Shown one piece after another: positions 1 through 64,000 of a stretch of 64,000 nucleotides of DNA. The DNA is from Bacteroidia bacterium. Its GTDB lineage: Bacteria; Bacteroidota; Bacteroidia; NS11-12g; UBA9320. The translations under genes and the position numbers were made by a program. The stretch spans positions 1-64,000 of the forward strand of contig JAGVMN010000021.1 of NCBI GenBank assembly GCA_020053795.1, in the 5' to 3' direction. How positions within the stretch are numbered: the first letter of the stretch is position 1; the number at the start of each line of letters is the position of its first letter. The notes under the pieces were generated by a model. It saw only the letters and a list, made by a program, of their open reading frames with translations. It made no database searches and was not told the DNA's origin.

Positions 1-183
1 AGGTGTTACTATTTGTGTTTCGCCGATTTGCTTTTTACCTCTGTAACCCAAATCTGCAATCACCTTTTGCGGCCGCTTTCCGTTTAGCCTTTCATACTGC
101 TCCAGAGCCGGTTCCAAGGTATGGCCGTCATAAAGGTTGGTGTTTTTCACCAACCTTTCAAAGGTGTTAGATATGTTCAGCAT
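1..183 (-). pseudogene. IS5-type transposase fragment (cut by window edge)
   Basis: Reading leftwards from an ATG at 183, an open frame runs off the window and encodes about 61 residues. It includes NLYDGHTLEPALEQ and then VIADLGYRGKKQIGE. This is the catalytic-core pattern of IS5/IS1182-type DDE transposases, where a conserved Asp precedes a G-Y-R-G segment. The frame starts in the middle of the normal domain and no N-terminal half is present to its right, so this looks like the interior of a truncated element and not an intact start. Whether the C-terminal half survives to the left cannot be seen. Family assignment is from remembered motif patterns. Confidence 0.7.
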
Positions 184-244
184 AATGCGTAATAAAACCC
201 CATTAGCAATATTTAACAGATAATATTTTGCCGAAGAAAAATAG

Positions 245-355
245 CGATTGGTTCAGGCACCTGAGAACTATGTTCATAACAGTGCATTGCTCTATAACAA
301 TGGAACAAAGGGTGATGTTGAACTCACCCATTATTGGGATGTTTTAGCGTTTTGA
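245..355 (+). pseudogene. possible C-terminal remnant of a lost gene
   Basis: An open frame of 36 codons ends at TGA 353-355. It has a protein-like composition, with ENYVHNSALLYNNGTKGD followed by an aromatic-rich end, and is preceded by an in-frame stop. It has no start codon or neighbour that would make it a gene. It lies beside the transposase fragment, so it may be the tail of a gene disrupted by transposition. I do not recognise the family. Confidence 0.2.
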
Positions 356-358
356 ACT

Positions 359-421
359 GTCAGGTGGAAACACCCGACTGCACCGCAAAGAGTATTTGAA
401 AGTCGGGTGGGAACACCTGAC
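359..421. repeat. paired hairpin repeat after the secA-SPOR operon
   Basis: Two 21-bp arms (359-379 and 401-421) are inverted copies with 17 of 21 positions matching. Each arm is also a small hairpin by itself: GTCAGGTG-GAAA-CACCCGAC, and GTCGGGTG-GGAA-CACCTGAC. Both have GNRA-type four-base loops. The element begins 11 nt after the stop codon of the leftward SPOR gene, so in the mRNA it could act as a terminator or 3'-end stabiliser. There is no clear T-run, so termination is an inference. Confidence 0.6.
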
Positions 422-432
422 TCTACATAAAC

Positions 433-855
433 TCACTCCCCTTCCGGAAGTATAATTAGCAGCGGCGGCAGTTCAATATTGTCCTTGACTATAAACACCG
501 CTTCATAGGTCAACTCTAATTCCTTCAACATCGGCAGTGCATCTATCTCGCGGTAATAATTGCCCACCCTGATTTTCCAGTAGGGTCTTTCGTAACGACG
601 GTAAACCTGGTTGGCCATTTCGGGGTGCTCCAGAGAGAATTTCTCTTTTATCTCATCCGCCTTGTACATATCGCTGCCAAAATAAATCTGGATGCGGAAA
701 CCCGGTGTTTGCATGGTATCCAAAGCTGCCAGTCTCCGCTCATGCTCTGCGGTTATTTCAGGTTCTTCTATGATTTCCACTTTCCCTTCCTGAGCCCATG
801 CAAACGCAGGAATCATCAGTAGAAAGGCCAAAAGGATTTTACATATTTTGTCCAT
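433..855 (-). CDS. SPOR-domain secreted protein
   Basis: This 140-residue protein begins with a signal peptide ([19 protein letters not shown], cleavage near AWAQ). The C-terminal half resembles the SPOR fold that binds denuded peptidoglycan: [11 protein letters not shown], a helix rich in charged residues, then [10 protein letters not shown] and [10 protein letters not shown]. Small SPOR proteins of this pattern are common in Bacteroidota. I chose the ATG at 853-855 because it opens directly on the signal peptide; an upstream in-frame ATG at 996 would add 47 residues without a leader. The start lies inside the end of secA (17-bp overlap), so the two genes are probably translationally coupled. 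A link to cell-wall or division processes is inferred from the domain. Confidence 0.8.
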
Positions 856-3800
856 GACATTTCTTGTATTTCTTACCGCTGCCACAGGGGCAAGGTGCAT
901 TTCGTCCCACCGTTTTTTCGGCGATGATTGGTGCTTTGTGCACTTCTCTTGTGTCTTCTCTCGAAGGCTGAGGTTGTGCCCCCGGAATATTGTCATCCTT
1001 GCGGCTGGTAGTCATTCGCGTGTTGTCAATCCGCTTTCGCTCTCTGGCTTCCTGCAGGTTGCCCGATTCTCCGGAGTGGATGTAACCTCTGTATAACAAC
1101 GACAACATTTCCCTATTCATTTTGGAAACCATTTCCTTGAAGAGGTTGAACGACTCCAGTTTGTAAATCAACAGGGGGTCTTTCTGTTCATAAGAGGCCG
1201 TACTGGCTGCCTGCTTCAAATCGTCCAGTTCTCTTAAATGCTCCTTCCAATGCTCATCCAAAGAAGCCAACACCACAAATTTCTCAAAAGAATTGATGAT
1301 CTCATTTCCTCTGTTTTTGATGGCATGGTCAACATTCACCACCACATTCAAACCTTTCTGACCATCAGTGAAAGGCACCACAATATTTTCCAGTTGTGCT
1401 CCGCGATCGCGACGCATTTGCTCAAAGACAGGCATAGCAGATTGTTTGATCTGATTTGATTTCCAGGTATAATGATCGCTCAGTCCGTCGAAGATCAACT
1501 GCACTATATCTTCGTGTTTCGATTTGTTAAAAGTCTCCGAATCCAGTTCCGGTTCATAGGCCAGATGTCTCAGGCATTCCATCATGAATCCTTCATAGTC
1601 GGACGACTCCTGATAAGTTACCACGGTTTCATCCGTCCAATCGTACAGGGCATTTGAAATATCGGCCGAAAGTCTGTCGCCGAAAAGGGCATTTTTACGT
1701 CGAGTGTAAACAACCACCCGTTGCTTGTTCATAACATCATCATACTCCAGCAATCTTTTTCTGATGCCAAAGTTGTTTTGCTCCACTTTCTTTTGCGAAC
1801 GTTCTATGGTCCTGCTGATCAAAGGATGCTGAATTACATCCCCTTCCACATGACCCAGACGGTCCATGACCCTGGCCACCCGGTCAGAGCCGAACTGTCG
1901 CATCAAATCATCTTCAAGCGAAACGAAGAACTGCGATGATCCGGGGTCTCCCTGACGTCCGGCCCGGCCCCGCAACTGGCGGTCAACCCTTCTCGATTCG
2001 TGTCTTTCTGTTCCGACGATGGCCAATCCGCCTTTTTCTCTTACGCCGGGCCCAAGTTTTATATCCGTTCCCCGCCCGGCCATGTTGGTGGCAATGGTTA
2101 CGTTGCCAGGCAAACCTGCTTCCGCAACAATATCTGCTTCCCGCTGATGCTGCTTGGCGTTCAGTACGTTGTGCTTGATTTTGCGGAGTTGCAGCATTCT
2201 GCTCAGTGTTTCCGAAACCTCCACAGAGGTGGTACCCACCAAAACCGGTCGTCCCAGTTCCTGGAGTTTTAGTATTTCGTCGGCAACTGCGTTGTATTTT
2301 TCTCTTTTGGTTTTGTAAACCAAATCGTGACGATCTTCCCTCACCATTTTGCGGTGTGTTGGAACTACCACCACATCGAGTTTATAAATCTGCCAGAACT
2401 CCCCGGCTTCTGTTTCAGCGGTTCCGGTCATACCGGCCAGTTTGTGATACATACGGAAATAGTTCTGAAGCGTGATCGTGGCGAAGGTCTGGGTGGCATC
2501 TTCCACTTTTACATTTTCTTTAGCTTCGATGGCCTGATGCAAACCATCCGAATAGCGGCGGCCATCCATCACACGACCGGTTTGTTCGTCAACGATTTTC
2601 ACCTTTCCATCCTGAATGATGTATTCAATATCGCGTTCGAAAACAGTGTAAGCCTTCAACAATTGATTGATGGAATGAATCCGCTCCGATTTCACAGAAA
2701 AGTCACGCAGCAAGGTGTCTTTTTTTGTCAGTTTTTCAGCATCAGGAATTTCCATTTTCTCGATCTCAGCCATCTCGGATCCAACGTCAGGCATGATGAA
2801 GAAGTTCTTTTCTTCACCCGCTTTTGTGATCAGTTCTATTCCCTTTTCTGTCAACTCAACCTGATTATGTTTCTCTTCGATTACAAAGTACAATTCCTCA
2901 TCAACTTTGTGCATTTCCTTTTGCTGATCCTGCAAATAGTAATTTTCGGTTTTCTGCAGCAGCACCTTTATTCCGGATTCGCCTAAGAACTTGATCAAGG
3001 TCTTGTTTTTGGGAAGGCCTCTGTAAGCTCTGAGCAATAGAATTCCTCCTTCCTTTTCTTTACCCTCTGCAATCAGTCTTTTGGCTTCAAGCAGTGCTCC
3101 GTTCAAATATTTTTTTTGTGCATCAACAAGCTTTTCAATTCTGGGCTTCAGGTCGTGAAACTCATGTTCCTCGCCTCTTGGGATTGGGCCGGAAATAATC
3201 AAAGGTGTTCTGGCATCGTCAATCAAAACACTGTCCACCTCATCTACCATGGCATAGTGCAATTTGCCCTGAACCAGTTCATCGGTGGTATGTGCCATAT
3301 TGTCTCTGAGATAGTCGAAACCAAACTCGTTGTTGGTTCCGTATGTTATATCAGCGGCGTATGCCTTTTTTCGCTCTTCGGAATGCGGACGGTAATATTC
3401 TATGCAATCAACCCTCAAACCGTGAAACTGAAATAAAGGGGCGTTCCACTCACTGTCTCGTCGTGCCAGATAGTCATTCACGGTTACAATGTGCACGCCA
3501 CGTCCACCCAAAGCGTTCAAATAGGCCGGCAGGGTTGACACCAAAGTTTTTCCCTCTCCTGTAGCCATCTCGGCAATTTTTCCCTGATGTAAAACCATAC
3601 CCCCGATCAACTGCACATCGTAATGCACCATGTTCCAGGTGACTGTGTTCCCTGCCGCTTCCCACGAATTATTGAAATAAACTTTATCGCCACTGATATT
3701 AATGTGAGGGTATTTAACAGCCAACTCGCGGTCATAGTCCGTTGCCATGGCTTCGAGTTTTTCGTTTTCAGAAAAGCGTCTGGCCGTTTCTTTCACCACA

Positions 3801-4153
3801 GCAAACGCTTCGGGAAGTATTTGTTCCAGAATCTTTTCCAGTTCTACATCCCGTTCTTTCTCCAGAGCATCTATGGCCGCAAAAGACTTTTCCTTTTCTT
3901 CAATTGCCTCGTATGGCAATTCTTCAATTTGTTTCTTCAGGTCAGTTATTTCGTCATCAATAGCCCTAAGAAAATCGACAATCCGCTCCTTTAGCTCGGC
4001 GGTTTTGGCTCTTAGTTCGTCATTACTCAGGTTTTTATAAGACTCGAAATGCTCGTTGATTACAGGCACCAATGGGCTGAGTTGTTTGACGTCGCGTTCA
4101 GATTTATTTCCGCCGAAGAGGCTGGCAACTGATTTTATGATAGCATTAAGCAT
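839..4153 (-). CDS. secA: preprotein translocase ATPase SecA
   Basis: SecA is the cytosolic motor that drives unfolded preproteins through SecYEG. At 1104 residues it has the enlarged form usual in Bacteroidota (E. coli SecA has 901). Visible landmarks are Walker A GEGKT at 199-203, the DEVD box near 302 ([20 protein letters not shown]), the second helicase domain with [11 protein letters not shown], the arginine-rich [16 protein letters not shown] near 720, and a C-terminal zinc motif [14 protein letters not shown] that normally binds SecB or ribosomes. The extra length lies largely in insertions between about residues 335 and 470. The gene is transcribed leftwards and overlaps the SPOR gene at its 3' end. 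A TAAATTTG -7 box lies about 35 bp upstream of the start. SecDF is encoded about 53 kb away in the window. Confidence 0.98.
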
Positions 4154-4187
4154 GAAAGGTTCCTTTTGTTTGAATGGTGACAGGTTT

Positions 4188-4195
4188 CAAATTTA
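4188..4195 (-). promoter_or_regulatory. -7 box candidate for secA
   Basis: On the minus strand this reads TAAATTTG, a perfect match to the Bacteroidota TAnnTTTG -7 consensus. It would give a leader of about 30 nt. No convincing TTTG -33 element is visible at the usual 19-20 nt distance. Confidence 0.5.
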
Positions 4196-4398
4196 CTAAT
4201 TATTTTGTGGCAGAATTTGACCCTTTTCCACATGCCGATCGCTTTGACTAAAAGTGTGCCAGTCAAATAATTTGAGAATTTGAAGATTTGAAAAATGGAA
4301 TATGAAAGTGTTTTTGATACACATGGCACAGAATTTTGCCGCAAGTAGTAAATGTTACTGGAAATCGAATTATTTTTGACTGAACCAAATTAATCAAA

Positions 4399-5334
4399 AT
4401 GGAACCCAAGAAAAATCCAATTTCCTTCAAAAGAAAAATGTGGAGGCTGAGTCTGATTATGATTGCAGCCTATTTGGTTCTTTTCGCTTTCCGATTGCTC
4501 TACGGATATAGCACTCAGCAAGGTGAATTTGAATCGAACTATATCTCAGACTTTTTTAGTGAAGAGAGTTTTAGAAAAAAGAACTATGCAAGTGATAAAT
4601 ACAGCTATAAAAAGGAAGTCGGTGGAGATGCTCAAGTTACAGCACCAGCGGCTGCCGGAAACCTGGTAAGCCTTACCCAAAATTATGAAAAGACCGCATC
4701 AATCAGGTCTAAAACAGGCAATTTTGACAGCGACAGAAAAAAGCTGAATAAGACAATAAAGACACACACCGGCATCATTCAATTTGAAAAAGCCCAGGGA
4801 AACAAAGGCGATCGGGAGTTGCATTTGATGATTGGAATTAAGCCGCATGATTTTGACACCTTTTATAATAAGATGTTGAAGATTGGCAATATTCGGTTCA
4901 AGGAAATAACGAAAACCGATAAGACAAGTGAGTTTAAAACGCTTAACGCCAAAAGAGCTTCACTCGAGACCATCAGGGCATCCCTTTTGGAACTAAAGAA
5001 ACGACAAGGAGAGATCAAGGAGTACATTAATCTGGAAAACAGGATTCTTGAAATAGAAGAACAACTTCAGGAGTTAGGAGTCTCTTTGGGTGATTATGAG
5101 GAAGAGAATGAGTTCTGCACCGTTAAATTCTCTTTGGTCGAAGGAATGATCGTGCATATAAGTCTCATGCATCGTTTTAAGGTTGCTTTCGAATGGAGCC
5201 TGTTGATTTATATGCAGGTATTAGCCGTTTTTCTTCTGGTCATTTTCTCGTCTTACTTTTTGATTTTACTGATTGATAAAATCAGGCAATTGGTGAACCT
5301 TCTTCCTAAGCCCGGATCGGATAAGAAGGAATAA
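4399..5334 (+). CDS. DUF4349 membrane protein
   Basis: This is a 311-residue protein with a membrane segment near residues 15-34 (LSLIMIAAYLVLFAFRLLYG) and a second near the C-terminus (LAVFLLVIFSSYFLILLI). Between them lies a DUF4349-like region with a charged coiled coil (KRASLETIRASLLELKKRQG, and ENRILEIEEQLQELGVSL near 210-230) followed by FCTVKFSLVE, the usual end of this family. The topology suggests a periplasmic central domain held by an N-terminal and a C-terminal helix. Function is unknown for the family. It is divergent from secA, with a TATTTTTG box at 4371-4378 as a promoter candidate, and is monocistronic. The start is the first ATG, directly before the membrane segment. Confidence 0.8.
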   Translation: MEPKKNPISFKRKMWRLSLIMIAAYLVLFAFRLLYGYSTQQGEFESNYISDFFSEESFRKKNYASDKYSYKKEVGGDAQVTAPAAAGNLVSLTQNYEKTASIRSKTGNFDSDRKKLNKTIKTHTGIIQFEKAQGNKGDRELHLMIGIKPHDFDTFYNKMLKIGNIRFKEITKTDKTSEFKTLNAKRASLETIRASLLELKKRQGEIKEYINLENRILEIEEQLQELGVSLGDYEEENEFCTVKFSLVEGMIVHISLMHRFKVAFEWSLLIYMQVLAVFLLVIFSSYFLILLIDKIRQLVNLLPKPGSDKKE

Positions 5335-5381
5335 CAAAATCTTTATCTTACAACCAGAGAGAGGGATATGCGAATAAAATG

Positions 5382-5435
5382 GGGCTAAAGCCCGGGATTT
5401 GTTGATTTTTGGTTACCCCGTGCTGAAGCACGGGG
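5382..5435. repeat. REP-like double palindrome
   Basis: Two GC-rich palindromes lie close together. GGGCTAAAGCCC is at 5382-5393, and CCCCGTGCT-GA-AGCACGGGG with a perfect 9-bp stem is at 5416-5435. They sit between the convergent ends of the DUF4349 gene and lepA. Interspersed palindromes of this look are widespread in Bacteroidota intergenic regions. Either could terminate transcription in both directions, since a T-rich stretch follows the second on the plus strand. Confidence 0.6.
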
Positions 5436-5534
5436 CTATATTTTTGTCTATTCCGAAACCATTAAACCTTTCAACCCTTCGGCTCCGCTCAGGGTAACAC
5501 CCATCAACCCATCAACCCTTCAGCCCCCCAACCT

Positions 5535-7325
5535 CTAATCATTAATCTTCAGCACCGCCATAAATGCACTTTGCGGTATTTCCACGTTCCCGATTTGCCG
5601 CATGCGTTTTTTGCCCGCCTTTTGTTTTTCGAGGAGTTTGCGTTTACGCGAAATATCACCCCCATAACATTTGGCTGTTACGTCTTTTCGCATGGCTTTA
5701 ATAGTTTCTCTGGCGATAATTTTGACCCCAATACCTGCCTGAACGGCAATTTCAAATTGCTGACGGGGAATTAATTCTTTCAATTTTTCGCAGATTCTCT
5801 TGCCGTAGTCGTAAGCCCTATCGCGGTGGATAATGGCTGACAAGGCATCAACTGGTTTTCCATTCAGGAAAATATCGAGCTTCACCAATTGTGATTCGCG
5901 GTAATCTATTGGGTGATAATCGAAACTGGCATAACCGCGTGAAATGGTTTTCAACTTGTCGTAAAAGTCGAAAACAACTTCTGCCATCGGCATTTCAAAA
6001 GTAAGTTCGATGCGGCTTGTGGTCAGGTAGGTTTGGTTTTTTAATATCCCTCTTTTCTCCATGCAAAGGGTCATTACCGAGCCGACATATTCTCCGGCTG
6101 TTATTATCTGTGCATTGATATAGGGTTCCTCAACCTTCTCAAGTCTTCCGGGATCGGGCAAATCGGTTGGGTTGTCAACAACTATTTTTCCTTCTCTTTT
6201 GGTATAGGCGTAGTAACGGACGTTAGGCACCGTAGTGATCACGGTCATCCCAAACTCGCGTTCAAGGCGTTCCTGAATAATCTCCATGTGAAGCATCCCC
6301 AGAAAGCCGCATCGAAAGCCAAAACCAAGTGCCGCCGATGTTTCGGGTTCGAAAACCAAAGAGGCATCATTCAATTGCAGTTTGCCCATGGCATCTCTCA
6401 GTTCTTCAAAATCGTCGGTATCCACCGGATAAATCCCTGCAAATACCATGGGTTTCACATCTTCAAAACCTTTAACAGGGTCTGTAGTTGGATTCAAAAC
6501 GGTGGTTATTGTATCACCCACTTTTACCTCTTTGGCTTCTTTGATGCCGCTGATGATATAGCCCACATCGCCTGATTTTACCACATCACGGGGTTCTGGT
6601 TTCAAGCGGAGTATTCCCACCTCGTCAGCCTGATATTGTTTTTCGGTATGAATGAATTTTACCTTGTCACCTTTTCTTATTTCGCCGTTGATAACGCGGT
6701 AATAGGCAATAATACCCCGAAAGGAATTAAACACGGAATCAAAAATCAAAGCTTTTAAGGGATCATTCGGATTGCCGGTGGGTGCAGGTATTTTATGAAT
6801 AATGGCTGCCAGTATTTCCTCCACTCCCATTCCTGTTTTGCCGCTTGCCCGAATAATTTCGGAGCGGTCACACATGGTAAGTTCTACAATCTGATCGCTT
6901 ACTTCTTCGGGCATGGCAGAAGGCAAATCCATCTTGTTCAAAATAGGGATGATAACCAAATTGTTGTGTAACGCCAGATAAAGATTGCTGATAGTTTGGG
7001 CCTGAATCCCCTGTGCTGCATCAACAATCAACAATGCTCCTTCACAGGCGGCAATAGATCGGGAAACTTCATAAGAGAAGTCCACATGCCCGGGAGTGTC
7101 GATCAGGTTTAAAACATAATTCTTGCCTTCAAACGGATAATCCATTTGAATGGCATGGCTTTTTATAGTGATGCCGCGTTCGCGTTCTATGTCCATATCG
7201 TCCAACACCTGGGCTTTCAAATCCCTCCCGTCAACGGTTTTGGTTTCTTGCAACAGTCTATCTGCAAGGGTGCTTTTTCCGTGATCTATATGAGCAATGA
7301 TGCAAAAATTGCGGATGTTCTCCAT
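5535..7325 (-). CDS. lepA: elongation factor 4 (LepA), back-translocating GTPase
   Basis: LepA is a ribosome-associated translational GTPase that acts on stalled or mis-translocated ribosomes. The 596 residues match the usual family length. The P-loop is [10 protein letters not shown] at 11-20, followed by DTPGHVDF and NKMD, with the EF-G-like domains and the LepA-specific C-terminal region ([20 protein letters not shown]). The start ATG at 7323-7325 is fixed by [19 protein letters not shown] at the N-terminus. A TATCTTTG -7 box ends only 5 nt before the ATG, which implies a leaderless or nearly leaderless mRNA. It is convergent with the DUF4349 gene. Confidence 0.98.
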
Positions 7326-7330
7326 GGTGG

Positions 7331-7338
7331 CAAAGATA
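7331..7338 (-). promoter_or_regulatory. -7 box of lepA (leaderless spacing)
   Basis: The minus strand reads TATCTTTG, then CCACC, then the lepA ATG. The perfect TAnnTTTG match ends 5 nt from the start codon, so transcription should begin at or within a few bases of the ATG. Confidence 0.6.
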
Positions 7339-7425
7339 GGATTCAGATGTTGAAATTTGAGGGAGAGATTTTATACAGCCTCAGTTATTTAGAGTAGCAA
7401 CAAAATCTACCTTTGAATGAAAAAA

Positions 7426-7504
7426 TGTTTAAATTGTATTCAAAAATTATGAACAACAATTTCAATCGTTTTGTACAATTGTCATCGGTTTGTTATCTTT
7501 TAGC
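7426..7504. repeat. 79-bp direct repeat, copy 1 (left flank of the unknown operon)
   Basis: This 79-bp stretch aligns without gaps to 10985-11063 in the same orientation, with 66 of 79 positions identical by eye. Identity is concentrated in two blocks: TGTTTAAATTGTATTCAAA at the start and AATTGTCATCGGTTTGTTAT near the end, followed by TTTTAGC in both. The two copies bracket the three-gene operon precisely, with no other gene inside. They could be attachment-site-like duplications or the trace of a segmental insertion. Confidence 0.8.
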
Positions 7505-7505
7505 C

Positions 7506-7545
7506 GGGCTTTTGATCCTTGATTTATTTCTAAAAGCCCTTTTTT
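7506..7545 (+). terminator. intrinsic terminator-like hairpin
   Basis: GGGCTTTT (7506-7513) pairs with AAAAGCCC (7532-7539) across an 18-nt loop and is followed by six T on the plus strand. No plus-strand gene precedes it; its only upstream neighbour is the repeat copy at 7426-7504. The right arm overlaps the last codons of the leftward gene ending at 7530. It may end a short plus-strand RNA or be a remnant brought in with the flanking element. Confidence 0.45.
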
Positions 7546-8003
7546 ATTAGAAAATTATAACTAAAAATCGAAAACACTGAAGTGAAGGGAACATGAATTA
7601 ATAAGAAATAAAGTTGTGGATGATTTTCAAAGGATTCATAAAAATGCCTAATATCAAGATATTTTTCAGCCATCGGAAACTGAACATAATACAAGAAGGC
7701 AAGTCCTAAGAAGGCGACTATAAGATTTGATATTATGAATAGAAAATAAAATTTGATTATCTTAACTGGTCTTGTTTTAATGTTCATTGAATTCCAAAAT
7801 ATCAAAATAACGGGCATATAGAATAAATGAACAGTGTAGCCATATGGGCTATCAAATAAAATACGTGATAATTCAGGAAATCTACTATTTGAATTTGAAA
7901 GGATTTTTGAGAAGTCGCTTTTTAACATTAAGCTTAAATAGAATCCGAGAACCGCGTAGTTGAATAGAATTAGGTAAAGGAAATTGAAAATCCCATTCTT
8001 CAT
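7530..8003 (-). CDS. small four-helix membrane protein, unknown function
   Basis: This 157-residue protein is almost entirely hydrophobic. Apparent membrane helices are near residues 5-26, 54-72, 80-108 and 130-150. It has no signal peptide cleavage site, and I do not recognise a family. Its ATG overlaps the stop of the 398-residue gene upstream by 4 bp (ATGA), so it is the last gene of a tight three-gene operon. The base composition is visibly richer in A and T than the housekeeping neighbours. A role as the membrane partner of the two soluble proteins is inferred only from operon structure. Confidence 0.65.
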   Translation of the reverse strand: MKNGIFNFLYLILFNYAVLGFYLSLMLKSDFSKILSNSNSRFPELSRILFDSPYGYTVHLFYMPVILIFWNSMNIKTRPVKIIKFYFLFIISNLIVAFLGLAFLYYVQFPMAEKYLDIRHFYESFENHPQLYFLLIHVPFTSVFSIFSYNFLIKKGF

Positions 8004-9196
8004 TTTCCGAGAAAAGACTTTAAGTTAAATCCCGGAATTAAGTTTTTACTGCTTTCAACCAGATCACTTATACTGTTTTGCATTGCTTCCTCAAGCGACT
8101 GTCTTATGAAGTTATTAATTTCTTTAGCCTTCGTAGAATTTGAATTGACAATTGATTGCACACCTAATCCAACAATTGGATTCTGTCTAACACCATGACC
8201 AATCACAATAATTTGCAGGACTGCTTTAATTAAAATTTCAGTAGCTTCTAAAGACTTCGCTAAACCATGTAATTCAAAACTATCAACTGATACCGCACCT
8301 CCATTGAAAATAGTCATTTTATCGATGGTGAGAACGAGTTCATTGTCGTAAAATATCTTTAACGGGGGTAAGCTAATTGCTAATCGATCCATTTGAATAG
8401 AAACGCCACTTACTTTATTGTAAAAATCAGTTAGTGACTGCAAGCTCCCATTAATTTGTAATGTTACTTTTATTGCTTGCCTGCGATGAATTTGGATATA
8501 ATTTCTACTTGAATCACCGATGTTATTGATATAGTCTTCTTTAAATTCAAAAATGGTCTTTGCACTTAATGAATAGAATTTTGATAAATCCACTTCTGGG
8601 GCTTTATTCTTTTCATCTTCAGGCGTACCAATTGGGTCATCTGTTTTCAAAAAATTCTCAATGCCTTTTGAGATTGTTACAAACAATACATCTAAGTCGT
8701 TAAATGGTCGAAAATTCGTAGAATTTAATGCAGTTCCTTTTCTAATAGAGAGGATCAATGCTTTAATTTTTTTATTTACAGCATCCTTAACTTTCTCTGC
8801 CCCAATTCCACCATCAACGTGATAGCCCCAAGTTGTGATAGCTATGCTAAAATCATGTGAAATTTTATCGAGAAAATAGTTTGAAACCACACGATAAGGA
8901 GTGTCTACAAATATTGAAGGTGAGAAGAACACATCTAGAGATGAACTATCAATTGTCAACGTTGTAGTTGTTTTATTCTGATATTTCACTTCAACATCAT
9001 CAGGTTCATCATAATCAAGCAGTAAAACTAATTCTTCGTTATAATAACTGAAACTCACTTGCGTAACAACGATACTATCAAGAACATCAACGGTTTGATT
9101 TTTATTGAAGGGAGAAGACAGGGCTTTTTTTGATAAGACCCTTTCAACATTCTCAAATAAGTCAGGAGAATAAGAACTTCTTCTTATTTGTTTCAT
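8000..9196 (-). CDS. hypothetical soluble protein, middle gene of repeat-flanked operon
   Basis: I do not recognise this 398-residue protein. It has no signal peptide or clear membrane helix and is rich in Ser, Asn, Ile and Lys. Beta-rich segments (VTQVSFSYYNEELVLLLDYD near 50-69, and IKVTLQINGSLQSL near 247-260) alternate with helices. The C-terminus is helical and mildly amphipathic (FIRQSLEEAMQNSISDLVES). It starts 22 bp after the 575-residue gene and overlaps the 4-helix membrane gene, so the three are co-transcribed. AT-rich composition suggests acquisition. It could be a structural or effector component acting with its neighbours, but no motif supports a specific activity. Confidence 0.7.
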   Translation of the reverse strand: MKQIRRSSYSPDLFENVERVLSKKALSSPFNKNQTVDVLDSIVVTQVSFSYYNEELVLLLDYDEPDDVEVKYQNKTTTTLTIDSSSLDVFFSPSIFVDTPYRVVSNYFLDKISHDFSIAITTWGYHVDGGIGAEKVKDAVNKKIKALILSIRKGTALNSTNFRPFNDLDVLFVTISKGIENFLKTDDPIGTPEDEKNKAPEVDLSKFYSLSAKTIFEFKEDYINNIGDSSRNYIQIHRRQAIKVTLQINGSLQSLTDFYNKVSGVSIQMDRLAISLPPLKIFYDNELVLTIDKMTIFNGGAVSVDSFELHGLAKSLEATEILIKAVLQIIVIGHGVRQNPIVGLGVQSIVNSNSTKAKEINNFIRQSLEEAMQNSISDLVESSKNLIPGFNLKSFLGK

Positions 9197-9218
9197 ATCT
9201 ATGAATAATAAATAAATT

Positions 9219-10946
9219 TTATGGAGCTATATTTTGATTACAGCCGCATCCAGATTGAGCAACATCGCAACAATCGCTGAATACTTTTTTGTAGAGAGCC
9301 GCTTTTTCAGCAGGGTCTGTTATGCTTGTAATAATGTCAATTGCCTGTTGTTTTTCATCGTTTAAAAGATTTGCTTGTACAACTTCGGCATCCTGAAGTT
9401 TTATGTTAAAACAATCCAGTGCTTCGCCTTGTCCGAGGATGGCGTCAACGATCACACTATCTGTGGGCAACACACGATGCGTGATGTTTTTAATAATACC
9501 TTTTACCTGAATCTCGTTAGCACCTTCATAAGGGGTATAACTTGTGGTTAAATCGGAGTCTTTGCGGAATCGGCCAAAAGAGGTTAAGGGTGTTGATTGA
9601 GGTGGGGCAGTCGGAGGCCAAGGACTGCCGGGAGTATGGTTGAAAAAATCCCATATATTCTCGGTATATTTTTCTAAAAATGCCTTTGGCACACTGGCAT
9701 CCTCGTAATCGTAAACATTACCCAATTGATTAATGATGCCTTCAAAAACATCAAGAGCATCAGCAGAATTTGTCAAAACTTCTTCTAACATCTCCAAGAG
9801 ACCATCTATTTTGGTCACCATTTTCTTTTCTTCATAACCGTTCGAAAATACAAAGGTTACGTCATCCAAATAAGTTATGGTGATCAACTCCTGATTCAAC
9901 TGACGAAAAACAAAGTTAAGTGTACGGCTTTTGTTTAGATTTTCCAGAATTCTGATTACGTGGGTCTCTTCACTTTCTGTAGTTGTTACGTTAGATTCCG
10001 TATTTACTTCAACTTTTCGATTACTAACAGATTTTTGAGACTGCTTACTGATTGCCCGATTAAGTGTCTTAATACTTTCTGCTCTTTCACTATTTGTGGT
10101 CTTCTTGAAACTGGCATTCACATTCAAATTTACTTTCTTTATAGGAAGATTTAAACCACCGGATATTTGCGTGTCTTTATATGTACTTTTCTTAGTTTGA
10201 GTGTTACTTTCCTGTTCTGCTAAATTCTCAAGATCACTGGCACTTTCGTTACTAAAGCTATCCAACACATTTTGAATATCGCGTTTGTTGCTGACCGTTT
10301 GTTTATAGGTTTTAACAGAAATAGTAGTTTTTTCCCCCGGAAGTAATGTAAAGGTTTTGACGGTTTCACCGGCTCCGTATCTACCCAAATAAGTGTTTAC
10401 ACGGCAGTGTTCTACCATGGTAATTTCAGGTGTCAAGGGCGTTGTAGAGTCAGGTTTCGGTTTAAAAGTTACAACACTTTTACCCGCTAGATTGGTTGTG
10501 ATCACAGGAAATCCATTTTTTGCAAGTTCCCCAACTTGAACAAAACCTAAACCATTGATTTTAGGATCAAGGACTCCTACTGCTCCTTCACCTGTTACAA
10601 TTAATGCAGAGTCGGCCAGATTAGTCGCCGGAGAGAAACCAAGCATACTATCATCAGTACTCTTGGCTGCCGATTCAGAAGCAACAACACCGGCAAAGGC
10701 ATTTGCAATATTAGCACCAACCTGAGCAGCATCAAAACTTGCAACTTTGTCGTAATAAGATTCGCCTGATGGCAGATGGTCTTTATAGGCAGCTTTGAAT
10801 AAAGATGTACCCACAGATAAAGGCAAATAGACATTTGCAACAAAACTGGTTGTCTGTGGTAAGTTGTAATCAAGAACAGGTGGGTTTTGAGTTTCACTTA
10901 GCTCCATCATGGGTTTGTTAGTGATACAGGAGGTACTTTCTGGCAT
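9219..10946 (-). CDS. large hypothetical protein with C-terminal cysteine cluster
   Basis: This is the first gene of the repeat-flanked operon, with 575 residues and no signal peptide. I do not recognise it. The middle contains LLPGEKTTISVKTYKQ followed by a long Ser/Thr/Asn/Lys-rich, low-complexity helical stretch (about 215-320). A Pro-rich linker (SPWPPTAPPQST) lies near 445. The C-terminus carries four Cys within eleven residues (CCDVAQSGCGC). That ending could bind metal or form disulfides. I keep the first ATG, though Met-13 or Met-14 is possible. A TACATTTG box on the minus strand inside the right repeat copy could be the promoter, giving a leader of about 45 nt. Confidence 0.75.
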   Translation of the reverse strand: MPESTSCITNKPMMELSETQNPPVLDYNLPQTTSFVANVYLPLSVGTSLFKAAYKDHLPSGESYYDKVASFDAAQVGANIANAFAGVVASESAAKSTDDSMLGFSPATNLADSALIVTGEGAVGVLDPKINGLGFVQVGELAKNGFPVITTNLAGKSVVTFKPKPDSTTPLTPEITMVEHCRVNTYLGRYGAGETVKTFTLLPGEKTTISVKTYKQTVSNKRDIQNVLDSFSNESASDLENLAEQESNTQTKKSTYKDTQISGGLNLPIKKVNLNVNASFKKTTNSERAESIKTLNRAISKQSQKSVSNRKVEVNTESNVTTTESEETHVIRILENLNKSRTLNFVFRQLNQELITITYLDDVTFVFSNGYEEKKMVTKIDGLLEMLEEVLTNSADALDVFEGIINQLGNVYDYEDASVPKAFLEKYTENIWDFFNHTPGSPWPPTAPPQSTPLTSFGRFRKDSDLTTSYTPYEGANEIQVKGIIKNITHRVLPTDSVIVDAILGQGEALDCFNIKLQDAEVVQANLLNDEKQQAIDIITSITDPAEKAALYKKVFSDCCDVAQSGCGCNQNIAP

Positions 10947-10984
10947 AGGATTGTAAATTTAGTGTTTGTAAAACGAGATCGTTC

Positions 10985-11063
10985 TGTTTAAATTGTATTC
11001 AAATGTAAATAACTACAAATTCAATCCCGTTATCCAATTGTCATCGGTTTGTTATGTTTTAGC
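10985..11063. repeat. 79-bp direct repeat, copy 2 (right flank of the unknown operon)
   Basis: This is the partner of 7426-7504 in direct orientation, with the same 79-bp length and no gaps. It lies upstream of the 575-residue gene. The 3.48 kb between the copies contain only the operon. On the minus strand the left block yields TACATTTG, a good -7 box for the operon that is not preserved in copy 1. Confidence 0.8.
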
Positions 11064-11185
11064 AACAGTCGTTCATTAACTGACAATCAAATAAAATTTA
11101 AACGGACGTCGCTCATTACAAAAGCAAATCGTAAACTTAATGCTGCCCAATTCTTTTCGGTACGGCTTCCATTCTGAACCTTTTT

Positions 11186-11587
11186 TCAATGACTATCCGG
11201 TCTATACTCTTTACCCTCCGGCTTTTTCTGATCGGGTGGGCTGGTTGTCCGCAGCAGATACACATAACTGGCCACTTCCCTTATTTCAAAATGGGTCAGT
11301 TTGCCTTCGAATCCGATCATTCCTTTTCCGACATTGCCAATGCTTATTATTTTTGAAATGTCTTCAAACTTAGGCCCGTGAATCCAAAAATTATCGGTCA
11401 GGTTTGGACCGATATTGCCTTCGCCTTTGTCGCCATGGCAAACGGCACATTTTACTTTGAACAGCTTCAGACCATTTTTTAGAGACTCCCTGTCTTTCAG
11501 CGGGCCGCTTAGCGAATGGTCAAAACCAGCACTTACAATAATTAGAAAAAGAGCTGCAATGCTCAGGCTTATTTTGTATCTGTTCAT
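11186..11587 (-). CDS. secreted mono-heme cytochrome c
   Basis: This 133-residue protein has an N-terminal signal or anchor (YKISLSIAALFLIIVSAG) and one heme c site, CAVCH, followed by GDKGEGNIGPNLTDNFW. A Met further on (GKGMIGFEGKL) can supply the axial ligand. The pattern is that of class I cytochrome c domains like those in cbb3-oxidase or other electron-transfer modules, acting in the periplasm. I start at the ATG at 11585-11587 because it opens on the signal; a longer frame from 11680 adds 31 residues without a leader. It is divergent from hppA with a 97-bp intergenic region. The redox partner is not encoded here. Confidence 0.85.
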   Translation of the reverse strand: MNRYKISLSIAALFLIIVSAGFDHSLSGPLKDRESLKNGLKLFKVKCAVCHGDKGEGNIGPNLTDNFWIHGPKFEDISKIISIGNVGKGMIGFEGKLTHFEIREVASYVYLLRTTSPPDQKKPEGKEYRPDSH

Positions 11588-11684
11588 ACAGCGAATTGAA
11601 TCTGCCGCAAAATATGGAGTTTTTGATTTAAGTTGTATTTTCGCGGACTTTAAAAAAATAGAACTCAATATATTTGACAAACTT

Positions 11685-14102
11685 ATGGGAGAAACACTGA
11701 TCTACCTAATCCCCTTGTTCGGGGTGTTTGGATTAATTGCAATGGCCGTCAAATCGGCTTGGGTAACAAGACAGGATGCCGGAGATGAAAAAATGCAGGA
11801 ACTGGCCGGATACATTGCCAAAGGAGCACTTGCTTTTTTGCGTGCCGAGTGGAAGGTACTTGGCTACTTTGTAGTGATTGCAGTATTGCTGCTTGTTTGG
11901 TCGGGCTTAAGTCCGAATGCCAATTCAAGCCCGGTGATAGCACTCTCCTTTATTATAGGTGCTTTTTTCTCAGCCACTGCCGGATATTTCGGGATGCGAA
12001 TTGCAACCAAAGCAAATGTCAGAACAACTCAGGCAGCCAGAACTTCTTTGGCCCGTGCGTTAAGGGTTTCTTTCAACGGCGGTTCGGTCATGGGCTTCGG
12101 GGTGGCAGGTTTGGCTATTCTGGGTTTGGGCGGTTTGTTTCTGGTGTTTTACAATATGTTTGTGTTGGACGGCAACGTCAATGGCGAACAGATGGAAAAG
12201 GCCCTCGAGGTGTTGGCCGGATTCTCTTTGGGTGCAGAGTCTATAGCCTTATTTGCCCGTGTGGGTGGCGGTATTTATACTAAGGCTGCCGACGTTGGAG
12301 CCGATCTTGTGGGAAAAGTAGAAGCCGGAATTCCGGAAGACGATCCGAGAAATCCTGCAACCATTGCAGATAATGTGGGTGACAATGTTGGTGACGTAGC
12401 CGGAATGGGGGCTGACCTTTTTGGTTCTTATGTAGCGACAATTCTTGCAACAATGGTTTTGGGCCGCGAAGTTGTTTCTCAGGATAATTTTGGTGGTATG
12501 GCTCCTATTCTTCTACCCATGCTGATTGCAGGAATGGGTCTCATATTTTCAGTTATTTCTACGGCATTTGTCCGTATCAAAAACGAAACGGATTCGGTGC
12601 AAAAGGCTTTGAATATTGGAAACTGGAGTTCTATTATTATGACAGTCGTGGCTTCCTTCTTCTTGGTTCAGTGGTTATTCCCCACCGGACAACTGGAAAT
12701 TCGCGGAACTACGTTTCATTCACTCGATATTTTCTGGGCCATTTTAACAGGTCTTATTGTAGGAACCCTCATGTCTGTGATTACTGAATATTACACTTCA
12801 ATGGGAAAAAGACCTGTGAGAAGTATTATACAGCGTTCTTCAACCGGGCATGCGACCAATATCATCGGCGGTCTTGCAGTTGGTATGGAATCTACAGTTC
12901 TTCCAATTCTTGTTTTGGCATCAGGTATATTTCTGTCGCACTATTTCGCCGGACTTTACGGGGTTGCCATTGCAGCTTCGGGTATGATGGCAACAACCGC
13001 CATGCAACTGGCGATAGATGCTTTCGGGCCAATAGCCGACAACGCCGGCGGGATTGCCGAAATGAGTGCCTTGCCACACGAAGTTCGTGAAAGAACAGAT
13101 AATCTGGATGCAGTAGGAAATACCACCGCTGCTTCCGGTAAAGGTTTCGCCATTGCTTCTGCTGCATTAACTGCTTTGGCTTTGTTTGCTGCTTTTGTTG
13201 GCGTAGCAGGAATTGACACGATCGATATTTATAAGGCTAATGTTTTAGCCGGGCTTTTTGTTGGAGCCATGATTCCATTCATCTTTTCTTCTCTGGCCAT
13301 TGCTGCCGTTGGAAGAGCGGCAATGGATATGGTTAATGAAGTTCGCCGCCAGTTTCGCGAAATTCCGGGTATTATGGAATATACTGCCAAACCCGAATAC
13401 GAAAAATGCGTGGAGATATCAACCAAAGCCTCTTTGCGTGAAATGCTGGCTCCGGGGGCCATTGCTCTTTTGGTTCCGGTTCTTGTTGGGTTTGTTTTCG
13501 GACCCGAAGTTTTAGGTGGTGTTTTAGCCGGTGTTACTGTTTCCGGTGTATTGATGGGAATGTTTCAAAACAACGCCGGTGGGGCCTGGGACAATGCCAA
13601 GAAATCTTTTGAAAAAGGGGTGCTGATCAATGGAGAAATGAAATACAAAGGTTCTGATGAACATAAGGCATCGGTAACCGGAGATACTGTTGGTGATCCG
13701 TTCAAAGATACTTCGGGTCCGTCTATGAATATTCTCATCAAACTGATGTCTATCGTAGCATTGATTATAGCTCCGCACATCAAGGGAATCAGTGGTTTGG
13801 GTTCAAGCGAAAGTTCTGTCATGGATTGTTCGGTCGTGTCTTGCGAAGGTATGAACATGGAATCTTATTGTGGTCAAGACATGGATGACCACAAGATGCA
13901 TGGCATCAAACACGGTGGTTGCTCCAAGGGAGAAAAATGTTGTGGTCAGTGCAACGAAAAATGTGAAGATGGTCAAGGGTGCTGCCAAAAAGGAACCTGC
14001 AAAATGGAAAATGATCATGGTGTAAAATGTGTGGGACATAAGAGGTATTCAGACAAAATGCCCAAAACAAATCCTGATGACAAAAGTGTCCATAACGAGT
14101 AA
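11685..14102 (+). CDS. hppA: K+-dependent-type membrane pyrophosphatase with Cys/His-rich tail
   Basis: HppA hydrolyses pyrophosphate and pumps H+ or Na+ across the membrane. The protein has 805 residues and many membrane helices, with the signature DVGADLVGKVEAGIPEDD followed by DNVGDNVGDVAGMGADLFGS at about 202-247. GNTTAASGKG near 478 has Ala where potassium-independent enzymes have Lys, so potassium dependence is expected from family knowledge. The last helix ends around residue 705 (HIKGISGLGS), where the family normally stops. About 100 residues follow, with 12 Cys and 6 His in clustered pairs (CCGQCNEKC, GCCQKGTC), looking like a metal-binding tail. I start at the ATG at 11685, 90 codons into a longer frame, since it opens on the first helix. 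Ion specificity cannot be read. Confidence 0.96.
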   Translation: MGETLIYLIPLFGVFGLIAMAVKSAWVTRQDAGDEKMQELAGYIAKGALAFLRAEWKVLGYFVVIAVLLLVWSGLSPNANSSPVIALSFIIGAFFSATAGYFGMRIATKANVRTTQAARTSLARALRVSFNGGSVMGFGVAGLAILGLGGLFLVFYNMFVLDGNVNGEQMEKALEVLAGFSLGAESIALFARVGGGIYTKAADVGADLVGKVEAGIPEDDPRNPATIADNVGDNVGDVAGMGADLFGSYVATILATMVLGREVVSQDNFGGMAPILLPMLIAGMGLIFSVISTAFVRIKNETDSVQKALNIGNWSSIIMTVVASFFLVQWLFPTGQLEIRGTTFHSLDIFWAILTGLIVGTLMSVITEYYTSMGKRPVRSIIQRSSTGHATNIIGGLAVGMESTVLPILVLASGIFLSHYFAGLYGVAIAASGMMATTAMQLAIDAFGPIADNAGGIAEMSALPHEVRERTDNLDAVGNTTAASGKGFAIASAALTALALFAAFVGVAGIDTIDIYKANVLAGLFVGAMIPFIFSSLAIAAVGRAAMDMVNEVRRQFREIPGIMEYTAKPEYEKCVEISTKASLREMLAPGAIALLVPVLVGFVFGPEVLGGVLAGVTVSGVLMGMFQNNAGGAWDNAKKSFEKGVLINGEMKYKGSDEHKASVTGDTVGDPFKDTSGPSMNILIKLMSIVALIIAPHIKGISGLGSSESSVMDCSVVSCEGMNMESYCGQDMDDHKMHGIKHGGCSKGEKCCGQCNEKCEDGQGCCQKGTCKMENDHGVKCVGHKRYSDKMPKTNPDDKSVHNE

Positions 14103-14465
14103 AAAATGATGTTGCAATGGAAATTGGTTTTTCTCAGTCCGTGGTTATTCTGCCACCAGCCGAAAACTGAACCGATTAATTCCTGATGTTGTTTGGAGAA
14201 CCTCAACTACCCGAATAAAAACCGATATTAGTTTCCCCTTTAGATTAAATTTATCCAAATCACCGACAGGCCCCCTAACTATGACATTTAGAATCTATTG
14301 ATTTATCTCGCTTCAACCCATTCGATTTTTATTTTTAACCGGGCCAAAAACAGGTACACCTTTTCTTCTTTAAAATCTGACAAATCATCGTTATTAACTT
14401 TTTATCTCCATGTAAAAAGTTGAGAATACATTTTGCTAAAATTCATAAAAACAAAATCTGATGAC
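14103..14465. other. intergenic, nothing recognised
   Basis: This is 363 bp between the end of hppA and the end of the leftward arginase gene. I see no open frame of convincing composition, no tRNA-like fold and no strong hairpin followed by a T-run. It is AT-rich. Confidence 0.6.
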
Positions 14466-15416
14466 TTAATGAAAAAGCACTTCTTCAATTATCTCCAAAG
14501 TTGTGTCAACTGTTCTTGATCTGGTATCTAAAAGGGGGTTGACTTCTGTAATTTCCAAAACCCTGACATCATGATTGAGAATCAGACCTTTTAACAAATC
14601 AATCGTCTGCTGAATCTGCAATCCACCCGGAAACGTGGTTCCTGTTCCATCCGATATTTGGGGATCAAGGCTGTCAACATCAAATGACAAGTAAACCGGT
14701 TTCGTAGGTTTAATGCGGACTTTAACCCAATCCAGTACTCGATGAATACCATTGGCGTCCATTTCCTCATTTTTCAAATGGGCGATGTTTAAGGTTCGCA
14801 ATTGTGTCCACTCCTCTTCTTCCAGATCGCGAATATCAAGCAACAAAAGGTCTTCGGGTTTCAGAGATTTTCCTTCAACATTTTTATTCAGATTTTTAAC
14901 TTCGTTCCAAAGTTGTTGTTCTTCAATCGAAGGAGTCCTCACCGCCACATCTTTATTGTCTAATCCCAGAATAGCCGCTAATGGCATGCCGTGCAGATTA
15001 CCGCTCGGCGAAGACCAAGGGCTGTGCAAATCTCCGTGGGCATCTATCCAAACCACTGATACTGAACTGTTCATCGCCTGACGAAAACCGGCAACCCCAC
15101 CTATAGCGTTGCTGTGGTCGCCACTTAGCAACAATACGAATTTGCCTTTTGACAATTCTCGATTAACAAGAGTTTTAAGTCCTTTATTAAAATCTATAAT
15201 TGCCCCTATATTTTTTGCCCATTGGTTTTCCGGACGGGAATGTAGCATCTGATTGTATGTACTCAAAGTTACACAATGCATTTCGGCCAGTCTTCGGTTT
15301 TTGCTAAGGTCTCGCAATCGCAAAGCTGTAGGCCCGATGGAGGGTCCTCTGGTTCCGGCACCTAATTCAGACAGAGCTTCGATGATGACTATATTCTTCG
15401 TATCTGCCACTGACAA
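14466..15416 (-). CDS. arginase-family ureohydrolase
   Basis: Members of this family hydrolyse arginine, agmatine or formiminoglutamate using two manganese ions. The 316 residues show the full set of metal-ligand motifs: GDHSNAIGG near 97-105, DAHGDLHSPWSSPSGNLHG near 122-140, and SFDVDSLDP near 242-250, followed by an acidic EVNPLLD. The SPSGNLHG loop is typical of true arginases, where it contacts the substrate alpha-amino and carboxylate groups, so arginase is the best reading. This would release ornithine and urea. It stands alone, with no urease or ornithine gene nearby. Its 3' end faces hppA. Confidence 0.88.
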   Translation of the reverse strand: MSVADTKNIVIIEALSELGAGTRGPSIGPTALRLRDLSKNRRLAEMHCVTLSTYNQMLHSRPENQWAKNIGAIIDFNKGLKTLVNRELSKGKFVLLLSGDHSNAIGGVAGFRQAMNSSVSVVWIDAHGDLHSPWSSPSGNLHGMPLAAILGLDNKDVAVRTPSIEEQQLWNEVKNLNKNVEGKSLKPEDLLLLDIRDLEEEEWTQLRTLNIAHLKNEEMDANGIHRVLDWVKVRIKPTKPVYLSFDVDSLDPQISDGTGTTFPGGLQIQQTIDLLKGLILNHDVRVLEITEVNPLLDTRSRTVDTTLEIIEEVLFH

Positions 15417-15862
15417 AATATTATTTTTAGTTGTGGTTAGTTGAAATGGCTTTCAGGGCAATTATAGGGATTTTATGTGTAACATAATCAGGTGGAACAC
15501 CATATTGCAATTCAACTCGCAATAGCAAGTGTGGCATAGCCCAGACCAACAAGCATGTTTTGATGGCAGCCCTGAATTAAAACCTGAAAAAATACCTGAA
15601 CCTTCCGAACAAAAGGGCCCTTTCAATAATGATAACCCTTACAATAAAACTGGGGAAAGAACTGAAGCCTGTCAAACACACTATTTCAGGCTTCAAACAA
15701 GACATTTTAACCCATCTGAACTTTCAGACAAATTTGACAAAGTCAAAACAAACCTCGCTTAAAAGGCCCGCGATTGCGTTGTTTATTTCTCAGCCCACCA
15801 CCTTCTGAATTGTAAATTAGTTGTGCATCAGTTACCTTTATAATATGCCAATTTTTCGTTCG
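15417..15862. other. intergenic, no supported gene
   Basis: This is 446 bp between the arginase start and the end of a small leftward gene. A 77-codon plus-strand frame at 15529-15762 has unusual composition (many Pro, Glu, Gln, His) and no promoter or family likeness, so I do not call it. A short palindrome AGGTG-GAA-CACC at about 15491 resembles the hairpins at 359-421. Confidence 0.5.
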
Positions 15863-16288
15863 TCATTTTAGCTGAATTGATTCTACTATTTTCGTCAACT
15901 CGTCAATTGAAATGTTTCTATTACTTGGTATAGCAATATGAACAATTAGTCCTTTGTCAATTTTATTGCTTGCTATTTTGTGCTCTTTTAAATATATTTT
16001 TTTGTCTGTGTTGTAAAAAGAAAGCGAATCAACATTTATATCCAAGAATTTAACTGTTACTTTTTTTGCGTAATTTTCTTCAAAGCCATATTCACCGTAA
16101 AAGTATGAAGAGTGGTTTCCCGTATGGGATTGACAGGCTGACACAAACTGTGTCGCTTTAATTTGAATACTTATGGAACTTAAAAACCTGAAAGTCGTAT
16201 TTTTGGTCAATTGTAATGCAATGTTTTTCGAGTATGGAAAATTGAAAATTCCTTTTTTTAATAAATATGAAGTAGTGTTGGCAGACAC
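15863..16288 (-). CDS. hypothetical protein, possibly truncated
   Basis: This 141-residue frame has realistic composition and ordered beta/helix segments (KKVTVKFLDINVDSLSFYN, IASNKIDKGLIVHIAIPS, ISIDELTKIVESIQ). It has no signal peptide or membrane helix. I do not recognise it. The N-terminus (MSANTTSYLLKKG) is not characteristic, so an upstream portion may have been lost. It is AT-rich compared with the adjoining M28 peptidase gene, lies 56 bp beyond the end of that gene in the same direction, and has no visible terminator between. It may be a foreign or decaying gene. Confidence 0.5.
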   Translation of the reverse strand: MSANTTSYLLKKGIFNFPYSKNIALQLTKNTTFRFLSSISIQIKATQFVSACQSHTGNHSSYFYGEYGFEENYAKKVTVKFLDINVDSLSFYNTDKKIYLKEHKIASNKIDKGLIVHIAIPSNRNISIDELTKIVESIQLK

Positions 16289-16344
16289 TTTATGGTTTTA
16301 AAGCCACTCAACACAAAGCCCGAAACGATAAGTGAAGCGACTAT

Positions 16345-18072
16345 TCAATTAATAAACATCATCCTTTTCGATTGAATCACCTGTCCGTCAATCACCAAAG
16401 TATAAATAAAAGTGCCACTCTGATGATTGCCGTGATCGTATTGCACTTCGTTGATTCCTTCGTTTAGTTCAACGGGCATGCGATCGACTTCCTTTCCGGT
16501 GAGATCGGTGATGGAGATAAAAGCTACCTTGAATTTAACATGCCCGTTTACCTGAATTGAAATCATGGTTGACTCATCGGCGGGGTTTGGTTTGCTCTGC
16601 AACAACTCTATTGATTTTGCCGGTTGAGTTTGTCCCTCGATACCTGAAATTTTAGCCATATACTCTCGCGAGAAAAGGCTTTCAACCCCTTTGCTGTCAA
16701 CAGAGGCCACACTTGCAATATAGTCTGCCGGGCCAGCCGGGATGCTAAAGGTTGTACCGGTAAAATAATAAACAGAGTCCCAGTCATTGGTGGTTGTTCG
16801 CAGCCCAACTTTGTATTTCCCATATTGCGTTTGTTGCGTAATGGTGACTTTCAGGTTGGTGAAACCATCCACCGCAAAAGTGAAATCAGGAACATTTGGA
16901 CTGATTCCTGCCATACCTGCAGCACAGCCATTCATCACCGCGTTTCGCCCCAGGTAATTGAAGTTGACAAAGAAGCTGTCTATCTTCCCGTCAGTGTCGG
17001 TGTCAACTCCTAAAATGTCAGACGAAGTATGCTGACGGTCTTTATAAGTCGGGCCCACCCCGGCATCGCCATTTTCATTGGCAGCGGTAAACCTGATCGC
17101 GGGATACAAATGCTGCCTGAAAGGAATGTGATCTCCTCCCCTGCCGGTCCGGTCTTCCGGCGTCATGATGTTCACCGCCATGGGAACTTTAGTTATTGGT
17201 TTGATCCGGTTGTTGTATTGCAGTTTTACATATCTCGCCAGTCCTTTGTGAAAGGAATTGTAACCTCCAAAGGAAAACAGCCTGACGTGTGTGCTGTCCA
17301 CCAGACCAACACCAGAACAACCCGGCTGTGAAGCAGTATTTCCGCAGATCACGCCACCGATCACGTCATTGTTGAGGACTGCCTTCACTGCAATTCCCTT
17401 CTGCTGGCAAAAGTCGGCAAAGGCCTCAGCCCCGTTCAATCCCTGCTCCTCGGCGATAGTCAAAAGAAAAACAATGCTATGGTTATAACTGTATCGGCTC
17501 ATTACCCTTGCCAGTTCAATAACCAAAGCTGTTCCGCTGCCATTGTCCTCCATTCCTTCTGCCAGACAATTGATGTCGCAGCCATCGTCGCAGCGACTAT
17601 CTATATGGGCTTCTATAATAATGATGGATTTGTCAGTGGTATCCATTCCCGGCAAAACCGCAAAGATGTTCCGGTGTTGCCCCACACCGCAAATAACCTG
17701 ATCAAATTGCAGATAAGAAGGAAACAAACGATTTTCATTGGCGGCACTGAACTGCTGAAATTTCCCAAACACCCATCTTCTGGCGGCTCCGATTCCTGTG
17801 GTTGAAGAAAGAGTATCTGAACCCGTGTTGCGGTTTTTGAAAGTTCTCAAAACTTCCAGATAGGCCTTCAGTGAATCGGCAGAAATCCTTGCATTGAGTC
17901 CTCTGCTGATAGTATCGGGGTGGTTCAGGATTTTAGTAGCCTGGTATTTTGCAGGAGCATAATTGCCTTTCATCACCGTTTCGGCTACAGGATTGGTAGA
18001 GAGGATATTTGTTTGGGCGTTGCCCTGAAAGCAAAGGAAGGTCAAAGTGAAAAGGTAGATCAGCTTTTTCAT
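16345..18072 (-). CDS. secreted M28 metallopeptidase with T9SS sorting domain
   Basis: This is a 575-residue exported zinc aminopeptidase-like protein. It starts with a signal peptide (MKKLIYLFTLTFLCFQGNAQ). The M28 core has the two-zinc pattern: HIDSRCDDGCD near 155, MEDNGSG with the bridging Asp, EE in LLTIAEEQGLNG, and a late His in GGDHIPFRQ. After a fibronectin-like region, the C-terminus (SKPNPADESTMISIQVNG through FIYTLVIDGQVIQSKRMMF) is a type A sorting domain for type IX secretion. It should therefore reach the cell surface or medium and release N-terminal amino acids from peptides. I use the ATG at 18070-18072 because it opens on the signal peptide. Confidence 0.9.
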   Translation of the reverse strand: MKKLIYLFTLTFLCFQGNAQTNILSTNPVAETVMKGNYAPAKYQATKILNHPDTISRGLNARISADSLKAYLEVLRTFKNRNTGSDTLSSTTGIGAARRWVFGKFQQFSAANENRLFPSYLQFDQVICGVGQHRNIFAVLPGMDTTDKSIIIIEAHIDSRCDDGCDINCLAEGMEDNGSGTALVIELARVMSRYSYNHSIVFLLTIAEEQGLNGAEAFADFCQQKGIAVKAVLNNDVIGGVICGNTASQPGCSGVGLVDSTHVRLFSFGGYNSFHKGLARYVKLQYNNRIKPITKVPMAVNIMTPEDRTGRGGDHIPFRQHLYPAIRFTAANENGDAGVGPTYKDRQHTSSDILGVDTDTDGKIDSFFVNFNYLGRNAVMNGCAAGMAGISPNVPDFTFAVDGFTNLKVTITQQTQYGKYKVGLRTTTNDWDSVYYFTGTTFSIPAGPADYIASVASVDSKGVESLFSREYMAKISGIEGQTQPAKSIELLQSKPNPADESTMISIQVNGHVKFKVAFISITDLTGKEVDRMPVELNEGINEVQYDHGNHQSGTFIYTLVIDGQVIQSKRMMFIN

Positions 18073-18181
18073 ATTGAAGACAAAGTTAGAGAAAAGATTT
18101 ATTACACCAGACGGAGTGTCTCTTTGGAGATTATTGAAAACCAAGTTCAACTGACAATCTTCAACAACCTCTCCTAATATT

Positions 18182-18212
18182 TCCTAATTTGTCATAAATT
18201 AGGACATTTTAG
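18182..18212. repeat. 31-bp palindromic element, copy 1 (upstream of Fic gene)
   Basis: The element holds a palindrome TCCTAATTT-GTCAT-AAATTAGGA followed by CATTTTAG. It matches 21702-21732 at 29 of 31 positions in the same orientation. Here it lies just upstream of the Fic gene and its -7 box, where it could be an operator. With the second copy it brackets the Fic, GYF_2 and zincin genes. Confidence 0.7.
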
Positions 18213-18222
18213 GAAATATTCT

Positions 18223-18230
18223 TACTTTTG
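18223..18230 (+). promoter_or_regulatory. -7 box of the Fic gene (leaderless spacing)
   Basis: TACTTTTG matches TAnnTTTG exactly and ends 5 nt before the Fic ATG at 18236. The adjacent palindrome at 18182-18212 overlaps the region where the -33 element would be, so repression through that site is plausible. Confidence 0.55.
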
Positions 18231-18235
18231 TTGGC

Positions 18236-19564
18236 ATGAAACGAATTGAAAGTCCACCAAACTGGAGAGAGGACAATTACTTTTTTGCCGGAATTGAATT
18301 GTTCTCAAGCCCAGATTTTCAAAGTAAAATAAAAGGAATAAATGAACAATACTCATATTGGGATAAGATCAAATATCAGAAGGATTTAGCTACCACAGAC
18401 CCAAAAATTGTTTGGTCTGCCATTAAAATTTACAGGAGCATTACACGTGAGCGAATTCAATTTGGCAAACATCGTTTTCAATACAGCCTCTTGAATCCTA
18501 TGCTAAAAGCCATACAAGAATTTGACCTGGAATTTCGAAAAAATGTTGAGTTAAAAGATACAGCATCAGTAGAAGATAGAAAGCGACACCTGATCAGCTC
18601 CATCATGGAGGAAGCCATTGCTTCCAGCCAAATTGAAGGAGCAGTCACCACCAGAAAAAAGGCCAAAGAAATGCTCAGGAAGAACACCAAGCCCAGAAAC
18701 AAATCTGAGCAGATGATCTTAAATAATTACCGGACCATAACACATATTGTCGAAATAAAAGATGAACCTATCACTCTGGAAAGATTGTTTGAGGTTCATA
18801 AACTGATCGCTAACCAAACATTAGAAGATGTCAATGATGAAGGCAAATACCGAGATAACAACGACGTTGAAGTAGAGGATGCCATTGATCATGAGACTGT
18901 CTATTCCCCACCCGACTTTAAAGAAGTCCCTGAAATAATGGATGCGTTATTTCAATTCTTTAACTCAAATGATGAAAAACAGTTTATTCACCCAATTGTC
19001 AAAGGATGCATCATCCATTTTATTATCGGATATATCCATCCTTTTGTGGATGGAAATGGACGGACAGCACGAGCTTTGTTTTACTGGTACCTGCTAAAGA
19101 ACGGCTATTGGCTAACGGAATACTTATCCATTTCGCGACTAATCATTCAAACCAAAACACAGTATGCCGAGGCTTTTATTCACACCGAATTAGACGAAAA
19201 TGACCTGACCTATTTCATCAACTACAAGGTGAAAACCATGCAATTGGCTTATGAGAGTCTGAAGGAATACCTGCAACGCAAAGCAAACGAGAAAAAACAG
19301 TTGATTAATTTCACGAAGATCAAGGGTATCAACGAACGGCAGGCTCTGATCATCAATTGGCTTTTTGAGGAACCGGATCAAATTTTGAGCGTCAAAGAAA
19401 TTGAAAACAGGTTTAACGTCGCCAACCAAACAGCCAGAACCGACCTGACCGGACTTGAAAGTTTGGGTTATTTGGAATTGGTAGAACTCAACAAAAAGTC
19501 TAAAGGGTTTTGCAAGTCAGAAAGGTTTGATGAACTTTTAAAAGCACAACTGACAACCAAATAA
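18236..19564 (+). CDS. Fic-domain AMPylase-like protein with built-in inhibitory motif
   Basis: Fic proteins transfer AMP (or other phosphate-containing groups) to target protein hydroxyls. The 442 residues hold the complete core motif HPFVDGNGRTAR near 268-279, with catalytic His and the phosphate-binding loop. An N-terminal helix carries SSQIEG near 129-134, matching the (S/T)xxxE(G/N) inhibitory motif of class II Fic enzymes, so activity is likely autoinhibited. The C-terminus (VKEIENRFNVANQTARTDL near 385-405) looks like a winged helix-turn-helix, as in many Fic family proteins. The target is unknown. It is preceded by a palindrome and a leaderless-type promoter. It is the first gene of a block bounded by copies of that palindrome. 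Confidence 0.93.
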   Translation: MKRIESPPNWREDNYFFAGIELFSSPDFQSKIKGINEQYSYWDKIKYQKDLATTDPKIVWSAIKIYRSITRERIQFGKHRFQYSLLNPMLKAIQEFDLEFRKNVELKDTASVEDRKRHLISSIMEEAIASSQIEGAVTTRKKAKEMLRKNTKPRNKSEQMILNNYRTITHIVEIKDEPITLERLFEVHKLIANQTLEDVNDEGKYRDNNDVEVEDAIDHETVYSPPDFKEVPEIMDALFQFFNSNDEKQFIHPIVKGCIIHFIIGYIHPFVDGNGRTARALFYWYLLKNGYWLTEYLSISRLIIQTKTQYAEAFIHTELDENDLTYFINYKVKTMQLAYESLKEYLQRKANEKKQLINFTKIKGINERQALIINWLFEEPDQILSVKEIENRFNVANQTARTDLTGLESLGYLELVELNKKSKGFCKSERFDELLKAQLTTK

Positions 19565-19764
19565 ACTCGATCTCATTTCGTTACTTTTAGTGGTTAAGTA
19601 GGTCAAAGTTTGAAAAAGCCAATTGTAAAAGGTGTATGCGATTGGATCGTTGTCAGGGAAAGGAATATTCCAATGATTTTGATATTTCGTTAGGAAACTT
19701 ACATTTGTCAGGATTATGGCAGTCGAAATCAACTCGACATAATATTGAAGTAAACGAACCGACC

Positions 19765-20568
19765 ATGAACAAAGAATATTTCTATCTGTCAGGTAAGGAA
19801 CAAAAAGGGCCTCTTAGTTCCGAAGACTTAAAAAACTTGAACCTATCATCTTCAACTCTCATATGGACTGAGGGTTTGGAGAATTGGAAGCCTTTATCCG
19901 AAATAGAAGAATTGACTTCCAAGTCTACACCCCCTCCACCACCTCCATCAATAGAATCTTTGCAACAATCTGATAAACAAAGTATAACTTCTTTTAAACC
20001 AACAAAACGGGAGCAGATTTTCCTGATTTCTTGGATTTCTTTTCACTTATTGGCACTTATTTTATCTTATACGGGAATTGATTTTTTCAATAAATACAAA
20101 GAACTCAGATCAGAAACGTTTTGGCCCTTTACTGAATTCAGGGGAGAATTCGGGGGAGCTAGTAGGTTCTTAGGAATATTTGCGGACTATGATTTCACTG
20201 AATTCATGGTATATGTATTTTGTACCATTGTGTTGTTCTTTGTTTACCGCATCATAAATCCAGAGGCTGACTTTAGAATTAACGGAATTGCCAAGAGATT
20301 AGTCCCATCAATTGTTATTTTCAACTTCTTATGTTTGCTTTTTTCTCTTAAAATTTCTCTGAACGGTGCATGGTTCAGTTCTAAAGAATTTTGGCCTTTC
20401 GCGTTTATGTCTGAAGGTGTCCATTTTAATCTTACAAATAATTATTGGTCCCATGATAGCGGAATTCTTTATGCATATGACTTTTCCGAGTTTTTTACTT
20501 ACACCCTTATTACAGTATTAGTTTTTTGCATTTTTAGAACATTTCAGAAGAGAGAGAGTACTAATTAG
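19765..20568 (+). CDS. GYF_2-domain membrane protein
   Basis: This 267-residue protein begins with a GYF_2-like domain (DUF4339): YFYLSGKEQKGPLSSEDLKN, then LIWTEGLENWKPLSEI. A proline-run linker (PPPPPPS) follows, then four likely membrane helices (around 90-107, 145-162, 180-200 and 245-262). GYF_2 domains are common at the N-terminus of bacterial membrane proteins and are thought to bind other proteins. The membrane part contains two similar units, each with an FWPF element and a (Y/D)DF(T/S)EF element, suggesting an internal duplication. I start at the ATG at 19765, directly before the domain. It follows the Fic gene by 200 bp in the same direction, and no function can be assigned. Confidence 0.75.
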   Translation: MNKEYFYLSGKEQKGPLSSEDLKNLNLSSSTLIWTEGLENWKPLSEIEELTSKSTPPPPPPSIESLQQSDKQSITSFKPTKREQIFLISWISFHLLALILSYTGIDFFNKYKELRSETFWPFTEFRGEFGGASRFLGIFADYDFTEFMVYVFCTIVLFFVYRIINPEADFRINGIAKRLVPSIVIFNFLCLLFSLKISLNGAWFSSKEFWPFAFMSEGVHFNLTNNYWSHDSGILYAYDFSEFFTYTLITVLVFCIFRTFQKRESTN

Positions 20569-20874
20569 TCGGTTAATGCACAAATAATGGTTCTCAGGAA
20601 ATAGTCTTACATGATAGGTCTTTAAATCACAACTGACACAGACTTCCTAAGACTTACAATTATTAAACAAGCATGCAAAATGAACGTACCATAAAAGGGT
20701 TGGTGGTATGAATGCAAAGAACGCTAGCAAGTAACAAAATAATCTCTATCCATAGCAAAAGAAGATGGAATCTGGTACAACAGGTGTTATAGACCATGTG
20801 TATAGAAGAGGAAATTGATTTTGAATTAGGTTTGAATTCGATATATATTTTTCGAATAACTTAATTCTAAATTT
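20569..20874. other. intergenic, nothing recognised
   Basis: This is a 306-bp AT-rich stretch between the GYF_2 and zincin-like genes. TAGGTTTG at 20827-20834 fits the -7 consensus and could serve the zincin-like gene, with no matching -33 element. I see no other structure. Confidence 0.5.
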
Positions 20875-21654
20875 ATGAAACAATTACAATTTAACATTCA
20901 CAAAAACTTCCTTCTCGAAACATCAGCTTGGGGAGACGTAAGCCACTATGACATTGTTGCGTTGCTTGACAATGTAGTTCTCAATTTCTACAAAAATTTG
21001 GACGCGACCCAAATTTCGATAAAAACGGTATTTCTTAAACACTCCAGTACCAGAATTCCGCCTGTAAAGTGTCCAATAATTTTCAAAAATGAACCTTTCA
21101 ATGAAATAAATTTATGTGCACAACACACTTATTGGGGCCAGTATGCTTATGAATTTTCTCATGAACTTTGTCATCATGTAATTGATCCTGACACCTATTC
21201 TACTGATCATAAATTTGGCTGGTTAGAAGAATCTATTTGCGAACTTTCTTCAATTTGTGCCTTGCTTGAAATGTCTAATACTTTTAGGAACATATCACTC
21301 GAACCGAGGTGGGGCGAAGACGCTGATAAATTGCTTTCTTATGCCAATGATATCCTTTATTCTTCTGAAAATGTAATTGATAAGGCATTTCACCAGTGGC
21401 TTACTGACGGCTTAGACTTGCTTTATGGAAATAGGTATAATCGAAAAATGAACAGGATTGTTGCAGTACACTTATTTCCGATTTTTCAAGAAAACCCAAA
21501 ACTTTGGCAAGTAGTCCATTATTTCAAGAATGTTCAAGTATTTGAGGCAATGAACTTGGATCAATTCCTGAAAGAATGGAAGAAAGGGGTTCCATCTGAT
21601 TTGATTGAAAAATTTGAGACGATAGAGAGAACCTTACTATCCTACGACCAATAA
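20875..21654 (+). CDS. putative zinc metallopeptidase (HELCH zincin-like), unknown family
   Basis: I do not recognise the family of this 259-residue protein, but it carries YEFSHELCHHVIDP with HELCH at 96-100, a match to the zinc-binding HExxH motif. WLEESICELSS follows, with Glu-118, Glu-119 and Glu-123 placed as possible third ligands about 18-23 residues later, as in gluzincins. No signal peptide or membrane helix is present, so it should act in the cytoplasm. The remainder is helical. It ends 47 bp before the second copy of the palindromic element. Processing of a regulator or toxin, by analogy with small cytosolic zincins, is speculation. Loss of activity cannot be excluded. Confidence 0.65.
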   Translation: MKQLQFNIHKNFLLETSAWGDVSHYDIVALLDNVVLNFYKNLDATQISIKTVFLKHSSTRIPPVKCPIIFKNEPFNEINLCAQHTYWGQYAYEFSHELCHHVIDPDTYSTDHKFGWLEESICELSSICALLEMSNTFRNISLEPRWGEDADKLLSYANDILYSSENVIDKAFHQWLTDGLDLLYGNRYNRKMNRIVAVHLFPIFQENPKLWQVVHYFKNVQVFEAMNLDQFLKEWKKGVPSDLIEKFETIERTLLSYDQ

Positions 21655-21701
21655 TCAGGTACAAAAAGGCATTTTTCTACAAATCTACATTCCCTAAGAT
21701 G

Positions 21702-21732
21702 TCCTAATTTGTCAAGAATTAGGACATTTTAG
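21702..21732. repeat. 31-bp palindromic element, copy 2
   Basis: This copy matches 18182-18212 at 29 of 31 positions in the same orientation and is preceded, like the first, by a nearby CCTAA motif. It lies at the 3' end of the truncated TPR gene, so here it cannot be a promoter operator for that gene. Its placement argues that the element marks the edges of an inserted block. Confidence 0.7.
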
Positions 21733-22037
21733 TTCAACCTCCCCAAATACTCTGTCGTCACATTCACGCCCAGTTCTTTGGCTTTCAGGGCGTCTTTTAA
21801 GGCGTTGAGTTTGTCGCCGTTTGCCAGATAGCACTCCGAGCGGCTGAAATAATAGGAGCCGGAATTCGGACTTAGGGAAATAGCATTGTTCAGACTTGAA
21901 ATGGCTCTGGCATATTGCTTTTGGTTTTGCTCGTTCACCCCGTTCCAGTAATAGGCTTTGTGAGCCGCCTTGTCTTTGATGATGTCGAAATAAGTTTCAA
22001 AATCCTTTTGGGCAGATGCACTTTCTTTTCTAAGCAT
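21729..22037 (-). pseudogene. TPR protein, N-terminally truncated
   Basis: The 102-residue frame is a tetratricopeptide unit: YYWNGVNEQNQKQYARAISS, then LNNAISLSPNSGSYYFSRSE and LNALKDALKAKELG. The frame stays open a little upstream of the first ATG (PEPWYYF), to a stop just before the IS481 remnant. A protein starting in the middle of a TPR helix without a leader is unlikely to be complete. The gene was probably cut by the insertion sequence at its 5' side. It is transcribed leftwards and its stop lies within the second palindromic element. Confidence 0.6.
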
Positions 22038-22072
22038 AAAATAATACCACGGTTCAGGTAACTATCGGTATA

Positions 22073-22540
22073 TCACGGATTGGCCTCCAACGCCTTGAGT
22101 CGTTTAGGGAATGTCTCCAGATCATGGCGTTGCCAAACACAACAAACGCCACAAGACGAGATAAATGTACCTTTCGATGTGCGTTGGATGCTCGCAGCTG
22201 ACCCATGGCCGGTTGTTCAGAAGCAAAATGTACAACCGTTTCTTCAATCTCAGGCTCTATCCGGTTCTGGTGATTCGGTTTTTTTCTGCATACCTCCTGA
22301 AGGGCAAGTGTTCCGCCTGTTTCATACAACTCTCTGTTGCGATAAAAACGATCACGGGAGTATCCCATGACCTTGCAGGCTTCTGAAACTTGGCCTAATT
22401 TCTCTGCTAAATTTAGCAGTCCTCATCGTGTTTTGATTCATTTTGTTTCTACCTTCATTTCTGAAAGTTTTATGGATTTGAATTGTGTAATTTCACTTTC
22501 ACAATTTAAACAACTGTCAGATTAAGTCAAAACTATTACA
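22073..22540 (-). mobile_element. IS481-family remnant, frameshifted N-terminal transposase
   Basis: Reading leftwards, the N-terminal helix-turn-helix part of an IS481 transposase is visible: LLNLAEKLGQVSEACKVMG, YSRDRFYRNRELYETGG, then HFASEQPAMGQLRASN. A frameshift follows, after which another frame continues with KGTFISSCGVC and LETFPKRLKALEANP to a stop at 22073. A further shift separates the first part from any upstream start. The catalytic DDE portion is missing. Upstream, a sequence reading TGTAATAGTTTTGAC on the minus strand from 22540 may be the terminal inverted repeat. The kmo promoter begins close beyond it. Confidence 0.75.
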
Positions 22541-22576
22541 AATAAACATCCGTCATACAACTTCAATAATTCAATT

Positions 22577-22584
22577 TATCTTTG
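22577..22584 (+). promoter_or_regulatory. -7 box of kmo (leaderless spacing)
   Basis: TATCTTTG, a perfect TAnnTTTG match, ends 4 nt before the ATG at 22589, the same arrangement as at lepA and the Fic gene. No good -33 element is visible. Confidence 0.55.
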
Positions 22585-22588
22585 ACCC

Positions 22589-23938
22589 ATGACAAAGATA
22601 ACAATTGCCGGTGGTGGTTTGGCGGGCTCACTGATGGCCGTTTATTTAGGAAAACGAGGTTTTGATGTAGAGCTATACGAACGGCGTTTGGATATGCGGA
22701 AGAACCTCATTTCTGCAGGTAAATCCATCAACCTGGCCCTGAGCACAAGAGGACTGAACGCACTGGAAAAAGTGGGTTTGCGGCAGGCCATTTTAGATCA
22801 TGCCATACCCATGCACGGACGCATGATACACGACCCGCAGGGAATTCAGAAATATCAGCCATATGGCAAGGAGGGTCAGTATATCAACTCGGTTTCGAGG
22901 GGCATGCTGAACATATTATTGCTCGAACTTGCCGATGAACTGCCCAATGTCAAAATATTTTTCGAACACCGTTGCACTGAGGTTGATTCCGAAAAAGGTA
23001 TTGCATGGTTCGAAAACAATGAGGGCATATCCCTAAAAGTAAAATCGGATTATATCATCGGCGGCGATGGGGCTTTCTCTGCCGTCCGTTTGAGGATGAT
23101 GCAGTCAGAGCGGTATGACTACTCGCAGGAATATCAGAAACATGGCTACAAGGAACTGACCATTGCTCCCAAGAACGGGGGTTTCGCCATGAAGAACGAA
23201 TGTCTGCATATATGGCCCCGCAGAGAATACATGCTCATCGCCCTTCCCAATCCCGATAAGACTTTTACATGTACCTTGTTTTTCCCTTATGAAGGGCCCG
23301 ATAGCTTTGCTTCTATTAAAACCGAAGCCGACCTGTTGAAATTCTTCAATACCAATTTCCCCGATGCGGTGCCACTGATGCCCGATTTGGTTGAGGACTT
23401 TTTTGCCAATCCAACTGGTGATTTGGTAACGGTTCGTTGCTTTCCATGGGTTACCGGAAAAACGATTCTAATTGGGGATGCGGCCCATGCGGTGGTTCCA
23501 TTTTACGGGCAGGGAATGAACTGTGCTTTTGAGGATTGTGTGGAGTTGGATGTCTGTCTCGAAAAATATTTACCCGACTGGAAAAAAGCTCTTGATACAT
23601 ATCAGAAAATCCGCAAACCTAACGCTGATGCCATAGCTGATCTGGCCATTCAGAACTTCATAGAAATGCGTGACAAGGTGGGAGATGCCGATTTTCTGCA
23701 CTTTAAAAAACTGGAACACGACCTGTGTGAATTATATCCGCATTCATTCAAATCTCAGTACGAGATGGTTTCTTTTACACTTGAATCATACGTCAAAGCC
23801 AAAGAACTGGGAGCAGCCAATACCCGCCTGGTGAAATACCTGATTGAATTCAAACTGGAAGACAGGATAAAAGATGCTGCTTTTATGGAACAATTCTTTG
23901 AAAATTTCAGAAACAATAATTTGCAAGAATACGTCTAA
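22589..23938 (+). CDS. kmo: kynurenine 3-monooxygenase
   Basis: This FAD-dependent hydroxylase converts L-kynurenine to 3-hydroxykynurenine with NADPH and O2, in the tryptophan degradation route that can feed NAD synthesis. The 449 residues match the family. The FAD dinucleotide fold is ITIAGGGLAGS at 4-14, YIIGGDGAFSAVR near 152 is the middle motif, and ILIGDAAHAVVPFYGQGMN near 296 binds the FAD ribityl. A KMO-specific N-terminal region (SAGKSINLALSTRG) is present. The start is fixed by the first beta strand and a leaderless-type promoter. The flippase gene follows after 5 bp, so they share an mRNA although the functions look unrelated. No other kynurenine-pathway gene is in the window. Confidence 0.95.
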   Translation: MTKITIAGGGLAGSLMAVYLGKRGFDVELYERRLDMRKNLISAGKSINLALSTRGLNALEKVGLRQAILDHAIPMHGRMIHDPQGIQKYQPYGKEGQYINSVSRGMLNILLLELADELPNVKIFFEHRCTEVDSEKGIAWFENNEGISLKVKSDYIIGGDGAFSAVRLRMMQSERYDYSQEYQKHGYKELTIAPKNGGFAMKNECLHIWPRREYMLIALPNPDKTFTCTLFFPYEGPDSFASIKTEADLLKFFNTNFPDAVPLMPDLVEDFFANPTGDLVTVRCFPWVTGKTILIGDAAHAVVPFYGQGMNCAFEDCVELDVCLEKYLPDWKKALDTYQKIRKPNADAIADLAIQNFIEMRDKVGDADFLHFKKLEHDLCELYPHSFKSQYEMVSFTLESYVKAKELGAANTRLVKYLIEFKLEDRIKDAAFMEQFFENFRNNNLQEYV

Positions 23939-23943
23939 ATCTC

Positions 23944-25383
23944 ATGAGAAAATTCTTTGCAGATGCCTTGTTTGTTCAGATTTTAAACCTGTTGGTGAAG
24001 CCGGTTTGGATTTTGGTGATAGACAGGGCAGTGCAAAATTATCTTCCCGCAGAAGCTTATGGCGGATATTTCAGTTTGCTGAGTTTTAGTTTTCTTTTCA
24101 TCATCATACTCGATCTGGGAATCAACACCTACAACAACCGAAGTGTGGCCGTCAATGATCAGTTTTTTGCGGAACATTTCAGGGAACTCATCAAAGTAAA
24201 AACCTTTTTGAGTCTGATTTATGCTGCGGTTGTGTTGGTCATCGGTTGGGTAGTGGGCATTTCTGCGGAAGAACTTCCCTTGTTGATTTTATTGATCGTA
24301 ATGCAGATTCTGACCTCGTTCAGTCAGTTTATCCGGTCGAACATCACCGCCTGGCATTGGTTCAAAAAAGAGGGGATACTGTCTGTTACCGATCGTTTTG
24401 TCGCCATTATTGGCATTGCAGCTTTTCTTTGGATTCCGGACTGGAAGGATTGGTTGAATGCCGAAATATTTGTGGCTATTCAGCTTTGCGGAGTAGCAAT
24501 AGCTTTGATTCTTGGGTTGGGATATTCATGGTCGCAGATAAAGCATATTAGTAAAAAAACAGATTCCGGACTTTGGCGGAAAATACTAAAAGAGAGTTGG
24601 CCTTTTGCCTTATTGGCTGCGTTGATGGGATTGTACACCCGTATCGATGCGGTGATGTTAAAATTCCTTCACACAGATGGAGCTTTAGAGACTGACGTTT
24701 ACGCCATGGGCTACAGGCTTTTGGATGCCGGAAATATGTTTGCGGCCATTCTCAGCGGGATGCTTCTTCCGTACTTTTCGCGGTTGCTCTCCCAAAAAAA
24801 CGATACCAAAAGACAAAGCCATGTGGCTTATGGGTGGATGTTCCTGGGTGCCGCTCCTATTGTCTTTCTCGGCCATCGGTATGGCTTTCAAATTACCTCT
24901 TTTCTCTATCCCGACAAAGCGGATGCTTATTCCGCTAATATATTTTCACTCTTGATGACTGTTTTCCCGGCTGCCGCATTGGTGTTTGTTTTTGGAGCCT
25001 TGCTCACTGCAGCCGGCAGCATCCGTTGGCTGAACAGAATGGCCATTGCCTCTTTTATTCTCAATTTTTCTGCAAATCTCATTTTAATTCCTGAATTTGG
25101 GGCAGAAGGAGCTGCTTTTGCCACACTATCCACTCAGTGGTTCTTTGGGCTGGCATGTGTTATCAGATGTTACAGCAAGTTTAAGTGGCGGTTTGATTTA
25201 AGAGGAATGACTTATTGGGTCTTATGGCTGGGCATCCTGTTTGTCTCCATATTTTATATACCCCAAATATTTCCCCCATGGCTCATTCAATGCGTGGCAG
25301 TTTGTGTTCTGGCAGTAGTCTTGGCCGTGATTTTCAATTTGGCAGAAATAAGAAAGGGGTTTAGGAATATATTTGGACAATAG
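23944..25383 (+). CDS. Wzx-like polysaccharide flippase (MOP/MATE superfamily)
   Basis: This is a 479-residue membrane protein with about 12-14 hydrophobic helices and few charged residues, typical of oligosaccharide flippases (MurJ/Wzx/RfbX type). Such proteins move undecaprenyl-linked glycans to the periplasmic face. Features include SWPFALLAALMGLYTRIDAV near 219-238, a stretch that recurs in polysaccharide flippases, and the repeat-like second half starting at LLPYFSRLLSQ. The start ATG lies 5 bp after kmo. The next genes (Wzz-like, O-antigen ligase-like) support a surface-polysaccharide role. The exact lipid-linked substrate is unknown. Confidence 0.85.
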   Translation: MRKFFADALFVQILNLLVKPVWILVIDRAVQNYLPAEAYGGYFSLLSFSFLFIIILDLGINTYNNRSVAVNDQFFAEHFRELIKVKTFLSLIYAAVVLVIGWVVGISAEELPLLILLIVMQILTSFSQFIRSNITAWHWFKKEGILSVTDRFVAIIGIAAFLWIPDWKDWLNAEIFVAIQLCGVAIALILGLGYSWSQIKHISKKTDSGLWRKILKESWPFALLAALMGLYTRIDAVMLKFLHTDGALETDVYAMGYRLLDAGNMFAAILSGMLLPYFSRLLSQKNDTKRQSHVAYGWMFLGAAPIVFLGHRYGFQITSFLYPDKADAYSANIFSLLMTVFPAAALVFVFGALLTAAGSIRWLNRMAIASFILNFSANLILIPEFGAEGAAFATLSTQWFFGLACVIRCYSKFKWRFDLRGMTYWVLWLGILFVSIFYIPQIFPPWLIQCVAVCVLAVVLAVIFNLAEIRKGFRNIFGQ

Positions 25384-25620
25384 TGAGACCAGCTAAGATC
25401 AGACAAATATCATTTCCTGAAACAAGTTCAGGATGATGCAATGCGTTCGTTAACCGAATGCGTTTGTGATTTTGCAGAATTATTTAGTTTACAGGCATCA
25501 ACAACATGAAACCTGAAACTTGGGCTTTGAAATTTGGGCCTTGGGTCTTTGTTTCGAAACCGCACAACCTATCACCTGAGTTTATTGTCTAAATTCGCGA
25601 ACTTTAATGAAAAAAAACCA

Positions 25621-26664
25621 ATGACCCAACAGAACAAAGCTTTTGAATTCAACTTTGTTGACCTCCTCCAATTCATCTATCGCTGGAAAAAACATCTGAT
25701 CATCATTTGCGGCATCGCCGCAGTGGCATCGGCCATTTTTTCGAGCCCTTTATTTATCAAGCCCAAATACAAAGCCGAGGCTATTTTCTACCCCACTACC
25801 ATCAACTCCATCAGTAATGCCATGTTTACAGACCTGAATAAAAGGGAAATGGACCTGCTGGCCTTTGGTGAAGAAGAAGAAGCCGAGAACGCCTTGCAAA
25901 TATTGCAATCATCTGAACTGAAAAGCCGTATTGTCAGAAATTTTAACCTGATGAAACATTATCGAATTGACCCAAAAGGCAGTCAGCCTATGACCAAACT
26001 GGCCAAAAAACTTGATGCCAATATTGATTTCAAAAGAACGAGATATCTCAGTGTAAAAGTTACCGTGCTCGATGAAGACAAGGACATGGCGGCGAGAATT
26101 GCCAATGGAATTACTGAATTATATGATACCATCAAGACCGAAATACAAAAGCAGGTGGCCAATGAAGCTTTCAAAATTATTGAGGGACAATACAAAGCAA
26201 AAGAAGCAGAAGTTTGGGAATTCCGGGTCAAATTGAAAGAACTGGCCGATCAGGGCATTACCAACTACGAAGAACAATCAAGGGCCGTTTCTGAGGAAAT
26301 TTTCAAGTTAAAATCTAAGGGAGGGTCACCATCGGGGCTAACTGAACTGGAAGCCCAACAAACCAAGCTGGCCAAATTCGGTTCCGATTTCACCTACTAC
26401 AATGAAACATTGATATTGGAACTTGAAAATCTCAGTCTGGCCCGGAAGCGTTACGAAAAAGCCAAAGTTGACATTGAGCAAACGATGACACATAAATTCA
26501 TTGTTAATTCTGCCACACCTGCAGAGAAAAAATCATATCCCATTCGCTGGCTCATCGTTTTGGGAACCGTCACAGCAACTTTTGTTCTGATGATGATCGT
26601 GATGTTGTTCACAGAAAACTGGAAAAAGATTAGCGGTAAGGAAGATGCTGTCGCTGAAGCCTGA
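25621..26664 (+). CDS. Wzz-like chain-length determinant protein
   Basis: This 347-residue protein has the Wzz layout: a cytoplasmic start, a membrane helix near 22-42 (HLIIICGIAAVASAIFSSPL), a long periplasmic helical region (about 50-305, with coiled-coil character near 175-285), and a second helix near 307-328 (WLIVLGTVTATFVLMMIVML). No kinase domain follows. Proteins of this kind set the length of O-antigen or exopolysaccharide chains. I start at the ATG at 25621 because the upstream part of the open frame reads as non-protein sequence. The 3' end overlaps the O-antigen ligase-like gene by 20 bp, so the two are co-translated. Confidence 0.85.
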   Translation: MTQQNKAFEFNFVDLLQFIYRWKKHLIIICGIAAVASAIFSSPLFIKPKYKAEAIFYPTTINSISNAMFTDLNKREMDLLAFGEEEEAENALQILQSSELKSRIVRNFNLMKHYRIDPKGSQPMTKLAKKLDANIDFKRTRYLSVKVTVLDEDKDMAARIANGITELYDTIKTEIQKQVANEAFKIIEGQYKAKEAEVWEFRVKLKELADQGITNYEEQSRAVSEEIFKLKSKGGSPSGLTELEAQQTKLAKFGSDFTYYNETLILELENLSLARKRYEKAKVDIEQTMTHKFIVNSATPAEKKSYPIRWLIVLGTVTATFVLMMIVMLFTENWKKISGKEDAVAEA

Positions 26665-28102
26665 ACAGATTTCGTTATGCTGGATTTATTTAATCGGAAT
26701 ACTTTTTACAGGTATTTCGATACTCGCTATTGCTTTCGATTTTTATTTTATCCTTTTGCTGCCCGTGGCTTTGATCGGGTTGTTTCTGCTTGTCTTTTCA
26801 CCCGATAAAATTATCTATTTTCTGGCTTTTGCTGTACCACTTTCTATACCTGTGAAAGATGTCGGCGGTGGTTTTGGACTGAGTTTGCCAACGGAACCTT
26901 TAATTGCTTTACTTTTTTGCGGTATCATTTTTAAACTTCTTACCGGCACCAATTTCGACCGAAAAATTGTTTTCAATATCCTTAGTCTGATTATAGCCAT
27001 TGACCTGATTTGGCTGGCCATAACCGCAGCCACCAGTACGATGCCGTTTATATCCTTCAAATACCTTCTGGCCAGGAGTTGGTATGTGATTGTGTTTTAT
27101 TTCGGACTGAGTCACCTCTTTAAAAATTTCAAAGCTATTCATATCTTCATCTGGGGATTTTGCATCGCCACTACGATCCTTGTTTTATATACCATGGCAA
27201 ATCATGCCGAGGGATCTTTTACCCGGCTTTATGCCTATACGGCCATGCGGCCATTTCTGCCTGATCACGGAATGTACGCTGCAGCCATTTCGTTTTGTAT
27301 TCCCCCGCTTTTTATTTATGCGGTTTATGGGCATGTCTTCAAATACAGTTTGGCAACAAGGATTTTCGCCTTGGGGCTGCTGGCCATCATCACTATTGGT
27401 GTGGTGCTTTCTTTTACCAGGGCTTCCTGGCTTGGGGTCGGGCTTACCTTTGGGATTTATGGATTGATGCTCGTCGGATTTCGCTTCAGGACCTTGCTGA
27501 TCTATGCGGTGCTGGCCCTTGTGGTTTTTCTCTTTTTGCAACAGGATTTTTTGAATGAATTGTCCAGAAACAAACAGGACAGTGCCGACAATCTGGAAGA
27601 ACATTTGCAGTCGTTCAGCAATGTGAGTACAGACCCGTCAAATCTCGAAAGACTCAACCGTTGGAATTGTGCCCTGAGGATGTTTCAGGATAAACCTGTT
27701 TTGGGCTGGGGTCCCGGAACTTATACCTATCAGTACGGAGCTTTTCAGATAAGTGGCGAGATGACCATCATCAGCACCAACTCCGGCGATTTGGGCAATG
27801 TTCACAGTGAATACCTGAGACCCTTGTGTGAGTCAGGTGTGCTGGGTGGACTGTTTTTTCTGCTCATCGTTCTGTTTTCAATCAACAAAGGCTTTTACCT
27901 CTTCCACAATGGCAAAAATCCAAAAGTACGATATATGGCTTTGGCAGCTATGTTGGGTCTGATGACCTATTTTTCGCATGCTGTTTTGAATAATTACAGT
28001 GAGTTCGACAAAATTGCAATACCCATGTGGGGCTTCATGGCCATTCTTTTGGCTTTGCAGGTTTTTCACAACGAGCCTGAAAATACCTCTCAAAAGACAT
28101 AG
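26645..28102 (+). CDS. O-antigen ligase/polymerase-like membrane protein
   Basis: This 485-residue protein has about 11-12 helices and the Wzy_C/O-antigen ligase signature in a periplasmic loop: RLNRWNCALRMFQDKPVLGW, then GPGTYTYQYG (about 335-365). A further VHSEYLRPLCESGVLG near 386 is the conserved His-containing element of these ligases. It should join or polymerise undecaprenyl-linked glycan units in the periplasm. The overlap with the Wzz-like gene and the nearby flippase form a coherent polysaccharide assembly set. Ligase (WaaL) and polymerase (Wzy) cannot be separated from the sequence alone. Confidence 0.85.
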   Translation: MLSLKPEQISLCWIYLIGILFTGISILAIAFDFYFILLLPVALIGLFLLVFSPDKIIYFLAFAVPLSIPVKDVGGGFGLSLPTEPLIALLFCGIIFKLLTGTNFDRKIVFNILSLIIAIDLIWLAITAATSTMPFISFKYLLARSWYVIVFYFGLSHLFKNFKAIHIFIWGFCIATTILVLYTMANHAEGSFTRLYAYTAMRPFLPDHGMYAAAISFCIPPLFIYAVYGHVFKYSLATRIFALGLLAIITIGVVLSFTRASWLGVGLTFGIYGLMLVGFRFRTLLIYAVLALVVFLFLQQDFLNELSRNKQDSADNLEEHLQSFSNVSTDPSNLERLNRWNCALRMFQDKPVLGWGPGTYTYQYGAFQISGEMTIISTNSGDLGNVHSEYLRPLCESGVLGGLFFLLIVLFSINKGFYLFHNGKNPKVRYMALAAMLGLMTYFSHAVLNNYSEFDKIAIPMWGFMAILLALQVFHNEPENTSQKT

Positions 28103-28124
28103 ATTTGCCTGATGGCAACAATCT

Positions 28125-29204
28125 ATGCGACAGATTAAACCCTTCCAAGTATTCAAACAAAACAAGTTGGCCTTTGGTGGACTAATTTTTATTATACTCT
28201 GCCTCATATTGTCTATTGCCGGTTATCTGATCACCCCTGACAAAACCCCATCAGCTAACAATATGGCCTTGTCCCTGGCTCTTAAAAAACCGGGGTTTAC
28301 CGTTCATATTTTGAAAATACCGGTTGATCATAAAGTGAAAAGTTCCTTTTGGGGAACCTTGCTGAATGGCAGTCCGTCAAAGTTCAGTGAGATACCGATT
28401 TCGGATTACAAAATAAAAGGTGACAGCCTGTTATATGCACCTTACGTCTCCGAGGGAATTTTGATTTGGAATAGTATGGTGTTGCTGAGAAAAAACGCAT
28501 ATATGGGGAGTAAAGGCGTATCTGTTGAGAAGAGAACCTATTGGCTTGGCACCGATCGGTTTGGGAGAGATATGCTGAGTCGTTTGGTTTTGGGAGGCAG
28601 AGTTTCACTGGCAGTGGGTTTTATTTCAGTAACAATTTCACTCATTATTGGAGTGGTTCTCGGCATGCTGGGCGGCTATTTTGGAGGATGGGTTGATGGT
28701 GTTGTCATGTGGCTTATCAATGTTGTTTGGTCACTGCCAACCCTGTTGATTGTGGTAGCCTTTAGTATGGCACTGGGAAAAGGGTTCTGGCAAATATTCG
28801 TTGCCGTTGGTTTGAGCATGTGGGTAGAGCTTGCCCGCATGGTTCGAGGTCAGGTAATGAGCGTCAAAGAGATGGAATACATACAGGCGGTCAGAGTACT
28901 GGGCTTCGGTGATATAAGAATTATGTTCGGTCATATCTTGCCCAATATTGCCGGGCCGGTTATTGTCATTTGTGCAGCCAATTTTGCCTCAGCCATTTTG
29001 TTGGAAGCCGGATTGAGTTTTCTTGGACTTGGCGTTCAACCGCCCTTCCCCAGTTGGGGAATGATGATCAAAGAGCACTATGCTTTTATCGTTTTCGATG
29101 CGGCACATCTGGCCATTGTTCCGGGTTTGGCCATTATGTTTTTGGTGATGGCCTTTAATTTTGTGGGTAATGGATTGAGGGATGCAATGGATATGAGGGG
29201 TTGA
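28125..29204 (+). CDS. peptide/nickel-type ABC transporter permease (OppC/DppC-like)
   Basis: A 359-residue permease of the binding-protein-dependent family. An N-terminal helix (FGGLIFIILCLILSIAGYLI) is followed by an enlarged periplasmic loop (about 40-135), then YWLGTDRFGRDMLSRLVLGG, the conserved OppC entry motif, and five helices. The EAA loop that contacts the ATPase is seen at YIQAVRVLGFGDIRIMFGHI. The C-terminal GLSFLGLGVQPPFPSWG is a family hallmark. No OppB, OppD/F or binding protein lies near, so partners must be elsewhere. It begins 22 bp after the ligase-like gene and may be co-transcribed. Confidence 0.88.
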   Translation: MRQIKPFQVFKQNKLAFGGLIFIILCLILSIAGYLITPDKTPSANNMALSLALKKPGFTVHILKIPVDHKVKSSFWGTLLNGSPSKFSEIPISDYKIKGDSLLYAPYVSEGILIWNSMVLLRKNAYMGSKGVSVEKRTYWLGTDRFGRDMLSRLVLGGRVSLAVGFISVTISLIIGVVLGMLGGYFGGWVDGVVMWLINVVWSLPTLLIVVAFSMALGKGFWQIFVAVGLSMWVELARMVRGQVMSVKEMEYIQAVRVLGFGDIRIMFGHILPNIAGPVIVICAANFASAILLEAGLSFLGLGVQPPFPSWGMMIKEHYAFIVFDAAHLAIVPGLAIMFLVMAFNFVGNGLRDAMDMRG

Positions 29205-29207
29205 CTG

Positions 29208-29215
29208 TATTTTTG
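29208..29215 (+). promoter_or_regulatory. -7 box candidate for the DUF4197 gene
   Basis: TATTTTTG fits TAnnTTTG and lies 19 bp before the ATG at 29235, immediately after the permease stop. A -33 element is not evident and would lie within the permease gene. Confidence 0.4.
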
Positions 29216-29234
29216 CGAAAACAATTAAAAATCC

Positions 29235-29981
29235 ATGTCCATGAAAACATTCAGACTATTTACCTTGACATTATCCATCGGTTTCATGTTGTCATGCGAC
29301 AGCACAAGTCAGATTTTAAAAAACACTGGGCAACTTCTAAAAACCATGAATACGGGAATCACCCAGAAAGAGGCAATAGGTGGATTAAAAGAAGCCTTAG
29401 TCAACGGAGCAGGGATAGGCACGGATTTTCTGTCGGCAAGGGATGGTTTCCTGAAAAATGCCACCTATAAAATACTTTTCCCTCCCGAAGCTCAGAAGAT
29501 GGAACGGACGCTTCGCAAATACGGCTTTTCAGCCCAGTGCGATAAATTTATCGAAACCGTAAACCGCGGTGCGGAAATGGCAGTGGCCGAAGCAAAACCG
29601 GTTTTTGTAAATGCCATAAAATCTATGAGTATCGGCGATGCCATCTCAATTGTTAACGGAGGAAACGGGGCCGGAACCTCTTATCTAAAAAGGACTACAA
29701 GCAACGATTTGAGAACAAAATTTAGCCCGATTATTCAAAAATCATTGGACAAAGTGGAGGCCACCAAATACTGGAAGGACGTGATGACCCTGTACAACAA
29801 TATTCCGGGTTTTCAAAAAATCAATCCCGATTTGAATGCTTATGTTACAAACAAAGCCATGGAAGCACTATTTAGTCAGATAGAAATAGAGGAAAACAAA
29901 ATTCGTCAGGACCCTTTGAGGCGGGGAACCGAATTGTTGAAAAAGGTTTTTAACTATGCGGATCAGCAGAAGAACAAATAG
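29235..29981 (+). CDS. DUF4197 lipoprotein
   Basis: This 248-residue protein has a short lipoprotein leader (FRLFTLTLSIGFMLSCD; lipobox LSC, Cys near position 20), followed by the helical DUF4197 domain: ITQKEAIGGLKEALVNGAG, ILFPPEAQKMERTLRKYG, then SIGDAISIVNGG. Proteins of this family are exported and of unknown function. The second ATG at 29241 is an equally good start. Its 3' end overlaps the convergent gene below by 19 bp. Confidence 0.85.
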   Translation: MSMKTFRLFTLTLSIGFMLSCDSTSQILKNTGQLLKTMNTGITQKEAIGGLKEALVNGAGIGTDFLSARDGFLKNATYKILFPPEAQKMERTLRKYGFSAQCDKFIETVNRGAEMAVAEAKPVFVNAIKSMSIGDAISIVNGGNGAGTSYLKRTTSNDLRTKFSPIIQKSLDKVEATKYWKDVMTLYNNIPGFQKINPDLNAYVTNKAMEALFSQIEIEENKIRQDPLRRGTELLKKVFNYADQQKNK

Positions 29982-30721
29982 GTAACCATAGTTTTATGAT
30001 ATGGTTGAAAAATCAGAAATTCTCCTTTCGTTAACTCTTCGATCAACCAATCGATATTTCGGTAAAGCATAAAAAGGGTCAGAAGAGAACTTACAATGAT
30101 AGCAACGATTCTCAAAGACTTGTCGCGAATGACAAGTGCAAAGACAACAGGAACACATGAAAAAATGAGATTTGACCCGATCAAAAAATACTTCGCCGGA
30201 GATACATACCAATTGTCAATTGTTTTTTCCATCAGGAAAATAGTTACATTAGAAACAAGCCAATAGCCTAAAGCCAAAACAACCAAAAGTTCAATCGTTG
30301 AGTAGCGGCTGTTCTTGGGTACAATTTCTGAACTTTCTTGAATCACTATTTCTGAATGTGATTTTCGATAGCCAAGGTAGAGTAGCAAAATATTTGCCGC
30401 GATTACAGCGATAAAAAACGCCAGACCAGCGAGGTAGGCCACTCCTGCCCTTTGATGGGAAGCCTCATCTGCAAATCGAATGGAGAAATAAGAATCGACC
30501 AAACAAATCAGGATCAGCAACGCCAAACCAATGCTGAATAGAATCTTACGGGGATGGAAGTAGTACCTCACACTTAGTATGGTCAGAATTAATAGAGGGG
30601 CCACAAAGAATACCAATGCATAGCCTAAAAAATACAAGATCAACCCGGCGAGGTTATGTCCGTCGGCAAAGACAGAACTGACGAGCAGTGTCAGGATTAT
30701 TGTAAATGCGGACTTTTTCAT
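29963..30721 (-). CDS. multi-helix membrane protein, unknown function
   Basis: This 252-residue protein begins with a signal-like segment (MKKSAFTIILTLLVSSVFA) and has about seven further hydrophobic helices. No family is recognised. I start at the ATG at 30719-30721, which overlaps the stop of the upstream 114-residue gene by 4 bp (ATGA), so the pair forms an operon. The longer frame from 30808 has no support. It is convergent with, and overlaps by 19 bp, the DUF4197 gene. Confidence 0.65.
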   Translation of the reverse strand: MKKSAFTIILTLLVSSVFADGHNLAGLILYFLGYALVFFVAPLLILTILSVRYYFHPRKILFSIGLALLILICLVDSYFSIRFADEASHQRAGVAYLAGLAFFIAVIAANILLLYLGYRKSHSEIVIQESSEIVPKNSRYSTIELLVVLALGYWLVSNVTIFLMEKTIDNWYVSPAKYFLIGSNLIFSCVPVVFALVIRDKSLRIVAIIVSSLLTLFMLYRNIDWLIEELTKGEFLIFQPYHKTMVTYLFFC

Positions 30722-31062
30722 TTTGGGTAGAAATATAGTACCCCATAGATGAGAAACAAAATTAACAAAAAAACAAACATTAATCTCATCATCCATTTGC
30801 CTGACCAACCATGTAAATAAGCATCACTTTGACTTTGAACCATAGAACCCTCTATCATGGCAATATTTTCGATTTCCTTTGATTTCTCCAGATCATGTTG
30901 CCTGACATAATATCTCGATATTCCTGCGGAATCTCCATAACCAGATAGCTCTTTATGATAATGGATTCCTTTATATATAAGTTGGTTTTCAAATTTGATT
31001 TGGGTAATGGACCCAGCTTGAAATTCAAACCAGTTGTTTAAATCAATTGACTGATTATCCAT
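30718..31062 (-). CDS. small protein with C-terminal membrane anchor
   Basis: This 114-residue protein has a polar N-terminal domain (IDLNNWFEFQAGSITQIKF, then a Tyr-rich SRYYVRQHDLEKSKEIENI) and one C-terminal membrane helix (LMFVFLLILFLIYGVLYF near 93-110), so the N-terminal domain should be cytoplasmic. I do not recognise it. It is translationally coupled to the membrane protein that follows and starts 15 bp after the stop of proline dehydrogenase in the same direction. A shared transcript with proline dehydrogenase is possible. Confidence 0.6.
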   Translation of the reverse strand: MDNQSIDLNNWFEFQAGSITQIKFENQLIYKGIHYHKELSGYGDSAGISRYYVRQHDLEKSKEIENIAMIEGSMVQSQSDAYLHGWSGKWMMRLMFVFLLILFLIYGVLYFYPK

Positions 31063-31077
31063 AAGGTCTGAGTTATG

Positions 31078-32253
31078 TTACTGCGGCACCTTCCGTCTCT
31101 TTAACTCCCTCTTTATCAAAATCAATTCCCGGCTTGCCTGTCCCGCAACAGAAGTGTTTTCCTGGGCACGACGACTGAGATATGGCAAAACTGTTTTTAT
31201 GGGGCCAAAAGGCAAATACTTGGCAACATTATAACCGGCCTGTGACAAATTAAAACTGATATGATCGCTCATGCCGAACAACTGGGCAAACCAAAAACGC
31301 TTGTCGTCATTGGCAAAACCTTTTTCGTGCATCAGTTTTACCAGCAACGCTGAACTGTCTTCGTTATGAGAGCCGCAGCAAATGGAAACAATGTCGGCAT
31401 TTTCAACACACAAACCCAAGGCTGCATCGTAATCGGCATCAGTGGCGGCCTTGTCTTTATGAATCGGACTGGGGTAACCCATTTTTTCTGCTCTTTCTCT
31501 TTCCTTTTCCATATAGGCACCCCGTACCAGTTTGAATCCGAGTTTGTATCCTTTTTCTCTGGCTTTGATGATTTGAAGTTCCAAAAATTTCAAACGGTCG
31601 TGCCGATACATTTGAAGGGTGTTGTAAACAATAACCTCCGAGCGGTTGTGCTTTTCCATCATCTCTTCCGCCAAGTCGTCAACGGTCTTTTGTATCCAAC
31701 TATCTTCAGCGTCCACAAAAAGTCTGACGCGTTTTTGGGCGGCTTTCAGACAGATGGCCTCAACGCGTGCTTTTCCTTCATAAAAGACGTTCAGATCGTC
31801 GTTGGTCAGCGGAATCCCGGCATCGGCTTTCTCCATGATTTCAAATGACAAAATTCCCGTGGGTTTGAATACGGCAAATGGATAGGTTTGATTTCCGGCA
31901 GTCTTGTCTATGGTTTTGAGGATTTGATTTTTATTGAATTCGAGTTCTGCAGCGTTGCCTTTCCCTTCGGCGGCATAGTCGAGAATAGAGCCTATCCCAA
32001 AATCATGTAACTTTTTAGCAGTAGTATCACACTCATCCATCGTTTCTCCTCCGCAGAAATGGCGGAAACCGAATTGCTTGATGATTCCTTTTACCGGAAG
32101 ACCAGATTTCAGAGCAGTGGTCATAATGGCCGGGACCCACTTCACCAACCAATTGTATTTAAACACACTGAAAAGAAAATGGGCCCTCTTGAGCTCAGGG
32201 GTTGTCTTATACCGAAACGCTATTTCGGTATTGTTGAAGTCGGGTTGCTGCAC
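31078..32253 (-). CDS. proline dehydrogenase
   Basis: This FAD enzyme oxidises L-proline to pyrroline-5-carboxylate, passing electrons to quinones. The protein (about 391 residues) has the ProDH barrel with RLFVDAEDSWIQKTVDDLAE, KLGFKLVRGAYMEKERERAE and FWFAQLFGMSDHISFNLSQA; the flavin- and substrate-binding Arg residues fall in the usual places. It is the monofunctional type, with no P5C dehydrogenase domain. The start is set at GTG 32253 (VQQPDFNNTEIAFRYKT), which matches the N-terminus of Bacteroidota homologues as I recall them. The longer frame to 32409 is encoded partly by interspersed repeats and is unlikely to be translated. Confidence 0.92.
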   Translation of the reverse strand: MQQPDFNNTEIAFRYKTTPELKRAHFLFSVFKYNWLVKWVPAIMTTALKSGLPVKGIIKQFGFRHFCGGETMDECDTTAKKLHDFGIGSILDYAAEGKGNAAELEFNKNQILKTIDKTAGNQTYPFAVFKPTGILSFEIMEKADAGIPLTNDDLNVFYEGKARVEAICLKAAQKRVRLFVDAEDSWIQKTVDDLAEEMMEKHNRSEVIVYNTLQMYRHDRLKFLELQIIKAREKGYKLGFKLVRGAYMEKERERAEKMGYPSPIHKDKAATDADYDAALGLCVENADIVSICCGSHNEDSSALLVKLMHEKGFANDDKRFWFAQLFGMSDHISFNLSQAGYNVAKYLPFGPIKTVLPYLSRRAQENTSVAGQASRELILIKRELKRRKVPQ

Positions 32254-32334
32254 AATTAAAATTTTGGCAAAATTAATTTTATGATCTGCTTTTGGAATGA
32301 GAGATGTCAGGAAAGATTCTATCAAAACAAAATT

Positions 32335-32376
32335 TCGCACGGAGACACGGAGAAGCACAGAGTTGAAAATTTTGTT
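32335..32376 (+). repeat. CACGGAG-type repeat, solitary copy
   Basis: These 42 bp are identical to 33112-33153, containing CACGGAGACACGGAGAAGCA followed by CAGAGTTGAAAATTTTGTT. This copy lies just upstream of proline dehydrogenase and is directly followed by the palindrome at 32383-32406. Confidence 0.75.
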
Positions 32377-32382
32377 CATTCT

Positions 32383-32406
32383 TTGGTCGGAGTTGTCTCC
32401 GACCAA
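32383..32406. repeat. 24-bp perfect hairpin repeat (loop TTGT)
   Basis: TTGGTCGGAG and CTCCGACCAA form a perfect 10-bp stem around TTGT. The same structure with the complementary loop ACAA and slightly different stems occurs at 33034-33057 and, degenerated, at 63084-63103. The asymmetric loop gives each copy an orientation. It may be an interspersed palindrome family of this genome. Confidence 0.7.
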
Positions 32407-32449
32407 CATGAATCATGTGTTCCAATTAGTATTTGACCACAATTAAGTC

Positions 32450-32479
32450 TTGAGTGTAATGGTTTTTATCGTAATTTTG
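32450..32479 (+). promoter_or_regulatory. promoter of the small OB-fold-like gene
   Basis: TTG at 32450-32452, 19 nt, then TAATTTTG at 32472-32479: a full Bacteroidota -33/-7 pair. Transcription should begin near 32485, upstream of the ATG at 32523. This favours the upstream start of the following reading frame. Confidence 0.6.
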
Positions 32480-32522
32480 TTAAGACAACTTTAGTCAACT
32501 TCAGTCAATTATTTAATAACCG

Positions 32523-32938
32523 ATGAATATTTACGAATTGCAAGAACGTTTTGCTAGCAAAACTTCAATACAAAAAATTGAACTTTCAAAAAAATGGCTG
32601 GTAATGAAATCAACTTTGAAGGGTCTCTTGTTGATATATCAATGAATAAAATCCGATTGGAATTCTTGTACGACTTTGATTCCAAATTTTATCATTATAA
32701 CATTGTCGAAAGGATAGAATTAAATTTTGATAAGAATAGATTTACAGAGACATTATTGGATTATCAAATCGGAGATGATGTTCTAATTGAATCTACCTTC
32801 GTAAATTGGCTTAATCGAAACAGTAAAGCTCTTGATTGGTTTGAGTTGGATCTTTGTTCAATTTCAAAAATTGGGTCAACCAAACAATCTAGGGATAAAG
32901 AAATAGTTAAGAAAAGCAATAAAAAGGATTGGTTTTGA
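32523..32938 (+). CDS. hypothetical protein, possible -1 frameshift product
   Basis: Two overlapping frames lie here. The first starts at ATG 32523 (MNIYELQERFASKTSIQKIE) and ends at a TGA after 40 codons. The second, in the -1 frame, starts at an ATG at 32594 (MAGNEINFEGSLVDIS) and runs 114 residues to 32938. They meet at a run of seven A placed as A-AAA-AAA relative to the first frame, the exact form of a -1 slippery heptamer. Joined, they give one protein of about 138 residues with a continuous alpha then beta pattern (RLEFLYDFD, VERIELNFD, DVLIESTFVNWLN). It may be an OB-like domain. A mutation or sequencing error in the A-run would also explain it. The family is not recognised. Confidence 0.55.
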
Positions 32939-33033
32939 AGTCAAGTCAAGAATTCCCACTTTTACGCTTCATTGGATGCATTTGTCACCAACCTGAATTT
33001 GAACTATATCAAATCGACCAGTGTATATTTTTG

Positions 33034-33057
33034 TTGGTAGGTGACAACACCTACCAA
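33034..33057. repeat. 24-bp perfect hairpin repeat (loop ACAA)
   Basis: TTGGTAGGTG and CACCTACCAA form a perfect 10-bp stem around ACAA. It is the opposite orientation of the copy at 32383-32406 and shows compensated stem changes relative to it. It lies 54 bp before the CACGGAG repeat that precedes the GxxExxY gene. Confidence 0.7.
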
Positions 33058-33111
33058 AGAATAAAAAAAATTATTCCAAATGTCAGATGAAAAAAATGAC
33101 GAATCACAGGG

Positions 33112-33153
33112 TCGCACGGAGACACGGAGAAGCACAGAGTTGAAAATTTTGTT
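33112..33153 (+). repeat. CACGGAG-type repeat, left flank of GxxExxY gene
   Basis: These 42 bp are identical to 32335-32376. Together with the inverted copy at 33725-33752 they bracket the GxxExxY gene like terminal inverted repeats. Another CACGGAGG-containing fragment follows at about 33183-33191. Confidence 0.75.
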
Positions 33154-33240
33154 GTATGAAGGTTTCTCAATAAGACACATGAAGCACGGAGGAAAATATG
33201 TTGCCATATTTTATGAACTCTGTTTAATTATTTTTACAAA

Positions 33241-33621
33241 ATGAAACACGAATCAACTACATCAGCAATAATTGGAATCTGTATCAAGGTGCATGAACAT
33301 TTAGGCCCGGGGTTGTTGGAATCTGTTTATGAAGAAGTGATTTGTTACGAATTGGCGAAGTTTGGGATTGCATTTAAAAGGCAGCAGGGAATCCCCGTCA
33401 TTTATGAGGAAATTAAGTTAGAGTTGGGATTTCGGGCTGATGTCATTATTGAAAACAAGGTAATTCTTGAAATCAAATCTGTTGAATCAATTGCCCAAGT
33501 TCATCCAAAAACGGTTTTGACTTACATGAGACTGACAGGAATTGAGGTGGGGTTATTGATTAATTTCAATGTCGTTTTATTAAGAGAAGGAATCACACGG
33601 CTTGTGCTGGACAGGAAATAA
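33241..33621 (+). CDS. GxxExxY protein
   Basis: This 126-residue protein carries the name-giving motif in GPGLLESVYEEV, followed by FKRQQGIPVIYE, LGFRADVIIENKVILEIKSV and HPKTVLTYMRLTGIEVGLLI. The D...E.K arrangement in the middle (RADVIIENKVILEIKSV) resembles the PD-(D/E)XK nuclease fold, which has been suggested for this family. No function is established. GxxExxY genes are scattered singly in many Bacteroidota genomes and are often surrounded by CACGGAG-type repeats; here the gene lies between an upright copy (33112) and an inverted one (33725). Confidence 0.9.
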   Translation: MKHESTTSAIIGICIKVHEHLGPGLLESVYEEVICYELAKFGIAFKRQQGIPVIYEEIKLELGFRADVIIENKVILEIKSVESIAQVHPKTVLTYMRLTGIEVGLLINFNVVLLREGITRLVLDRK

Positions 33622-33640
33622 TTCTGATTCTAAAAAGGTC

Positions 33641-33668
33641 TCACGGAGGCACTGAGATTCACGGAGAG
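33641..33668 (+). repeat. degenerate CACGGAG-type repeat after the GxxExxY gene
   Basis: TCACGGAGGCACTGAGATTC followed by ACGGAGAG resembles the CACGGAG repeat but with several changes. It begins 20 bp after the stop codon and is in the same orientation as the left flank. Confidence 0.5.
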
Positions 33669-33724
33669 TTTTTTTGAAATACATGTTGCAACTGAAACCA
33701 TACAAAACAAGTAATGTCCTTATT

Positions 33725-33752
33725 CTCTGTGCCCCTCCGTGTCTCCCTGCGA
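33725..33752 (-). repeat. CACGGAG-type repeat, inverted right flank
   Basis: On the minus strand this reads TCGCAGGGAGACACGGAGGG followed by GCACAGAG, matching the first 28 bp of the left flank at 25 positions. It lies about 104 bp after the GxxExxY stop, between that gene and the leftward oxidase gene. Confidence 0.7.
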
Positions 33753-33780
33753 AAAAACAGGGCAAGTAGTGCGAAATATA

Positions 33781-35181
33781 TCACGGAAATATCTTCCCCG
33801 GATTCAGCAAGCCTTTGGGGTCGAAAACCGCTTTAATTTTTCGCATCAGATCGATTTGCATAGGTTCGAAAACTTCATTCATGTATTTCTTCTGAACCAA
33901 CCCAATACCGTGCTCGCCGCTGATGGTGCCGCCCAGTTTTTTGCAGAGCCGGAATATTTCGCGGATGCCTTCTTCCAGATGCTTTCCCTTCCAATTCTCG
34001 TCGCTCATTTCCCCTTTAATGATGTTGACATGAAGATTGCCATCGCCGGCATGTCCGTAGCAGATGCTTTCGAAACCATAACGGCTCCCTATTTCTTTTA
34101 CACCTGCTAACAATTCCGGAAGGTAAGCCCGCGAAACAACGGTATCTTCTTCCTTATAAATAGAATGGGCTTTCACCTTTTCCCCTATAGCCCTTCTGAT
34201 TTTCCAAATCTTTTCTTTTTGATCGAAGGTTTCCATGAAAAGCAAATCATCCACCCCGAAGCGTTCCAATGCCTCAGAAATCTTTTCACAGTCCTTCATC
34301 AATAAGTCAGGATCAAACCCATCCACTTCAATCAACAGGTAAATCTCCATGCCTTCTTTATGATCGAAAGTTTCATTCAGGTAGAAGGCTGATAGTTCAA
34401 CAGCTTTTCGCTCCATGAGTTCAAGGGCGGATGGCGTGACGCCTGTCCTGAATATCTCGGCCACAGCCGCACAGGCATTTCCGGCATTGGCGAAAGATGC
34501 CAGCATCAGCAGGTCATGGGTCGGTTTTGTGAGTAGCCGGAAAACAATTTTGGTAACGATTCCCAAGGTTCCCTCACTCCCAATCATCAGATGTGTGAGA
34601 CTGTATCCGGTTGAGTTTTTCAGGGTATCGGCTCCTGTCCAGATAATCTCACCTGTCGGCAAAACCACTTCGAGGTTCAGCACATAGTCGCGGGTGACAC
34701 CATATTTCACCGCCTTCGGTCCGCCGGAATTATGAGCGATGTTGCCGCCCAAAAAACAACTGCCCTTGCTGGCCGGATCGGGCGGATACAATAAACCAAC
34801 TGCCTCCACGGCATTCCTGAAAACTTCATTAATGACCCCCGGTTCTACCGTGGCCTGAAAGTTCTTTTCGTCAATCGCCAATATCCTGTTGAGCCTTTCG
34901 GTTGAAAGAATGAGGCCCCCTGAAACAGGCAAACAGGCACCGCTCAAACCTGTGCCTGCACCACGGGGTGTGAGGGGAATGTCGAATTCATAACAGAGTT
35001 TCATGATGTCCGACACCTCTTCTACTGTATCAGGTTTCACCACCACATCCGGCATAAAAACAAAATCCTCGGTGCTGTCGCTGGCATATAGTTTTCGGGC
35101 ATCGGAATCCGAAATCACAAAGTCCTTACCCACTATAAGTATCAACCTGTCGAGAAATTCGGCCTTCAATGGTTTTGCCAT
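33781..35181 (-). CDS. FAD-linked oxidase, GlcD/D-lactate dehydrogenase type
   Basis: This is a 466-residue flavoprotein of the vanillyl-alcohol oxidase superfamily. The N-terminal FAD domain shows PDVVVKPDTVEEVSDIMKLC and then IPLTPRGAGTGLSGACLPVS, the pyrophosphate-binding loop. The C-terminal domain has CYGHAGDGNLHVNI and ends GTISGEHGIGLVQKKYM. This layout is shared by glycolate oxidase subunit GlcD and by D-lactate and D-2-hydroxyglutarate dehydrogenases, so the hydroxyacid substrate cannot be fixed. No GlcE/GlcF or iron-sulfur partner is adjacent, which favours a single-subunit dehydrogenase. It is divergent from the DPP IV gene, 52 bp apart. Confidence 0.88.
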   Translation of the reverse strand: MAKPLKAEFLDRLILIVGKDFVISDSDARKLYASDSTEDFVFMPDVVVKPDTVEEVSDIMKLCYEFDIPLTPRGAGTGLSGACLPVSGGLILSTERLNRILAIDEKNFQATVEPGVINEVFRNAVEAVGLLYPPDPASKGSCFLGGNIAHNSGGPKAVKYGVTRDYVLNLEVVLPTGEIIWTGADTLKNSTGYSLTHLMIGSEGTLGIVTKIVFRLLTKPTHDLLMLASFANAGNACAAVAEIFRTGVTPSALELMERKAVELSAFYLNETFDHKEGMEIYLLIEVDGFDPDLLMKDCEKISEALERFGVDDLLFMETFDQKEKIWKIRRAIGEKVKAHSIYKEEDTVVSRAYLPELLAGVKEIGSRYGFESICYGHAGDGNLHVNIIKGEMSDENWKGKHLEEGIREIFRLCKKLGGTISGEHGIGLVQKKYMNEVFEPMQIDLMRKIKAVFDPKGLLNPGKIFP

Positions 35182-35233
35182 TTTATTCTGATTTGAATGA
35201 ATTATTATTGACCCTCAAAATTCAGCATTACTC

Positions 35234-37429
35234 ATGAAAAACAAAGCCAACTTATTATTAACATTTTTGGTGACCCTCTCTTTTCTGAATGTTCAGGCAC
35301 AGGATAAAAAACAAATCACCCTCGAAGATATATGGAAAAACGGCACCTTTAGTGCAGCAGGGGTCTATGGTTTTGTGCACCTCAACGACGGGAAAAGTTA
35401 TTGCCGCCTGGTTTTTGCCAATAAAGAACAATACGTGGTTCGCTATGATTATGAGAAGGGAAATGCTCTGGATACACTCATTAGCTCGGTCAGAATTAAG
35501 TCGGTCAACGGACTGAAAGAATTTGCCCTGGAAAGTTTTGATTTTTCGGATGATGAAAACAAAGCAATTCTGATCAGCGAATCGGAGCAGATATACCGCC
35601 ACTCCAGCCGTTCAAGGGCCTGGGTTTGGGAAAAGGGAACCCAAAAGGTAAGTCCTGTTTCGGCCAAGTTGGTGATGTATCCGACCCTCAATCCAACAGG
35701 AACCCATGTGGCGTTTGTGCATGAAAACAACTTGTTTGTCCGCGATCTCAAAAAAGGGAAAACTAAACAGGTGACAAAAGATGGCAAACACAACTTCATC
35801 ATTAATGGTGCCGTTGACTGGGTTTATGAAGAAGAATTCAGTATGTCACGCGGATTTGAGTGGAACGCCAATGGAACTCGCATTGCCTATTACCGTTTCG
35901 ATGAGTCGAAAGTAAAACAGTGGAACATGCAGATGTACACCGGGCTTTATCCTGAACTGGAGCAATACAAATATCCAAAAGCAGGGGAGGCGAATTCTAC
36001 CGTTGACGTTGTGCTTTACGATGTCAAAAAAGGCAAAAGCAAAAAGCTCGAAACCGGTTCTCAGAACGATCAGTACCTTCCCAGAATCATTTGGACAAAA
36101 GACCCAAACCGACTGAGCATTCAACGGCTGAACAGGTTACAAAACCACTGGGAGCTTTTACTGGCTGATGCTGCAACTGGCAAAGTAACTTTGGCCTATG
36201 ACGAAACAAGCGAAACTTATATTGACGTACCGGAGGTTTTACATTTTCTTGACGATGGCAGACATTTCATCATGAGCAGTGAGCGTGATGGATTCAATCA
36301 ATTGTATTTGCACAAGGTAGAAGGGCCTCAGGTTTTTCAAATAACAAAAGGCAACTTCGATGTACTTGGATTCAACGGGGTAAACGAAAAGACTCAAACC
36401 GTTTACTTCTCCTCTTCAGAGATTTCCCCAATGGAAGTTCAATTGTTTTCGGTGGAAATAGACGGCAAAAACAAAAAACAGATTCAAACCGAGAAGGGCA
36501 GTCACAGTGCTATTTTCAGCAAGGACTTCAGTTGTTATCTGCACACCTGGTCATCGGCAAATGAGCCTCCGGTTTTCAGTATCAGAAATGCAACCGGACA
36601 ATTGGTAAGAACCATTGAGCAAAACGAAAAACTCAAAACCAAGCTTGCTGATTATACCCTTAGCCCCCTGGAATTTGGCAAACTTACCACTTCTGAAAAC
36701 ACCGAGCTCAACTATTGGATCATCAAGCCCGCAAATTTCGATGCGAATAAAAAATATCCGGTAATGATGTATGTGTATGGCGGTCCCGGTTCCCAAACGG
36801 TGAAAGACGGATGGCAATACAGCAATTACTTTTGGTATCAGATGCTGGCCAATACCCATGGCTACATTGTAGTTTCGGTTGACAACCGAGGCACAGGTGC
36901 AAGGGGTGTAAGCTTCAAAAAATGCACTTACAAAGAATTGGGCAAGTTTGAAACCATTGATCAAATAGAAGCAGCAAAATGGTTTAGCAATCAAAGTTTT
37001 GTTGATGCTTCTAGAATTGGCATTTGGGGTTGGAGCTACGGTGGTTATATGAGCAGTTTGTGTCTCACCAAAGGAGCCAGTGTTTTCAAAGCAGCTATCG
37101 CTGTTGCCCCGGTTACCAACTGGCGTTATTACGACAATATTTACACCGAGCGTTATATGAGAACCCCACAAGAAAACGCATCGGGTTATGACAATAATTC
37201 CCCCATAAATTTTGTGGATTCATTAAAAGGAAAATATCTCATTGTTCATGGCACGGGAGATGACAATGTTCATTTTCAGAATACCGTTGAGATGGTCAAC
37301 CGCATGATCTCTAAAAACATTCCGTTCGACTCGGAATTTTATCCAAATAAGAATCACGGCATCGGTGGCGGCTTTACCCGTCTGCACCTGTATAACAGAA
37401 TGACGAAGTTTATACTGGAGAATTTGTAG
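35234..37429 (+). CDS. dipeptidyl peptidase IV (S9B serine peptidase)
   Basis: DPP IV removes Xaa-Pro (or Xaa-Ala) dipeptides from peptide N-termini. The 731 residues start with a signal peptide (LLLTFLVTLSFLNVQAQ), so it acts in the periplasm or on the surface. The beta-propeller carries DWVYEEEFSMSRGFEW near 196-211 with the double-Glu motif that holds the substrate amino group. The C-terminal hydrolase has GWSYGGYMSS (Ser near 600), HGTGDDNVHFQ (Asp near 676) and NKNHGIGG (His near 709). It fits a peptide-scavenging life style together with the POT transporters 1.3 kb downstream. Confidence 0.94.
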   Translation: MKNKANLLLTFLVTLSFLNVQAQDKKQITLEDIWKNGTFSAAGVYGFVHLNDGKSYCRLVFANKEQYVVRYDYEKGNALDTLISSVRIKSVNGLKEFALESFDFSDDENKAILISESEQIYRHSSRSRAWVWEKGTQKVSPVSAKLVMYPTLNPTGTHVAFVHENNLFVRDLKKGKTKQVTKDGKHNFIINGAVDWVYEEEFSMSRGFEWNANGTRIAYYRFDESKVKQWNMQMYTGLYPELEQYKYPKAGEANSTVDVVLYDVKKGKSKKLETGSQNDQYLPRIIWTKDPNRLSIQRLNRLQNHWELLLADAATGKVTLAYDETSETYIDVPEVLHFLDDGRHFIMSSERDGFNQLYLHKVEGPQVFQITKGNFDVLGFNGVNEKTQTVYFSSSEISPMEVQLFSVEIDGKNKKQIQTEKGSHSAIFSKDFSCYLHTWSSANEPPVFSIRNATGQLVRTIEQNEKLKTKLADYTLSPLEFGKLTTSENTELNYWIIKPANFDANKKYPVMMYVYGGPGSQTVKDGWQYSNYFWYQMLANTHGYIVVSVDNRGTGARGVSFKKCTYKELGKFETIDQIEAAKWFSNQSFVDASRIGIWGWSYGGYMSSLCLTKGASVFKAAIAVAPVTNWRYYDNIYTERYMRTPQENASGYDNNSPINFVDSLKGKYLIVHGTGDDNVHFQNTVEMVNRMISKNIPFDSEFYPNKNHGIGGGFTRLHLYNRMTKFILENL

Positions 37430-37470
37430 CGAAATATTGAGCTATAAAAACTAACAAAACCATTGACATT

Positions 37471-38397
37471 ATGAAAAGAATCACACTTACGTTAGCGGCA
37501 TTCATGGTTGCCATTGGTACTAATGGGCAGATACGAGAAATTGTTTATAGCAATCCTAATGATTCAATGGCCAATTACTACATCGCTTATAGGCCAACGG
37601 GGCATGTCAATGGACTTTTGCTTCTATTGACGTCTTTTGGAGAGACCCCGCAAAATGCTTCGAATGAAACCGACTTACATATTGCAGCAAACAGTAAGGG
37701 ATTTGTCACTGTTTACGCCTCTTTACAGTATGGGACAATGACATTTTTTATTGACAGTTTGTCGCAAACAGCCTTGGACAAACTTATACCCGAACTTCAG
37801 GAAAAATATGGCACCAAAGAAAAACCTTTTTATCTGGGGGGCTTCTCATTGGGTGGTTCTGGTGTTGTGAAATATGCAGAGAGAGCCTATTCAGTTGGAA
37901 ACTTGCCAAGACCCAAGGCAATTTTTGCTATTGACCCACCCCTTGACTTTGAACGGTTTTATCTAAGTTTAGAAAAGACTGTCAGACATAGTAAAGTTGA
38001 AAATGCAAAGAGAGAGGCAGACTACTTTGTCAAAAGACTTCAATACGAATTCCAAAGTACACCTCAAATTAACAGAGAGCCGTTTGAAAGAATTTCTCCG
38101 TTCTCTTATTCTGACACACTGCAAACGAATTTATTATCCTTAATAAACTGCCCGATATTACTAATATCGGAACCCGACATCATTTGGCAAATGGAAGAAA
38201 GAAATAGAAACTTATATGACCTCAACACGATTGACTGCTCTGCGGTTATTAATTCATTAAGACTTTTGGGAAATAAAAACGCCATTCTAACAATAACCAA
38301 CGGAAAAGGATATCGAAAGTTAAACGGGAATAGAAACCCACACTCATGGTCAATTGCAGACAGTGAACAGACGCTGAGGTGGCTGTTCGCAAATTGA
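37471..38397 (+). CDS. secreted alpha/beta-hydrolase-like protein
   Basis: This 308-residue protein has a signal peptide (MKRITLTLAAFMVAIGTNGQ) and an alpha/beta-hydrolase pattern. A strand and oxyanion-type region (GLLLLLTSFGETPQ) comes early, then the nucleophile elbow GGFSLGGSGVVKYAERA near 128-144 with Ser in G-F-S-L-G, a later Asp in FAIDPPLDF, and a C-terminal NPHSW with His near 293 as likely third catalytic residue. Substrate unknown; an esterase-like activity is plausible. It starts 41 bp after the DPP IV gene in the same direction and may belong to its operon. Codon use becomes slightly more AT-rich here. Confidence 0.72.
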   Translation: MKRITLTLAAFMVAIGTNGQIREIVYSNPNDSMANYYIAYRPTGHVNGLLLLLTSFGETPQNASNETDLHIAANSKGFVTVYASLQYGTMTFFIDSLSQTALDKLIPELQEKYGTKEKPFYLGGFSLGGSGVVKYAERAYSVGNLPRPKAIFAIDPPLDFERFYLSLEKTVRHSKVENAKREADYFVKRLQYEFQSTPQINREPFERISPFSYSDTLQTNLLSLINCPILLISEPDIIWQMEERNRNLYDLNTIDCSAVINSLRLLGNKNAILTITNGKGYRKLNGNRNPHSWSIADSEQTLRWLFAN

Positions 38398-38775
38398 AGA
38401 GCATTATTAGTAGTGCTCTGAGTGATGTATTGAAACAGATTGTTATAAGGTTTTTGAATCCATATCATAAAGTGAAATTGAAAACTTAACTCGGACCGAT
38501 TCCGTAGCTATTGGAACGAAGTTATGCCGGATATCGTCTCACCTTTTGCAAAGCTTCAACCATGAATTTAAGGTTGTTATCATGGCTAAAGCCAAAAGTC
38601 CGTTGACAGCTTTGCTCCACCTTAGCTACGACAAGCTCAACTACCGGGCGGAGTTATTAACTAATCGGCAATACTTCTATTGTAAGTATGTCATTCTCAA
38701 TCTGCATTTCGCGAAAGATAATTTGGACAACTTGAAGTTTTTTTTCATAGTTTCGGCGTTCAAAAAAATCAGACT
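38398..38775. other. intergenic, one short repeat-like segment
   Basis: This is 378 bp between the hydrolase gene and the first POT gene. A 77-codon frame at 38546-38779 reads as non-coding sequence. ATGGCTAAAGCC at about 38581 resembles the GGGCTAAAGCCC palindrome at 5382, so a decayed copy of that repeat may lie here. TAGTTTCG at about 38750 is a weak -7 candidate for the POT gene. Confidence 0.45.
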
Positions 38776-40368
38776 ATGAGCAATACAAAATCAGGACACC
38801 CAAAAGGACTTTATGTACTCTTTTTTACCGAGATGTGGGAACGCTTTGGCTATTACCTTATGCTGGGAATTTTCTCTTTATTTATGCTCGACAGTCTCGG
38901 AAATGGCGGGATGGGATTCGATGCTCAAAAGAAATCAGACGTCTATGGCACCTACATCGGTTTGGTTTACCTGACTCCTTTTATTGGTGGCTTGCTGGCT
39001 GACAGAATTCTCGGATACCGAAGGTCTATTCTTATTGGGGGTCTGCTTATGTCGGCCGGATATTTCTGTTTGGGACTGCCTGATGGACAGGCATTTTATG
39101 TGGCCCTACTACTCATCATTGTTGGCAATGGCTTTTTCAAACCAAACATTTCTACGCTGGTTGGAAATCTTTATAACAATGACACTTACAGAATGAATAA
39201 AGATGCGGGGTTCAACATATTCTATATGGGGATAAATGTCGGGGCTTTTATATGCAACTTCGTTGCGGCATATATGCGGATTAATTATGGATGGGGCTAT
39301 GCCTTTTATGCGGCAGGGACTGGGATGTTAATCGGCCTGATTATCTTTTTAATAGGGACCAGACATATAAAGCATGCCGATGTGATGAAACCCGTTCAAC
39401 CTGAAGACATGTCACTTGGTAAAATAGCAATGACTGTACTCCTGCCCATGTTTGCCTTTGGATTTTTGGGCTGGATTATTCCGGGTAACATTTTTGGCAC
39501 AGATGCCAATGATGCATTTTTGATTGGGTGTGTTCCTGTTATCGGGTTCTTCGTGTATCTGATGATGAAAGCCAATGAAGAAGACAAGAGACCTATCAAA
39601 GCTCTATTAGCTGTGTTTGCCACCATTGTAGTTTTTTGGGCTATTTTTCATCAGAACGGTGATGCACTAACAGTGTTTGCCGAAGATTATACAGATAGGG
39701 AAATGCCTGCATCTGTTGCCGGTATTGCTGAAAAAGGTGATATGGCTCAGATAGTAACAAACCTTGGAGACTCTACTGATGAGAAGAGTGCCAAGTATTT
39801 TTCCAATCTTCCTGCCGACAAATGGCCTGTAGAAGGCCAAAGTCTTAAATTATATTCAACAGAGTTATATCAGTCGGTCAACCCGTTTTGGGTTGTGTTG
39901 CTCACCCCAATTTTGGTTGGTTTCTGGGGTTTTCTAAGATCGAGAAAAAAGGAGCCATCCACTCCAATGAAGATTGCTTTGGGTTTGCTTATTACGGCAC
40001 TTTCGGCATTGGTAATGGTGGCCGCTGTTAAATCAAACAACATGGCCTCTGAAAAAGCAAGCAGTTGGTGGTTGATCATGGCTTATGGTGTCATAACAGT
40101 TGGGGAACTTTGTTTGTCTCCTATGGGATTGTCACTGGTCTCCAAACTTAGCCCGCCAAGAATAACGGCTCTGATGATGGGTGGATTCTTCCTTTCTACA
40201 GCCGTTGGAAACAAACTATCAGGCATGCTTTCAGGTCTTTGGGAAGGTTTTGAAGACAAATCCTATTTCTTTTTGATGAATTTCGCACTGGTTTTTGCGG
40301 CCTTTCTGTTGATGTTTGTGCTTGTCAAGTGGCTGGCCCAAATTATGCGTGAGAAGAATATTTATTAA
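38776..40368 (+). CDS. POT/PTR-family proton-dependent oligopeptide transporter (first of two)
   Basis: A 530-residue major-facilitator protein that should import di- and tripeptides with protons. It opens with FFTEMWERFGYYLMLG, the E-x-x-E-R-F-x-Y-Y proton-coupling motif of POT transporters near 16-24, and has the second family motif around YMGINVGAFICNFVA. About 14 helices are visible. Between helices near 300-350 it has an unusual polar loop (AEDYTDREMPASVAGIAEK and following) absent from the second copy. It lies 8 bp before its paralogue, so the two form an operon. Together with DPP IV it suggests growth on peptides. Confidence 0.92.
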   Translation: MSNTKSGHPKGLYVLFFTEMWERFGYYLMLGIFSLFMLDSLGNGGMGFDAQKKSDVYGTYIGLVYLTPFIGGLLADRILGYRRSILIGGLLMSAGYFCLGLPDGQAFYVALLLIIVGNGFFKPNISTLVGNLYNNDTYRMNKDAGFNIFYMGINVGAFICNFVAAYMRINYGWGYAFYAAGTGMLIGLIIFLIGTRHIKHADVMKPVQPEDMSLGKIAMTVLLPMFAFGFLGWIIPGNIFGTDANDAFLIGCVPVIGFFVYLMMKANEEDKRPIKALLAVFATIVVFWAIFHQNGDALTVFAEDYTDREMPASVAGIAEKGDMAQIVTNLGDSTDEKSAKYFSNLPADKWPVEGQSLKLYSTELYQSVNPFWVVLLTPILVGFWGFLRSRKKEPSTPMKIALGLLITALSALVMVAAVKSNNMASEKASSWWLIMAYGVITVGELCLSPMGLSLVSKLSPPRITALMMGGFFLSTAVGNKLSGMLSGLWEGFEDKSYFFLMNFALVFAAFLLMFVLVKWLAQIMREKNIY

Positions 40369-40376
40369 GTAAGAAG

Positions 40377-41906
40377 ATGAATCAAAATCAGGAGACAAGT
40401 TTAGCACAAATACAAAATTTTGAAGGGAAATATCCAAAGCAGCTTTGGTATCTTTTCTTCTCTGAAATGTGGGAGCGTTTTTGCTTCTATGGCATGCGGG
40501 GTATGCTCACTTTTTTCATGATCAACCAACTGTTTATGGATGAAAAGGTGGCCAATCTGCAATACGGAGCCACCCAGGCATTTGTTTATGCCTTTACTTT
40601 TATCGGGGGGCTTTTCGCCGATAAAATTCTGGGATTCAGAAAATCATTATTTTGGGGAGGTTTGCTGATGATTACCGGTAGTCTTATTTTGGCTTACGAC
40701 CCAAGGCAATTCTTTTTTCTTGGAATAAGTTTCAATGTCATTGGAACGGGATTTTTCAAACCCAATATTTCTACTATGGTAGGAGCATTATACAAAGGAG
40801 GTGATATCAGAAGGGATGCGGGATTTTCTGTTTTTTATTCGGGTATCAATATCGGAGCTTTGTTTGGAGGTTATGCCTGTATCTCCATCGGAAAAGGAAC
40901 TTTTCTGGCCGGTATGGTTCCTGAAAATCTCAGATGGAATGTTGCCTTTGGGCTTGCAGCTTTGGTGATGAGTATAAGCCTGATTACCTTTACTGATACC
41001 AGAAGATCACTCGGACCTATTGGCCTTTCTCCTTTTAGAAGGGCCGATGGAGAAATTGACGCAGGGAAAAAATGGTATGAATATGCAGTGTATCTCGGGG
41101 CTTTAATGGCCGTGCCGCTGATCATGAAAATGGTTACCAATACCCAATATACCGATTGGTTTATGTATATCATCGGGCCGCTGAGTTTGCTCTATCTGAT
41201 CTATGAAATGACAAGGCATTCCTGGGCGGAGGTCAAAAAGTTGGTTGCCGCTCTTTGTTTTATTTTGTTTTCGGTAGTGTTTTGGGCCATCTTCGAACAA
41301 GCAGGTGGGTCGCTCAGCATCTTTGCAGCCAATAATGTCACGGATAAATTATTAGGAGCTATCAAACTGGACCCAAATGGCGTTAACAACGCCGCCAATT
41401 CACTATTCGTCATCATTTTTGCCCCCATTATCGGTATTATTTGGATTGCCATGGCCAAGCGAAAAATTGAACCCAATACTGTTATTAAATTTGGGTTGGG
41501 CTTTTTGTTTCTGGGTTTTGCCTTTTATACTTTTTATGCCACGAGGTTCTTCGCCGACTTTCAGGGAATGACGCCTCTTGATATGTTCACGCTGGCATAC
41601 TTTATCGTCACATTAGGTGAGTTATGCCTGTCGCCAATTGGGTTATCTATTATGACCAAATTGTCTCCGGCACGTTTGCAGGGAGTGATGATGGGAATGT
41701 GGTTTTTGGCCAGTGCTTATGGGCAATATGTCGCGGGTCTGTTTGGGGCAAGTATTGTATCAGATGTAGAGAATGCATCAGCCATGGACAAACTGATTTC
41801 CTACACAGAAGGATATAAACAATTCGCCCTTTATGCCGTAATTGCAGGAGTCATTCTAATTGTTATTTCTCCTTTGATCAGGAAGTTGATGCAGGAGGTG
41901 AAGTGA
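40377..41906 (+). CDS. POT/PTR-family oligopeptide transporter (second of two)
   Basis: A 509-residue paralogue of the preceding gene. The POT motif is FFSEMWERFCFYGMRGML near 23-40, with Phe in place of the first Tyr of the YY pair. YSGINIGALFGGYACI and GELCLSPIGLSIMTKLSPAR are the other conserved stretches. The GMRGML version of motif 1 and the short central loop resemble well-studied di/tripeptide symporters more closely than the first copy does, so the pair may differ in substrate range. The start ATG is 8 bp after the first gene. Confidence 0.92.
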   Translation: MNQNQETSLAQIQNFEGKYPKQLWYLFFSEMWERFCFYGMRGMLTFFMINQLFMDEKVANLQYGATQAFVYAFTFIGGLFADKILGFRKSLFWGGLLMITGSLILAYDPRQFFFLGISFNVIGTGFFKPNISTMVGALYKGGDIRRDAGFSVFYSGINIGALFGGYACISIGKGTFLAGMVPENLRWNVAFGLAALVMSISLITFTDTRRSLGPIGLSPFRRADGEIDAGKKWYEYAVYLGALMAVPLIMKMVTNTQYTDWFMYIIGPLSLLYLIYEMTRHSWAEVKKLVAALCFILFSVVFWAIFEQAGGSLSIFAANNVTDKLLGAIKLDPNGVNNAANSLFVIIFAPIIGIIWIAMAKRKIEPNTVIKFGLGFLFLGFAFYTFYATRFFADFQGMTPLDMFTLAYFIVTLGELCLSPIGLSIMTKLSPARLQGVMMGMWFLASAYGQYVAGLFGASIVSDVENASAMDKLISYTEGYKQFALYAVIAGVILIVISPLIRKLMQEVK

Positions 41907-42044
41907 GATTGTTTAACCTCTTTTCTGTTTGATTTTTCTGCCACCGGATTTTTGTTTGCTGTCGGTACTATAAAAACATAAAACCCAGAGTATGTAGTTT
42001 TTCGGACACATTTACAAAAGCGTGCAAAACCGCTTTGACTGTTA

Positions 42045-42076
42045 TTGTTCACCAGCCTTTTTAATATATACTTTTG
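42045..42076 (+). promoter_or_regulatory. promoter of the wza-wzc operon
   Basis: TTG at 42045-42047, 21 nt, then TACTTTTG at 42069-42076. The expected transcription start near 42081 is 7 nt before the ATG at 42088, which supports that start codon over the longer frame from 42022. Confidence 0.6.
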
Positions 42077-42087
42077 CCCTAAGTGTC

Positions 42088-42837
42088 ATGAAATACAAGG
42101 TATATCATCTTATCATAGTTGCATTTGTGTTGAATAGTTGCGGGCAAAAACTCGTCTATTTTCAGCAGAAAGAAACCAGTAAAAACAAAAGTGATCGCAT
42201 GGAGGTGTCTTCTGCACCAAATCCTGAAGAACATTTGATCTCATACGGAGATGTGTTGTATTTAACATTTAACACAGAAGACCATGAAATTCAAAACCTG
42301 TTTGTTGCAGCTCAAACAAAAGACGGTGGAATCCCCGGAACAGTAGTACAGGAAGATGGCACCATATCAATCCCATTTGCAGGGACCATTTCCGTTGTTG
42401 GCAAAACAATAGCACAGGCCCGAAAGCTAATAACCAATACACTGAAAATTTATATGACTATCGTCGATATTGATCTACGGCTGAATGGATTCCGAATTGT
42501 AATGCTTGGTTCTTTTCATACCCCGGGCATCAAACAAGTTCCCGGGAACAGGATTTCGATTATAGAAGCCATAGGGCTTTCCGGTGACATTATAAACGAT
42601 GGCAAACCCTATAAAATTAAGGTAATCAGGCAAAACGGTAAAGAAAAAGTCACGTATCTAGCCGATCTTACCGATGTTGACGTATTCAAATCGGAAGTAT
42701 ATTACCTTCAATCAAACGACATTGTTTATGCAGAAAAGTTGTCGCGAAGTTTTGTTCGAGAGAATATCACCTATATTTCTATTTTTCTAACCATCGTCAA
42801 CACAGTTGGCATATTTCTTTTACAGGCCGGGAAATGA
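42088..42837 (+). CDS. Wza-like polysaccharide export lipoprotein
   Basis: This 249-residue outer-membrane-type export protein has a lipoprotein leader (YHLIIVAFVLNSCG, Cys at 18). The poly_export domain reads LISYGDVLYLTFNTEDHEIQ and VVQEDGTISIPFAGTISVVG, followed by one SLBB-like repeat (FRIVMLGSFHTPGIKQVPG) and a C-terminal hydrophobic helix (ISIFLTIVNTVGIFLLQAG). Proteins of this class form the exit channel for capsule or exopolysaccharide together with a Wzc-type kinase, which follows here with a 4-bp overlap. The chosen start fits both the leader peptide and the promoter. Confidence 0.9.
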   Translation: MKYKVYHLIIVAFVLNSCGQKLVYFQQKETSKNKSDRMEVSSAPNPEEHLISYGDVLYLTFNTEDHEIQNLFVAAQTKDGGIPGTVVQEDGTISIPFAGTISVVGKTIAQARKLITNTLKIYMTIVDIDLRLNGFRIVMLGSFHTPGIKQVPGNRISIIEAIGLSGDIINDGKPYKIKVIRQNGKEKVTYLADLTDVDVFKSEVYYLQSNDIVYAEKLSRSFVRENITYISIFLTIVNTVGIFLLQAGK

Positions 42838-45278
42838 GCGAAAACTACAACCAATTTGCTGATCCGGAAAATGACGGTATAAACCTGAAGGCGATTCTCG
42901 GGGTTGCCAGAATACATTGGTATCTCTTTATAATAACCATGGCTTTAGGATTTGCCGGTGCCTGGCTCATCAACAGGTACACTACCCCCGTTTACATGGT
43001 GCAAAGTCAGATACTTTTGACCAACGAAGAAAAGGGCCGCAGTGGCATGGAAATATTAGGAGAGCAATCAATAGGCGGAAGCTTCAATCCCTTTGACCCC
43101 ACTTTCATCAATGATAAAATTCAAATCATTAAATCCAAGCAGTTTATTTCTGACATAGTAGATACGCTTAATTTTACCGAGCGATATTTTGAAGAAGGAG
43201 AAATAAACACTACTGAGAGATATCGCACCAACCCATTTAAAGCACAATTGGTCGTTAAAAATCCTTCAATTTATGGCGTCAATTTCAAAATTGTTTTCAA
43301 ATCTCCGCAAGTCTTCGAATTGTTTGCTGCTAATCAGGAAAATACCATTATCAAAAACACCTATCGCACAGGTTCATGGATTTATCATCCTTCGTTTAAC
43401 CTGAAAATTGACCTGCTCTTAAAGCCGGAATTTTTTAATGAAATAAAAGACGTCAAATTCCAATATATGTTATTGGAAAAGATCAATGTAGCATCTTATT
43501 ACTCTTCGGCCCTGATAATTGAACCTGTCAAAAGCACCAAATCTCTACAGCTTACCATTCAGGACAATACCCCTGAGAAAGCAGTGGATTTTCTTAACGA
43601 AATTGCCAATTCCTTCGTTCGAAAGGGTTTGGATGATAAAAACATTTATTTCGTTACCTCCCTTCAATTCATTAATAGCGAATTAAAAAAAGTTGAGCAA
43701 TCGCTCGACAGCCTCGAACTCGGTTTGGAGGCACTGAAGAAACAAAAAAAAATAGTTGATATACCGGCGAAGGCGAGCACTGTTATTGGCGAACTAACCT
43801 CTATTGAAGGTGAAAAATATGAACAGGAGTTGTTGTTAAAGAGTGCCTCAGCTCTAAGAACTTACATTTTGGAACATGTGGACCTTACCAATCTCGCACC
43901 GGCTACCTTTGGGATTACCGAACCCCTGTTGATTCCATATATTAACAAAGTTGCCGAAACCAATATTGTTTTCAACCGCGTCAGCAGAATATACCTTCCG
44001 GGCACAAAGAATTACAATGAAGCACTTGAGAATTACCGGAATGCCAAAGAACAACTTTTAGAAAGTGTTAAAAACGTGGAAATGGTCATTGGTCTTCAGG
44101 TGGATGAATACTCGAAGAAAGTAGGTCAATTGGAATCGGAAATCTCAAATATTCCGGCTGCCCAAAGACAATTCATTGGTTGGGAAAGAAAATTGGGTGT
44201 ACAGGAGAACATCTATCTTTTGCTGTTGGAAAAGAAGTTTGAATATGAAATTGCTCAATCAGGAAATAAAAGCGATTTCTCGGTTTTGAACGAAGCCGAG
44301 ATTATTGAACAAACCCAACCTGACACCCGGAGAAATTACATCATCGCCTTTATTCTGGCCTTGTTCATCCCATCGCTGATTCTGTTTTTGCGAATTTATT
44401 TCGACCGAAAACTTAGAAGCCGCGAACAAATTGAAAAAGGCACAAAAATTCCCTTTCTGGCTGCTATACCGCACCACAAGGGCGAAGCACAACTGGTCTT
44501 TTTGCAAAATTCAAAGTCTATTACGGCCGAGGCCTTCAGAAATTTAAGGTCGGCTATGAATTATATGTTGCCGGAAGACAACCGGTCAAAGGTTGTTTTG
44601 ATTACCTCAACGGTTGGTGGAGAGGGAAAGACCTTTTGTACACTTAATCTGGCCCACGTACTGGCCATTTCGGGTAAAACAGTTGTTATCCTTGGACTGG
44701 ACCTGAGAAAGCCCCGGTTGCACCTCAGTTTTGATATTAAAAATGAATCTGGAATGAGCAACTATTTGGTCGGAAGGGCAAAACTGGATGACGTTATTAA
44801 GACTACAGGTATTGACAATCTTGCCATCATACCTTCCGGCCCGGTGCCGCCCAACCCTTCTGAGCTAATTTTGAGTCAGCCTTTAAAAAATGCCATTACA
44901 GAATTAAAAAAGCGATATGACTATATTTTGCTCGATACTGCTCCTTTGGGATTGGTAACCGATGCAATTGACCTGATGGCTCTTTCCGATCTGACTTTAT
45001 ACATGATGCGTGAGAACTACAGTGAAGTTTCGTCGGTTGGGTTCCTTAATAGTTTGTTTGTTGATAAGAAACTCCTCAGGGTAGGTATCGTATTGAACGA
45101 TTCCACTTTCAGCGGGGCCAAATACGGCTACGGATATGGCGGTTACAGCTATGGGTATTCTTATGGATATGGATACGGTTACAATTATGGATATGGTTAT
45201 GGTTATTACGATGATCACGAGCAGGAAAAACCCTGGCATAATTTCATTACGGGCAGATATAGAAAGAAGTTTGATTAA
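42834..45278 (+). CDS. Wzc-like polysaccharide co-polymerase and tyrosine autokinase
   Basis: This 814-residue protein combines a Wzz-type membrane part (helices near 31-47 and 503-523 with a long periplasmic coiled coil between) and a C-terminal BY-kinase domain. Walker A is STVGGEGKTFCTLNLA near 590, Walker A' is ILGLDLRKPRL near 620, and Walker B is YILLDTAPLGLVTD near 700. The final 45 residues are a Tyr-Gly run (GYGGYSYGYSYGYGYGYNYG and continuing) before YYDDHEQEKPW. Such Tyr clusters are the autophosphorylation sites that switch the complex between assembly and export. It should work with the Wza-like lipoprotein encoded just before it. Confidence 0.94.
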   Translation: MSENYNQFADPENDGINLKAILGVARIHWYLFIITMALGFAGAWLINRYTTPVYMVQSQILLTNEEKGRSGMEILGEQSIGGSFNPFDPTFINDKIQIIKSKQFISDIVDTLNFTERYFEEGEINTTERYRTNPFKAQLVVKNPSIYGVNFKIVFKSPQVFELFAANQENTIIKNTYRTGSWIYHPSFNLKIDLLLKPEFFNEIKDVKFQYMLLEKINVASYYSSALIIEPVKSTKSLQLTIQDNTPEKAVDFLNEIANSFVRKGLDDKNIYFVTSLQFINSELKKVEQSLDSLELGLEALKKQKKIVDIPAKASTVIGELTSIEGEKYEQELLLKSASALRTYILEHVDLTNLAPATFGITEPLLIPYINKVAETNIVFNRVSRIYLPGTKNYNEALENYRNAKEQLLESVKNVEMVIGLQVDEYSKKVGQLESEISNIPAAQRQFIGWERKLGVQENIYLLLLEKKFEYEIAQSGNKSDFSVLNEAEIIEQTQPDTRRNYIIAFILALFIPSLILFLRIYFDRKLRSREQIEKGTKIPFLAAIPHHKGEAQLVFLQNSKSITAEAFRNLRSAMNYMLPEDNRSKVVLITSTVGGEGKTFCTLNLAHVLAISGKTVVILGLDLRKPRLHLSFDIKNESGMSNYLVGRAKLDDVIKTTGIDNLAIIPSGPVPPNPSELILSQPLKNAITELKKRYDYILLDTAPLGLVTDAIDLMALSDLTLYMMRENYSEVSSVGFLNSLFVDKKLLRVGIVLNDSTFSGAKYGYGYGGYSYGYSYGYGYGYNYGYGYGYYDDHEQEKPWHNFITGRYRKKFD

Positions 45279-45315
45279 AGTTTGATCACCCGAGAACGGA
45301 CAAACCTTTTTTTTT

Positions 45316-47235
45316 CTAATTCACCTCATCCAACCCAATCAACTGCTCCAAAACCTCATCGTAGGCCTGACTCATCGTATCTTTTTTTGAAAGAAGTTTT
45401 TGATGTTCAGTAGCCAATCGGTGCATTTGTTTGTGATCTGAAATGATCTTCGGATTACTCAGTTGTTCTTCTATATTCTGGATGGAGGATGAGATGAAGA
45501 TCAACTTGGTTTCCAAATCCTCCAATTGTTTTTCCATCAGTCGTATTTTCTTTTGGCGTTCTTTTTCTTCGTAGTCTTTGGGTTTTTGCTTTTTTTCTTC
45601 AACCATTTCTTTTTGAGTGTTCTTAAAAGGAACTGGCTCGTTTCTCTTTTTGTTCCAAACCTCCCATTCCTCGTATGTTCCAGGGTATTCCTTAAGTTCC
45701 TGATTTTCGATCCACCAGATTTTATTGGATATCTGACCGAGGAAATACCGGTCGTGGGAAACAACCACAAAAGTACCCTCATAGTTTTGCAAAGCCTGAA
45801 TCAGAATTTCAACCGATTGCATATCCAAGTGGTTAGTAGGTTCATCCAGCAAAAGGAAATTGGCTTCGCTCACCAGAGTCTTGGCCAAAGCCACCCTTGC
45901 CTTTTCACCCCCCGAAAGCACTTTTATTTTCTTGAAGACGTCATCGCCATGAAAAAGAAAACAGCCCAGGACACTACGCAATTCACCTTCCGGTTTATTC
46001 GGTGCAAAATCTTTCAACTCCTGCAACACTTCATTTTCCAGATGAAGTGATTCCAACTGATGTTGTGCGTAAAAAGAGGTGATGACATTGTAAGTGTTTT
46101 CTCGTTTCCCCTCGAAAGGTTCTCTGCCGGCAATAATCCTCAAAACAGTAGATTTCCCTTTTCCATTGGCCCCGATCAGGGCTATTTTATCACCCTTTTC
46201 GATTTCAATTTTGGATTTGTTTAGAATCACCTGCTGCCCGTACTGCTTGTGAACGTCTTTAAGAGATGTAACAAGTTTACCGGATTGTTGCTTGACAGTA
46301 AACCTCAGGTTCATGCCCGATGTATCGCGTTCTGTTTCGCCAATCAAATCAAGCTTGTCCAGCATTTTGACACGGCTCTGAACTGCTGTAGCTTTACTTG
46401 CTTTGGCCCGAAATCGGTCAATGAATTTTTGCTGTTCCTTGATGTATTGCTGCTGATTCTCGAAACTGCGTTGCTGCAATTCATCACGCATTTCTTTCTG
46501 TTCCAGAAAACTGTCGTAGTTGCCTACCCAGTGGTAAATTTTCAGGTTGGCAATTTCCACTATTTTCGTCACCATGCGGTTGAGGAAATAACGGTCGTGG
46601 GAAACAACAACCACCGTTCCAGGATAGCCCTGCAAATAGTTTTCGAGCCATTCGATAGAAGGTAAATCCAGATGGTTAGTGGGCTCATCGAGCATCAGTA
46701 ACATGGGTTCCTGCAAAAGCATTTGAGCGAGAATCACCCGCATACGCCAGCCGCCGGAAAATTCATCGAGTGGGCGTTCCAAATCATCTGATGTAAATCC
46801 GAGGCCTTCCAGCACTTCTTCGGTTTTGCTATGGATTCTGTATCCGTCCAGATGCTCATACGCTTCTTGTTTTTCGGCCAGTTTGTGCATGATTTCATCA
46901 CTGTGATCCGTTTCCATCCGATGGAGCAGAATGTCAATTTCTTTATGGATTGCTAGTGCTTCTGAAAAAGCCTTCATAGCCACATCCACAATCTTTTCAT
47001 TACTTACAAAGCTCAACAGGTCCTGATTCAAAAAACCAATGGTCAGGTTTTTAAGCCCGCTCATCTCTCCTTCGCGGAGTTCGTATTCGCCGGTGATGAT
47101 GCGAAGCAGCGTTGATTTCCCTGTGCCGTTTTTACCAACCAGTCCGATGCGTTCGCCGGGCTTGATATGCCATGAAGCATTCTTGTAGAGGTAACGCCCT
47201 CCGAATTCGAATGAAATATTATTGAGTGCTAACAA
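45316..47235 (-). CDS. ABC-F family ATPase (translation factor type)
   Basis: A 639-residue protein with two ABC domains and no membrane segment, as in Uup/YbiT/EttA. Walker A motifs are GKNGTGKSTLL and GANGKGKSTVL, signatures are FSGGWRMRVILAQ and LSGGEKARVALAK, and both Walker B motifs end in DEPTNHLD. The P-site linker between domains (QKFIDRFRAKASKATAVQSR) and a C-terminal coiled coil with basic and acidic stretches are present. ABC-F proteins act on the ribosomal E site; the long C-terminal arm resembles the Uup/YdiF branch. It is convergent with wzc, with a T-rich hairpin-like stretch at about 45280-45315 between them. Confidence 0.92.
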   Translation of the reverse strand: MLALNNISFEFGGRYLYKNASWHIKPGERIGLVGKNGTGKSTLLRIITGEYELREGEMSGLKNLTIGFLNQDLLSFVSNEKIVDVAMKAFSEALAIHKEIDILLHRMETDHSDEIMHKLAEKQEAYEHLDGYRIHSKTEEVLEGLGFTSDDLERPLDEFSGGWRMRVILAQMLLQEPMLLMLDEPTNHLDLPSIEWLENYLQGYPGTVVVVSHDRYFLNRMVTKIVEIANLKIYHWVGNYDSFLEQKEMRDELQQRSFENQQQYIKEQQKFIDRFRAKASKATAVQSRVKMLDKLDLIGETERDTSGMNLRFTVKQQSGKLVTSLKDVHKQYGQQVILNKSKIEIEKGDKIALIGANGKGKSTVLRIIAGREPFEGKRENTYNVITSFYAQHQLESLHLENEVLQELKDFAPNKPEGELRSVLGCFLFHGDDVFKKIKVLSGGEKARVALAKTLVSEANFLLLDEPTNHLDMQSVEILIQALQNYEGTFVVVSHDRYFLGQISNKIWWIENQELKEYPGTYEEWEVWNKKRNEPVPFKNTQKEMVEEKKQKPKDYEEKERQKKIRLMEKQLEDLETKLIFISSSIQNIEEQLSNPKIISDHKQMHRLATEHQKLLSKKDTMSQAYDEVLEQLIGLDEVN

Positions 47236-47395
47236 ATGAAGTTATGAGTTATTAATTATAAGTTATGAATTTACGATTGACGATTTTTGATATAAGATTT
47301 GACCATTTCTAAATCCGATGGCTATCGGTTCAATAAATCGTTAATCGATATTCATAAATCTTTTATTATTACTTCAAAGCCTTAAGTGATCTTGC

Positions 47396-48604
47396 TTAAT
47401 CCAGTTCATGTCCCATTTTCTGCTTCTTGGTATTGAGGTAAAAGGCGTTGTGGGGATTGGGTTTTATTTTCAGATGGACGTTTTCCACGATCTCCAGCCC
47501 ATAGCCCATTAGTCCGGTTCTTTTTTTTGGATTGTTTGACAACAGTCGCATTTTGGTGACACCCAGATCGCGGAGGATTTGAGCACCAACCCCGTAGTCT
47601 CTCTGATCCATCAGAAAACCAAGTTCGATGTTGGCATCCACCGTATCCATTCCCGACTCCTGTAGCTTGTAGGCTTTCAGTTTGTTCATCAGGCCAATTC
47701 CTCTTCCTTCCTGGTTCATATAGACCAGCACTCCTTTGCCTTCTTCTTCTATCATGTTCAGTGCCTGATGCAATTGTTCACCGCAATCGCACCTGCAAGA
47801 CCCGAAGATGTCTCCGGTGAGGCAGGATGAATGCACGCGTACCAAGATCGGTTCGTCAGGTTCCCAGGTTCCCTTGACCAAAGCCAGATGCGGCTGACCA
47901 TTGTTCAATTGTTTGAAGGCCACCAGATCGAAATCACCGAATGAAGTGGGCATTTCTATAGATAACTCCCTTTCTATGAGTGATTCTTTTTCGAGACGGT
48001 ATTTGATCAGGTCGGCAATAGAAATCACTTTTAGGCTAAACTTTTCGGCCACTTTGTAAAGATCAGGAAGTCGGGCCATAGACCCGTCGTCATTCATGAT
48101 TTCCACCAGACACCCCGCCGGTTCGAACCCGGCAAGTTTGGCCAGATCAATCGAGGCCTCTGTATGGCCAACTCTTCTAAGAACACCTTCTGTTTTGGCT
48201 TTTAACGGAAAGATATGTCCGGGTTTGCCTAGGTCGTCTTTTTTTGTGTTTGGATCAACAAGGGCTTGAATGGTTTTGGCCCTGTCGGGTGCCGAAATCC
48301 CGGTTGTACATCCATGGCCCAAAAGGTCAACCGAAACAGTAAAGGGGGTGGCATGCAGGGCTGTATTGTTACCTACCATTAGTTCGAGACCCAATTCCTC
48401 ACAACGTTCTTCGGTAAGAGGCACACAAATGAGACCCCGTCCCTCGCGGGCCATGAAGTTAATCATTTCCGGTGTGATATTTCTGGCAGCAGTAACGAAG
48501 TCGCCTTCATTCTCCCGGTCTTCATCATCCACCACTATTACCACCTTTCCATGCCTGATTTCCTCAATGGCAGATTCGATATCGTCTAATTTATTTTTTG
48601 GCAC
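47396..48604 (-). CDS. ribBA: RibBA: DHBP synthase and GTP cyclohydrolase II
   Basis: This bifunctional enzyme makes both riboflavin precursors: 3,4-dihydroxy-2-butanone 4-phosphate from ribulose 5-phosphate, and the pyrimidine intermediate from GTP. The 402 residues carry the RibB half first ([12 protein letters not shown] near 26-37, [13 protein letters not shown]) and the RibA half second (zinc site [15 protein letters not shown] with three Cys, and [13 protein letters not shown]). Both active sites look complete. The start is a GTG at 48602-48604. TAATTTTG on the minus strand at 48628-48635 is the probable -7 box. I see no FMN riboswitch in the short leader. It stands alone. Confidence 0.95.
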
Positions 48605-48627
48605 AACACTCTTTTAGAAATTTTGTG

Positions 48628-48635
48628 CAAAATTA
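48628..48635 (-). promoter_or_regulatory. -7 box of ribBA
   Basis: The minus strand reads TAATTTTG, a perfect match to TAnnTTTG, 23 bp before the GTG start. The leader would be too short (about 20 nt) for a riboswitch. Confidence 0.5.
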
Positions 48636-48768
48636 ACTTATTTATAGGCGATATTGTTTTAAAGAGGTTGGCATTGTTCAGACTATCTTTTTATGGTTGG
48701 TGTTATCTCAAAGCCCACCCTCTCAAGACGCAAGCGAGAGCTTGGTTTCTGTCTTTATAGGGCCTGAA

Positions 48769-51700
48769 CTATTCTGCCAACCTTTTCGCCAGTCTTCCCA
48801 GTCTCACTTTTGCTTTTAGAGCTATCAGATACATAGCAGGTACTAAAACCAGTGTCAGGAAAGTGGCAAAGCCTAACCCGAATATCATGGTCCAACTCAA
48901 AGGTCCCCAAAAGGCAACGCTGTCGCCACCAAAGAAAACATGAGGATTCAGTTCGGTGAACATGGTCACAAAGTCTATATTCAGACCTACCGCTAATGGC
49001 ACCAATCCCAGAATGGTTGCAGAGGCGGTAAGTATTACGGGTGTCATACGTATTCTGCCTGCCTCAAGGATAGCCGCTACGGGTTCCATCCCCTGTTCTA
49101 TCAGATGATCCGTAAACTCTACCAGCAATATTCCATTTCGAACCACGATACCAGCCAGGGCGACAATTCCAATACCCGTCATCAGAGCTGAAAATTCCAT
49201 CCTGAATATAACAAAACCAAGTAAAACCCCAATAATACTGAATATAATTTCCGTTAGAATGATTAGGGGTTTGCTGATAGAGTTGAATTGGGTTACGAGA
49301 ATTAAAATGATCAGTCCGACAGAAATCAAAAGAGCCATTGCCAAAAAGGATATGGTTTCTTTTTGTTCTTCCTGCTCCCCTCCCATTTTTATCGTAATTG
49401 ATTCAGACTTTGGGAACCCGTTTACAGCATCGTTTACCAACGCAACCACTTCATTAGCATTATAGTCACTCAAGACATTTGAGGACAGTGTTACCAGGCG
49501 TTTCTGGTTTTTGCGTTTGATGCCGCCGTAAGTATTGCTGTAATGAATGTCGGCAACAGAACTCAAAGGTACCTGCCGGATCAGTCCGCCCATATTCATG
49601 TCCCTGTATGAAATCTTCAGGTTCATCAACTGATTGATGTTTGAACGCTGACCGGCATTATATCGTAGCACTATGGGATACTCATCATTGGCATCCTTAA
49701 ACTTTGATATCTCTTTGCCGTAAACGGCTGTTCTTATTTCCGACCCAATTTGCCCGGTGCTGATTCCTTCCCTGTTTGCCCTTTCCCTGTCAATGTCAAT
49801 TACAATTTCAGGTTTAATGTTGACTAAATCAGACTTCAGTTCCTCCACTCCTTCTATATTGATGCTGTCCAAATACCTTTTCATACTTGAACTTGCAGCG
49901 ATCAATTCTTCGAAATCATCACCGGAAATCTCAATACTGATGGGCTTTTGAATCGGTGGGCCATTGGCCTCTTTGCCTACTGTAACAATTGCTCCGGGAA
50001 TCCCCTTCACGGCATCTCTGATTGTGTCAAGGTAATCCTGAGTTGACTTTCCGTTACGCTTATCGAACTGAACAAACGAAACCGAAACTTTGGCTTTATT
50101 GCTCGCTACACTGTTATCGTTTTCCTGAGGGTCGGTTGCCCCAACAGCAACGTTCGAAATAACTGATTCAACAAGAGGATTGTTCTGGCCGATGACTCCG
50201 TAAATCCTCTTTTCCACTTCTCTGGTGACTTCATCTGTATAAACCTGATCGGTGCCCACGGGCAGGGTAATGTAGGCATAAACAAAATGGGGTTCGCCCG
50301 CCGGAAAGAAACTGGAGCCCGGGCTGAAAAATATCACTAAACCCCCTGAAATGATGAGCAAACAAAATGTGCCGAGTAATAACCAAATGGGTCGCAAACC
50401 TTTCAGGCACCATTTTAACACATTACCATAGCGATTTTGAAATTCAGGCCAAACATTTTTTTGGAACTTGTTGACCAACTCATTCAGCAGGTACTTACTT
50501 ATAAGATAGACAAGAAGCATTGTGACAATAAAATTGCCACCTCCAAAATTGCCTGATAGATACATCATTGCAGAAACAGCGAGAAAAATAACAGTAATTA
50601 TTTTCGTCCCCTTTCTACTCTTGCGTTTTACTTCCGGATCATCGGGGTCTCTGTGTGGTTTCATAAACTGAACAGCAAAAACGGGATTGATCACATAGGC
50701 AACCACCAAAGAAGCCAGCAATGTTACGATCAGTGTAACCGGTAAAAAGAACATAAACTTTCCAATAATTCCTTGCCAGAAAGCCAATGGAATAAATGGG
50801 GCCAAAGTTGTTAGAGTGCCAGATAAAACCGGTTTAAATACTTCTCCTGCTGCATGCTTGGCTGCAATTTTAATAGGTACTTTGCCATTGTCAAATACAC
50901 GGTGAGTGTTTTCAATTACCACAATCGCATCATCTACTACTATTCCTAAAGCTAATAGGAATGCAAATAACACGATCATGTTTAGACTAAACCCTATAGT
51001 TGGGAAAACAAGAAATGCTATGAAACACGAAAGTGGTACTGACAGAGCAACGAAAAAAGCATTTGTAATTCCCATGAAAAACATGAGAATAAAAGTGACC
51101 AATATAAACCCGATAATGATGGTATTAATCAAATCGTGTAACGTGACACGTGTATCATGACTTTGGTCTCCGGTCAAAACAACTTTCAGGTCTTTGGGAA
51201 ATTTGGTAGCCTGCAGGTCAGAGACAATCTCCCTGCATTTATCACTTGCTTCTATCAGATTCTCTCCGCTCCTTTTCAAAACATTAAGTGTCAAAACATT
51301 TTTATGATCCAAACGGGCAAAGCTCTCCTGTTCTTTGGAAGCATCTTTAACAGTGGCAATATCGCGAAGATAAACCGATGCTCCACTCATACCGTTTATT
51401 GACAAGTCCCTGATCTGATCAATATTTGAAAATTCACCTGAAATACTGAGCGTCCGCTGCATGTTATCCATTTTCATATTGCCGCCCGATATGCGGAGGT
51501 TCTCAAAAGCAACTGCCGATTCGATATCCCGTAAAGTAATATTGGCCGCTTCCATCTTATACATGTCAACGTCAATCTGAATTTCCCGGTCAAGAGCACC
51601 AACGAGATCTACTCTCGTTATTTCTCCAAGTGCTTCTATTTTGTCCTCGGCCATTTCAGCATATTTTTTCAGTTGATTCAGATCATAGTCTCCCGAAATG

Positions 51701-52158
51701 TTGACAAACAAGATGGGCATTTCTGCAAAATCAAACTCCATTACGGTCGGTTCTTTTGGGAGGTCTGAAGGTAAATCGGGCCTTGCTTTATCAACGGCAT
51801 CTTTGACTTTTCTCTTGGCCTCCGTTACGTCAACATCTGTATTGAATTCTACCATTACCATTGAGAAATCCTGCACGGAATTGCTAGTGAGTTTCTTTAC
51901 GCCGGTGATAGATTTAATCTGCTTTTCAATGGGTTTGGTTACCAGATTTTCAATATCTGCAGGTGCCGATCCCGGATATATGGTGTTCACCATTATGGTT
52001 GGTATTACAATGTCCGGGAATTTCTCTTTGGGTAGTGATATGTAAGAGAATATTCCGGCGAAGATTAGTATCACGGTAATAATAAAAATGCTCGTTTTAT
52101 TGTCTATAGACCAAGAGCTCGCAAAAAACTCCTTAGTCCCTTTTCTATTTTCTTCCAT
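48769..52158 (-). CDS. RND-family efflux transporter (HAE1/AcrB-like)
   Basis: A 1129-residue inner-membrane pump with two halves of six helices and large periplasmic loops. The N-terminal helix is followed by PKEKFPDIVIPTIMVNTIYP, the usual start of the porter domain. The proton-relay helix carries ALGIVVDDAIVVIENTHRVF near 410-430, and the matching helix of the second half has GIGIVALAGIVVRNGILLV near 1010. It is longer than AcrB by about 80 residues, partly in a hydrophobic segment around 505-560. It is the last gene of TetR, TolC, adaptor, pump. Substrates cannot be predicted. Confidence 0.94.
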   Translation of the reverse strand: MEENRKGTKEFFASSWSIDNKTSIFIITVILIFAGIFSYISLPKEKFPDIVIPTIMVNTIYPGSAPADIENLVTKPIEKQIKSITGVKKLTSNSVQDFSMVMVEFNTDVDVTEAKRKVKDAVDKARPDLPSDLPKEPTVMEFDFAEMPILFVNISGDYDLNQLKKYAEMAEDKIEALGEITRVDLVGALDREIQIDVDMYKMEAANITLRDIESAVAFENLRISGGNMKMDNMQRTLSISGEFSNIDQIRDLSINGMSGASVYLRDIATVKDASKEQESFARLDHKNVLTLNVLKRSGENLIEASDKCREIVSDLQATKFPKDLKVVLTGDQSHDTRVTLHDLINTIIIGFILVTFILMFFMGITNAFFVALSVPLSCFIAFLVFPTIGFSLNMIVLFAFLLALGIVVDDAIVVIENTHRVFDNGKVPIKIAAKHAAGEVFKPVLSGTLTTLAPFIPLAFWQGIIGKFMFFLPVTLIVTLLASLVVAYVINPVFAVQFMKPHRDPDDPEVKRKSRKGTKIITVIFLAVSAMMYLSGNFGGGNFIVTMLLVYLISKYLLNELVNKFQKNVWPEFQNRYGNVLKWCLKGLRPIWLLLGTFCLLIISGGLVIFFSPGSSFFPAGEPHFVYAYITLPVGTDQVYTDEVTREVEKRIYGVIGQNNPLVESVISNVAVGATDPQENDNSVASNKAKVSVSFVQFDKRNGKSTQDYLDTIRDAVKGIPGAIVTVGKEANGPPIQKPISIEISGDDFEELIAASSSMKRYLDSINIEGVEELKSDLVNIKPEIVIDIDRERANREGISTGQIGSEIRTAVYGKEISKFKDANDEYPIVLRYNAGQRSNINQLMNLKISYRDMNMGGLIRQVPLSSVADIHYSNTYGGIKRKNQKRLVTLSSNVLSDYNANEVVALVNDAVNGFPKSESITIKMGGEQEEQKETISFLAMALLISVGLIILILVTQFNSISKPLIILTEIIFSIIGVLLGFVIFRMEFSALMTGIGIVALAGIVVRNGILLVEFTDHLIEQGMEPVAAILEAGRIRMTPVILTASATILGLVPLAVGLNIDFVTMFTELNPHVFFGGDSVAFWGPLSWTMIFGLGFATFLTLVLVPAMYLIALKAKVRLGRLAKRLAE

Positions 52159-52218
52159 TGCGTTCGGTCTAATAATAATTTATGCTAATGAGGTATAAGG
52201 CTATAAATGATTCTTTTC

Positions 52219-53355
52219 TCAAAATTTTATTTCGTCACCATCCTCTAAATCCTGATAGCCAACCATAATCAACTGATCCCCGATGTTCAGGCCTGATACT
52301 ATTTCGGTTTGGCCGTTGTAAGTCATCGCCGCAATCACTTTCCTTTTCGTCGCTCTCGTCTTGCCATTTTTGGTTTCTGCGATCATCACATAGTTATCGG
52401 TTCCAACAGTACGAATGGTATTCACGGGCACCACGACGGCTTTTTCGTTTGTATAGTTGATAATTTTTATTTTCGCCATCATATTGGGTTTGTAATCAAC
52501 ATTACTCTCCAAAGGAATTTCTATGTTGAAAGATCTGGTTAAGGGGTCAATCACTCTTGACGAATAGTTGACCTGTCCATCAACTTCCTTTTCTAAATCA
52601 GGAAAAGACAATTTCACCTTATTCCCTTGCTTGATCTTGCCTGCAAACGACTCGGCTACCTCAGCTTTAATTTTCAGCTTATTGGAATTGACAATCCTGA
52701 AACAAGGAAATCCGGGAGCTACTATCTGCCCGGTTTTTGCATAAATTTCATCAACAACACCTTCAATTGGTGCTTTTATTTTGGCCAATTCAATCTGTTC
52801 CTTTGTAGTTGTCAAGCGTTTTTGCAGAGCCTCATAATTGTTCTTGGCAGTGAGGTATTGAACCTCAGAACCTATTTTTTGCTCCCATAGATTCTTTTGC
52901 TTATTAAAAATGGTTTTGGTAAAATCTACCTGCTGCTTCAATTCGCTCAACGCTGATGAAGAAACTGAATGATCTATCTCGCCCAGTATCTGACCTTTTG
53001 CCACGGTTTGCCCTACCACCACATTTATTTTTTGAAGTGTTCCGGGTATTTCGCCACTTACATTGGTATTTTCCTCTGCATCTACCTTTCCCATTATTTC
53101 AATGTAATTGGTAAATGACCGGGCTTCAACAGCTTCTATAACTACTAACTTTGCTTTTGATCGGGCGGCCGCATTGGTGTCAAGCTTTGCAATTTCGGTC
53201 TCAAGCTTCGTTATCTGGTCGTTCAGTTTTTTCCTTTCGCTCTTCAGCTTTTCCAGTTCTTCTTTCTTTTTTCCGAGAGGACTATCGTCTGATTTTCCAC
53301 AGCCCGCCATCAAAGCAATGGCAATAATGAAGGACAATTGTTTTAAATGTTTCAT
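52219..53355 (-). CDS. RND efflux periplasmic adaptor (HlyD/AcrA-like lipoprotein)
   Basis: This 378-residue membrane-fusion protein has a lipoprotein leader (QLSFIIAIALMAGCG, Cys at 19). A long coiled coil near 25-62 comes first (KKEELEKLKSERKKLNDQIT), an unusual position that precedes the lipoyl half-motifs (GQTVAKGQILGEIDHSVSSS near 117-136, and IKAPIEGVVDEIY). Beta-barrel and membrane-proximal domains follow. It would connect the RND pump with the TolC-like channel. The pump starts 60 bp downstream and the TolC gene ends 39 bp upstream, so all are in one operon. Confidence 0.92.
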   Translation of the reverse strand: MKHLKQLSFIIAIALMAGCGKSDDSPLGKKKEELEKLKSERKKLNDQITKLETEIAKLDTNAAARSKAKLVVIEAVEARSFTNYIEIMGKVDAEENTNVSGEIPGTLQKINVVVGQTVAKGQILGEIDHSVSSSALSELKQQVDFTKTIFNKQKNLWEQKIGSEVQYLTAKNNYEALQKRLTTTKEQIELAKIKAPIEGVVDEIYAKTGQIVAPGFPCFRIVNSNKLKIKAEVAESFAGKIKQGNKVKLSFPDLEKEVDGQVNYSSRVIDPLTRSFNIEIPLESNVDYKPNMMAKIKIINYTNEKAVVVPVNTIRTVGTDNYVMIAETKNGKTRATKRKVIAAMTYNGQTEIVSGLNIGDQLIMVGYQDLEDGDEIKF

Positions 53356-53394
53356 TGTTAATCGTTAGTTTAAAGGAGTTAATTTAATTGGATG

Positions 53395-54702
53395 TTAAAA
53401 TTTTCCGTAAGCCTTTTTCAGGTCTATCTGTGCATTCAGCAAATCGTATATGGCATTTAAATAGTTGGTTTGCGAAGTTTTTACTTCTTGCTGAGCATTG
53501 GTAATTTCAAGATTTGAACCAACCCCTTCTTTTAGTTTTGCAGAACTGATAGCCAAAATCTCATTGGCCAATTGGAGGTTTTTCTTCTGAATTTCAATGG
53601 TATTTAAACTTCGCTGATATTTTATTCTCGTCTGGCTGACTTCTAAAGCTGCGGCACTTTCGAACATCGTCATGCTGTTTTCCGTTTGCAACATGCTTAG
53701 TTTTCGCTTGTTAATTTGTGCATTTGTGTTGAACCCGGTAAAGAGTGGAACACCTATTCGAAATCCCCAGAATGAATTTCCGTACCATTTACCATAATCA
53801 ACCGTTTCACTAAAATTGTTTTGTTGATAGTTATAAAAGAACGCTAAATTGGGGTATCTGGTCACCTCGAAGCGTTTCTTGTCCAATTGATGAAGTGTCC
53901 ACTGACTTTGAAGCAATTGATATTCAACTCTTAATTTGACATCAAATGCGTTGCCGATTTGATTAATAGATACTTTGTTAAGGCTTTCAAGATTGTCAGT
54001 CAGGGCAATAGGATTTTCAATAGGCATTCCCATTTGGGACTTGAGTAACTGCTCTGTAACAATTGCCTGATCCCTCAATGCATCCAGTTGAACGGACAAA
54101 TTTGAAATTGTAAGTTTCAGACGATCTACATCCAGTTTTTCGGCAAAACCATTTTTATAAAAGCCTTCTGTTTGTGTTAACACCGCGTCCAGAGTTATCA
54201 TGTTTTGCTCCAGTAAGGTAATGTTCTCTTTTGTTATTAAAACCAGATAATAAGCCTTGGTAACATTTACCGTCACATCTCTGGAACTCAAATTTGTTTG
54301 CAATTTCGCCAGATCAGTGAACGCCTTGGCTGCCCGCAATCCAAAAAAATAACTAGCATCTACTGCCAACCACGATGCAGCCAGAGTTCCGGTTGTCGAA
54401 TATTTATTTCCAACTCTTATAGGTTGATACACGCCCGGGGCAACAGGAAACACAAAAACCTGCTTCTCAATATTGTTGATGAATTGCATATTGGCAGTTA
54501 ACTGCGGAATCCCGATTGCCCTTGTTTCGTTTACCTGCTCATCGGCATATTTCTCGCCTAAAATTCTATTTTGCACCTCCGGGCTGTGGGCCAAGGCATA
54601 TTGAACAGCAGCGTCCAGACTTAAATTAACGACTTGTTGGGTGGTTTGTGCCTGTCCGAATGAGGTTACAAAACTAAGCAGTAATAAAAACAGTCTTTTC
54701 AT
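53395..54702 (-). CDS. TolC-family outer-membrane efflux channel
   Basis: This 435-residue protein has a signal peptide (FLLLLSFVTSFGQAQ) and two long helical repeats typical of TolC/OprM. The first is LSLDAAVQYALAHSPEVQNR. The second half carries GFRIGVPLFTGFNTNAQINK and KLKEGVGSNLEITNAQQEVK, a stretch very common in this family. It forms the outer-membrane exit duct. It lies 4 bp after the TetR stop, so regulator and channel genes are coupled in one leftward operon. Confidence 0.93.
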   Translation of the reverse strand: MKRLFLLLLSFVTSFGQAQTTQQVVNLSLDAAVQYALAHSPEVQNRILGEKYADEQVNETRAIGIPQLTANMQFINNIEKQVFVFPVAPGVYQPIRVGNKYSTTGTLAASWLAVDASYFFGLRAAKAFTDLAKLQTNLSSRDVTVNVTKAYYLVLITKENITLLEQNMITLDAVLTQTEGFYKNGFAEKLDVDRLKLTISNLSVQLDALRDQAIVTEQLLKSQMGMPIENPIALTDNLESLNKVSINQIGNAFDVKLRVEYQLLQSQWTLHQLDKKRFEVTRYPNLAFFYNYQQNNFSETVDYGKWYGNSFWGFRIGVPLFTGFNTNAQINKRKLSMLQTENSMTMFESAAALEVSQTRIKYQRSLNTIEIQKKNLQLANEILAISSAKLKEGVGSNLEITNAQQEVKTSQTNYLNAIYDLLNAQIDLKKAYGKF

Positions 54703-54706
54703 ATAT

Positions 54707-55312
54707 TTAAAGTTCAGAAATATGTTCGTTCATGTAAGCTCGTCCTTTTTCGGTGCACACTCCGTTCAAATGGTATCTTATCACTTCTCTGACCAACACG
54801 TCCAGACTTTTTTCAGAGGTATTGAAAACCGAAGGATCGGCAAGTGATTCGGTGAGGGTCAAATAAAACTTGGCATTTATCTCAATGTCTATATCCTTTC
54901 GATAAAAACCTTCTTTAACACCATTTTCGAGGTTAGTTATGATGTTGCGTTGAATGACATTTTTCCTGTAGTCGAGAAAAATATCCCAACTCCGGGGAAA
55001 GAATTTTCTTAAGTCATGTACAACAGTTGGATTCAAAGATTTCATATTTTTCGAAACCTGATGCCCCATCGAAATCATCTGTGCCACCGGATTAATATTT
55101 TCGGCGAAAATAAAACGGCATTTTTGTTCTTCACAAGAAAAATGCCTTTGAATGACCTGATAAACCAGGTCCTTTTTGTCCTTTAGGAAATTGTAAATGG
55201 TCTTTTTACTCATCCCAAGCGAACCAGCCACATCGTCCATAGATACACTGCGAAGCCCGTAACGCATGAAGAGTTTCTCGGATTCCTCCAGAATTTTTTC
55301 TTTGGTTTCCAT
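54707..55312 (-). CDS. TetR/AcrR-family transcriptional regulator
   Basis: This 201-residue regulator has the TetR DNA-binding domain at the N-terminus: ILEESEKLFMRYGLRSVSMD, then DVAGSLGMSKKTIYNFLKDK (helix-turn-helix near 25-45). The remainder is the variable ligand domain. It is the first gene of the efflux operon and should repress it until an inducer binds. The 30-bp palindrome at 55347-55376, just upstream, is the natural operator candidate. TAGTTTCG on the minus strand near 55325-55332 may be its -7 box. Confidence 0.92.
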   Translation of the reverse strand: METKEKILEESEKLFMRYGLRSVSMDDVAGSLGMSKKTIYNFLKDKKDLVYQVIQRHFSCEEQKCRFIFAENINPVAQMISMGHQVSKNMKSLNPTVVHDLRKFFPRSWDIFLDYRKNVIQRNIITNLENGVKEGFYRKDIDIEINAKFYLTLTESLADPSVFNTSEKSLDVLVREVIRYHLNGVCTEKGRAYMNEHISEL

Positions 55313-55346
55313 AAAATCGCCGCGAAACTAATTTAATTTTTGAGAT

Positions 55347-55376
55347 TGGAAACTATAAGACGAATTTTAGTTTCCA
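55347..55376. promoter_or_regulatory. palindromic operator candidate for the TetR regulator
   Basis: TGGAAACTATAA, six central bases (GACGAA), then TTTTAGTTTCCA: the arms match at 11 of 12 positions. A further half site GAAACTA lies at 55324-55330. The palindrome sits between the divergent TetR operon and udk, near where the -33 element of the TetR promoter would lie and upstream of the udk -7 box. TetR proteins bind such palindromes as dimers. Confidence 0.65.
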
Positions 55377-55408
55377 CGGTGTTTTATAATTTCGATTAAA
55401 CTCTGTTC

Positions 55409-55416
55409 TATTTTTG
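55409..55416 (+). promoter_or_regulatory. -7 box of udk (leaderless spacing)
   Basis: TATTTTTG fits TAnnTTTG. It covers the first base of a possible GTG start at 55416, so that GTG cannot be in the mRNA; the TTG at 55422, 5 nt after the box, matches the leaderless spacing seen at lepA, kmo and the Fic gene. Confidence 0.5.
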
Positions 55417-55421
55417 TGACA

Positions 55422-56054
55422 TTGAACCATAAAAAAAGAAATATACCTTATATAGTTGGAATAACCGGCGGGTCAGCTTCAGGTAAAACAACCTTTATCA
55501 ATAGATTGAAGCATCATTTCACCAATAAAGAAATGTGCGTAATCTCTCAGGATCATTACTACAAACCTTTTTCAGAACAATTGACCGACAAGAATGGCGT
55601 GGTAAATTTCGATTTGCCTGAAGCCATAGATTTTAACAGGTTATTGAAAGACATGAGGTTACTGAAGAACGGAAAAACAGTTGAATTGGTGGAATACACC
55701 TTTAACAACACGAACAAGTTTCCCGAAAAATTGACCTTCATCCCCACTCCTATTTTAATAATTGAAGGTTTGTTCATTATGTGTGACCCAACATTATACG
55801 GGATGCTCGACTTAAAATTATTTATTGAGGCAAAGGAAGAATTGAAGTTGGAAAGACGCCTGAAACGTGATGTGTATGAACGAGCTATGACTCATGGCCA
55901 AATATTATATCAATGGAATGAACACGTAAAGCCATCTTTTGACAGATATTTGCTGCCAGTTAAAGAAGAAGTAGATATGATCATAGTTAACAACCAACAC
56001 CGAGAAACAAAACACCAAATATTAGCAGCGTATTTAAAGAATTTCATTCTATGA
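55422..56054 (+). CDS. udk: uridine kinase
   Basis: Uridine kinase phosphorylates uridine and cytidine in pyrimidine salvage. The protein (about 210 residues) has the P-loop GITGGSASGKTTFINRL near 14-30, the substrate-lid region ISQDHYYKPF and NFDLPEAIDFNRL, ILIIEGLFIMCD (second acidic motif), and RRLKRDVYERAMTHGQILYQ with the lid arginines. I prefer a TTG start at 55422 because the promoter overlaps the GTG at 55416; both give the same core. The 3' end overlaps the trkA-like gene by 4 bp (ATGA), so the two are co-translated. Confidence 0.93.
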   Translation: MNHKKRNIPYIVGITGGSASGKTTFINRLKHHFTNKEMCVISQDHYYKPFSEQLTDKNGVVNFDLPEAIDFNRLLKDMRLLKNGKTVELVEYTFNNTNKFPEKLTFIPTPILIIEGLFIMCDPTLYGMLDLKLFIEAKEELKLERRLKRDVYERAMTHGQILYQWNEHVKPSFDRYLLPVKEEVDMIIVNNQHRETKHQILAAYLKNFIL

Positions 56055-56746
56055 TACATTATAAATTCGCCGTAATCGGACTTGGACGATTCGGCAGCCG
56101 GATTGCCCGAACACTCTCCAGAAGAGGTGCAGAAGTAATGGCTATAGACAATAGTGATGCACACGTTGACAATCTGAGAGATGATGTAGCCTCACCAGTG
56201 GTGATGGACTCTACCGACATCAGAGCATTGAAGTCTCAGCGATTGGAAACGATGGATGCCGTAGTTGTAGCCATCGGAGAAAATTTTGAAGCCCTTTTAT
56301 TGACCGTAACCCAATTGATGGAGATTAAAGTAAAAAGAATCATTGCAAGGGCGTCGTCCGACCATCAACGAAAAATACTTGAACGAATCGGTGTAGAAGA
56401 AATACTTTCTCCCGAAGACGAAGTAGGTGCACTTGTGGCTGAACGTTTGTTGCACCCGAGTATCCGCACATTTCTGCAATTGCCCGATGAATATGAAATC
56501 TCAGAAATTACACCTCCAAGACAAGTTGCAAACATGAGTGTATCTGAAATTAGCTTTCAAGAAAACTATAATCTTAATCTAATTTCACTGAAACGCGATT
56601 TTGAAATGGAAAAAGAGGGTCGGAAAATTATTGAGAAGCACCTTTTGGGAATTCCAAGGCATAACACCATTATTTATGACACCGATACCATAATTATTAT
56701 GGGTAAAAGTGAAGACATAGAGCGATTTATTGAGGTTAACAGATAG
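56051..56746 (+). CDS. trkA: TrkA/KtrA-type potassium channel regulatory subunit
   Basis: This 231-residue protein is made of one RCK_N domain (Rossmann fold with GLGRFGSRIARTLSRRG near 8-24 and AIDNSD at the nucleotide-ribose position) and a TrkA_C domain (ISLKRDFEMEKEGRKIIEKH). This single-module form is the KtrA type, which assembles as an octameric ring gating a KtrB/TrkH potassium transporter according to ATP/ADP or NAD(H). The transporter subunit is not in the window. It overlaps udk by 4 bp. Confidence 0.92.
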   Translation: MIHYKFAVIGLGRFGSRIARTLSRRGAEVMAIDNSDAHVDNLRDDVASPVVMDSTDIRALKSQRLETMDAVVVAIGENFEALLLTVTQLMEIKVKRIIARASSDHQRKILERIGVEEILSPEDEVGALVAERLLHPSIRTFLQLPDEYEISEITPPRQVANMSVSEISFQENYNLNLISLKRDFEMEKEGRKIIEKHLLGIPRHNTIIYDTDTIIIMGKSEDIERFIEVNR

Positions 56747-56779
56747 ATAGAAAATCGAACAAAATGGGTCATTTTGCCC

Positions 56780-56811
56780 TTTGTTCTTATTAAAATTAAC
56801 TTGTACTTTTG
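56780..56811 (+). promoter_or_regulatory. promoter of secDF
   Basis: TTTG at 56780-56783, 20 nt, then TACTTTTG at 56804-56811: a complete match to the Bacteroidota -33/-7 pattern. The expected leader before the ATG at 56858 is about 42 nt. Confidence 0.7.
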
Positions 56812-56857
56812 CAGACTTTCAAAAATGACCACCATAAAAATCAATTAATAGGCGAGA

Positions 56858-59797
56858 ATGAAAAATAAAGGATTTGTTCAGGTATTTACTGTATTGCTAA
56901 TTATTGTTTGCATCTATCAGCTTTCATTTACCATCCGGACTAAACAAGTTGAAAAGAAAGCACAAGCGGAATCCATCAGAACCGGACGCCCATTAAGAGA
57001 TATCATAGACTCACTGGGGCCAGAAAAAGTATATAACTTGGGTGTCGCTAATTATACCTTTCAACAGTGTAAAGAAAGGGAGTTAAATCTCGGACTTGAT
57101 TTGCAGGGTGGAATGAACGTTACGCTGGAGGTATCTGTACCGGATATTATGAAGGCATTGGCTGAAAACAGTCAGGACACTAAATTTGTAAAAGCAATGG
57201 CTAATGCCGAAGCACTTAATACCGGCGAAAAAGATTTCATAGACTTATTTGAGGATGAATACGAAAAACTCTCGCCGAATAATGGTTTGTCAACCATCTT
57301 TATGCGTAAAGAACTGAACGGCGTTCTTGAATACAGTTCCCCAAACAAAGCCTTTTATAAATACCTGAGAGAAGAGACCAGCAAATCCGTTGACCGTGCC
57401 TTCCAGATTATTTCCACGCGTATTGACAAATTTGGGGTAACTCAGCCGAATATACAGCATTTAGACAGGGGCCGTATCATGGTGGAATTACCCGGGGTTG
57501 ATGATCCGTCCCGTATCAGAAAAATTCTGCAAAGCTCTGCGAAACTCGAGTTCTGGAACACCTATCCAAACCACGAGGGGTATAAGTTTCTTGAAGAGGC
57601 AAATAAACAAGTGGTCAATTATCACAAGTTGATTAATGCTGATACTTTAGAGGTATCAAAAGATGACAATTTAGCTGGCATTATTCCAGACAGCTCAGAT
57701 AAATCTCTTGGGAGCTTGGGAACAAATGATAGTCTTGGAAAGGATACTGCTCAAAAAACTCCGGAACAGACTGCAAAAGAGAATCCTTTATTATTTAAAG
57801 TAATACCAAACATTTCGGAAGATCGAACCAAATGGCAGGAATCGGCCCCTGTGGGTTATGTGCTGGCTAAAGACAGAAAACTTATTGATTCATTTTTGAA
57901 CTATCAGGTGGTGAAAGAAGCTTTGCCTGGTGATGTTAAATTTCGGTGGAGCTTTAAAACTTCGGACAAAGAAGGCAAATATTATCAACTATACGCTTTA
58001 AAAGCCTCCAAAGATGACAAGCCTGCACTGGAAGGTGATGTTGTGACTGAGGCAAGAATCAGTATGCAACCAAATGGGGAGATCAAGGTTAGCATGACCA
58101 TGAATAAAGAGGGTGCCATCGATTGGAAAAGAATTACTACCAAGGCAGCAGTGACAAATGAGGCCGTGGCGATTGTTTTAGATGATCAGGTTTATTCGGC
58201 ACCCGGCGTTCAATCTGTTATTCCGGATGGGCGATCTGAAATATCGGGTGGCTTCACCCAATTAGAGGCCGAAGATTTGGCAAACATCTTAAAGGCCGGT
58301 AAACTGCCCGCTCCGGCAAAAATAGTAGAGGAAAGCGTTGTCGGACCTACACTAGGTAAAGACGCCAGGAATGCAGGTTTTATTTCACTCATTGTTGGTT
58401 TTCTTTGTGTGGTCAGCATTATGATCGTTTATTACGGCCGGGCCGGCTGGTACGCTGTTATTGCTCTTATTGCAAACTTGTTTTTTATCATTGGCGTGTT
58501 ATCCGGATACGGTGCAGCATTGACACTACCGGGCATGGCGGGATTAGTGTTAACGATAGGTATGGCTGTTGACGCGAACGTGTTGGTATTTGAACGGATA
58601 AAGGAAGAGATTAGAGAAGGAAAGGGGATCAAGGCTGGCGTTAAGAACGGATATCTGGCTGCTTATTCTTCCATTATAGATGCTAACATTACTACTTTGA
58701 TTGCTGGCTTTATATTGATGGCTTTTGGAACCGGTCCGGTTGCAGGTTTCGCTATTATTTTGGTTATTGGAATTCTGAGTTCACTTTATACTGCTATTTT
58801 CCTTTCCAGACTTTTCATAGACCGTGACCTTGATAAAGGAAGGGATTTGACCTTTGAAACCAATTTTTCCAAGAGTATGTTTAAGGACCCTAGTATCAAC
58901 TTTGTTGGTCATCGCAAAAAGTTTTATATCGCTTCATCGGCTGTAATTCTAATAGGGCTTGTTTCTATGTTTACCAGAGGAATATCTACCGGAGTTGATT
59001 TTAAAGGGGGCTGGTCCTTTATTGTGCAAATGAACAAAGAGGTTTCATCGCAGGATGTAAAAAATGCATTGAATAAATCAATAAATGCCAACAATGAGGT
59101 AAAATCGTATGGCACAAACAATCAGTTTAAAATTACAACAGCCTATATGATTGACAGTAAAGACGACAAAATCAGTGAGCAGGTTCAGGGCGAGGTGGTT
59201 AAAAGTCTCAGTGATTTCAAAGTCAAGAATACTGATATTATTTCTTCTTCGAAGGTGGGACCAACAGTGGCAGAAGACATAAAGAAAGATGCTGTTTGGT
59301 CCGTTATACTTTCCATGATAGGAATGTTTATTTATATTGTGATACGGTTTAGAAAATGGACTTTTGGCTTAGGAGCAACCATTGCTTTGGCCCATGACGT
59401 CCTGATGGTATTTGCTATGTTCTCTATTTTCCGTGGTATTCTTCCTTTCCCATTGGATTTGGATCAGGCATTCATTGCTGCCATTCTGACCATTTTGGGT
59501 TATTCTATTAACGATACTGTTGTTGTTTTCGACCGTGTAAGAGAGTTCCTGAGTATTCATAAACATGAAAAAGACACACCCCATGTTATCAATGATGCCA
59601 TCAATCAAACGTTGAGCAGGACCTTGATGACATCATTCACAACTTTGATCGTAATTCTGATTCTGTTTCTATTTGGTGGTGAAGGTTTGAAAGGATTCAC
59701 CTTTGCACTTTTGATAGGAATTGGAGTGGGTACTTATTCATCTATTTGCATTGCTACTCCAATTGTACTTGAATTCGTTAAGAAAAAAAGTCAGTAA
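56858..59797 (+). CDS. secDF: fused protein translocase subunit SecDF
   Basis: SecDF uses the proton gradient to pull secreted proteins out of the SecYEG channel. Here SecD and SecF are one 979-residue chain. The SecD half has NLGLDLQGGMNVTLEVSVPD near 76-95, RGRIMVELPGVDDPSRIRKI near 205-225 and helices from about 505. The SecF half begins near 690 with its own first helix, then GVDFKGGWSFIVQM, and has the conserved GYSINDTVVVFDRVREF near 885. Both RND-like halves look complete. A 100-residue variable loop (about 255-320) rich in Asp, Ser and Lys is inserted in the SecD periplasmic domain. It is followed by a terminator and stands alone. Confidence 0.96.
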   Translation: MKNKGFVQVFTVLLIIVCIYQLSFTIRTKQVEKKAQAESIRTGRPLRDIIDSLGPEKVYNLGVANYTFQQCKERELNLGLDLQGGMNVTLEVSVPDIMKALAENSQDTKFVKAMANAEALNTGEKDFIDLFEDEYEKLSPNNGLSTIFMRKELNGVLEYSSPNKAFYKYLREETSKSVDRAFQIISTRIDKFGVTQPNIQHLDRGRIMVELPGVDDPSRIRKILQSSAKLEFWNTYPNHEGYKFLEEANKQVVNYHKLINADTLEVSKDDNLAGIIPDSSDKSLGSLGTNDSLGKDTAQKTPEQTAKENPLLFKVIPNISEDRTKWQESAPVGYVLAKDRKLIDSFLNYQVVKEALPGDVKFRWSFKTSDKEGKYYQLYALKASKDDKPALEGDVVTEARISMQPNGEIKVSMTMNKEGAIDWKRITTKAAVTNEAVAIVLDDQVYSAPGVQSVIPDGRSEISGGFTQLEAEDLANILKAGKLPAPAKIVEESVVGPTLGKDARNAGFISLIVGFLCVVSIMIVYYGRAGWYAVIALIANLFFIIGVLSGYGAALTLPGMAGLVLTIGMAVDANVLVFERIKEEIREGKGIKAGVKNGYLAAYSSIIDANITTLIAGFILMAFGTGPVAGFAIILVIGILSSLYTAIFLSRLFIDRDLDKGRDLTFETNFSKSMFKDPSINFVGHRKKFYIASSAVILIGLVSMFTRGISTGVDFKGGWSFIVQMNKEVSSQDVKNALNKSINANNEVKSYGTNNQFKITTAYMIDSKDDKISEQVQGEVVKSLSDFKVKNTDIISSSKVGPTVAEDIKKDAVWSVILSMIGMFIYIVIRFRKWTFGLGATIALAHDVLMVFAMFSIFRGILPFPLDLDQAFIAAILTILGYSINDTVVVFDRVREFLSIHKHEKDTPHVINDAINQTLSRTLMTSFTTLIVILILFLFGGEGLKGFTFALLIGIGVGTYSSICIATPIVLEFVKKKSQ

Positions 59798-59822
59798 GAT
59801 TATTATTGAAGTATTGAAAAGG

Positions 59823-59849
59823 TTCCATTACAAAGCAATGGGATTTTTT
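59823..59849 (+). terminator. intrinsic terminator after secDF
   Basis: TTCCATT (59823-equivalent 59823-59829) pairs with AATGGGA (59837-59843) around a 7-nt loop ACAAAGC, followed by six T. One pair is a G-T wobble. It lies 26 bp after the secDF stop codon. Confidence 0.6.
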
Positions 59850-59997
59850 GCAATATCTGAATCAAAAATGTAACAACACATATTTCTATTTCGGCCTATT
59901 CGTTTTAAAATGCAATATCAAAGTTTAAAAAATTGATTTTCTTTGTGGAAAAGGTAAACCAGTTCCATGACTATTTTAATTAATCGAATGAAATAAC

Positions 59998-60849
59998 ATG
60001 TTGAAGCAATTCCTGAAAAATATTTTTCTGATGGTAAAAATCCGAAACAGATTTATCCCATCTGTCCAAATAACACAAAGGCAATTGTTTCACTATTATC
60101 GGGACCACATATCCCGCAACCAACTGATTCCAATCGCCGAAACCGGGTTCAGAGTATTCTCCCAATTTGAAGAAGATGGTAAATTGCTCTTTATTTTTTC
60201 GGTCATAGGAATGGATAATAAAATATTTATTGAAATTGGTTCGGATGACGGTGTGAATAGTAATTCGGCAAACTTGTACTTCAACTTTGGCTGGCACGGA
60301 CTTTTTATTGACGGCAATCAAAGAAGTATCAATCGGGGTAAAAAGTTTTTCGACAAATACCCGCATCCATGCTCTTATACTCCAAAATTCGTTTGTGAAA
60401 AAGTAACCCGTGAAAACGTCAATCTGCTGATCGAAAACGCTGGTTATCGTGGGGAGGTTGGTTTGCTTTCTATTGATATTGATGGAAATGATTATTGGAT
60501 TTGGGATGCCATAACCATCGTTGATCCAAAGGTAGTCATCATAGAAACACATAATGAATTCGGATTGAGAAACATTGTGGTTCCTTACGACCCCAACTAC
60601 TCATTTCCAGGTAAACATCCTCAGTACCATGGAGCTTCACCCGTAGCCATGCAAAAACTCGCCAATAAGAAAGGTTACCGTCTGGTTGGTGCCAATGAAT
60701 TAGGATTCAATTTTATTTTTGTTAAAAATGGTCTCGGAGAAAAGCAATTGCCAGAAGTAACCGTAGAGTCTGTCTTAATGCATCCTTCAGTTGCCGAAGG
60801 TTATAAGAAATTTGAACCGGTTAAAGACTGGGATTTTATTGAAGGTTGA
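59998..60849 (+). CDS. FkbM-like SAM-dependent methyltransferase
   Basis: This 283-residue protein has the FkbM-type Rossmann pattern. KIFIEIGSDDGVNSNSANLY near 74-93 holds the SAM-binding glycine motif, FNFGWHGLFIDGNQRSI follows with the acidic ribose ligand, and GLLSIDIDGNDYWIWDAI near 155-172 is the conserved D-x-D-G-x-(D/E) segment. FkbM-like enzymes often O-methylate sugars or glycolipids, so modification of surface glycans is plausible, but no glycan genes adjoin it. A hairpin (TGAAGGTT-GATGG-AACCTTCA) overlaps its stop codon and may shape the mRNA end. Confidence 0.78.
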   Translation: MLKQFLKNIFLMVKIRNRFIPSVQITQRQLFHYYRDHISRNQLIPIAETGFRVFSQFEEDGKLLFIFSVIGMDNKIFIEIGSDDGVNSNSANLYFNFGWHGLFIDGNQRSINRGKKFFDKYPHPCSYTPKFVCEKVTRENVNLLIENAGYRGEVGLLSIDIDGNDYWIWDAITIVDPKVVIIETHNEFGLRNIVVPYDPNYSFPGKHPQYHGASPVAMQKLANKKGYRLVGANELGFNFIFVKNGLGEKQLPEVTVESVLMHPSVAEGYKKFEPVKDWDFIEG

Positions 60850-60968
60850 TGGAACCTTCATGATAACTGATTTATGATTTAACTTTACTTGAACTCGAAA
60901 ACTGTCTGCCTGCTTTTATTTGCTTCTTGTTGAGTTCACAATCATTCTCTTAATTTCAAGAAATTTAA

Positions 60969-61477
60969 CCTGCGAAAACCATTGAAATTCAAGAGAGAAC
61001 GCCTTCGGTGCTGAAAGATCTTCTTTCCGGTCTTTCTGATGAATGGTTATAAACAATGAAGGCGATAATACATTGAGCCCGTATGACGTGGCAGGTCATT
61101 TCATTCACCGAGAAACAACCGATTGGATTGAAAGAATCAATATCATCTTTTTCTAATGCTCCAAACAAGACATTTCGGCCTTCCGACTGCTTTGCACAAT
61201 TCGAAGAGAGCAAAGGTCTTAAGCTTGAACAATTGCTTGAGAAATTCGCAGGCTTAAGACTGAGGAATCTTGAATACCTGAAGTCACTGAAATTAGACGA
61301 AACAGCTTTAGATAAACCGGAATTCACTTAAAATTCAGAGTTGTGACACTTCAACAGTTGCTCTCAACATGGGCTGCCCACGATCTCAATCACATCGCCC
61401 AGATTGCCAGGGTATTGGCCAAACAACATAAAACAGAGGTCGGTCACTGGGTTGAATTCCTCAGAGTGATGCAATAA
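60969..61477 (+). pseudogene. DinB-family protein, frameshifted pseudogene
   Basis: Pieces of one DinB/YfiT-like putative metal-dependent enzyme lie in three frames. Frame one gives RTPSVLKDLLSGLSDEWL up to a stop. Frame two gives NNEGDNTLSPYDVAGHFIH and TTDWIERINII, ending in a stop. Frame three gives SNAPNKTFRPSDCFAQFEES and LRLRNLEYLKSLKLDETALD, with a stop at 61329-61331. A last piece at 61342-61477 gives LLSTWAAHDLNHIAQIARVL, with the metal-ligand His pair, and ends HWVEFLRVMQ. At least three frame changes are needed, so it cannot be functional. The order of pieces is that of an intact family member. Confidence 0.85.
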
Positions 61478-61524
61478 TCATTTTATGGTTTAAGTTCACG
61501 TTAGATAATTATTAATTTCGCCGC

Positions 61525-62595
61525 ATGAGAAAAGAAAGCAAAAAGTTCCTTGAACAATATCTGAACAATACCTCTCCAACAGGATTTGAAAGCAGTGGTC
61601 AAAAGATATGGCTCGAATATCTGAAACCCTTTATTGATGATTATATTATTGACACTTACGGCACCGCCGTTGGCATCATCAATCCCGGCAAAGAATATAA
61701 AGTAGTCATTGAAGCACATGCCGATGAGATCAGTTGGTTTGTTAACTATATCAGCCCAGAAGGCTATATTTATGTGATCAGAAATGGTGGATCAGACGCC
61801 CTGATAGCTCCTTCGATGCGGGTAAATCTGCATACAGAGAAAGGAATGATAAAAGGTGTTTTCGGATGGCCGGCCATACACGTTCGTGAAACAACAAAAG
61901 AGGAAGCCCCGAATATTAAAAAGATATTTATTGATGTTGGAGCCGCCTCAAAAGAAGAGGTCGAAAAAATGGGTATTCATGTAGGGACGGTTGCCACATT
62001 TGTAGATGAGTTAATGGAACTGGGTTCCAACTTTTATAGTGGCAGGGCGTTGGATAACCGCATTGGCGGATTCATGATTGCTGAAGTTGCCCGCCAAATT
62101 TCTGACCAAAAGGATAAAATTCCCTTCACCCTTTATATTGTCAATTCTGTTCAGGAAGAAATCGGACTCCGAGGAGCAGAAATGATCTCAAGGCGTTTAA
62201 AACCCGATGTTGCCATTATCACAGATGTGACACATGATACGACGGCTCCTTTATACAATAAAGCAGAGCAGGGCGAAACCAAGTGCGGTGGAGGACCTGT
62301 GCTTACTTATGGGCCGTCTGTTCAGAACAATTTATTGAAATTGATCATTAATGTCGCCGAAAAGAAAAAAATTCCTTTTCAGCGTTCTGCCGTGTCCAGG
62401 TCAACCGGCACGGATACAGATGCTTTTGCCTATAGTGCAGAAGGGGTAGCTTCGGCATTGATTTCACTCCCGCTGAGATATATGCACACGACAGTTGAAA
62501 CAGTTCACAAAGGGGATATGAATCATGTAATTGAACTCATGCTTCAGGTTTTGCTTAAACTGAAAGCCGGACAGGATTTCAGGTACATGAAGTAA
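61525..62595 (+). CDS. M42-family metallopeptidase
   Basis: This 356-residue cytosolic peptidase belongs to the M42 group (glutamyl/leucyl aminopeptidases that form large tetrahedral shells). The di-metal ligands are visible: EAHADEISW (His near 68), SGRALDNRIGGF (Asp near 178), VQEEIGLRGAE (catalytic Glu pair near 211), TDVTHDTT (Asp near 233) and a C-terminal RYMHTTVETVHKGD (His near 322). Length is typical. The start is fixed by a TAATTTCG box at 61513-61520, 4 nt before the ATG. It would finish degradation of imported peptides, in line with the POT transporters. A terminator overlaps its end. Confidence 0.92.
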   Translation: MRKESKKFLEQYLNNTSPTGFESSGQKIWLEYLKPFIDDYIIDTYGTAVGIINPGKEYKVVIEAHADEISWFVNYISPEGYIYVIRNGGSDALIAPSMRVNLHTEKGMIKGVFGWPAIHVRETTKEEAPNIKKIFIDVGAASKEEVEKMGIHVGTVATFVDELMELGSNFYSGRALDNRIGGFMIAEVARQISDQKDKIPFTLYIVNSVQEEIGLRGAEMISRRLKPDVAIITDVTHDTTAPLYNKAEQGETKCGGGPVLTYGPSVQNNLLKLIINVAEKKKIPFQRSAVSRSTGTDTDAFAYSAEGVASALISLPLRYMHTTVETVHKGDMNHVIELMLQVLLKLKAGQDFRYMK

Positions 62596-62617
62596 AAGGT
62601 GTTAATAAACACCTTTT
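62594..62617 (+). terminator. hairpin terminator after the M42 peptidase gene
   Basis: AAAAGGTGTT and AACACCTTTT form a perfect 10-bp stem with loop AATA. The stem begins within the stop codon. The T-run is the right arm itself (TTTT), so termination strength is uncertain; being symmetrical it could also act in the other direction. Confidence 0.55.
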
Positions 62618-62692
62618 GAAAATCAGGCGATTGCCAAAAGCTTCTTGTTTTTCTCTCATTTTATTGTATCTTGGGCTCCAAATTACAGCAGT

Positions 62693-63058
62693 ATGCATCT
62701 GAAATCTACAAATCACAACGAAATCGCCCTCTATCACAATCCCGATTGTTCAAAAGCCAAAAAAGCTTTTGCCTATGCCAAATCACTTGTTGGGCATGTG
62801 GTTGAAATGGAATTTTCCAAGACAAACAAGACGGCCACACAGTGGAAAGAAATACTGATGAGTCTGGACAAAAAGCCCAAAGACATCCTCGACAAGTCAA
62901 AAACCTATTACCAGGAAAATCTGCGGGGCCGCAACTTTGTGGATGATGACTGGCTGAACGTAATCATCAACAGACCAGACCTCATCCGCAGCCCGATAGC
63001 CATAAAAGCGGGGAAGGCTATGCTGTTGGATAATCCTTCGGATATATTGCATATTTAG
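62693..63058 (+). CDS. ArsC/Spx-family thioredoxin-fold protein
   Basis: A 121-residue protein of the ArsC/Spx/YffB group. It has a strand and a single Cys near the N-terminus (IALYHNPDCSKAKKAFAYAK), the helix TATQWKEILMSLDKKPKDIL and a C-terminal LIRSPIAIKAGKAMLLDNPS, where R-S-P-I contains the conserved cis-Pro region and Arg of the family. True arsenate reductases need two further Arg residues I cannot confirm, so a glutathione- or thiol-related reductase or a regulator is equally likely. I start at the ATG at 62693, since upstream codons encode an unlikely hydrophobic stretch. TATCTTGG just upstream is a one-mismatch -7 box. Confidence 0.72.
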   Translation: MHLKSTNHNEIALYHNPDCSKAKKAFAYAKSLVGHVVEMEFSKTNKTATQWKEILMSLDKKPKDILDKSKTYYQENLRGRNFVDDDWLNVIINRPDLIRSPIAIKAGKAMLLDNPSDILHI

Positions 63059-63083
63059 AGATTTATTAAAATCTGAATTTTGA

Positions 63084-63103
63084 GTCAGTGACAACACCGA
63101 CCA
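63084..63103. repeat. degenerate copy of the 24-bp hairpin repeat
   Basis: TCAGTG-ACAA-CACCGACCAA retains the loop and right arm of the hairpin family seen at 32383 and 33034; the left arm is damaged. It ends directly before an ATG. Confidence 0.5.
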
Positions 63104-63262
63104 ATGAGGAAAGAACTCAGGCAGGTCACTATCTCATTATCCGGAAACGAAAGTCGCACCGAAGAAGTCACCACTGATGATCTGGTTTTTGGTACCTACT
63201 TTTTTCATTTTGCGGATTTGAAAGGTGGAGCGGGTCATGTTGCTAAGTGGGTGAAGTATTGA
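63104..63262 (+). pseudogene. T9SS sorting-domain-like fragment
   Basis: A 52-residue frame reads RKELRQVTISLSGNESRTEE, then VTTDDLVFGTYFFHFADLKG and GAGHVAKWVKY. The G-x-Y pattern followed by a strand and a basic end resembles the last part of a type A T9SS C-terminal domain, but nothing upstream encodes the passenger protein. It is preceded by a damaged hairpin repeat. It is likely a relic of a larger secreted protein gene. The family likeness is by eye only. Confidence 0.4.
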
Positions 63263-63372
63263 GTAGGTATAAGGAAAATGTTATTGCCAATTTACTTGGT
63301 TGAACTTCGAAATTGATTTGGGTGTTATGCTACGAATTATTTTAAGTTTGTCAGGTGTATTAAAAAACAAGC

Positions 63373-64000
63373 CATGAAAAGAGTAGTTCTATCAATCATC
63401 TGGGTAATTAGTGTTCTTTGTGAGTGCTTTGGACAAAGCGAAAACAAGGAGTTTGAGTGCCTGCCGGGTTCCAACACATGTCTGGCAAATTATAATGAAA
63501 AAGGCTTTTTGTTGTACGATGCTTTCGGATCGCAAAAGGAAGATGAGAAAGCTTTAATACGCCGATTTTCTGCGAATGCAACATTGGAATGGTCGGAAAC
63601 AATTACAACCCCCAAAGGCTTTTTTAATCACGGAGCTAAGAGTTTTATAGCCACTTCAGATTTAAATACTATTTACTCCATTTATCTGGATACAAAGAAT
63701 CTGTTGAACACTTTTGATAACATAGCCATAACCAGGATTGACAGTGCCGGGGGCAAAAAGAATTTTAAAGCGAAATTGAAAGGGGGGCCTTATTACATCT
63801 TTTCAAGTTTTTGTGATCATCATTATGTCTATGCCTTGCTTTCAAAAAAAGACTTCAAGTTAATATACAATGAAAAGAACTTTGCTATAAAGGAATATTA
63901 TCTGTTTCGACTCGATCCCGAAACAGGAGAAAGCGAATTACTAACTGTCAAATTACCTGAGATTGCATCTACCTTTTATTCTGTTTATTACACGTATGGC
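63373..64000 (+). CDS. secreted protein, 3' end beyond the window
   Basis: From the ATG at 63373 the frame is open for 209 codons to the window edge. It has a signal peptide (MKRVVLSIIWVISVLCECFG, cleavage near GQS), then a beta-rich sequence: CLANYNEKGFLLYDAF, KALIRRFSANATLEWSETIT, KSFIATSDLNTIYSIYLDT, then YYLFRLDPETGESELLTVKL. The repeating strand-turn pattern suggests a beta-propeller-like fold, as in other exported Bacteroidota proteins. I do not recognise a family, and whether it ends in a sorting domain cannot be seen. Confidence 0.7.

Follow-up and report, generated by a model that had tools for sequence, protein, structure and literature searches.

Inverted tandem-unit repeats at GxxExxY genes and their gene-less counterparts elsewhere in the genome

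The locus studied here raises the question of how a GxxExxY gene is related to the inverted CACGGAG repeats that enclose it, in particular whether gene and repeats form a mobile unit of about 640 bp, as the initial annotation proposed. The window, i.e. the whole stretch of 64,000 nucleotides that was analysed, comprises bases 1-64000 of contig 19 of a draft genome (2.32 Mb, 76 contigs). The gene (33241-33621, plus strand) encodes a protein of 126 amino acids and is preceded by a 42-bp repeat copy (33112-33153, plus strand), which consists of the arm TCG-CACGGAG-A-CACGGAG-AAG-CACAGAG followed by a 14-bp tail. A solitary perfect copy of this repeat is located 777 bp upstream (32335-32376, plus strand); the two copies are identical and lie where they were first reported. 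The right arm (33725-33752, minus strand) is inverted and pairs with 33112-33139 over 28 nt at 89%, in agreement with the 25 of 28 matches counted initially, while the longest outer pair is 32333-32362 / 33725-33754 (30 nt, 90%). ACAGGG is indeed present outside both ends, flush on the left (33106-33111) and 4 bp off the right arm (33757-33762). What had been overlooked is a third, plus-strand arm, TCTCACGGAGGCACTGAGATTCACGGAGAG, located 3' of the gene (33639-33668, with a unit pair at 33642-33656), so that the downstream side carries an inverted pair of its own (33639-33752). The arms around the gene are therefore two on the plus strand upstream (32335 and 33112) and an inverted pair downstream. 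At up to two mismatches, CACGGAGNCACNGAG has five matches in the window, four of which are at the GxxExxY locus; the mean in shuffled windows was 0.46 and five matches were reached in none of 100 shuffles.

The left neighbour of the gene is proline-dehydrogenase-like (31078 to about 32283, minus strand) and the right neighbour is glcD-like (33781-35181, minus strand), both on matches below the curated cut-off. The nearest titled relatives of the window's GxxExxY gene are from Bacteroidetes MAGs, which suggests that the genome belongs to Bacteroidota. Between the two 42-bp copies there is an open reading frame (ORF) of 114 amino acids (32594-32938, plus strand) without a family match, which has an unrelated palindrome, TTGGTCGGAGTTGTCTCCGACCAA, on its left (32383-32406, no strand) and a second palindrome, TTGGTAGGTGACAACACCTACCAA, on its right (33034-33057, no strand). 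No other copy of these palindromes was found in the window's genome at one mismatch. The block formed by the ORF and the palindromes (32383-33057) fits exactly between the identical CACGGAG copies.

The window protein matches TIGR04256 (E 3.9e-40; 136.8 bits, curated cut-off 35) and PF13366, PDDEXK_3 (E 3.5e-39; 134.2 bits, curated cut-off 22). PF13366 was the only Pfam family matched at E ≤ 0.1, which leaves the protein without the Y1/HUH tyrosine transposase domain of REPIN-RAYT systems. Across 49 proteins E27 and D67 never vary, and H18, E77, K79, H88, T94 and Y95 are conserved in at least 90%. E27, D67 and E77-x-K79 are the predicted catalytic residues of the PD-(D/E)XK pattern. The predicted structure (pLDDT 93.5) aligns best with SSO0001 (Z 9.1, rmsd 5.2, 103 aligned), 3ijm (Z 8.3, rmsd 3.3, 100 aligned), BpuSI (Z 8.0, rmsd 3.0, 94 aligned) and Hjc (Z 7.1, rmsd 3.3, 86 aligned). 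Among the best structural neighbours there are PD-(D/E)XK enzymes, for example lambda-type exonucleases, SSO0001, restriction enzymes and Hjc. Foldseek returned nothing from the PDB at E ≤ 0.001, and a sequence search of the PDB for relatives gave a single match at chance level (E 4.3). The protein also has a weak match (E 0.0011) to a PHROG entry that carries the label CRISPR/Cas associated, and none of the PADLOC models for known anti-phage defence was matched at E ≤ 0.01. The conserved residues, the model and its structural neighbours support the fold and the active-site pattern that had been described initially as PD-(D/E)XK-like. By its modelled fold and its E, D, E-x-K pattern, GxxExxY belongs to the PD-(D/E)XK superfamily, and nuclease activity is predicted.

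Copies of the repeat are also found away from the gene. In the window's genome, CACGGAGNCACNGAG has 34 matches at up to two mismatches, 14 of them with none or one, compared with 21 for the reversed control. Four inverted pairs are tight and enclose no gene (C47, 14249/14302; C56, 58002/58051; C65, 14193/14243, with two mismatches in the second arm; and C76, 36240/36270), and their folding as single-stranded DNA gave z-values of -6.4, -5.6, -3.0 and -5.3, respectively. A second GxxExxY match, which is partial, is found on C57 of this genome.

The framing repeats are a property of GxxExxY loci well beyond the window. In titled genome records 127 relatives of the gene were confirmed and the best 80 of the 127 were kept, which, being the most similar to the window protein, are a biased sample. 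The kept relatives are mostly from Bacteroidota; the other record titles are Acidobacteria, Planctomycetota, Verrucomicrobia, Gemmatimonadetes, Ignavibacteria, Alphaproteobacteria and Methanosarcinales. An inverted repeat or paired CRCNRRG units within 250 bp of the gene were found at 73 of 79 titled loci and at 4 of 158 shifted places, at 28 of 30 Flavobacterium loci (two of which are the same genes as titled ones, L153 being L069 and L174 being L092) and at 5 of 7 plasmid or viral loci. Neither was found at six titled loci, 2 of the 30 from Flavobacterium and 2 of the 7 plasmid or viral ones. The six titled loci (L041, L049, L050, L052, L074 and L097) have degenerate or variant repeats by eye and were scored as negative; the two plasmid or viral loci, from Treponema and Fusobacteria, carry CACGGATT- or ATCCGTG-like words, in the latter case as a direct repeat. 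Inverted-repeat scores of at least 20 were reached at 39 of 79 loci, the best among 141 shifted places being 19. Pairs of tandem C-R-C-N-R-R-G units were present within 450 bp at 68 of the 80 loci, on both sides at 49, facing inward at 42 and outward at 9.

The initial annotation held that repeats equally frequent far from GxxExxY genes would speak against the association. In number, most copies do lie far from the gene; in density, they are concentrated at it. The gene-ward word CACNGAG has 28 occurrences in each of the two adjoining 250-bp stretches, upstream and downstream, compared with 0 to 4 per 250-bp bin at 500-2000 bp; for its reversed form the first bins give 5 and 3. The repeats sit mostly within 200 bp of the gene. 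In Sphingomonas parapaucimobilis (L370, 2489-2917), where the locus is placed between fabD and fabG, the annotated GxxExxY frame includes the right arm in its 3' end. A different type of unit (CACGGATT / GCAGATTTT) is found near some GxxExxY genes (L154, L177, L372 and L373) and also as a gene-less hairpin (Flavobacterium genome G122, site 538765 of the joined stretch). Taken together, a GxxExxY gene and its repeats appear to be the two parts of a single system.

Within an arm the units follow one another at a regular distance. The step from unit to unit is mostly 9 bp (220 of 504 steps of up to 30 bp), then 12, 8, 10 and 11 bp, a few contig-cut loci being misplaced; reversed flanks gave 27 steps in all. 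The commonest unit words are CGCAAAG, CACAAAG, CGCAAGG, CACAGAG and CGCAGAG. Two Chitinophagaceae loci differ in multiple units that are altered jointly, the arm being CGC-AAAG-CTCGC-AAAG-GAGC-AAAG-ACGC in L054 and CGC-GGCG-AACGC-AACG-AATC-AGCG-ACGC in L055. In 14 genomes, gene-flanking copies included, the AAAG pattern has 56, 25, 25, 5, 1 and 1 copies and eight zeros, and the GGCG pattern 5, 4, 4, 2, 1 and 1 copies and eight zeros, so that the latter is rare in all 14. The genomic copies follow the word of the genome's own gene: AAAG-type Chitinophagaceae have 1, 5, 25, 25 and 56 copies of the AAAG word and GGCG-type ones have 0, 0, 0, 0 and 1, while the lone GGCG match in the richest AAAG genome is the AAAG word at three mismatches. 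Protein identity and arm similarity vary together across 58 loci (Mantel correlation 0.56, 0 of 999 permutations), and the correlation is 0.35 in the 1422 of 1653 pairs that share little outer flank.

Two other gene families served as controls, the 30 best TIGR02436 loci (L179-L208) and the 30 best Y1_Tnp loci from 25 repeat-rich Flavobacterium genomes. CR units within 450 bp were found at 26 of 30 Flavobacterium GxxExxY loci (24 on both sides) and at none of the 30 TIGR02436 or the 30 Y1_Tnp loci. Six of the 30 Flavobacterium GxxExxY loci stem from the 25 control genomes, and these six together with two titled ones have units on both sides in 8 of 8 cases. Y1/RAYT transposases are thereby ruled out as owners of the CR repeats, as are the four-helix TIGR02436 genes, which have their own word instead. 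Inverted repeats of any kind were found at 29 of 30 TIGR02436 and 15 of 30 Y1_Tnp loci, and many of those at Y1_Tnp look like ordinary REP hairpins. Many TIGR02436 arms consist of tandem units like TTCTAAG and TGCTGAG at the same step of about 9 bp as the GxxExxY arms. A joint grammar (NNCNRAG, at least three in a row, within 250 bp) was matched at 18 of 30 TIGR02436 loci (13 inward; shifted places 0/29 and 0/29), 46 of 79 titled GxxExxY loci (shifted 4/77 and 1/75) and 20 of 30 Flavobacterium GxxExxY loci (shifted 2/28 and 2/30), compared with 1 of 30 for Y1_Tnp. The first letters are mostly CG or CA at GxxExxY, and TT, TG or TA at TIGR02436. Since this architecture recurs at TIGR02436 with different words, it is the word and not the architecture that is specific to GxxExxY; the shared grammar with different first letters suggests that two unrelated proteins own two word families. 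In two 1.2-Mb stretches, from the Flavobacterium genomes G122 and G101, there are 64 and 63 NNCNRAG rows compared with 10 and 10 in the reversed sequence; 28 and 19 rows are of the CR type and 36 and 44 of other types. TIGR02436 words are also dispersed in these stretches, as a parallel system with an unrelated four-helix protein.

The link between gene and dispersed repeats was followed in 121 genomes of Flavobacterium, the genus of genome G006. GxxExxY is present in 98 of them, with 1 to 11 matches each. Among these 98, the word ACCRCWARGNNCRCWARG is found in 83 genomes (2079 matches, median 6; reversed control 35), compared with 4 of the 23 genomes that lack the gene (12 matches; reversed control 5); Fisher's test gives p 1.3e-9 with the kinship of the genomes ignored. 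In genomes of up to 4.3 Mb the figures are 51 of 66 and 4 of 23 (p 5.7e-7, kinship again ignored). The number of repeats correlates with genome size (0.67) and with gene copies (0.57), and ranges from 0 to 176 matches of ACCRCWARGNNCRCWARG per genome; 15 of the 98 gene-bearing genomes are without the searched word. At G006:C12:245990-247583 about ten copies of the repeat stand in tandem at a spacing of about 164 bp, with inverted arms between the later ones.

In the two 1.2-Mb stretches there are 57 (G122) and 34 (G101) unit clusters, compared with 1 and 0 in the reversed sequence, and only 2 of the 91 lie inside ORFs although ORFs cover 89%. Between the related genomes G122 and G101, 40 of 44 elements could be mapped; at 29 of the 40 the second genome also has a repeat of some kind, and at 11 it has none. 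One difference is a clean full and empty site: an 84-bp hairpin with a 6-bp repeat (about 956,320; G101 contig 11) has AAAATT on both sides, and G122 is continuous at this site. The remaining differences that were inspected are messy, some with a different hairpin in place. Arms match no better within a hairpin than between hairpins of one genome (18.95 vs 18.14; 261 of 1000 permutations). It is chiefly the gene-less hairpin that differs from genome to genome.

The gene keeps its place. Among the loci listed, many of the Chitinophagaceae type can be aligned over kilobases and have the gene in the same position, and the Flavobacterium loci sort into common syntenic groups. In one Chitinophagaceae MAG (L043, 1595-4541) the gene and its repeats lie inside a nuo operon, between two genes that we take, from their translations, to be nuoF and nuoG. 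The nuoF piece of the nuoF-nuoG junction was matched in 114 of 117 genomes. A single tblastn search with the window protein (E 1e-5) matched none of 50,697 phage records, 8 of 72,556 plasmid records matched, and a scan of IMG/VR with three peptide patterns gave one locus; one query and three patterns may miss distant phage or viral members. In PMC12085832 a GxxExxY gene is reported from the virus of a eukaryotic alga. The conserved places and the lack of a match in the phage records make GxxExxY look persistent rather than IS-like. At the ends of the gene loci, at least five shared bases were found in 9 of 60 loci compared with 6.2 expected by shuffled pairing. A precise empty site, with AAAATT on both sides, was seen for one gene-less hairpin, and the ends of the gene loci show no general target duplication. 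That the gene moves jointly with its repeats, in a unit of about 640 bp, is not borne out by the syntenic position of the gene, the phage and plasmid records or the locus ends.

The reading that we favour, to which we give an even chance, is that GxxExxY is a persistent chromosomal PD-(D/E)XK protein with cognate palindromes, whose hairpins are bred or maintained in trans in a RAYT-like manner. An arm is built of two to four tandem C-R-C-N-R-R-G units at a distance of roughly one helical turn (9 bp in most cases); two arms face each other, one set around the gene and the others as short gene-less intergenic hairpins. GxxExxY most likely binds its own arms as an oligomer and cuts at the hairpin or cruciform, and in this way probably copies or maintains the hairpins in trans, as RAYT does with REPINs, while the gene itself would be inherited vertically. 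An oligomer reading one unit per turn on paired arms would explain why the units are in tandem, why they form palindromes and why units and protein change jointly, and copying of hairpins into new intergenic places would explain their dispersal. Binding, cutting and spreading by GxxExxY are what we infer from these patterns. The wider form of the proposal, which we hold tentatively and at somewhat less than an even chance, is a broad class of palindromes made of tandem NNCNRAG-like units, one per helical turn, in which small cognate proteins of unrelated fold own one word each (CR for GxxExxY, T for the four-helix protein). GxxExxY would then represent a novel type of mobile-DNA enzyme, one by which palindromes are bred, and many so far unexplained intergenic repeats of the CTTTGCG, CTCTGTG and CTTAGAA types in bacteria and archaea would belong to this class. 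The four-helix parallel cuts both ways, making the class wider and weakening the nuclease as its driver: nuclease activity may not be the common ingredient, which lowers our confidence in a nuclease-driven model.

That parallel is also the basis of a different explanation, unlikely in our view, in which a common machinery spreads one large class of tandem-unit palindromes, and an accessory role (binding, protection or control) falls to GxxExxY or, alternatively, to the four-helix protein, each cognate to a word of its own. That two unrelated proteins of one genus share the NNCNRAG grammar, the step of about 9 bp and the inverted arms is consistent with it, as are CG/CA and TT/TG/TA words dispersed in the same stretches; however, no common enzyme was found, Y1_Tnp being ruled out as one, and repeats with the CR word track the presence of GxxExxY. 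Less probable than this is a purely regulatory role, with the repeats as operators or terminators of the gene and a regulon and nothing moving. Strong hairpins that are nearly all intergenic and mostly within 200 bp of the gene would fit such a role, but tandem arrays, turnover at orthologous sites and 0 to 176 matches per genome suit a spreading element better.

The remaining alternatives are all very improbable. A classical IS-like unit, in which gene and inverted repeats move jointly, would account for the inverted arms, the 1 to 11 gene copies per Flavobacterium genome and ACAGGG near both ends in the window; the syntenic loci, the lack of a phage match, the mere 8 plasmid records and one IMG/VR locus and the absence of general target duplication argue against it. 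Still less probable is that the hairpins are owned by a RAYT/Y1 transposase with GxxExxY a mere resident among them: Y1_Tnp is matched in 22 of the 25 repeat-rich genomes, but the inverted repeats at its loci are of another kind, with units within 450 bp at none of 30, and the three repeat-rich genomes without a Y1_Tnp match have 81, 53 and 47 repeat matches. Least probable of all is a self/non-self nuclease for which the dispersed palindromes mark the cell's own chromosome and unmarked DNA is cut. While the active-site pattern and the genome-specific words would suit this, there is no PADLOC match, many gene-bearing genomes have few word matches, and no modification enzyme is annotated beside the gene in five annotated plasmid regions.

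In excerpts of open-licence PMC papers, GxxExxY appears as a mere gene label, and PF13366, PDDEXK_3 or TIGR04256 is named in PMC9756366. Six repeat strings were absent from open-licence PMC papers and, among the matches listed, no title ties the GxxExxY family to repeats; as far as these papers go, the two look not to have been linked previously. Two loose ends are thereby joined: a protein family that is common but has no assigned function, and a type of intergenic repeat that is common in bacteria but has had no owner. Should the link prove causal, the matched proteins and DNA words would form natural series for working out the rules of recognition.

Several known systems resemble this one in part. 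MITEs and IS elements include short non-coding inverted-repeat elements of similar appearance, whereas the GxxExxY system has no general target duplication, no transposase family match and a syntenic gene. TIRYT genes and TIRtrons are likewise framed by long inverted repeats and able to form dispersed families, but the genes encode tyrosine transposases and some TIRYT repeats share a GGGGWSAS motif (PMC3733652, excerpted text). TIGR02436 in Flavobacterium shares inverted tandem-unit arms with a step of about 9 bp, a gene of about 120 amino acids and dispersed words, and differs in its unrelated protein and its TTCTAAG/TGCTGAG-type words. The closest likeness is to REPIN-RAYT, in which palindromes without a gene are likewise dispersed and also frame a chromosomal gene that is inherited vertically; in the excerpted text of PMC8049555, the RAYT gene is not seen on plasmids and the repeats are commoner in enzyme-bearing genomes. 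GxxExxY is likewise an enzyme gene framed by dispersed palindromes, and its synteny and rarity on plasmids (8 of 72,556) agree with vertical inheritance as in REPIN-RAYT. GxxExxY may also duplicate its palindromes, the sign of this being a correlation between repeats and gene across Flavobacterium genomes. It differs in its predicted PD-(D/E)XK fold in place of the tyrosine transposase, in arms of tandem 7-bp units about one helical turn apart and in the multiple gene copies that are common per genome. As the enzyme is unrelated to RAYT, this is not a RAYT system, though REPIN-RAYT comes closest to it in way of life; if the link between protein and repeats is causal, the REPIN-RAYT way of life would have been invented independently on a nuclease fold, perhaps as one of several such inventions.
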